This document shows, in pieces, positions 1-33,727 of a stretch of DNA of 33,727 bases. Within the stretch, counting starts at the first letter, position 1. Every line of letters starts with the position of its first letter. This stretch comes from Planctomycetota bacterium. Lineage in GTDB: Bacteria; Planctomycetota; UBA8108; UBA1146. The translations under genes and the position numbers were made by a program. The stretch lies in the NCBI GenBank assembly GCA_015664425.1, contig DQQH01000235.1, positions 1 to 33,727 of the forward strand, written 5' to 3'. Below the pieces are notes generated by a model that was given only the letters and a program-made list of their open reading frames with translations, was not told the DNA's origin and did no database searches.

Positions 1-9
1 GATGTCAGC

Positions 10-882
10 ATGTTCGAAGTTCTGAGGGAAGCAGAGCGATCTGGATTCTCCAACCGGCACACCCCGTCCCAGGATTCGACGCCCGACCCCATCGCCGAGC
101 GGGGTTCCCCTGATCCTTCTCTGCTCCTGGGCGACGATGGCTCGGCCGGGAATCACCGTACCACGAGCCAGAAACGCAAACGGGTTGACCTCGATGACCC
201 GGTGGCCAGGATTCCTCGATCAAAAGAACTTCCCGTCATCGACCCGACCCTGAAGAGTTCGAGAGTTCCGGTGATTTCATGGTGGGGAAGGCGGCTGGAG
301 GTGAGGATGGCAAACGTGGTCGTCGTCGCCGTCGGGTTCATCCTGGCGCTCTTCCTCAGTTTTCAGCTCGGAATTCAGAAGGGAACCTCCGATCTCCCCG
401 AGGTGATGGGAAAAACCGATGATCCACCCTGGTTTCCTGTCATCGATCCGGACCCGGAACCGATCGAGGTGATTCGATCGCCCGTGGATGCCGAGGGTAA
501 CCCCATCGCCATCGTTCCGTCGACAGTCGAGAGCGCAGAGGTTTCCATTCAACCCGCAGTCCACCTCGAACCTCGCAGACTCTACGTCGTGATGGTCGCC
601 CAGACACTCCGGGACCCGGCACAGACCGATCGTCTGGTCCGCTATCTCAACAGTCAGGCGATCGGCGCTTCGGCAAACGTGTTGACCGGCCGTGGCAGGG
701 ACGGGACTCGGATGAGTGTCTTCGTTGGCCCCTTCGAGGAGAGGGTCGAGGCCCAGAAGGTATGCGGTGAGGTCCGCCGCCTCCGTCGGGCGGTCGGGAC
801 CGACTTCAAGGAGTCCTACCCGACCCGAGTGGAGTTCAGCGTCGAAGAACTCAAGCGCTTCGGCGTCCGTGTGAGGCAGTAG
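10..882 (+). CDS. Single-TM protein with C-terminal SPOR-like domain
   Basis: ORF 290 aa; one TM (VVVVAVGFILALFLSFQLG) and C-terminal RLYVVMVAQTLRDPAQTDRLVRYLNSQ...SVFVGPFEERVEAQKVCGEVRRL resembling SPOR repeats. No upstream stop in frame, so the start could lie outside the window. Confidence 0.6.
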   Translation: MFEVLREAERSGFSNRHTPSQDSTPDPIAERGSPDPSLLLGDDGSAGNHRTTSQKRKRVDLDDPVARIPRSKELPVIDPTLKSSRVPVISWWGRRLEVRMANVVVVAVGFILALFLSFQLGIQKGTSDLPEVMGKTDDPPWFPVIDPDPEPIEVIRSPVDAEGNPIAIVPSTVESAEVSIQPAVHLEPRRLYVVMVAQTLRDPAQTDRLVRYLNSQAIGASANVLTGRGRDGTRMSVFVGPFEERVEAQKVCGEVRRLRRAVGTDFKESYPTRVEFSVEELKRFGVRVRQ

Positions 883-908
883 CTAGAAACGGACGGGCAG
901 CTTCTGAT

Positions 909-1784
909 TTGAAGGCCGTTCCCCACTGCTACCCCTGTGCGCTGAGGCGGGCTCTGACCACCGCCAGCAGGGTCACCGACGATGGCTGGCTCCAGCAGAA
1001 GGTGATCGATGAGGGGATGCGCGCCCTCGCCGATGCCGAGCCTGACCAGACCCCGGCAGAACTGGTTTCCTTCCTTCTCGATTCGGTTCACCGGACCCTC
1101 GGGGTCTCCGACCCGTGGGAGTCGGAGAGGAGCCGCTGGCTCGAGGAGATGCTCTCTGTTCGCGAAGCTCTTGAGAAAAGTCTCGATGGTTCCCAGCAGC
1201 CTCTCCGCCGTGCCCTCCTGCTCTCTGCTCGCGCCAATGTCTTCGACAACGAGATCCTCAGCACCCAGGCGATTCGCGAGGACCTCACCCTTCTGGGCCT
1301 GCGCGGCGGAGGCGATGCCGACAGCGGATTTGCGTTCGATGACTTCGACCGCTTCCAGGCCGATCTGGCAAGCGCTGGCTCCCTCTTGATTCTTCACGAC
1401 TCGGCGCCTGAACTTCCCTTCGACCGGGTTCTGCTGGAGAGGATCCTGGTTGAGCGACCGGGCCTGAAGATCACCTCCATCGTCAGGCGCGCCCCCCTGC
1501 TCCTCGATGCGGTCGCCGCCGATGCCCGTGTCGCCGGGATCGAGGAACTGGTCGACGGGGTGGTTCCCCTGGAACTGCCGGGAAACGTGGGATCGGGCGA
1601 GGGGATGCGAAATCTTGTATCCCTGGTCGAGGCTTCCGATCTGGTGATTGCCAAGGGGCAGGGTCATTACGAGACGATGGTGGAGGCGGGGATCTCCTGT
1701 TATTCGCTGATGCGGGTGAAGTGCCCGGTGATGGCCTCGGCACAGGGATGCAGGATCGGTGATCTTCTCCTGGTCAAAAACTGA
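909..1784 (+). CDS. DUF89 / ARMT1-like domain protein
   Basis: TTG start; N-terminal CYPCALRRAL and C-terminal DLVIAKGQGHYETM typical of the DUF89/ARMT1-like family. Confidence 0.75.
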   Translation: MKAVPHCYPCALRRALTTASRVTDDGWLQQKVIDEGMRALADAEPDQTPAELVSFLLDSVHRTLGVSDPWESERSRWLEEMLSVREALEKSLDGSQQPLRRALLLSARANVFDNEILSTQAIREDLTLLGLRGGGDADSGFAFDDFDRFQADLASAGSLLILHDSAPELPFDRVLLERILVERPGLKITSIVRRAPLLLDAVAADARVAGIEELVDGVVPLELPGNVGSGEGMRNLVSLVEASDLVIAKGQGHYETMVEAGISCYSLMRVKCPVMASAQGCRIGDLLLVKN

Positions 1785-1793
1785 GGAAACGCC

Positions 1794-2201
1794 ATGGTCC
1801 TGATGAAGGGACAGTATCTCGGGGATCTCCGCTCGCTGGTGAGGCATCAGCCCTCCGGAGAAGTTGTGCAGACCGATGCCCCGGTCGACAACGAGGGCAG
1901 AGGAGATTCCTTCTCACCTACCGATCTTCTCGCTGCCGCGACGGTGACCTGCATGATGACAACGATGGGGATCACGGCCCGTGATCACGGCTGGAACCTC
2001 GAGGGCACCCGATTCAGCGTCGAGAAAGAGATGGCCAGGAGTGGAATTCGACGGGTCGGGGGTCTCCTCATCCGCTTCTCCTTGCCACCGGGACTTTCCC
2101 CCGAAGCCAAATCGCTCCTCGAGGGTGCTGCTCGAGGTTGCCCGGTGGAGTCGAGCCTCGCCGAGGGGCTCTCTCTCGAGGTTGTCTTCGACAGGGCCTG
2201 A
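1794..2201 (+). CDS. OsmC family protein
   Basis: 135 aa; GDSFSPTDLLAAATVTCMMTTMGITARDHGW and RGCPVESSL match OsmC/Ohr-like architecture. Confidence 0.8.
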   Translation: MVLMKGQYLGDLRSLVRHQPSGEVVQTDAPVDNEGRGDSFSPTDLLAAATVTCMMTTMGITARDHGWNLEGTRFSVEKEMARSGIRRVGGLLIRFSLPPGLSPEAKSLLEGAARGCPVESSLAEGLSLEVVFDRA

Positions 2202-2239
2202 GGGCCCTTCCTTGCCCGAAGTTGACAGCGGAAGGGCCC
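2202..2239. repeat. Perfect 10-bp inverted repeat GGGCCCTTCC-N18-GGAAGGGCCC directly after the OsmC stop codon
   Basis: Left arm 2202-2211, right arm 2230-2239; no T-tract follows. Confidence 0.75.
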
Positions 2240-2250
2240 CCATCTAGGAT
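2222..2250 (+). promoter_or_regulatory. Candidate sigma70-type promoter TTGACA-17-TAGGAT
   Basis: -35 TTGACA at 2222-2227, 17-nt spacer, -10-like TAGGAT at 2245-2250. Confidence 0.55.
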
Positions 2251-2446
2251 CATCGGCGAGAATGAGATGGGGAGATTCGGGTGTTCCCCGCGTCTCGGAC
2301 GCCTTAAGCCCGGGGATTGGCACCTCCGGGGAAGGGTGTCGAGCGCCTCCGGTTCGCCCGCTCCCGGAAGATGGATTAATGAAACGACGGGGTCTGAACG
2401 GGCCCTGAGTGTTTTGTTCTGTGACGACAGGAAAGGTCACCCGCTC

Positions 2447-3712
2447 GTGGAATCACTCAGCGACTGCAACGTGTGTCGGCCGATTCGAATTGATTCCCGT
2501 GGCAGGCAAAGCGCCTGTGCGCGACGCCTTCTCTTTTTGTGCCTGCTCTCTGTATTTCTCCTGGCTGTGGGTCAGTCGGGGATCTACTCGCAAGAGGTGC
2601 CGGATGAGAAGGCCTGGTTGGGTGAGGTGACAGGAAGCATGGTCAACGTCCGTACCGGGGCGTCGACCAATCATTTCCCGTTCATGCGTCTTGCTCGTGG
2701 CTCCGATGTTGTCGCTGTCGGCGGCAAGGGTGAGTGGGTCGAAATTCTCGTCCCCGCCTACCGAAAAATATGGATCCACAGAGATTACGTCGAGGAGGCA
2801 GGGGAGAACCTGAGAGTGAAAGGCAGCCGTGTCCGGTTGCGTGCTACTCCGGGAACCCGGAACGCTCCTCTCGGTATGACAAGGAAGGGGCAGATCCTGA
2901 TTCTCGCCGGCGAGGATGATTCCAACGCCGAGTGGGTGGGGGTGATGGCTCCAATGGAAGCTCATGCGTTTATTCACAGAGACTACATCGATCACAAGAA
3001 CGACCTCGAAGCATCGATGGTCGCCACAGTTTTTCGTGGAATTCGTCCCGTTGCCCTTGCTGGCGCGACGACGACAGATTCTGGCTCGATCTCTGGCGCC
3101 CCTGGCGGTGGAGACGACAAAAAAGGATCTCCCGAGAAGGGTGATGGCCGTGAGATCCGCATGCTGGGTGCTCTCTCTGAGAGGCTCCAGCCGATTTACG
3201 AAAAGTTTCAGTCTGAAACCAAGAAAAACCCGCGGGATTGGCAATTCGCTTCGATTCTCGAGAGCCTGCTTGCGATCGAGAAGGGCAGCGAGGATGTCGC
3301 GGAGATTGAAGTTGCGGTAGAGCTTTCACGGAACATCCGTGAGCACTGGTTGCCGCTTCACCAACGAATTGTTGTCATTGAAAAGGACCAGGCGGAGGCC
3401 CGTCGCCAGCGGGAAATCGCCAAATCCAAGGAAACCGAAATACTTAGAAGAACGGGGCAGAGGGGCTCGCGCGAGGAAAAACAATTCCTCGCTGTGGGCT
3501 GGATCGTCCCGCTGGGGAAACACCGAAAAGTCGAGGGGACTCACAAACTACTCAAAGGGAATCGGCTCCTCTATTACTTGAAGAGTGATGAGGTAGACCT
3601 GAACGAGTACGTGAACAAACGAGTCGGAGTTGAAGGGGTGGTTGAAGAACAACCCCCGAGCGCTGGAGCACAATTGATACGCCTGACTCGATTGAAGGTC
3701 CTTTCCGAATAA
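2447..3712 (+). CDS. Secreted protein with two SH3b-like domains, a coiled-coil region and a C-terminal OB-like region
   Basis: Track ORF is 2138-3712, but the signal peptide (RRLLFLCLLSVFLLAVGQSGIYS) is deep inside it. GTG at 2447 preceded by AGGAAAGG is a better start. SH3b-like: GSMVNVRTGASTNHFPFMRLARGSDVVAVG...WVEI, then a second copy KGSRVRLRATPGTRNAPLGMTRKGQILIL. Confidence 0.6.
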   Translation: MESLSDCNVCRPIRIDSRGRQSACARRLLFLCLLSVFLLAVGQSGIYSQEVPDEKAWLGEVTGSMVNVRTGASTNHFPFMRLARGSDVVAVGGKGEWVEILVPAYRKIWIHRDYVEEAGENLRVKGSRVRLRATPGTRNAPLGMTRKGQILILAGEDDSNAEWVGVMAPMEAHAFIHRDYIDHKNDLEASMVATVFRGIRPVALAGATTTDSGSISGAPGGGDDKKGSPEKGDGREIRMLGALSERLQPIYEKFQSETKKNPRDWQFASILESLLAIEKGSEDVAEIEVAVELSRNIREHWLPLHQRIVVIEKDQAEARRQREIAKSKETEILRRTGQRGSREEKQFLAVGWIVPLGKHRKVEGTHKLLKGNRLLYYLKSDEVDLNEYVNKRVGVEGVVEEQPPSAGAQLIRLTRLKVLSE

Positions 3713-3789
3713 CTCGTGGGCGACTTGACCACGCCCTTCGAAAGGCTTTCCCAGTGGGCTCACCCTGTTACTAGGGAGCGAGCCAAGCC

Positions 3790-5340
3790 ATGGAAATGAT
3801 GGACTACGCCATCTTCGCCGCAGTGGCGGTGGCGGCAGGCTGGGTGTTTGCGCAATTGCTCACCCAGCGGTCGTCATCCCGTGCCCAATTAGAGCGCAAA
3901 AAGTTTCTGGGCGAAGCCCACTCCGAGATCAAATCCCTTCGTGATGACGCTCGAAGCGATACCGAAAAATGGGTAACCGAGCAGAGACAGACTGCCTCGA
4001 AGGAATTCAAAGAGGGACGTGATCGGCTCAAGGAAGGTGACGATCGCCTTTCCAAGCGCGAGGACAATCTCGAGCGAAAAATGGACCTGCTCAACAACAA
4101 GGAGCGGCAGGTCGACCGCAAGGAGGAAGTCCTCGTCGAGCGGGAAGCCCTGGTAGGTACCAAACAAGCCGAGGCCGAAGCGCTCATCGAGAAGGAAAAG
4201 GAAATCCTCGAGCGCGTTGCATCTCTCTCGAGAGACGAGGCGCGAAAGACACTGCTGGAGAGGATGGAGCGAGATCTCGATCATGAAGGGGACATCCTTG
4301 TCGCCCGGATGATCGAGCGTGTGGAAGGCAAGGTCGAACTGCGGGCGAAGGATGTCCTCGCTTCAGCGATTCAGAGGCTCTCCTCCGCCTACTGTCAGGA
4401 GAGCACCGTAACCAGCATCGAACTGCCCAGCGATGACATGAAGGGCCGGATCATCGGCCGTGAGGGCAGGAACATCCGCGCGATCGAAAAAACCACGGGA
4501 GTCGACGTCATCGTCGATGACACTCCTGGAGTGATCACCATGTCCTGTTTCGACCCGATCCGGCGGGAGATGGGTTGCCGGGCGATGCAGGTGCTGATCA
4601 AGGATGGACGCATCCACCCGACGCGAATCGAAGAAGTCGTCGCCGAGACGAAGAAGGAAATCAACGAACTGATCCAGAAAACTGGAGTCCAGGTCTCCTA
4701 CGACCTCGACATGCCCGGGATCCACCCGAAGCTCGTCACTCTCCTCGGTCGGCTACGTTTCCGCACTTCCTACGGACAGAACGTTCTCGGGCACTGCGTC
4801 GAAGTCTCCAATCTGTGTGGCATGCTCGCTGGCGAATTGAACATCGACGTGGCTCTTGCGAAGCGTTGTGGGCTCTTCCATGACATCGGCAAAGCGGTCG
4901 ATCACCAATTCGAAGGAGGTCACCCCGAGATCGGGGCGACACTGCTGCGGCGATACGACGAGGCACCCGAGATTTGCAATTCGGCAGCCTCCCACCACAA
5001 CGATGTGCCACAGGAATCGATTTTCGCCGTTCTCACCCAGGCTGCTGACTCAATTAGCGGTTCGCGGCCCGGTGCCCGAGGGGAATCCCTCGAGCGTTAC
5101 GTGCAGCGCCTCGAGAAGCTGGAATCCCTCGTCGCCAGTTTCGGCGGAGTCAAGACTGCACAGGCGATCCAGGCGGGCCGTGAGGTTCGTGTCTTCGTCA
5201 ATGCTCAGAAAATAAATGACAAGAAGGCAGTTCGTCTCTGCCATGACATCGCCAAGGAGATCGAGGGACAACTCACCTACCCCGGGGAGATCAAGATTAC
5301 CCTGATCCGCGAGACTCGAGTGATCGAGTACGCAAGATGA
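3790..5340 (+). CDS. rny: Ribonuclease Y
   Basis: N-terminal TM, long coiled coil, KH motif (MKGRIIGREGRNIRAIEKTTGVDVIVDDTPGVITMSCFDPIRRE), HD motif (FHDIGKAVDH). Confidence 0.95.
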   Translation: MEMMDYAIFAAVAVAAGWVFAQLLTQRSSSRAQLERKKFLGEAHSEIKSLRDDARSDTEKWVTEQRQTASKEFKEGRDRLKEGDDRLSKREDNLERKMDLLNNKERQVDRKEEVLVEREALVGTKQAEAEALIEKEKEILERVASLSRDEARKTLLERMERDLDHEGDILVARMIERVEGKVELRAKDVLASAIQRLSSAYCQESTVTSIELPSDDMKGRIIGREGRNIRAIEKTTGVDVIVDDTPGVITMSCFDPIRREMGCRAMQVLIKDGRIHPTRIEEVVAETKKEINELIQKTGVQVSYDLDMPGIHPKLVTLLGRLRFRTSYGQNVLGHCVEVSNLCGMLAGELNIDVALAKRCGLFHDIGKAVDHQFEGGHPEIGATLLRRYDEAPEICNSAASHHNDVPQESIFAVLTQAADSISGSRPGARGESLERYVQRLEKLESLVASFGGVKTAQAIQAGREVRVFVNAQKINDKKAVRLCHDIAKEIEGQLTYPGEIKITLIRETRVIEYAR

Positions 5341-5350
5341 GGACGAACTG

Positions 5351-6214
5351 GTGAAAATCCTTATTATTGGCGACATCGTCGGACGTCCTGGACGGCGCAT
5401 CGTGCGGAAATGGGTTCCCATCCTCCGGAAAGAATGGGATCTCGATCTGGTCATCGCCAATGCCGAGAATTCCGCCGCTGGGTCCGGTATCACCCACAAG
5501 ATCTTCCGGGATCTTCGAAGTTGCGGCATCGATGTGATGACGATGGGCGATCATTCCTGGAAACGGCGTGACAACATCGAGGTCTTCGAAAAAGAAGAAC
5601 TTCTTCTGCGGCCGCAGAACTACCCTCTCGAGGCGGTTGGAAAAGGGGTGATCACCATCGAGGCTCGTGGGGACGTTCCCGTCGGTCTGGTGGTGGTGCT
5701 CGGGAGAGTCTTCATGGATGGTGGCGATTGTCCCTTCCACTGCGTCGATCGAGCTCTGGAGTCCTTTTCCGATGACGTTCGTGTGAGAATCGTCGAATTC
5801 CACGGGGAAGCAACGAGTGAAAAGACTGCCGCGGGCTGGCACCTGGACGGTCGCATCTCCTGTCTCTTTGGCACCCACACCCACATTCCGACCGCCGATG
5901 CCCGGGTGCTCCCCCAGGGCACCGCCTACATCACGGATATCGGTATGACCGGCCCCTACGACGGTGTGATCGGTCGGATGGCGAAACCGGTGCTGCACAA
6001 GTTCATCACCGGGATGCACGCGCCTTTTTCCGTCGCCGAGGAAAATCCGCATCTGTGCGGGATTCTGCTAGAGGTCGATCCTTCGACTGGCAAGGCGCTC
6101 TCGGTGAAGCCGGTCGACGTCATCGACGACGAGTCCGTCCAGTTCTGCCACGAAGTGCTCGATGGGGGTGGCCTCGAGGTTCCAGAGGGTGACGGCGAAG
6201 CTTCCTCGGCGTAG
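5351..6214 (+). CDS. ymdB: YmdB-family metallophosphoesterase
   Basis: GTG start; MKILIIGDIVGRPGRR, NAENSAAGSGIT, EFHGEATSEK, GTHTHIPTAD, GTAYITDIGMTGPYDGVIG; follows rny. Confidence 0.92.
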   Translation: MKILIIGDIVGRPGRRIVRKWVPILRKEWDLDLVIANAENSAAGSGITHKIFRDLRSCGIDVMTMGDHSWKRRDNIEVFEKEELLLRPQNYPLEAVGKGVITIEARGDVPVGLVVVLGRVFMDGGDCPFHCVDRALESFSDDVRVRIVEFHGEATSEKTAAGWHLDGRISCLFGTHTHIPTADARVLPQGTAYITDIGMTGPYDGVIGRMAKPVLHKFITGMHAPFSVAEENPHLCGILLEVDPSTGKALSVKPVDVIDDESVQFCHEVLDGGGLEVPEGDGEASSA

Positions 6215-6297
6215 AGGATTCGTCCTGCGCTGGGTTTGAGCCTCTTTCTTACCTCTTCTCAGCGACCCCTTTGTTCTGATGATAGGGAGCCTGGAGC

Positions 6298-6759
6298 ATG
6301 CGAGTCATCCTTCAGAGGGTCAAACGGGCAGAGGTGCGAGTCGATGGCGCGACGGTCGGCCACATCGGTCCGGGCCTCCTCCTTCTCGTTGGCCTCGGTC
6401 GAGGCGATGGGGAAGATGAACTCCGGTGGATGGCGAGAAAGATCGCCGGACTGAGGCTCTTTGCTGGCGAAGGGGGAGGCTTCGATCGGTCCCTCGTCGA
6501 CATGGGATACGAGGTTCTCGCAGTCTCACAGTTCACCCTCTATGGTGACTGTCGCAAGGGTAGGCGCCCCAGTTTCGATGGTGCCCTGGGGCCAGAGGAA
6601 GCAAAACCTTTGATGGCCAGGTTTCTCGAAATTCTTGCAGAGGAAAAGATCAATCGTGTCGAGAGTGGCCGCTTCGGCGCAATGATGGAAGTCGATCTGG
6701 TCAACGATGGTCCCGTGACGTTGACCCTGGTGAGAGAAGCTGGCGGAGGATCGCAGTGA
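6298..6759 (+). CDS. dtd: D-aminoacyl-tRNA deacylase
   Basis: MRVILQRVKRAEVRVDG, VSQFTLYGDCRKGRRPSF, FGAMMEVDLVNDGPVTL. Confidence 0.93.
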   Translation: MRVILQRVKRAEVRVDGATVGHIGPGLLLLVGLGRGDGEDELRWMARKIAGLRLFAGEGGGFDRSLVDMGYEVLAVSQFTLYGDCRKGRRPSFDGALGPEEAKPLMARFLEILAEEKINRVESGRFGAMMEVDLVNDGPVTLTLVREAGGGSQ

Positions 6760-7571
6760 ACTTGCCGGAGGACAATTTCATCGATCACTATCTGGTGTTG
6801 AAAGTTCCCCCTGATTGCAAGCCGAAAAAATTGCGAATTGCCTTCCGAAAGCGTCTTCTGGAAGTGCACCCCGACAAACTGGTGGAGCCTGTTGATGACC
6901 ATCAACTCCAGGAAGTGATGATCGCATTCGAGATTCTCTCCGATCCCGATCTCCGGCAGGCATACGACCGGATCTGGAAAATCGAAAAAGGTGGGGGAAC
7001 GGCAGATTCCTCGCGCCTGCTCCATGTCACCGAATCGGCGCGGCCGGTGAACCGTGCCCGTTCGATCCTCTACCTGCTTCTCGAGGAAAGAGCTGACGAA
7101 GCACTCGAGAGGCTGCAGGAATTGGAGCCAGTCGAGCGCAGTTTCCTGCGTGAACACTTGCGATCCGAGGAATTTATCGATGCAGCATTTCTCCTCGGGG
7201 AGGTGGAGGAGTCGAGAAATCGCTGGGTGCAGGCGCTCCAGTGGTACGAGGAGGTCGTCCGCTCAGAGGCTAGACGGCGATGGCACCGTCCCTGCCATGG
7301 CGAGGCCATCGACCGTGCCAGGCGGCTTCTGGTCCGCAGGGCGGCGGTAAAAACGGTCGAGCCGAGGGTGGCCCTTGAGTACCTCCGCAGGGCAGAACGC
7401 CTGGGGCTCGATCGCAGCGGCAAGGTGGAGGTTGCCAAGAAACGGGCTCAGTGCTACCTCCAGATGGAGATGAAGGCGGAGGCGGCACGCCACCTTCAGG
7501 TGGCTATCGAACTTCAGCCTCAGGTGAAGGGGATCGGCCGGTTGCTCGCAGCCCTCGAGGGCTATCTGTAG
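6756..7571 (+). CDS. J-domain protein with C-terminal TPR-like helical region
   Basis: GTG start overlapping dtd stop by 4 nt; NFIDHYLVLKVPPDCKPKKLRIAFRKRLLEVHPDKL...AFEILSDPDLRQAYDRI. Confidence 0.7.
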   Translation: MNLPEDNFIDHYLVLKVPPDCKPKKLRIAFRKRLLEVHPDKLVEPVDDHQLQEVMIAFEILSDPDLRQAYDRIWKIEKGGGTADSSRLLHVTESARPVNRARSILYLLLEERADEALERLQELEPVERSFLREHLRSEEFIDAAFLLGEVEESRNRWVQALQWYEEVVRSEARRRWHRPCHGEAIDRARRLLVRRAAVKTVEPRVALEYLRRAERLGLDRSGKVEVAKKRAQCYLQMEMKAEAARHLQVAIELQPQVKGIGRLLAALEGYL

Positions 7572-7586
7572 AAGGAGGAAAAGTCG

Positions 7587-8651
7587 GTGGAGAAGGCCCA
7601 TGCGCTTCTGCTCGCTGGCGGCAAGGGAAGACGCTTCTGGCCGATGAGCCGAGAGGCACGTCCGAAGGCAATGCTCTCCCTTTCCGGAGATGAGTCTCTT
7701 CTCGAGACGACCATTTCCAGAATCGAGTCGATCATTCCTGCCAAGCGCAGATGGATCGTTGTTCCTGACCACCTGAAGGAGGGGGTCGAGGGTCTTGAAG
7801 CAGGTGTGATCGTCGAACCGGAGGCGCGGGATACTGCCGCTGCCATCATATTCGCAACCCTGAAAATCGAAGCCTCAGATCCTGGCTCAACCATCCTTGT
7901 CCTGCCCGCGGACCATGCCATCGACGACGTTGCCACCTTCTGCCGGGTACTGGAAGAAGCGGTTGTGTTTGTCGAGAAGCATCCCGATCGACTGGTCACC
8001 CTGGGAGTAACCGCCGACCGCCTGGCACCGATGTACGGCCATATCGAGGTCAGTGAACTCCCTGCCGGGACCCCCAATGTCTGGGCACCGGTTACGAGAT
8101 TCGTCGAGAAACCGGGGGTCGCCGAGGCACAGGCACTCCTCGATGGAGGCCATCTGCTCTTCAACAGTGGGATCTTCGTCTGGAAGGGGACCGCTCTCCT
8201 CGAAAATGTGAGGCGCCACTCGCCTGACCTCGGGCCTCACCTCGAGGGGCTGGAGAGCGCGCTGGCGACGGGGGGTGATGGGGTTCTGGAGGCTTACCGG
8301 AAGATGCCTCGCACTTCCATCGACTTCGGGCTGCTCGAGAAGGTGCCCGAGCTGTGGGTGCGTAAACTGGCTGTCAGGTGGCAAGATCTCGGCTCGTGGT
8401 CAGCACTTCACGACCTTCTCGAGAAGGATGAGCGAGGAAATGCGATCACCGCTGGTCGGGGCCTGGCCGTCGATTCGAAAGGCTGTCTCCTGCGGGCTTC
8501 GGGGGGGCGTCTGGTTCTTCTCTTTGGCTGTGAAAACCTGGCGGTCATCGACGAGGGGGACGTACTCCTGGTGATGCCACTGGAAAAATCCGGGGAGACT
8601 GGCGCCCTCAGCAAAATTCTCGAAGCTGAGGATCTGAAGGAGTTGCTTTGA
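7587..8651 (+). CDS. Mannose-1-phosphate guanylyltransferase (nucleotidyltransferase)
   Basis: GTG start; LLLAGGKGRRFWPMSREARPKAML signature, VLPADHAI, FVEKPG, FNSGIFVWK. Confidence 0.88.
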   Translation: MEKAHALLLAGGKGRRFWPMSREARPKAMLSLSGDESLLETTISRIESIIPAKRRWIVVPDHLKEGVEGLEAGVIVEPEARDTAAAIIFATLKIEASDPGSTILVLPADHAIDDVATFCRVLEEAVVFVEKHPDRLVTLGVTADRLAPMYGHIEVSELPAGTPNVWAPVTRFVEKPGVAEAQALLDGGHLLFNSGIFVWKGTALLENVRRHSPDLGPHLEGLESALATGGDGVLEAYRKMPRTSIDFGLLEKVPELWVRKLAVRWQDLGSWSALHDLLEKDERGNAITAGRGLAVDSKGCLLRASGGRLVLLFGCENLAVIDEGDVLLVMPLEKSGETGALSKILEAEDLKELL

Positions 8652-9085
8652 GTTGCTGGGTCGGGATTGACCCGGGAGAACGCCGGATCGGGCTCGCCCG
8701 AAGCGATACCCTCGGCATGCTGGCAACTCCACGGGGAGTCGTCGGCAACCAAGATCTTCTTCTCTCCTGGCTCCAGGAGATCGACGATGAGCACCAGTTG
8801 AAGGGAATCATCGTCGGCCTGCCGCGCAACATGAGGGGCTCCTACGGCCCGATGGCACGCAGGTCCATGCAACTGGCCGACTGGCTCAGGGAACGGGTCG
8901 GGGTGCCTGTATACCTCTGGGACGAGCGTCTGACGACGCGCCAGGCGCGGGCAACAGGATCCAAGGGGGGGATCGACGAGAGAGCCGCGGCGATCATTCT
9001 TCAGTCCTACCTGGACGCCGGAACCCCGACAGTCGAGGATCCTGCTCCGTTCGAGGAAGAGCCCCCGGCAATCGACGCAAAGTGA
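8648..9085 (+). CDS. ruvX: RuvX/YqgF family putative Holliday junction resolvase
   Basis: TTG start, 4-nt overlap with upstream gene; VGIDPGERRIGLARSD, GIIVGLPRNMRG, YLWDERLTTRQA, DERAAAIILQSYL. Confidence 0.88.
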   Translation: MSCWVGIDPGERRIGLARSDTLGMLATPRGVVGNQDLLLSWLQEIDDEHQLKGIIVGLPRNMRGSYGPMARRSMQLADWLRERVGVPVYLWDERLTTRQARATGSKGGIDERAAAIILQSYLDAGTPTVEDPAPFEEEPPAIDAK

Positions 9086-9105
9086 AATGGAACAGGGATT
9101 TGGGC

Positions 9106-9133
9106 TTGCCAGGTAGGGGCCATCGGGTACGAT
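9106..9133 (+). promoter_or_regulatory. Candidate promoter TTGCCA-16-TACGAT upstream of rpsO
   Basis: -35-like TTGCCA 9106-9111 (5/6), 16-nt spacer, -10-like TACGAT 9128-9133 (4/6). Confidence 0.4.
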
Positions 9134-9146
9134 TTCCGCTTCTTGG

Positions 9147-9180
9147 GGCACTCAGCAGACGCTGTTGAGGCCATTTTTTT
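9147..9180 (+). terminator. Intrinsic terminator or attenuator in the ruvX-rpsO gap
   Basis: GGC-A-CTCAGCAG-ACG-CTGTTGAG-GCC stem (11 bp, one G-T pair, one bulged A), then A and T7 (9174-9180). Confidence 0.75.
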
Positions 9181-9282
9181 GACGCCTGCCCTTTGGTTTT
9201 CCGAAGCGAGCGCTGGCGTTGGTGCCAAGAGTCGAGAATCCCCGGTTGAAGCCGGCAAAGCGGAGAAAAGCGGAAACACGGA

Positions 9283-9552
9283 ATGAGCATCACTCTAGAG
9301 CGTAAGAATGAACTGATCGAAGAGTACCGCATCGGCGAGAACGACCGCGGCTCTGTGCAGGTTCAGACAGCGGTGCTGACCGAGCGGATCAGGAATCTGA
9401 CCGAGCATCTCAAGAGCAACAGGAAGGATTACGCGAGCCAGCGTGGCCTTCTGCTGCTGGTCGGTCGCAGGAGACGACTGCTGCGCTACCTCAAGCGCAC
9501 CAATCACGCCGAATATCTCCGTCTGATCGGCTCCCTGGGGCTGCGTCGCTGA
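9283..9552 (+). CDS. rpsO: 30S ribosomal protein S15
   Basis: 89 aa; [52 protein letters not shown]. Confidence 0.97.
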
Positions 9553-9891
9553 CCATCTGAGTTCAAGAGCGCACCGCGCTGCTCCGCCGATTGTCCGTGA
9601 ATTCCGGGCAGCCTGCACTCCTGAAACGAAGAACAGTACCCCTGATACCAAGTTTGGCGATAGAGAAGAGTGTCCCGACAACGCCGACCTGGCGCGCTAG
9701 AGGGGCAGCGGATCATTTCCGGGAGGCAGTCGGGGCCGTTGCTCCGGGGCCTGGCTAGTGTTCCCGGCACGGTTGCGACCCGTGGGAAGTTGGCGTCGAG
9801 CGAGAATTCCTCGCTGCGTCCTGTTCGAGCGGTAGTTGCGGTGGAGAAAATTACAATCAGGAGCAAGCGGATCGGACGCAAGGACGTCCGG

Positions 9892-9913
9892 GACAGCATC
9901 AGCTGTCAGGAGG
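9892..9913 (+). promoter_or_regulatory. Hairpin GACAGC-atca-GCTGTC abutting the pnp Shine-Dalgarno AGGAGG
   Basis: Stem 9892-9897/9902-9907; SD 9908-9913; ATG 9918. Confidence 0.45.
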
Positions 9914-9917
9914 ATCG

Positions 9918-12146
9918 ATGAAGTACGAAGTTTCAAGGGAGATCGGCGGTCGCACGCTTACGATCGAAACCGGAGTGATGGCAAAGCAGGCGAGCGGATC
10001 GGTACTGGTCCGTTACGGTGACATCGTGGTTTTCAGCGCAGTGACGTGGGGAGAGCCCCGTCAAGGACTGGATTTCTTCCCCCTGACGGTGGACTACCGG
10101 GAGAACAACTACGCAGCCGGCAAAATTCCAGGGGGTTTCTTCAAACGTGAAGGACGCCCGACCACAAAGGAGATTCTCACCTGCAGGATGATCGACCGTC
10201 CTGTGAGACCTCTCTTCCCTGATGGCTACAAAAAAGATCTCTCCGTTGTTGCTGCAGTGATGTCTGCCGACCGCAAGACCGATCCTGACACCATCGCCAT
10301 GATCGCAGCCTCGGCAGCGTTGAGCATCTCTGAAGTTCCTTTCCTCGGTCCCATTGGCGCAGTTCGCGTCGGTAGGGTCGATGGCAATTTCATCATCAAT
10401 CCCGTCTTCGAGGACCGTGGAAAATCAGATCTAGATCTGGTGATCGCTGCCACAGGCGAGGCGATCACGATGGTCGAAGCGAGTGCCCGCGAGGTCGAGG
10501 AGCAGGTGGTCATCGACGGTCTCGAGTTCGCTCATAACGTCTGCAAGGAGGTCGTCGAGATGATCAACGACCTCGTTCGCCAGTGCGGCAAGGAGACCGT
10601 GGAGTGGGAAGTTCCGGAGATCGATGAGGAACTGCGCGAGAAGGTTCGCTCGATGTCGTTCGACGACGTTCGTGCGGCCCTCAGGACCGAGGGCAAGCAT
10701 TCCCGAAAGGAAGCGGTCAGCGCCATCTGCAACGCAGTGATCGAAGAACTCTGCCCGCCAGACCAGGTCGAGGAGGGAACCTGCCCCGACCCGAAGGTGG
10801 TCAAGGGCTTCCTTGGAGAGGTCAAAAAGAAGGCAGAACGTGACATCATCATCAAGGATGGTTGCCGTACCGATGGCCGTGATTACGACCAGATCAGAGC
10901 GATCTCAACCGAAGTGGCGATGCTTCCCTGTGCCCACGGTTCTTCCCTCTTTACCCGTGGTGAAACGCAGGCCCTTGCAACCGCAACTCTCGGAACTGGT
11001 TTCGATGAGCAGCGTATCGATGGCCTGATCGATGAGCACAAGGAGCACTTCATGCTCCATTACAACTTCCCGGCCTACTGTGTCGGGGAGAGCTGGCCAA
11101 ACCGGGGTCCGAAACGGCGTGAGATCGGCCACGGTACTCTCGCCGAACGTGCCCTTCGACCGATTCTTCCCGACCGCGATGATTTTCCTTATACAATTCG
11201 CATCGTCAGCGATGTGCTGGAGTCCAACGGGTCCTCGTCGATGGCAACTGTCTGCGGTGGGACCCTGGCGATGATGGATGCAGGGGTGAAGATCTCTCGT
11301 CCTGTTGCCGGAATTGCCATGGGCCTCGTCCAGGACGGCGAACAGTCCTTTATCCTCTCTGACATTCTCGGCAGCGAGGACGCTGTTGGTGACATGGACT
11401 TCAAGGTTGCCGGAACCCAGAAGGGAATCACCGCCATCCAGATGGACATCAAGATCAAGGGGATGAACCGCAATCTGATGGCCAAAGCGCTCGAGCAGGC
11501 TCGCACCGGTCGGCTCCATATCCTCAGAAAGATGCTCGAAGGCGACATCGATCGCCCTCGCTCCCAGGTTTCTCCTCACGCGCCGAAGGTGATCCGGATC
11601 AAGATCAACCCCGAAAAGATCGGCATTGTGATCGGTCCAGGAGGGAAGATGATCAAGGGGATCCAGGAGGAGACGGGAGCCAAGATCGACATCGAGGACG
11701 ATGGCACCGTTACCGTCTGGGGCAAGGACCTCGAGAGCGCAACCGCTGCTCGGGAGCGTATCGACATGCTCACCGAGGAAGTCGAGATCGGGCGTACTTA
11801 CGATGGACGGGTGGTTTCGATCAAGGACTTCGGATGCTTTGTCGAGGTTCTTCCGGGACAGGAAGGTCTGGTGCACGTTTCGGAGCTGGCAGGAGACTTC
11901 ATCGACGACGTCAGTTCTGTCGTCTCGAGAGGGGATGACCTGCGAGTGAAGGTGCTCTCCATCGATCCACAAGGGCGAATGCGTCTCTCCCACAAGGCGG
12001 TTCTTGTCGACGAAGGCAAGCTCCAGCCGGCCACCGGCGGAGATGATCGACCGCCGCGTGGATCGCGAGATGGAGGCGGTCGCGACGGTGCCAGGGGCGG
12101 CGGAGATCACGGCGGCAATCGTCGTGGCCCACGCCGGGACCGCTAG
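9918..12146 (+). CDS. pnp: Polynucleotide phosphorylase
   Basis: Two RNase PH-like halves, KH (INPEKIGIVIGPGGKMIKGIQEETGAKIDIEDDG), S1 (GRTYDGRVVSIKDFGCFVEVLPGQEGLVHVSEL), RG-rich tail; follows rpsO. Confidence 0.97.
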   Translation: MKYEVSREIGGRTLTIETGVMAKQASGSVLVRYGDIVVFSAVTWGEPRQGLDFFPLTVDYRENNYAAGKIPGGFFKREGRPTTKEILTCRMIDRPVRPLFPDGYKKDLSVVAAVMSADRKTDPDTIAMIAASAALSISEVPFLGPIGAVRVGRVDGNFIINPVFEDRGKSDLDLVIAATGEAITMVEASAREVEEQVVIDGLEFAHNVCKEVVEMINDLVRQCGKETVEWEVPEIDEELREKVRSMSFDDVRAALRTEGKHSRKEAVSAICNAVIEELCPPDQVEEGTCPDPKVVKGFLGEVKKKAERDIIIKDGCRTDGRDYDQIRAISTEVAMLPCAHGSSLFTRGETQALATATLGTGFDEQRIDGLIDEHKEHFMLHYNFPAYCVGESWPNRGPKRREIGHGTLAERALRPILPDRDDFPYTIRIVSDVLESNGSSSMATVCGGTLAMMDAGVKISRPVAGIAMGLVQDGEQSFILSDILGSEDAVGDMDFKVAGTQKGITAIQMDIKIKGMNRNLMAKALEQARTGRLHILRKMLEGDIDRPRSQVSPHAPKVIRIKINPEKIGIVIGPGGKMIKGIQEETGAKIDIEDDGTVTVWGKDLESATAARERIDMLTEEVEIGRTYDGRVVSIKDFGCFVEVLPGQEGLVHVSELAGDFIDDVSSVVSRGDDLRVKVLSIDPQGRMRLSHKAVLVDEGKLQPATGGDDRPPRGSRDGGGRDGARGGGDHGGNRRGPRRDR

Positions 12147-12165
12147 TCCAAACAGTGATGGCTCG

Positions 12166-12201
12166 AGCAGGGGGACCGGTCGACTGGCCGGTCCCCCTGC
12201 T
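12166..12201 (+). terminator. Terminator-like hairpin after pnp
   Basis: Perfect 14-bp stem AGCAGGGGGACCGG / CCGGTCCCCCTGCT with 8-nt loop; short T stretch only (TTCAT). Confidence 0.6.
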
Positions 12202-12250
12202 TTCATCCTGGCTCTTGACCCTGAAGGAGTCCGCCGTTCTGCTGATCTCG

Positions 12251-12925
12251 ATGAAGACCAACCTGCTGCTCCTTCTCCTGCTTTCCGGCGGTCTCGCTAT
12301 CGCTGACGAATTACCCCTCCCCAAAGTTCTGGGAATGGGTCGGATGGTCGTCGAGGTTGCACCACTCGAAGTGATAGGCCGGGCCCTCTCGACTCCTGAA
12401 GGTTGGGGTTTTCACCAGGCTCGTGAATCTGACGATTCCCTCTTCCGAGTGATCGCGGGTGACGGGTTTTCCACCGGGCTTCTTTACTTCGATAAAGCGG
12501 GAAACCTGCTCCTTGTCGATGGCGACCAGGGGGCTGAAAAGCGAATTGGTAGGCGTTGCAGTGAGGCTGAAAAACTGGTGAAGGTCCGAAACCAGAGTAT
12601 CACCGACGCCTGGCGCCAGGCCCTCTCGAGACGAGCCGCCGGAGATCGCCCTGGAGAAGTGCGCTATCTGCTGGCATTGTCGGGTACTTCCATCCGCGAC
12701 AGTGCTGAAATCCTCGACGCTAGAAGCAGATTGAAACAACTGGAGAAGATTGCTCTCGAGGAATTCTGGAAACTTCTCGCCAGCGAGGGCAGCGTGAGCA
12801 ACGCGAACCTGGTCAAGGAGCTTCGAAAACTCGAAAAACTCGACGCCGGTCTTGGAATTGCCGCTGCTGTCACCCGCGAGCGCCTGCGCATCGAGGCGGG
12901 GATCACGGTCAAGGGAGATTCTTGA
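12251..12925 (+). CDS. Hypothetical secreted protein
   Basis: ORF 12155-12925; ATG 12251 gives a signal peptide MKTNLLLLLLLSGGLAIADE. The longer start overlaps the post-pnp hairpin. Confidence 0.55.
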   Translation: MKTNLLLLLLLSGGLAIADELPLPKVLGMGRMVVEVAPLEVIGRALSTPEGWGFHQARESDDSLFRVIAGDGFSTGLLYFDKAGNLLLVDGDQGAEKRIGRRCSEAEKLVKVRNQSITDAWRQALSRRAAGDRPGEVRYLLALSGTSIRDSAEILDARSRLKQLEKIALEEFWKLLASEGSVSNANLVKELRKLEKLDAGLGIAAAVTRERLRIEAGITVKGDS

Positions 12926-14433
12926 TGCGGTGGTTGCTCAGAGACGTGCAACCATTCCCGCCGAAGCAGTCCCTGCCAATGAATTGCGATCTCCTCATCG
13001 ATGGCCATCGAGTGGTCGAGTGGACCCCGGTTGGGAAGGGCCAGGAATCTGGGGCTACGGTTGTCGATGTCGATGGCCGCTGGCTTCTGCCAGCCTTTGT
13101 CGACAGCCACCAGCATCTCTTGTTCTCTGCCCAGCGTCGGGCAGAGAACCTCTCCGTTACTACCAGCCCCGCTGACTTGATCAAAACGCTGCCCGCGACC
13201 GAACGCGGGAACTGGCTTGTCGACAGCGGTTGGAGAGACCCTCTCCCCGACAGACTGATTCCCGATCCGCGCCGATTTCTTGATTCCATCGCTCAAGATC
13301 GACCGATCTTTCTGTGGGCCATCGATCATCATCGAGCCCTGGTCAACAGTGCCGCCCTTTTCGAGGCTAATATCGATCCTCAGCAGCACTCGGGCATTGC
13401 TGTAGAGGAGGAGGCGGAGAGAATCTGGCGTCGAGTCCCCGATGCCGAGATCGACCTCTCTGGTCGGATCGAAAGATTGCATCGACTTGGAGTGGCTGCG
13501 GTCACCACCTTCGACCGTGGTGTATCCCGCAAGATTCTCCAGGAACACTGTGCTGCCGGCGACCCGGGCCTGTGGATCCGCCATGGCATGGCAGGAGAAG
13601 AACTACTCGAGGCGATCGAAACCGGCGAGGATCCGAAACCAACCTCGAACAGGGAGTCACTGTTTCTGGTGCCTTGGGTGAAGTTATTTCTCGACGGTAC
13701 CCTCGGGTCGCGTACCGCATGGATGAAGAGCGACTATTCGGACCAGCCGGGTGAAAGAGGAGTCAGGCGAATCAGCAAAAATGATCTGGAGAGTCATGTC
13801 GAACGGGCCGCCTCCCGCGGCTGGGGCCTGGCGATCCACGCCATCGGCGACAGGGCGGTTCAGGAAGCGATCGCTGCAATTCTTCGTGCCCGGGAACTCG
13901 GCGCCACGGCAATTCCCCACCGGATCGAACACGCCCAGTTGATCGATCCCGATGATCTGCCTGCCCTCGTTTCGAGCGGTGCGATCGCTTCTGTCCAGGC
14001 CTGTCACATCATCGAGGACCGGAAAATCGCTGACGACCGCTGGGGAGATCGATGCATGGGGGCTTTTCCCCTGGCTACTCTCGAACGAGCCGGTGTTCCA
14101 ATGATCCTGGGGAGCGACGCTCCAATCGAGAGTGCCGACCCGTGGCTCGATATCGCTTCTGCGGTGAATCGGAGCGATCGCTCGTGCTGCGCACAGCCCT
14201 GGGTCAAGAGCGAGCGTATTGTCTTCCCCCGGGCTTTCCATGCCAGGACAAGAGCAGCCGCTGACGGAAATCTCCTGCCCAGGGGATGGGGGACTCTCGA
14301 CCCTGGGACTCACGCGGACCTTCAGATACTGGATGCACTAGATCCTGTCAGCATCACTTGCTGGCAGGAGGCGTCGATCTTCGACATGATGTGCCTCGGT
14401 GAATGGCGACTGGGAAATTTGGAGCGCCTCTGA
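12922..14433 (+). CDS. Amidohydrolase family protein (YtcJ-like)
   Basis: LLPAFVDSHQHLLF, VKLFLDGTLGSRTAWM, IHAIGDRAVQEAI, RIEHAQLIDPDD, MILGSDAPIESADPWLDI. Confidence 0.8.
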   Translation: MMRWLLRDVQPFPPKQSLPMNCDLLIDGHRVVEWTPVGKGQESGATVVDVDGRWLLPAFVDSHQHLLFSAQRRAENLSVTTSPADLIKTLPATERGNWLVDSGWRDPLPDRLIPDPRRFLDSIAQDRPIFLWAIDHHRALVNSAALFEANIDPQQHSGIAVEEEAERIWRRVPDAEIDLSGRIERLHRLGVAAVTTFDRGVSRKILQEHCAAGDPGLWIRHGMAGEELLEAIETGEDPKPTSNRESLFLVPWVKLFLDGTLGSRTAWMKSDYSDQPGERGVRRISKNDLESHVERAASRGWGLAIHAIGDRAVQEAIAAILRARELGATAIPHRIEHAQLIDPDDLPALVSSGAIASVQACHIIEDRKIADDRWGDRCMGAFPLATLERAGVPMILGSDAPIESADPWLDIASAVNRSDRSCCAQPWVKSERIVFPRAFHARTRAAADGNLLPRGWGTLDPGTHADLQILDALDPVSITCWQEASIFDMMCLGEWRLGNLERL

Positions 14434-14452
14434 CGGTGGAAAGAAGGCCAAT

Positions 14453-15373
14453 TTGCAGACGGTGGTGGACCTCCACGTGGACACCTTGCCACGAATCTCC
14501 GCGGGAGAAGGGCGTTTTGCGACCGGTGAAGGGAAACTCCAGGTCGATCTCGAACGCTGCACACGCGGCTCGGTGCGGCTCCTCCTGACTGCGCTGTACA
14601 CCACCGATGGCGCTCCTGATCCGTGGGGCGAGGTCGAGAGGATGCTGGGGGTCCGGGACCAGGAACAGGGCCTCAGGACGGTCACGTCGCCCTCGCAACT
14701 GGAGACTCTCCAGGCCGATGAGGTCGGTTCCCTGGCCACCATCGAAAATGGGCAGTCTCTCCAGGGACGTCGGGACCGGGTCGAGAAACTCCACCGCAGA
14801 GGGGTCCGGATCATCGGGATCACTTGGAACGGCGCCAACGACCTCGCTGAGGGGGTGATGGAAGACCGGGGCAACGGCCTCACCCGGGCTGGTCGTGAGA
14901 TCGTTGGTGAGGTGAAGGAACTGCAGATGGCCATCGACATTTCCCATCTCAATCCCGAGGGAGTCAGAGATGTCGCAGCTTCCGAGGTTCCCTTCCTGGC
15001 GACCCACTCCAATGCGAGGGCCCTCTGGGATCACCCGCGAAACCTCACCGATGAACAGATCCATTGCGTCGGCAGTTGTGGCGGGATTATCGGGATCAAC
15101 TTCTACCCGCCCTTCCTTGGAGAAAAGGGGACGGTTGATGTCGGCACGGTGGTCGCTCACATCCGCCATGTTGCCGAACTCATCGGGCCCGAGCATTTGG
15201 GGATTGGCAGCGATCTCGATGGCATCTCCTTGTTCCCCGAGGGACTGAGAGACCATGGCGATCTGCATCGCCTCACTTCGGCGCTGGAGAGTGCGGGTTT
15301 CAGTGCCAATGAGGTCGAGGGGATAGTCGGGAGAAACTTCCTGCGCTGGTGGGAGAGCTGGTGCGGCACCTAG
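14453..15373 (+). CDS. Membrane dipeptidase-like protein (peptidase M19 family)
   Basis: VVDLHVDTL, IDISHLNPEG, ATHSNARAL, GGIIGINFYPPFL, HLGIGSDLDGI. TTG 14453 with upstream GGAAAGAAGG preferred over track start 14399. Confidence 0.8.
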   Translation: MQTVVDLHVDTLPRISAGEGRFATGEGKLQVDLERCTRGSVRLLLTALYTTDGAPDPWGEVERMLGVRDQEQGLRTVTSPSQLETLQADEVGSLATIENGQSLQGRRDRVEKLHRRGVRIIGITWNGANDLAEGVMEDRGNGLTRAGREIVGEVKELQMAIDISHLNPEGVRDVAASEVPFLATHSNARALWDHPRNLTDEQIHCVGSCGGIIGINFYPPFLGEKGTVDVGTVVAHIRHVAELIGPEHLGIGSDLDGISLFPEGLRDHGDLHRLTSALESAGFSANEVEGIVGRNFLRWWESWCGT

Positions 15374-16488
15374 CCGTGTTTCTGCTTCTCTGCATCATCG
15401 GGTGAGAACCTGGCGATGACCCGGTCACAAAAACTTCGCCCTTCCTGGGGATTTAGCGCCTTCCATCTTCCGCTCCGGGTGCGTTCGGCGATCGATTCAC
15501 CGGAATAACGGACGCTGGTGATGTGGGTTCCGTCGAAGCTAAAGACATGGACCCGATTGTGGGGGCCCCTGACAACGTAGGTGAACTCCCGACGGTCGTG
15601 GAAAAGGTCTGACTCCCGGGAGCTGAGGACATCGGAGAGGGCGCTGGCGGTGGGGCGATCGGGATCCCTGCTGCGAACCTGAGCGTGATGGGTTCGGCGG
15701 GACCCCCTGCGCAGGAGCTTGTCGAGGTGATCGCAGGAACTTCTCATCGAATCGAGAATCTCCTGACGGATCGTAGGCAGTGATATCCGCTTGCCGGTGC
15801 GGACGCCGGTGGCGATCTTCTCCTCGATCTGGTGGAGGCCTTCTCGAAGGAAGCCGATCCAGCCCCCGAGGTGGGGGACCGGGCCATGGGCGAGAAGGCT
15901 CGGAAGATGGTGTGGCGGAGGCAAGGAAACGACGAGGTTCAGGGTGTATCGCGGTGCCGGCCCTCGGCGGTGGTGCTCCATTAGCAGGGCAGTGACCGAG
16001 AAAGTCCTGGACCGGTCTCCTTCGAGGGTGAACCGGGGGAGGGAAAAACCCCCGGCCAGGACGCTACCGAGAATGCGGGCATGAGTCGGAGGCCTCTCGA
16101 ACTCGGGGAGGACGTCCCCCGCGAGATCCGCGATGGGGTGGAAGACTGCCACCGGAAGGGGCGGAGAGGAATGCAGTCGATCGACACGGGGGTCGCCGAT
16201 CTCGATGAGCCACGAGGCAAAGTTCCTCCAGATGGGAACACCGGTGGGGGAGATGGAACTGAGAACCGCCCTCTGATCGGAGGGGAGGGAGTGCTCGCAA
16301 ACGGGCGAGGAGCACCAGGAACAGGGGACGTGACCGTTGCGGTACCCCAGGACCTCGGTGGAAGCCTGCTCCGAGATCGACCCGACCTGCTCCGATATGG
16401 CGGAGAGGAAATCGTCGCAAGCTCGCTTCCAGCCCTTGCCCGAGATCTGTACTGGAACTCTCAGGTTGAGTTCGATCCTGTCGGGCAA
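15370..16488 (-). CDS. Orphan protein with CxxCxxxxCxH motif; the 5' end probably extends to ATG at 16624 with a 1-nt frame disruption at a C9 tract
   Basis: Only long minus-strand ORF not lying antisense to a better gene. Contains CSWCSSPVCEH. Reading frame stays open upstream of the annotated TTG start without any ATG/GTG/TTG. Confidence 0.6.
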   Translation of the reverse strand: MPDRIELNLRVPVQISGKGWKRACDDFLSAISEQVGSISEQASTEVLGYRNGHVPCSWCSSPVCEHSLPSDQRAVLSSISPTGVPIWRNFASWLIEIGDPRVDRLHSSPPLPVAVFHPIADLAGDVLPEFERPPTHARILGSVLAGGFSLPRFTLEGDRSRTFSVTALLMEHHRRGPAPRYTLNLVVSLPPPHHLPSLLAHGPVPHLGGWIGFLREGLHQIEEKIATGVRTGKRISLPTIRQEILDSMRSSCDHLDKLLRRGSRRTHHAQVRSRDPDRPTASALSDVLSSRESDLFHDRREFTYVVRGPHNRVHVFSFDGTHITSVRYSGESIAERTRSGRWKALNPQEGRSFCDRVIARFSPDDAEKQKHG

Positions 16489-16731
16489 CCCCGATCCATC
16501 AATTTTGGCCCCGGCGAGCAGTTTCTGGATGTATCGATCGAGGTGGCGGTAGACGGAGATCCCGGGGTCTTCCCTGGGAGCGCATTCCCGGGGGGGGGCG
16601 CGGTTTACCTCTCGAGGGAGCCATCTCCAAATCCTTCCGGGTTGATTCTAACTGACCAGGTTCTCCTGGACAGTCACCTTGTGCAGAACGGCAACGGTCC
16701 CTAACCTCTGGGCGTGAAGGGATGGTCCCCT

Positions 16732-18240
16732 GTGAAACGCACCCTCAGCGAGCACCGATGGTCTCCATCGCTGGGGTTGCTTGTCGCTCTAACATTCCTC
16801 CTGTCGACTTCACTCCTTCAGCAGCCGCTGGCTCTTGCAAGCGAGACTCCTCTTGGCGAGATTCTGCAGCTTGCACGGGAGCACGGCCTTCGCGGCAGCG
16901 AACTGTCGTTCTCCGTTGTTTTTCCCGATGGCCAGTTCATCGAGCACCGTGCGGATGTTGCGATCCCTCCCGCATCCTGCATGAAACTCCTCACCGCTGC
17001 GGCAGTCCTCGACAACCTCGGTCCTGACTTCTCCCTCGACACCGACCTGGTGGTCACCGGTTCCCTTGAGGGGGGCACCCTCGATGGTGACATCATCGTC
17101 ATCGGCAGAGGGGATCCGGCGATTTCGGGCAGGGAATTCGAGAACGATCCGGTCGCCGAACTGCGTCCCTGGGTCGGACGGCTGAAGGCACTCGGCATTC
17201 GCGTGGTCCGTGGCCAGTTGCTCGCTGACAACCGCTATTTGCAGGGCTCAACTCGCGTGCCTGACTGGCCCAGGGATCAGCTCCATCGCTGGTACTGCGC
17301 GCCATCGGGAGCGTTGAACCTCAATGACAATTGTTTCGACATCGTGGTCAAACCCGGTGAATCGGGCTCCATTAGTGTCGACCTCCGACCGTCCAACGCA
17401 CTGGCGCATCTGGAGGGCACGATTTTTCCGACCCAACTGCGCAGGGAGCATCTCTACCGCATCGATCGGGCACCGAACAGTTGGACGGTGAAGGTGAGCG
17501 GTCGATTCCTGACGACAGCCAGCGAAAGGGTCGAGTGGGTCACCGTTCCCGATCCGACCCGCGCCTTCCTCGGTGTCTTCCACAAGATGCTGGAGGACTC
17601 CGGAATCACCATCGAAGGCACGAAGAGGGATGCTCCTCGATTGCAGGAAGGCCGCCTCGTCGGCAGGATCGAGCACTCCGTCGCTTCTCGCCTGCCGGTT
17701 TTTCTCAAGAGGAGCCAGAATCTCTATGGCGACTGCCTGATGCGGGTTCTCGGCCGCGAATCGGGAGGAGATGGCAGTTTTCCCTCGGGTGCTGCTGCCC
17801 TCGTCTCCCACGCCGCTGATTTTCTCGGGGAGGTGGAGGGGCTCGTCGTGCGTGATGGTTCGGGACTCTCTTCCCTGAATCGATTGCGCGCGGGGGACCT
17901 CACGCGCCTCCTCATCGGGTGGAAGAAGCGTCCCTGGTTCGACCTCCTCGATGAGGCGCTGCCCCTGGCAGGGGTCGACGGCACCCTCGAGAAACGATTC
18001 AGGAATACTCCCCTGGCCGGTCGATTGCGGGCGAAAACGGGGCACATCAACGGGGTTAGCACCCTGGCGGGGAGTTGGCGAACCGCTCGCGGAATGGTTT
18101 TCTTCTCCCTCTTCTTCCATGGCACCCCGAGCAGCACCCCGCGGGCGCGCGGTTGGCAGGAACGCACCCTACTTCACCTCGACACTCTCCTCGGGGGGCC
18201 CCCTGGTCCTGCTGGAAGTCTGCCTAAGCCAGTGGGTTAA
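16732..18240 (+). CDS. dacB: D-alanyl-D-alanine carboxypeptidase/endopeptidase, PBP4 type (peptidase S13)
   Basis: Signal peptide then PASCMKLLTAAAVL (SxxK), VRDGSGLSSLNR, AKTGHINGVSTLAG (KTG). Start 16714 or 16732. Confidence 0.85.
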   Translation: MKRTLSEHRWSPSLGLLVALTFLLSTSLLQQPLALASETPLGEILQLAREHGLRGSELSFSVVFPDGQFIEHRADVAIPPASCMKLLTAAAVLDNLGPDFSLDTDLVVTGSLEGGTLDGDIIVIGRGDPAISGREFENDPVAELRPWVGRLKALGIRVVRGQLLADNRYLQGSTRVPDWPRDQLHRWYCAPSGALNLNDNCFDIVVKPGESGSISVDLRPSNALAHLEGTIFPTQLRREHLYRIDRAPNSWTVKVSGRFLTTASERVEWVTVPDPTRAFLGVFHKMLEDSGITIEGTKRDAPRLQEGRLVGRIEHSVASRLPVFLKRSQNLYGDCLMRVLGRESGGDGSFPSGAAALVSHAADFLGEVEGLVVRDGSGLSSLNRLRAGDLTRLLIGWKKRPWFDLLDEALPLAGVDGTLEKRFRNTPLAGRLRAKTGHINGVSTLAGSWRTARGMVFFSLFFHGTPSSTPRARGWQERTLLHLDTLLGGPPGPAGSLPKPVG

Positions 18241-18303
18241 GAAACTTACACCTGTTGTAAAATGGTCTTTACACTAGGGCCTGCTGTGATTCAATAAGAA
18301 GGA

Positions 18304-18326
18304 CCCCCCCGCAAGAGCCCCCCCCC
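18304..18326. repeat. Poly-C tracts C7-N7-C9
   Basis: C7 at 18304-18310 and C9 at 18318-18326, 28 nt upstream of the first ATG of the next gene. Confidence 0.9.
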
Positions 18327-18353
18327 GGCGGTGGACCCGGTCGACGGAAGGAA

Positions 18354-20420
18354 ATGGCCATGTCCAGCGGGCCCAAGGCCAGCAGCACTCGCCTCATCAT
18401 CCGCGAAGCGGGTGAAGAGCGCTGCGTCGAGTTCTCCGGTGATCTTCTCTCTATCGGGAGAAGCCAGGAGAACCAGGTGGAAATCGATGACATTTCCAGT
18501 TCCCGGCGCCACTGCCGACTGAAAAAAATCAACGGCAACTGGCACGTCGAGGACCTTCGCAGCCGCAACGGGACACTCGTCAACGGGATCCTCATCCGCA
18601 AGCAACTTCTCCAGGCTGGGGATTGCATCGAGATCGGCAAGACCCAGATCTTCTACCTGCGGGTTCCGTCGAACCAGATCGCCTCGAGCGGTGGTGGAGA
18701 AACACTCCTTCTTCCCACCGATTTTTTCATGGAACCGATCGTTGAAGATACCGATCAGTCTGGCGGGCTTCAGGTGGAACGCCTCACCAGGGAACGGCAC
18801 ATCTTCCTGCGGTTGATCGAAATCTCGAAAAGCCTCTGCTCCATTCTGAATCTCGATGAGCTCCTCGAACTGATTCTCGAACACGTCATCCAGATTACCG
18901 GCGCAGAACGGGGCTTCATCATTCTCGAGGAGGAGAGTGGACTGGCAGTTACAGCCTCCAGAAACATCGATCGAGAGGCTGTGAAAAAGGCCCATTTGAA
19001 AGTCAGTCGATCGGTGGTACGTCACGTCATCGAGGAAGGCCGTTCTGTACTCGTGGGAGAAGCGAGCAAGGATCCGGTGATTGGGGAGTTCGAATCCGTT
19101 GCCGAATTGCGCCTCGAGGCTGTCCTCTGCGTTCCTCTGAAACTCCGGGGGCGCGTCCTTGGAGTCGTTTATGTCGACAATCGCTTCGAGCCCGATTTCT
19201 TCCATGAGAGTCAGTTGAGGTTTGTCGAATTCCTTGCCGACCAAGCGGTGATCTTCATCGAGAACGCCCGTCTCTTCGATGAGGACCATCGACGACGTGA
19301 GCAGTTGAAGAAATCGAAAGATGAGGTCGACAACCTCAACCGCGATCTCCAGGCGATGCTGATCGCCAAGGAGGTCGAGCCCGAGCAGGTGAACGATCTG
19401 GTCAAGAAAGGGGCCCGCCCCAACCTTCGTTTCGACTATGACCGGATCGTCACCCGGAGCTCCAAGATGTACCAGGTCTTCGAGATGCTCGACCGGGTCA
19501 TCTGCACCGACATCTCCGTGCTCATCCAGGGAGAGAGTGGAACCGGTAAGGAACTGGTTGCCCAAGCGATCCACTACCAGGGCTCCCGACGTGACAATCC
19601 TTTCATCTCCCAGAACTGCGCAGCGATTCCACCGAATCTTCTCGAGAGTGAGTTCTTCGGTCACGTCAAGGGCAGTTTCACGGGGGCCGTTCGCGACAAG
19701 AAAGGTCTCTTCGAACTCGCCGACAAGGGCACACTTTTCCTCGATGAGATTGGAGACATGAGTTTAGACCTGCAGACCAAACTTCTGCGGGTTCTCGAAG
19801 AGGGCGAATTCAGGCCTGTCGGTGCCAGGGACACCCGGAAAGTCGATGTTCGCATCGTTTCGGCAACGAACCGCCAACTCGAGAAGATGGTTCGCGAGGG
19901 TCAATTCCGCGAGGATCTCTACTACCGGTTGAACGTGTTCAACATTTTTCTGCCGCCGCTTCGTGAGAGGCGCGAGGACATCCCTCTGCTGATCGATCAC
20001 TTCATCGACAAGGTGTGCTCTCGGATTTCCCGTGACCGCCCTGAAGTCGATCGCAGGAGCCTCTACTACCTCTACCACAGCCCCTGGCCCGGAAATGTCC
20101 GCCAGTTGGAGAACGAGGTCGAGAGGCTGGTCGCTCTGGCGGGGGACGACATCACTCCGGACCTGCTCTCGCCCTCGGTAATCTCCTCGGTTCAGGGAGA
20201 TGCCAAGGACCTCGATCCGAGCCCTGCTGGCAATCTCAAGGAGATGGTCGGCGAGGCCACCGAAGTGCTGGAACGGCGTGTGCTGGGAACGGTTCTCGAC
20301 CAGAACCACTGGAACAAGAGCCAGTCTGCTCGCCAGCTGGGAATCTCGAGACCGACCCTCGACCAGAAGATCGACAAGTACGGCATGAAGCGACCCGACA
20401 AGAGAACCAAGGGAGTATAG
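18354..20420 (+). CDS. Sigma54-dependent transcriptional activator: FHA-GAF-AAA+-HTH
   Basis: FHA (LLSIGRSQENQVEIDDISSSRRHCRLKK...LRSRNGTLVNG), GAF-like region, Walker A GESGTGKE, GSFTGA, LFLDEIGDM, C-terminal Fis-like HTH NKSQSARQLGISRPTLDQKI. Confidence 0.93.
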   Translation: MAMSSGPKASSTRLIIREAGEERCVEFSGDLLSIGRSQENQVEIDDISSSRRHCRLKKINGNWHVEDLRSRNGTLVNGILIRKQLLQAGDCIEIGKTQIFYLRVPSNQIASSGGGETLLLPTDFFMEPIVEDTDQSGGLQVERLTRERHIFLRLIEISKSLCSILNLDELLELILEHVIQITGAERGFIILEEESGLAVTASRNIDREAVKKAHLKVSRSVVRHVIEEGRSVLVGEASKDPVIGEFESVAELRLEAVLCVPLKLRGRVLGVVYVDNRFEPDFFHESQLRFVEFLADQAVIFIENARLFDEDHRRREQLKKSKDEVDNLNRDLQAMLIAKEVEPEQVNDLVKKGARPNLRFDYDRIVTRSSKMYQVFEMLDRVICTDISVLIQGESGTGKELVAQAIHYQGSRRDNPFISQNCAAIPPNLLESEFFGHVKGSFTGAVRDKKGLFELADKGTLFLDEIGDMSLDLQTKLLRVLEEGEFRPVGARDTRKVDVRIVSATNRQLEKMVREGQFREDLYYRLNVFNIFLPPLRERREDIPLLIDHFIDKVCSRISRDRPEVDRRSLYYLYHSPWPGNVRQLENEVERLVALAGDDITPDLLSPSVISSVQGDAKDLDPSPAGNLKEMVGEATEVLERRVLGTVLDQNHWNKSQSARQLGISRPTLDQKIDKYGMKRPDKRTKGV

Positions 20421-20425
20421 AGAAG

Positions 20426-22945
20426 ATGCCGAAACTGCTCGTCATCGACGGGGAAAGACGGAGCGTTGTCGACCTGGAAGGTGAAACCATCTCGGTCGGC
20501 AGGGACCCGGCAAACCGGGTCGTGATCTCCGATTCTCTCGCTTCACGACGTCACTGCACCTTCGAAGCGTCGGCAGCAGGTGTCCGTTTTGTCGATCTCG
20601 ATTCTTCCAACGGCAGTCTCGTCAACGGCAGGCGCTCCACCAGCGCCGAACTGACGGCGGGGGACACGGTGAAAATAGGCGATGTGGTCATCGAGGTTCT
20701 GACGGCAGGTTCTTCCGACGAAAGGGAAGATCTGGAGGCAACTCCTCTGCCCGACGTGACCCCGCTGGGATCCCTTCCCTCCCCCCAGGCTCCCACTGCC
20801 GCTCTCCAGGGACCGAGGGTTCGGATTGTGGAGCCGGTCGGTGAGGAGTGGGTTTCCATCACTCGCAGTCCATTCAAAATTGGCAGGAACGAAGACAATC
20901 ACCTGGTTCTCGCCGACCCTCGGGTTTCAGGAGAACACGCGGTCATCCTCGAGAGAAGCGGGGACTGGATCGTTGCCGACCGGGAGTCCGGCAACGGTAT
21001 CCTCGTCGACGGGCGAAGGGTGGCGAAGGTCCAGGTGCTGAGCGGCATGCAGATCCAGATAGGAGACTACACCCTCGAACTGGAGGGATTCCCCCAGCCG
21101 GCGCATCAGATCGGTGCCGAGGCCCCTCCGGTCATCAGCGAATCCGAGGTCCTCCGTTTCAAGAAAGAACGCCTCGAGGAGGCTCCAAATTCCCGGCAAG
21201 GACTGTTGACGGGATTCTTCATCGTCTGCCTCGGGGTGATCCTGTGGTCCGGGTACGGTTTTGTCGAAGACCTGCAGCGTGGTCGGGTCCCTGCCCTCGA
21301 CAGCAACGATCTGCTCGGCGGAAGCGGCTCCTTCGAGGTCAGCGATGACAGCGAGGTGGTACCCTGGCGCCCTTCTCCCGGTTCAGATGTAGTTTCCATC
21401 GCCTCGCGCATCTCCTCCGATGCTCCTCATGGCAAACGGACGCTCCATGTCACAGGTGAGAGTGGCCAAGCGGGAATCGTCCGCGTCGAGGAGGTCGGCA
21501 TCCATGAGGTGACCGGGGATCACGGCTTCCGACTCACCGGAAAGATCAGCAACGAGGGTTTCGATCGAGCGGGTCTGGCCCTTCGCTGGTACACCCGCAG
21601 GGCTGGAGAGGAGGTCCTGATCGAGGAGTCCTTCACTCCCCTGAGGGATCTCACCGCCGGCCGTTTCTCCAGCGTTGCCGCCCGTTTTTCGCCCCCTCGC
21701 TGGGGGGACCCTGCTGCGGTTCGAGTGGCGATCATCGGCATCGGCTCGGGCAAGTTGCGGGTAGACCATGTGGTCCTCAAGGAAGAGCTGGAAAGCGTGC
21801 CTCCCGACGAGGTCGCGTCCCTTGAAACCTCTGGCAGTGTGGCAATCCGCGTCCTTTTCGACAATCACGGCGTTGCCACCATCGAGAAGGACGGCAGGCT
21901 GCGGCTCCAGGCATTCCGGCTCGCCCTGGGAGGAGCGAGAGCGCGTCCGTGGGGCCAGATCTTGCCGGCGAGAATCGAGGCCCCGGTGGTCGGTGAAGAT
22001 GGTGGAATCCGTCTCGGTTTCGAACTCGACGAGGCCGGGCAGATGAGCGCCATCGCCGCTTTCGCTCGCAGCCTCGGTACTAGGGTCCAGATGACCTGGC
22101 AGCCGACTATCTCCGTTCCTCTTCTCCTCGCTGCACGACTTCCTTCCAGGACCGAAAGAATGCCGGTCCAGCTCATCGATGGGGAGTTGCTGATAACGGC
22201 AGCCGCAACTCTCGCCGAACTGTCTTCGGCGGCCGGAGACGTGCTCATCATCGGCTCGGGACGCGACCAACTGGTACTCACCTTGAGCCACAGGGCCACC
22301 GTCGCAGTCCAGGCCGATCCCGGGGATGGCCTCGGTTCCCTTCTCACCCTGAACTTTGGCTCTCTGGAGAACAACGAAGTCCTCGAGTGCTTCTTCTCCA
22401 GCGTCTCCGACAGGGAGGAAACTCGAATCGGGAATGAACTCACCCGGATCGAAGCCACCCTCAGCAGGCATCTCGAGGGTGAGGCTCGAAGGATGGTCGT
22501 GAGAGCTCTCGAGGATTTTTCCTGGCGTCCTGAGTTGATCGTGAAACTGGAGGCTATCCGGGATGAGATTGACCTGATGGCCAGCGCGTTCGGGGAAGAC
22601 CTGGTTCGCGCCCGGAGTGACCTCCAGTCCTATCCGGGTAGCCCTGTGCTTCGCTACCTGCGTGAAAAGTGCGCAGAGGCAGGGACCCGTTTCAGCGGCC
22701 TCGAGGTCGCAGATCTTGCAGCGGAGATCTCAGCGAGCCTCCGAGAGGAGGAAGAGGTCCGGACGGTCGAGGAGGAATCCGCCGCCCTGGCTGCGGTGAT
22801 CGAACGTGGTGAGAACTACTTCAGCCAGAACCGTGACGAACTGGCGAGGTTCTACTTCGAATGGATCATCGCAAATCATCCCGATAGTCCCCAGCGGAAA
22901 CCGATCCAGCAGTTCTTGCGGCTGATCGAGGCCAGAAAGCAGTAG
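20426..22945 (+). CDS. Double-FHA, single-TM protein with large C-terminal region
   Basis: Two FHA motifs (ISVGRDPANRVVISDSLASRRHC...SSNGSLVNG; FKIGRNEDNHLVLADPRVSGEHAV...ESGNGILVDG), TM GLLTGFFIVCLGVILWSGYGF, then beta-rich and helical regions. Confidence 0.8.
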   Translation: MPKLLVIDGERRSVVDLEGETISVGRDPANRVVISDSLASRRHCTFEASAAGVRFVDLDSSNGSLVNGRRSTSAELTAGDTVKIGDVVIEVLTAGSSDEREDLEATPLPDVTPLGSLPSPQAPTAALQGPRVRIVEPVGEEWVSITRSPFKIGRNEDNHLVLADPRVSGEHAVILERSGDWIVADRESGNGILVDGRRVAKVQVLSGMQIQIGDYTLELEGFPQPAHQIGAEAPPVISESEVLRFKKERLEEAPNSRQGLLTGFFIVCLGVILWSGYGFVEDLQRGRVPALDSNDLLGGSGSFEVSDDSEVVPWRPSPGSDVVSIASRISSDAPHGKRTLHVTGESGQAGIVRVEEVGIHEVTGDHGFRLTGKISNEGFDRAGLALRWYTRRAGEEVLIEESFTPLRDLTAGRFSSVAARFSPPRWGDPAAVRVAIIGIGSGKLRVDHVVLKEELESVPPDEVASLETSGSVAIRVLFDNHGVATIEKDGRLRLQAFRLALGGARARPWGQILPARIEAPVVGEDGGIRLGFELDEAGQMSAIAAFARSLGTRVQMTWQPTISVPLLLAARLPSRTERMPVQLIDGELLITAAATLAELSSAAGDVLIIGSGRDQLVLTLSHRATVAVQADPGDGLGSLLTLNFGSLENNEVLECFFSSVSDREETRIGNELTRIEATLSRHLEGEARRMVVRALEDFSWRPELIVKLEAIRDEIDLMASAFGEDLVRARSDLQSYPGSPVLRYLREKCAEAGTRFSGLEVADLAAEISASLREEEEVRTVEEESAALAAVIERGENYFSQNRDELARFYFEWIIANHPDSPQRKPIQQFLRLIEARKQ

Positions 22946-22950
22946 GAGGT

Positions 22951-24564
22951 GTGGTGCGAAGAGGTAGCGCAGTAGCCATCGATCCAGGCAAGGATCGCAT
23001 CCGCGCGGTCTGGGTGCGTTCCGGGGGGCATTCCCTCAAGATCGAACGAGCCATCGAGGTCGACGGTCCTGGCGATGAGGAATCGATCGGGGAACTGGTC
23101 CTCGAGTTGTCCCGAAACGGCGTACCGATCTCCCTTGGACTCGGGCTCAATGGTGAGATGGCTGCGCTGCGATACAACCTGCTTCCTCCCGTCCCCGACT
23201 GGCGTCTGGAGATGATCCTCAAGTACGAGTTGGAAGAGATCGCGGAAAAATCGGGAGAGCCCCTCTCCAGCGATTTTATGGAGCTGAGCTTTCCCGATAG
23301 CATGACCGACGAGATGGTTCTCCTCGTAGGGCTCGGCAAGGAGTCGAAAATCGCTCCCGTCGTCTCCAGAGTGGCGGAGGCAAAGGGCCGGGTCAGGCTC
23401 GCTCTTCCCCTTGCCCTCGGCGCCTACCACTGCTTCCTCGCCTGTGCCGACCACAACGATCAGGAAACGGTCCTCATCGTAGACGTCGGTCACCGGGAGT
23501 CTCACATCCTCATCGTTCGGGAGGATCGCCTCCTTTTTGCCCGGGCCGTGACCTTTGGCGGTGCCGATCTCGACAAGCTGATCTCAGATCGGGTGAAATT
23601 GAGCAGTGAAGAGGCGCGCATTCGCAAGGAGACCCTCTCCTCTGGAGGATCCGTAAGGGATCAGGAGAGCGTCGAGGGCTGCATGCGAGCGTGGTTGAAC
23701 CAGTTGTCTCAGATGCTGCGATCCTCCGTCAGTTTTTGCCAGGTCCAGACGAAACTCCCAGAACTCACCATCGACCGTGCCCTCATCGCCGGTGGTTCGG
23801 CGCCAGCAGTACTCTCCTCGGTGGTGGTTCCCGAGGCTATCGGCTGTCCCGTCGAGGAGTTTCTTCCATCGATCGGTGGCGAGGCTCTTCCCGGCAGAGC
23901 TTCTGCGTGGGTGGGAGCCATCGGCGTCGCCGCCGCTCAGCTCGATGAGAAAAATCGTATCCTCGACGTCCTTCCCGAGGCCGAGAAGAAACAACGCGAG
24001 TTCAAGGAGCGAACGATATTCCTCTGGCTCGCTGCTGCCGCCCTGCTGCTCTCCCTCTTGCTGCGTTTTGGTGACGTGATGATTACCGGGAACCGCGTTG
24101 AAGAAGCGGTGACGGTTAGCAGTCACTGGCGACAGAAGATCAATGGCTGGAAGGCTGCGGAAGCCGAGGCAAAGGTCGCCAACGATGTCTTCCGCAAGAG
24201 GGAAGCACGCCTCAGGGTCGAGATCGAGAGCAGTCGGTTCTTTTCTTCTGTCTACGATGAACTGCGGGTGGCTCTTCCCGCGAGTGTGGCCATCAACAAG
24301 ATCGAGTCGATTCGAGTGGAACTGGAAGGAGAAGTGGGAATCGAGGTGGAGTTGCAAGGCTCCTCAGATAACTCCGAACGGATGGGTCTCGACCACATCA
24401 CCAGTCTTCAGAACGCACTGAAGGAGATCCCTGGGGTGATACGGGTCGAGGTAGATCCTGGAGACCTGAAGAACGGCAGTTATCCCTTCGTCATGCGGGT
24501 GTCTCCAGATCAGAAGTTGCCTCAAGCGAAGCGGGGTTCCCGCCGCAGTCCGGGAAGGGGGTGA
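22951..24564 (+). CDS. GspL-like / PilM-PilN fusion inner-membrane platform protein
   Basis: Actin-like PilM N-terminal region (AVAIDPGKDRIRAVWV...LIVDVGHRESHILIVREDRLLFARAVTFGGADLDKLI), TM (TIFLWLAAAALLLSLLLRFG), PilN-like C-terminal region (LRVALPASVAINKIESI...LQNALKEIPGVIRVEV). Confidence 0.75.
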   Translation: MVRRGSAVAIDPGKDRIRAVWVRSGGHSLKIERAIEVDGPGDEESIGELVLELSRNGVPISLGLGLNGEMAALRYNLLPPVPDWRLEMILKYELEEIAEKSGEPLSSDFMELSFPDSMTDEMVLLVGLGKESKIAPVVSRVAEAKGRVRLALPLALGAYHCFLACADHNDQETVLIVDVGHRESHILIVREDRLLFARAVTFGGADLDKLISDRVKLSSEEARIRKETLSSGGSVRDQESVEGCMRAWLNQLSQMLRSSVSFCQVQTKLPELTIDRALIAGGSAPAVLSSVVVPEAIGCPVEEFLPSIGGEALPGRASAWVGAIGVAAAQLDEKNRILDVLPEAEKKQREFKERTIFLWLAAAALLLSLLLRFGDVMITGNRVEEAVTVSSHWRQKINGWKAAEAEAKVANDVFRKREARLRVEIESSRFFSSVYDELRVALPASVAINKIESIRVELEGEVGIEVELQGSSDNSERMGLDHITSLQNALKEIPGVIRVEVDPGDLKNGSYPFVMRVSPDQKLPQAKRGSRRSPGRG

Positions 24565-24568
24565 ACCT

Positions 24569-25375
24569 ATGCTCAATGCAATCTGGCAGAAGCATCGTGG
24601 TTTCCTCATCCGGGTGAGCGTGGGGCTTGCGCTTTTCCTGGTCATCTCCAACTTTGCCAGCAGCATGCGCGAAGATCAGGAGAAACTGCTGAACAGGAAG
24701 TCTGAAGAGGCGCAGATCCTCTCCAGCGAGCTGGAAAAACTCGATGGAAGATTCGATGTCGAGCGCAGTGCCCGTTCGGTTCTCCAACTGCGTTGTGAGG
24801 AACTCGCCGGAAAAATCGGCCTCTCGGCAAGCAGCCGCCACCACCCTCCAGTGGGTGAGACACTGAGCACCGACTTCAAGCGAGCCAAGGATGGTGTCTG
24901 GGCTGGTTTCACCGACAGGGCTAACCGGGTGAACATCCGTTATCCCCAGGTAATGGTCAATTTCGACGAGCGAGGAGACCTGAGCGACGAGGAATGGGTC
25001 GACCGGTACCGGCTGCTCGAGGTTCTCGACCGTTTTCTCGGAGCAGCGTTGCAATCTTCCATCGCCAGGATCGACGAGGTGACCCCAGGTGCTCGGATGC
25101 AAGAACCCATTCCTGGGGGAGAAGAGTTCGCCATCGCTCGATACCCGCTCAGGCTGAAGATCGCCTGTTCTGCTCGATCCCTTGCGTTTCTCGCCGGCAG
25201 GTTCCAGAAGGATGAAGAATTCATCTCCTTCGAACCCCGGCTGATTAAACTCGATGATTCGTCCCCCGGGCTGCTCAGCGTCGAAGTCGACATCGTCGGC
25301 GTGGACCTCGAGGAATCGAGGCAACGCCAGGGCCGATCTCGCGGTTCAGGCAGGGGAAGAGGGGGATACCGATGA
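24569..25375 (+). CDS. GspM/PilO-like protein
   Basis: N-terminal TM, coiled coil, alpha/beta C-terminal region; position directly after the GspL-like gene. Confidence 0.5.
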   Translation: MLNAIWQKHRGFLIRVSVGLALFLVISNFASSMREDQEKLLNRKSEEAQILSSELEKLDGRFDVERSARSVLQLRCEELAGKIGLSASSRHHPPVGETLSTDFKRAKDGVWAGFTDRANRVNIRYPQVMVNFDERGDLSDEEWVDRYRLLEVLDRFLGAALQSSIARIDEVTPGARMQEPIPGGEEFAIARYPLRLKIACSARSLAFLAGRFQKDEEFISFEPRLIKLDDSSPGLLSVEVDIVGVDLEESRQRQGRSRGSGRGRGGYR

Positions 25376-25770
25376 GTTGGAACAAGGAGAAAATCACCCT
25401 TGCCCTGGCCCTGGTCATCCTTTGCTGGTGCGCTGTCCAGGTGACGGGTTCATTTTTCCTCGGCGATCCCCTCTCGGGGATCCAGTTGCAGGATCCCAGT
25501 CCATCGAGCGCCGGAGTCGTCGGTGCGTCTGTCCGTATCGACTGGTTCGAGCAGAGTTCTCTCGGGGATCTTGCACGGGACCCCTTCCAGTCCGTCTCCG
25601 ACTGGCGAAGCGTACCTGCAGATCTCATCGGGCCACCACCATTTCCCGCACTGCGCCGCAGGATTCCCCTGCCAGCGCCGGTTGAAGGTGTTGTTTCTGC
25701 TCGACTGGCAGTCGAGGAAACACCCCCTGAGTCGGAGAGCAGCAACGGGGATCCGGGAGGGGAACAATGA
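25372..25770 (+). CDS. Small TM protein, possibly GspC/PilP-like
   Basis: 132 aa; N-terminal TM, ARDPFQSVSDWRSVP motif, Pro-rich C-terminus; ATGA overlaps on both sides. Confidence 0.35.
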   Translation: MSWNKEKITLALALVILCWCAVQVTGSFFLGDPLSGIQLQDPSPSSAGVVGASVRIDWFEQSSLGDLARDPFQSVSDWRSVPADLIGPPPFPALRRRIPLPAPVEGVVSARLAVEETPPESESSNGDPGGEQ

Positions 25771-28103
25771 GGAGACAGCAACTCACTTCCTGCCTGTTGC
25801 TCCTGGTTCTCTCCCTCTGGAGTTGCTCCTTGCCGGTCTGGTCCGGAGATGACGACCTGGAAGTCCGTCGCTGGGACCGCCTCGAACTGGTAAATGGCAA
25901 GGTCTTCGAGGGGGAACTGGTCGCCGAATCGCCGCTCGAGATCACCTTCCGGCAAAAATCGAGCGATGACGAGGCCGGGATCGAATTCTCGCTGCCGCGC
26001 TCCGACGTCAGGAGATTGCTAAGGCGCAACCCACCCGAAGCCGTTTACAAACTGCGCCTGCGCAATTTCGATCCCTCCTCTTTCGATCTTCAGAGAGCCC
26101 TCGGGCTCTGGTGCCAGGAAGTCGATCTCGAAAAGAATGCGATCTCCCATCTCGAAGATGCCTGTCGTCTTCGCCCCCAGGTCGAGGAGATCTATGATCT
26201 CCTGATCCCTCTCTACGACGCACGTCGTGCTGCCAGCGGAAATGCGGTCTTCGACGATAGGGAAATCGGGACCGTGCTGGAAGCGATGCGGTCGGGAATC
26301 GACAATCCCTGGCTGCGCAAAAGAGCGGTTGATGGACTCCTTTCCATCGGAGATCGAATCGGTGCGATCCTCATCCTCGAAGAGATCTCCGCTGCCTCCG
26401 GTGATGGGGAAGAGGAAATCGCAGCTCGAGCGAGACTCGCGGTACTCCTCCAGGAAACTGGCAAGGAGGAGGAAGCTCGGCGCTGGGCACGGCGGTTGCG
26501 AGAGAGCGGAGCCGCCGGTCGTTTCCCCGGAGTCCTCATTCTCGAGGCGCGCTGGCTCCTGGGGGATCGGTCCTCCGGGGACCTTGCAGCCGGGGCGATG
26601 CTCGAGGAAAGAGTTCAGAGCCTGCTCGAGAGGGACGCCTCGGTGGGGGAGGCCCATCTCCTTCTCGGCTCCTTGCGGCTGCTCGAAGATCGTGTCGAGG
26701 AATCGATCGCCGAGTTCAAGAAGGCCTTTCGGGCTGGTGCTGTCGATGCGGTAGCAGCGGTGACTTTTGCCCTGGCATTCGCCCGGTCTGGTGACTCAAC
26801 GAAGGCTCTCGAGTTGATCTCCGCGGCGCGAACTTCCGAGAGAGTGGCCATCGAATGGCGGCTGGTCGAGGTCTACATCCAGGAAAATCTCGGCCAGTAC
26901 GATGACGCCTTGCTTCTCCTCGAGGACATCCTGGCCAGCGAGGAAGCGTCATGGCAGGCCCGGATTCTGGCCCTGACAACCCGACAGAGACTCGACCCCG
27001 ATGTCACAATCGATGGCGAGATCGAGAAAATCCTGCTCGCCCATGGCAGCAACGACTCGGCTTTCGCCGAGTGCTCCCTGCATCTTGGTGACATGGCTCT
27101 TCGTTCCGGTGACATCTCCGGTGCCCGGCGCTGGCTCGAATACGCCCTGCGTGCCGGTTCGAGGACCCCTGAAACGTGGCTGCGCCTGGCCCTCGCCCAG
27201 AGGGGTCCCGGAGGTGACGACCGTCGGGCTCTGGAAGCCCTCGACACCGCACTTAAGGAACGCCCCGATGATCCCGATCTGCTCAATGCCCTCGGCGATC
27301 TTCGCTATCGCCAGGGGGATCTGGAAGGGGCGCGGAAATCCTTCGACCGGGTGGTCGGAACCTACCCCCGGAAAATGCGTGAGGAGGAGGCGGGTCCCCT
27401 TCCTCCGGCATTGCGATATGCCATCTCTTCACGGCAGCTAGCCCTTCGTGCCATCGAGGAAGAGCTCTGGATTGACAACTTCGATCGCAACGACGGCGCC
27501 CAGGTTCTCAACAACTGGATCGAGAGAGAGACCTTCGGAATCGACATCGGCCTCCTTGCCAACTCGGTGCGTTTCGATGGCGTCCAACGCTTTCAGCCAG
27601 ACGGATTGACGATGGTGGTACGACCACTCACTACTCCCCGGCTCTCGGGGATCCGGGCGACGATGCGTCTGCGCGTCGGGAATGTTCCTGTGAGAGTGGC
27701 TTTGCGCATTGAGGATGACAGTGGCACCGGACTGATCCTCTTCAGGGACCGGGATGGGATCATCGGCTACACCCTCACCGGGCGTGGCGATCCGGTCGTG
27801 GTTCGCAGTGATTCCCCCGGAGAGGATTCAGAGGAACAGAAACTCGTGAAAACGGTCTGGCCTGCCGACGCACGGGCTCATACCCTCGAGATTCGCCTTG
27901 GAAACGATGACAAGAGTGGCGCGTCCATCTATTTCGATGGCTCCAGGGTTGCTCGCAAAATTCCATTCAGGATGCGGAGGCTGCGCTCTCTCAACGCTGG
28001 AGTTTCGACCCAGGCAGAACTGGACGTTTCCTTCAGCCTCGACCTTGAACGTTTCGAGGTTTTCCGGCGCAAGGCACGCTCAGATGGTGAACGGCAGTAT
28101 TGA
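25767..28103 (+). CDS. Secreted TPR-repeat protein with C-terminal beta-rich domain
   Basis: Signal peptide; N-terminal WDRLELVNGKVFEGELV; multiple TPR-like helices (NALGDLRYRQGDLEGARKSFDRVV); C-terminal LWIDNFDRNDG...YFDGSRVARKIPFRMRRLRSLNAGV. Confidence 0.75.
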   Translation: MRRQQLTSCLLLLVLSLWSCSLPVWSGDDDLEVRRWDRLELVNGKVFEGELVAESPLEITFRQKSSDDEAGIEFSLPRSDVRRLLRRNPPEAVYKLRLRNFDPSSFDLQRALGLWCQEVDLEKNAISHLEDACRLRPQVEEIYDLLIPLYDARRAASGNAVFDDREIGTVLEAMRSGIDNPWLRKRAVDGLLSIGDRIGAILILEEISAASGDGEEEIAARARLAVLLQETGKEEEARRWARRLRESGAAGRFPGVLILEARWLLGDRSSGDLAAGAMLEERVQSLLERDASVGEAHLLLGSLRLLEDRVEESIAEFKKAFRAGAVDAVAAVTFALAFARSGDSTKALELISAARTSERVAIEWRLVEVYIQENLGQYDDALLLLEDILASEEASWQARILALTTRQRLDPDVTIDGEIEKILLAHGSNDSAFAECSLHLGDMALRSGDISGARRWLEYALRAGSRTPETWLRLALAQRGPGGDDRRALEALDTALKERPDDPDLLNALGDLRYRQGDLEGARKSFDRVVGTYPRKMREEEAGPLPPALRYAISSRQLALRAIEEELWIDNFDRNDGAQVLNNWIERETFGIDIGLLANSVRFDGVQRFQPDGLTMVVRPLTTPRLSGIRATMRLRVGNVPVRVALRIEDDSGTGLILFRDRDGIIGYTLTGRGDPVVVRSDSPGEDSEEQKLVKTVWPADARAHTLEIRLGNDDKSGASIYFDGSRVARKIPFRMRRLRSLNAGVSTQAELDVSFSLDLERFEVFRRKARSDGERQY

Positions 28104-28116
28104 AGAGGAGGCAGCG

Positions 28117-28755
28117 GTGAAGCACCAACAACATGGCACCAAGGCAGGTTTCACCCTGATCGAACTTCTGGTGGTGATCGCCATCCTCGGCACCCTGGCA
28201 GCCCTCGTATCGCCGATGCTGGGGCTGGCGAGTCGCAAGGCCCTCCTTTCCACCACCAAGCAGGAAATCCAGCGTTTGACGCTGGCGATCGAAGGATACC
28301 AGGGAGATCGCGGCGACTTCCCGCCCACCTCTCTGGCAGACGAATACGGGATCAGCAGCAACGATATTGATTCGGGTTCAGAGAGCCTCGTCGCTCACCT
28401 CGCATCCCTCGCCACTGGAACCGTCTATTTCGAGTTCAAGGAGGAGTATCTCGAGAACCTGGACGCCGATCGAATCGCCGACATCGAGATCGAGGAACGC
28501 CTCTCCTGGGTCTTCGGCGATGACCAGCTGAGGGAATACGTCGATCCCTGGGGACATCCCTACATCTACTTCCACAACCGCGACTACCGCATTGTTTTTA
28601 CCGTAACCAGCGGCGCTGGAAATTCGACCCAGGCAAAAGCGAGCATGTCGGAGAAGACCGCGACTTATCACTCTCCAACTAGCTTCCAGATCTGGTCCTG
28701 CGGTCCCGACGGCATCAACCAGAACGGAAGCGGAGACGACATCGTGTCATGGTGA
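28117..28755 (+). CDS. GspG-like major pseudopilin
   Basis: GTG start with upstream GAGGAGG; prepilin signal KAG^FTLIELLVVIAILGTLAALVSP; GspG-like YVDPWGHPYIYF and WSCGPDGINQNGSGDDIVSW. Confidence 0.85.
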   Translation: MKHQQHGTKAGFTLIELLVVIAILGTLAALVSPMLGLASRKALLSTTKQEIQRLTLAIEGYQGDRGDFPPTSLADEYGISSNDIDSGSESLVAHLASLATGTVYFEFKEEYLENLDADRIADIEIEERLSWVFGDDQLREYVDPWGHPYIYFHNRDYRIVFTVTSGAGNSTQAKASMSEKTATYHSPTSFQIWSCGPDGINQNGSGDDIVSW

Positions 28756-30125
28756 GATCACGAATGGAACGCGGCTACACGCTAATCGAACTCCTGACGG
28801 TGCTGATGATTCTCAGCATCATATTCGGATACTCTGCCTCCTTCGTGCAGCGGTTCGGCGAAGGACAGAACATCTCGGTTGCTGCTTCTCAGGTTTCCAG
28901 CGTTGTTCGCGCTGCACGGAATTTTTCTCGCTCCTCGGGCCTCGCCAGCAGAGTCCATGTCGACCCCGATTCTGGTCGTGTCAGCGCCTTTGGCTTCGAA
29001 AACGTCGCCTCCTGGGATTTCGAATCTCTCGAGTCCGTTCCCGACGGCTCACGGCTCGGCGCTTCGGCGGCGATCGCCGGTGCTTTCGGTGAGAATGCGG
29101 AGGTGACCGGCTGGGTCGAGGCGACCTCCGGTCGTGTCGGGCGTGCGGTGCTCTTTGTCGACGATGGTCCAGCCCTACGTGCTTCTGGTCTGCCCCGTTA
29201 CCACTCGCCAGGCGGGATCAGCATCGAAGCGTGGGTGCGCTACTGGCAGCCGGATTTGCGCCAAGAGGAGGGTATCGAAACCTCGGGGGGGAGAAAGGAT
29301 CCCAGGCGCGAGATGCGTCTGGCAGTGGTTTCCCGCCCCGGCAGCTGGGAGGTGGGATTGCTCGGTGATGGTGCGGCATATCTGGCCCTCGGAGATCTCG
29401 AGGATCCTGCAGCAGACCAATCGTGCCTCATCGCCACCGAGGGCAGGGTGGCTGTCCCCGATCGCTGGGCTCATCTCCGTGCGACCTTCGATGGCATTAC
29501 CTTCCTACTCGAGGTCGACGGCATCAAGCGGCCGTGGATGCCTGTCGGTTTCGAACGGATCGCTGAGGAAGACTGGCCGCCTCTGCCGACTCGACTGCTG
29601 GACACGGATGAGGACCTCTGGATCAGTCATCCGAGCAGGTTCTTTCTTGGTGCCATCGATGAGGTGAAGATCAGGGTAGCCCTGGAGCCGCACAGCTACG
29701 AGCTCCCCGGCACCGTCGAAATCCTCGGACCTCCTCAGCTGATCCACTTCGACACCCGTGGAAGCCTCGATCCCCTGGTTCACGAATTGCCCATCATCAT
29801 CAGCCTCGGCGAATTGAAGGACGCAGATTTTCAGCCCGATTCGGGTACCGAGGTGGCACCACCCACATTCAGGGCGCTGACAGAGGATCGGCGCCAGGCC
29901 CGGGAAGAGGAGCTCGAAATCGTCGAGGAGGCCTTCGGCGACCCGCTTGCCGGGCTCTCTCGATTCCTCGAGGGGTGGGAATCCTCTGAAGAGGAGAAAA
30001 AGGTCGCTGGGCCTGTTCTCCCCACCGAACCTGGTTTGCACGTCGGGGACGGCCTTCTCGATGGCCGTCCGATCCAGCGCCTCCACAACATCGTGATCGA
30101 CATGACGGGAACCATCCGTGGCTGA
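28749..30125 (+). CDS. GspH-like minor pseudopilin carrying an inserted LamG-like domain
   Basis: Prepilin signal ERG^YTLIELLTVLMILSIIFGYSASFV; LamG-like WDFE...GRAVLFVDDGPALR...ISIEAWVRYWQ...RWAHLRATFDGITFLLEVDGIKR...FFLGAIDEVKI; then GspH-like PPQLIHFDTRGSLDPLVHELPIIISL. Confidence 0.75.
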   Translation: MVRSRMERGYTLIELLTVLMILSIIFGYSASFVQRFGEGQNISVAASQVSSVVRAARNFSRSSGLASRVHVDPDSGRVSAFGFENVASWDFESLESVPDGSRLGASAAIAGAFGENAEVTGWVEATSGRVGRAVLFVDDGPALRASGLPRYHSPGGISIEAWVRYWQPDLRQEEGIETSGGRKDPRREMRLAVVSRPGSWEVGLLGDGAAYLALGDLEDPAADQSCLIATEGRVAVPDRWAHLRATFDGITFLLEVDGIKRPWMPVGFERIAEEDWPPLPTRLLDTDEDLWISHPSRFFLGAIDEVKIRVALEPHSYELPGTVEILGPPQLIHFDTRGSLDPLVHELPIIISLGELKDADFQPDSGTEVAPPTFRALTEDRRQAREEELEIVEEAFGDPLAGLSRFLEGWESSEEEKKVAGPVLPTEPGLHVGDGLLDGRPIQRLHNIVIDMTGTIRG

Positions 30126-33100
30126 GTTCACCGCCCAACAACCGCCGGAGAGGAACGGCGAGCGAGGCATCGCTCTGCTGCTGGTCATCCTTGTCTTGAC
30201 CGCTCTGGTCGCCATCGGAACACCTTTTGCCATTTCGATGAAATTGCAGGAACGCGGCTCATTCCACTCCACAGCCCGGGAGGAAGCCGATCTCGCCGTC
30301 ACCTCGGCACGCAACCACGCTGTTGCTCACCTCTTTGGCACCCATCCCTCCAGGGAGCGAGAGGCAACCGCTGTCGGCGAAGTTCCCGGCGACAAGTTCG
30401 ATGGGCTCGAAGAACTCCAGGTCGAGTTTTCGACCGAACTGCTCCTGACGGGGGTTCCCGGGAGTCAATTGCCGGATACCTACACGATGCGCGGTCTTGG
30501 CAACCAGACCCTCGATGCGCGGGTCGAGGACGAGCAGGGGAAGATCAACATCAACACGGCGATGCCGAATCTGATCGGGAACTTGCTCGCAGGCAGTCAC
30601 CTCGCTCGAAACATTTCCTACACCGAGAAACTCGAAGAGCTTCCCCTGGAGGACACCTCCTCATTCCCCACAGACGGAGATCCGGACACCATCGACGGGG
30701 TTGTGGTCATCCTGAATCCGCTCTTTTTCACCGTCGAGGCGCTTTCTTACACCGGAAAAACCGAGACTGGACTGACCGGGGTGTTTCGCGGTCAGTACCT
30801 CTCCGGAACGTGGGAACATCAGAAGGGCTGGCCCGTCTTCGATCTGCGCGGGCTGAAGGTCTTCCTTCACAGGTACTACAACCTATCCGATGGGGAAATC
30901 GACACCTTCCGTACTCCGATGGGGATACGGCAGATCGCCGACTGGTCGGTGGTTCCCTACTTCTTGCAGACGATGGCGATCGTCGGACTCAACGTGCGCA
31001 ACATGAGAGATTTCGGATTGACCCCCGAGATGCTGGTCCGTGCCGGTCTCGATCAGATGTTCCTCGAGCGCAAGGAAGAGGAGGTCGACGAGGAGGATTA
31101 CCGCGAAGCACGCCGCAAGCTGCTCTCTGTCGGATTCCCCAGGGAAGCGGTCGATCTCGTCGAGAGTTTCCGCGGCAAGGCGGCCGTGGTCCAGGTATCG
31201 GAAATCGCCGAGCGCTTCGATTTACAGAGGGCCCAGGCGAACGCTTTCAAGGGGGTGTTCTCGACCTTCATCAAGGCAGAGTTGGCGCGCATGAAACTGC
31301 ACTCCCGGACCTATTTCCCCAAGGCGGTGGAGGCCTACAAGGAGATCTACAATCTCCCCTCGATGGAGACCTTCGATGCCGCTGATTACGAGTTGATCCG
31401 CGACCTGATCACCACCGAATCGTCGATTCCGAGGCTGTGGAGCCAGGAGCAGGTGGTCGAGGACGAGATCTCGACCAGTGCCATCATCGGGGTGCCATCC
31501 TTCCGACTCGGTCGTTACGACTTCTTCAACCCGGGAACCCTGGTGAGAATCCGCAGCCTCAAGGATCCCTCGAAGGTCGAGTACGTACTGGCAGCGGGAG
31601 CTTTCCCTACCCCCCGAGGAGGTTTCCGCGGATTGGGCCGCGGCGCCCAGAGCATCTTCCAGGGGGGAGTGATCCTCAAGGAGCCACTGAAGTACGATTA
31701 CGGGCCGCGTGAGGCGGTGGCCTCGGCGATGCTTCGCCACCCGATCAACATCAACACTGCCAAACGAAAGGTGATCGAGGCGGTTCTCACCGGAATCTCG
31801 ACGGAGAGATTCAGCCAGAACTTCAACTCGGTGACGGCGGTCGAGGCCCGGGGCCTGACCGATCTGATCATCGAAGCGGCCCCGATCCAGGATTTCGGTC
31901 AGTTCCGGGACATCGTCACCGAAGCGCAGACAAGCCGCGTGATCAACGGCAACGACGCCACCGCAATTCTGCTCAACGCAATCAATCCCAATCATCCCCG
32001 CCTGTCGATCTCGACCACCGGATTCTGTTACTCGACCGGTGACGTCTACACCATCGAGGCTTCCAGTGTGGTGCGTAACCCGGCCGGGGTTGCCACTGCC
32101 GGGGTTCATCTCCGGGAGGTGGTGGAGGTTGCTCCTCCCGACCCGCTCTTCATCGACATCAGGAATCAGGATGACTGGAGCGCCGTCGTCTACCGGCAGG
32201 CTACCACTCGCCGTGGAGGCCAAAACCAGTCCGTGTTCCGCCCTGGACGAGCGATGAATCTGATGGCAACAGGCCCGATACCTCTCAATCGCAAGCCGTG
32301 GGAGACTCCGTCCCTCGTCGAGGGGACGTTGCGCGGCCTGACTCTGGAGAGTCAGGATAACAACCGGAATTATGGCTTCGGCTCGATCGCCTTCGGCGAG
32401 GTCGAACATTTTCCCGAGACGATCGAGGGGCAGGAACTCGCCGAGGGGCCCTATACCGCACAAACGTTGCTGCAGCCGGCGGGGCAGCAAGGGCCGCCTC
32501 AACCGCAGGTGCCGGTGCCGACGATTCCCGGTGCCACCAACCTTGCCCAGGACATCACCACCCTGCCTGGAATGGTCGACTTCTGGTATCGACCGCAGTG
32601 GGGGAGTCGCGGTGGGCTGCACGTCATCTTCGACAGCGTCGCCGACCCGTCGAGACCTCTTCAGAACCGAGTGCGCCTCTTCTTCGACGGCGATGATTCC
32701 TCCCTCGTCCTGCAGGTGATGGACGATGCGCTGCCGTCCCAGATCCCTGCTTCCGGCAATCAACTCCCCGCTGCGGCGGAGGTGCGCCATCGAGTCACCC
32801 CCCAGACCTTTGCCGACGACACCTGGTACCACCTGACGGCGGTGTGGAAGTCGACGCGACCGGGAGACCAGGCCCTGCTGATCGATCGCCGACTGGTTGG
32901 ATCGAGCATCTGGGTGACCCGCCTCGAAGCTCCCTTCGCCGTCAATGGCGGCCGCCTGATCGTCGAGGACGCCGAGATCGCCGCCCGCTACCCGCCAGTC
33001 GGAAGCCTGCTCGTCGGCTCCGAGGCGATTGATTACTCCGGCCGCCAGGGGGCCAGTTTCCAGGTCCGGGCTCCCGGGCCTGATAACCAACCCCCCAGTG

Positions 33101-33727
33101 GCCGTGGAGCGCGCGGAACCGTCCGCCAGCAACATCCACGAGGAACCCCTGTTCGACTTCTGGGGTACTCGGTCGACATCGCCTCTGCCGATGAGAGGAT
33201 CGCCCTGGAACTCCAGGGTGACCAGCTCCTCCTCGGTCCGGGGGGGGCGAAATTGGCGATCGATCTGCCCGCAGCAAAGCAAAACAACCGAAATCTCGGG
33301 CTGCTCCCTTCGACCTACGCCACCGTCGAGCAGGGAGACTACTCCACCCCGTTGATCTATCCGCTGGGTGCTTCCGACCCTGTGATCGTCGTGCAGTCTG
33401 ACGTCCACCCCCTCACACTCGGGTTTCCGTCCCATGGCTACCTCCATGTTCGGTACCGGACCATCCTATCCAGCGGAATTGTTCGCGACGACATCTGGGA
33501 GTACACAAAATACTCGGGCATCATTCCGGGGCCAGAAGCCGGGATGTATCAGTTCACCGGGCTCGGTCGGGGAATGCTCGGAACCACTGCGATCGACATT
33601 GCTGCTGCTCAGGCGGGGATTCACACCCTCGTCGTGCGTTCCGTCTCCATCGAAACCGATGCTTCCAATCTCGACCTGGGTTACCCACCTAGCGGAGTGA
33701 TTCAGATCGATCGTGGACTCGGAGCGA
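30118..33727 (+). CDS. Giant GspK-like minor pseudopilin with LamG-like region (3' truncated by window end)
   Basis: GTG 30118 overlapping the upstream stop. My translation found no stop to the window end (1203 codons plus 1 nt). Prepilin-like ERG^IALLLVILVLTALVAIGTPFAISM lacking Glu5, KININTA motifs, LamG-like segment around 32560-32960. Not in the supplied ORF track. Confidence 0.85.
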   Translation, partial: MAEFTAQQPPERNGERGIALLLVILVLTALVAIGTPFAISMKLQERGSFHSTAREEADLAVTSARNHAVAHLFGTHPSREREATAVGEVPGDKFDGLEELQVEFSTELLLTGVPGSQLPDTYTMRGLGNQTLDARVEDEQGKININTAMPNLIGNLLAGSHLARNISYTEKLEELPLEDTSSFPTDGDPDTIDGVVVILNPLFFTVEALSYTGKTETGLTGVFRGQYLSGTWEHQKGWPVFDLRGLKVFLHRYYNLSDGEIDTFRTPMGIRQIADWSVVPYFLQTMAIVGLNVRNMRDFGLTPEMLVRAGLDQMFLERKEEEVDEEDYREARRKLLSVGFPREAVDLVESFRGKAAVVQVSEIAERFDLQRAQANAFKGVFSTFIKAELARMKLHSRTYFPKAVEAYKEIYNLPSMETFDAADYELIRDLITTESSIPRLWSQEQVVEDEISTSAIIGVPSFRLGRYDFFNPGTLVRIRSLKDPSKVEYVLAAGAFPTPRGGFRGLGRGAQSIFQGGVILKEPLKYDYGPREAVASAMLRHPININTAKRKVIEAVLTGISTERFSQNFNSVTAVEARGLTDLIIEAAPIQDFGQFRDIVTEAQTSRVINGNDATAILLNAINPNHPRLSISTTGFCYSTGDVYTIEASSVVRNPAGVATAGVHLREVVEVAPPDPLFIDIRNQDDWSAVVYRQATTRRGGQNQSVFRPGRAMNLMATGPIPLNRKPWETPSLVEGTLRGLTLESQDNNRNYGFGSIAFGEVEHFPETIEGQELAEGPYTAQTLLQPAGQQGPPQPQVPVPTIPGATNLAQDITTLPGMVDFWYRPQWGSRGGLHVIFDSVADPSRPLQNRVRLFFDGDDSSLVLQVMDDALPSQIPASGNQLPAAAEVRHRVTPQTFADDTWYHLTAVWKSTRPGDQALLIDRRLVGSSIWVTRLEAPFAVNGGRLIVEDAEIAARYPPVGSLLVGSEAIDYSGRQGASFQVRAPGPDNQPPSGRGARGTVRQQHPRGTPVRLLGYSVDIASADERIALELQGDQLLLGPGGAKLAIDLPAAKQNNRNLGLLPSTYATVEQGDYSTPLIYPLGASDPVIVVQSDVHPLTLGFPSHGYLHVRYRTILSSGIVRDDIWEYTKYSGIIPGPEAGMYQFTGLGRGMLGTTAIDIAAAQAGIHTLVVRSVSIETDASNLDLGYPPSGVIQIDRGLGA

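Follow-up and report, generated by a model that had tools for sequence, protein, structure and literature searches.

A one-base surplus in a C run breaks the leader of a conserved Planctomycetota gene, most likely through run-length error or chance slippage

Here, we examined a 33,727-nucleotide stretch of DNA from a Planctomycetota bacterium (the window, which is contig 73 of a 2.22 Mb genome in 293 contigs, 82% complete), in which a lone minus-strand gene is thrown out of frame near its 5′ end by a run of nine cytosines. Most likely, this C9 is a run-length miscount or incidental slippage in an intact core gene, as at several other G/C runs of at least 9 in the same assembly. According to the scenario we propose, the minus-strand gene would be an intact, conserved core gene of a Planctomycetota family with its true start at ATG 16624, and its first codons would cross the C run within a lineage-specific leader rich in Arg, Pro and Lys, where the assembled run appears to hold one C too many for the open frame (C9 where C8 fits). 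The surplus base would most likely stem from a miscount of run length during sequencing or assembly or, failing that, from slippage that happened by chance in the population sampled. We regard a technical miscount as reasonably probable and incidental real slippage as rather unlikely; the usual run of the organism is probably C8, and we infer that no regulation is involved. Four observations favour such an error or slippage over a switch: several unrelated genes of the assembly carry a break with an identical surplus of one base, relatives lack the C run, long runs show no enrichment and the gene is part of the fixed core.

The frame break itself can be read directly. On the minus strand, the sequence runs ...CCCGGAAGGATTTGGAG ATG GCT CCC TCG AGA GGT AAA CCG CGC CCC CCC CCG GGA..., with a ribosome-binding-site-like GGAAGGATTTGGAG (16625..16638) 5′ of the ATG (16622..16624) and exactly nine C at 16598-16590, that is, at codons 9-12 counted from ATG 16624. 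The frame opened by this ATG meets a stop after 41 codons. The frame of the 372-amino-acid open reading frame (ORF; 15370..16488) has no stop between 16647 and the one at 15372-15370, and the sole ATG, GTG or TTG that it contains upstream of the conserved core is the TTG at 16488-16486. Removal of one base from C9, a homopolymer of at least 8 in coding sequence that lies one base off the open frame and for which C8 fits, joins the ATG to the ORF over 1254 nt, or 418 codons with the stop. In these respects, the preliminary description of the locus was accurate: it had an ATG running into C9 one base out of the ORF frame, a single-C deletion uniting the two in 418 codons including the stop, and an internal TTG as the lone standard in-frame start as long as C9 is intact. 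The window has a GC content of 60%, and a scan for sigma-70-type promoters gave no match. The convergent neighbour on the plus strand encodes a peptidase of the M19 family (membrane dipeptidase; 14399..15373; Pfam PF01244, E 5.9e-80) and overlaps the end of the minus-strand gene by 4 bases; the divergent neighbour, also on the plus strand, encodes an S13 D-Ala-D-Ala carboxypeptidase (16714..18240; Pfam PF02113, E 1.8e-71). Elsewhere in the window, the leader just upstream of an FHA/sigma-54 regulator gene (ATG 18354) contains a C7 run and another C9 (18304-18326, plus strand), both outside the conserved coding part of that gene.

Where the gene begins is answered by its homologues. In same-family relatives, the ORF opens with an ATG that usually follows AGGAG and lies upstream of where the window has its C run, some 40 codons ahead of the site of the window TTG; in most close relatives, AGGAG occupies the same place as the ribosome-binding-site-like sequence of the window. 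The leader of the relatives is basic, as in MTQQGPRKKPRSRAAESIHRRIRGVVKSLL, and the protein read from ATG 16624 likewise has a basic beginning, MAPSRGKPR. Beyond the run, the coding stretch at 16489..16589, ECAPREDPGISVYRHLDRYIQKLLAGAKIDGSG, is a conserved N-terminal segment: the window residues ...EDPGISVYRHLDRYIQKLLAGAKIDGSG align with the N-terminal leader of the relatives, and 14 sequences agree without exception at R6, L24, L25 and G34 of the aligned segment. Thus, ATG 16624, with its ribosome-binding-site-like sequence and basic beginning, is most likely the natural equivalent of the start in the relatives and, judged by homology, the break at C9 of the minus-strand gene is real. The extension upstream of the TTG that had been put forward for comparison with homologues is therefore borne out, as relatives share the segment after the run; the opposite outcome, homologues that begin at the TTG with no conservation upstream, is not what we find. 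The idea that the gene starts at TTG 16488 and that the sequence before it is non-coding draws on the assembled sequence offering, in the frame of the ORF, no other candidate codon before the conserved core, but it has to contend with the conserved upstream residues, the earlier starts of the relatives and the nature of the codon itself, which specifies the invariant Leu of GLPD-IELNLR (L35 in alignments A2 and A4; CTT in relatives where the codon was read) and lacks a properly spaced ribosome site, GGATCGGGG abutting the TTG. We consider this start virtually ruled out, the TTG being an invariant internal Leu codon. For a conserved, unnamed Planctomycetota protein family, the annotation is corrected accordingly, from TTG 16488 to ATG 16624.

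The family (window 15370-16622, minus strand) is class-wide in Planctomycetota and uncharacterised, carries a Cys/His motif and is without a Pfam entry. A search of 58 relatives, none of them a second genome of the same genus, gave homologues in 27 other genomes, with E-values down to 2.5e-107, and the gene is present in 14 of the 15 other genomes of the same family. The window protein alone, used as a query of genome contigs, gave no match; an alignment of 7 sequences of close relatives matched 13 named contigs, and those with close relatives belong to metagenome-assembled genomes, mostly labelled Planctomycetota or Planctomycetia. Sequence searches of Pfam, NCBIfam and PDB with the minus-strand protein returned no match and no solved relative. 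Conservation is concentrated in the motif GHxxCxWCxxxxCEHS, carried by the 372-residue ORF, and in a C-terminal region, RPTSxAxSD...RGPxxRxHVFxxxGxHxTS. An AlphaFold2 model built with 14 sequences is of low confidence (mean pLDDT 66), its C-terminal region being the best part, and a Foldseek search with this model yielded no usable match. Two homologues are themselves irregular: one (L028/L029, G031:C95 near 4773) is divided between two frames whose junction has no long homopolymer, and that of G023 (L023 near 1590) has an in-frame TGA in the conserved cysteine motif, CHLC*SVDC compared with CHWCRSFEC in relatives.

The gene lies in the order PNPase, amidohydrolase, M19 peptidase, minus-strand gene, S13 carboxypeptidase, FHA/sigma-54 regulator. 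The loci L094 and L101 of relatives share this order, so that, wherever checked, the lone minus-strand gene proves to be a constant feature of the family. All 372 codons downstream of the break are intact to the stop and the conserved residues are kept. The constant position within a conserved order of genes and the intact downstream part show that the gene is not an old pseudogene. A recent true pseudogene, with C9 fixed and the gene dead in the species, would account for the presence of the break in the assembled consensus, but the intact remainder and the retention of the gene in 14 of the 15 other genomes of the family, at an unchanged position wherever this was checked, make such an event highly improbable.

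Evidence on the origin of the extra C comes from other homopolymers of the same genome. We determined coding phase on both sides of each run with a codon model trained on 15 genes of the window, in a census that covered the fetched stretches of the genome rather than every run. At G/C runs of at least 9, phase was broken in 5 of 15 testable cases, small counts to be read against a background of some 4-5% apparent breaks from gene boundaries and noise, and all five were one base too long (+1). A phase change was scored at 24 of 512 testable G/C runs of 5-8 (one-sided Fisher p 0.0007 against the longer runs) and, within these lengths, at 1 of 34 runs of 8 (p 0.008); runs of at least 9 in relatives, which are likewise draft assemblies yet are little affected, showed it in 3 of 35 cases (p 0.04), and phase was kept across all 6 A/T runs of 8. 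Broken frames are thus over-represented at G/C runs of at least 9 in this genome. C9 of the minus-strand gene does not count among the five, as the sequence on its upstream side does not reach the length required for scoring; we read it as one example of a weakness that long G/C runs show across the genome.

The genes affected by a +1 at a G/C run are unrelated to one another. They encode a hybrid histidine kinase whose break falls within LTFSKGGAPI (L052, 250-258), an M3 peptidase (L030, 1501-1509), an NFACT protein (L053, 1501-1510) and an unassigned product (L170, 1421-1429); an FtsX/MacB-like permease (L047, 1501-1509) is a further case by frame arithmetic, and L032, to which no gene family was assigned, is the weakest of the five in the census. 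The halves of broken genes match successive parts of one family or architecture, namely Peptidase_M3 3-110 followed by 187-453, HisKA followed by HATPase_c, and NFACT_N followed by NFACT-R. In a separate instance, an FG-GAP/UnbV gene (L071) has a C8 run (1502-1509) that would need one more base to keep the frame.

The simplest explanation of this pattern is a counting error during sequencing or assembly. Real slippage in the sampled cells would look alike in a single consensus, and true slippage during replication would equally be compatible with breaks that set in at G/C runs of at least 9 and are almost missing at runs of 8. Such slippage could arise if mismatch repair were lost, but a loss is not supported: MutS is whole in the genome, and the first 155 residues of MutL were found in frame with a full-length query before a contig end cuts the gene, although a MutL domain search of the genome gave no match.

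The preliminary description had left two options, a phase-variable tract or an indel error. Their shared premise, a real N-terminal extension from ATG 16624, is supported by comparison with homologues; between the two, error or incidental slippage is favoured, and the contingency tract is without positive evidence. Under phase variation, slipped-strand mispairing among C8, C9 and C10 would toggle the protein, with C9 as the OFF state. Compatible with this are the position of the run at codons where a break abolishes the protein, the intact downstream ORF, as a reversible state would have it, and the hypermutability of G/C runs of such length in known phase-variable genes (PMC2831843). However, none of the relatives has a C run of at least 7 at the homologous site, so that a conserved switch is excluded; the same breaks occur in unrelated genes such as those for the M3 peptidase and NFACT; neither the family searches nor the low-confidence model gave a sign of a surface or variable protein; and in a survey, poly(C)/poly(G) tracts were not placed nearer 5′ ends (PMC2831843). 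Nor are long G/C runs in excess in the genome, where 28 distinct runs of at least 9 (22 of length 9, 5 of length 10, 1 of length 11) follow the 74 runs of length 8 in a smooth decay. One leader among the relatives (L014) contains an in-frame A8 and C6, and thus the leader tolerates low-complexity sequence. An in-frame G10 run is also present in the coding sequence of an apparent recA of the genome (L050, 1282-1291).

Regulatory phase variation at C9 is accordingly possible but unsupported, and we hold the phase-variable contingency gene to be improbable. A broader version, in which the +1 breaks at G/C runs of at least 9 are real and act as slow on/off switches through slipped-strand mispairing, the minus-strand gene included, strikes us as slightly more doubtful still; the set would span genes of regulation, proteolysis and ribosome rescue in an environmental Planctomycetota lineage and, if the breaks are real, would matter as an example of an environmental bacterium with many G/C-run switches operating at once. 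More generally, claims of phase variation from single assemblies can be tested cheaply by asking whether other long runs break unrelated genes in the same direction.

Strong transcriptional slippage is known mainly at A/T runs. This speaks against the possibility that C9 is real and the +1 is tolerated, with slippage of RNA polymerase along the C run or frameshifting by the ribosome partly restoring the frame of an expressed gene, as does the lack of any such run in relatives. Tolerance would be in keeping with the several retained genes that carry the same +1 at G/C runs, and transcriptional slippage is cited in a passage of PMC2831843 as rescuing A-run frameshifts in Buchnera; we nonetheless deem it very unlikely.

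Compared with known systems, the locus resembles the poly(G)/poly(C) contingency genes of Helicobacter, Neisseria and Bordetella (PMC2831843, PMC5084427, PMC1891110) in having a long C run near the coding 5′ end and a downstream frame off by one. It differs from them in that the run is not conserved in relatives and long runs show no excess, in that the gene is an ordinary chromosomal core gene and similar breaks affect housekeeping-type genes, and in being known from one assembled consensus. With the slippage rescue in Buchnera it shares a frameshift at a homopolymer inside a retained gene, whereas here the run is of C/G rather than A. The closest parallel to run-length error, the reading we prefer, is provided by the homopolymer-length indel errors discussed for metagenome assemblies (PMC8808543), which have in common with the present case a one-base difference in a long run, a conserved gene that is otherwise intact and several instances within one assembly; what sets this genome apart is that mostly G/C runs of about 9 or more are involved, with a +1 in each such case seen.
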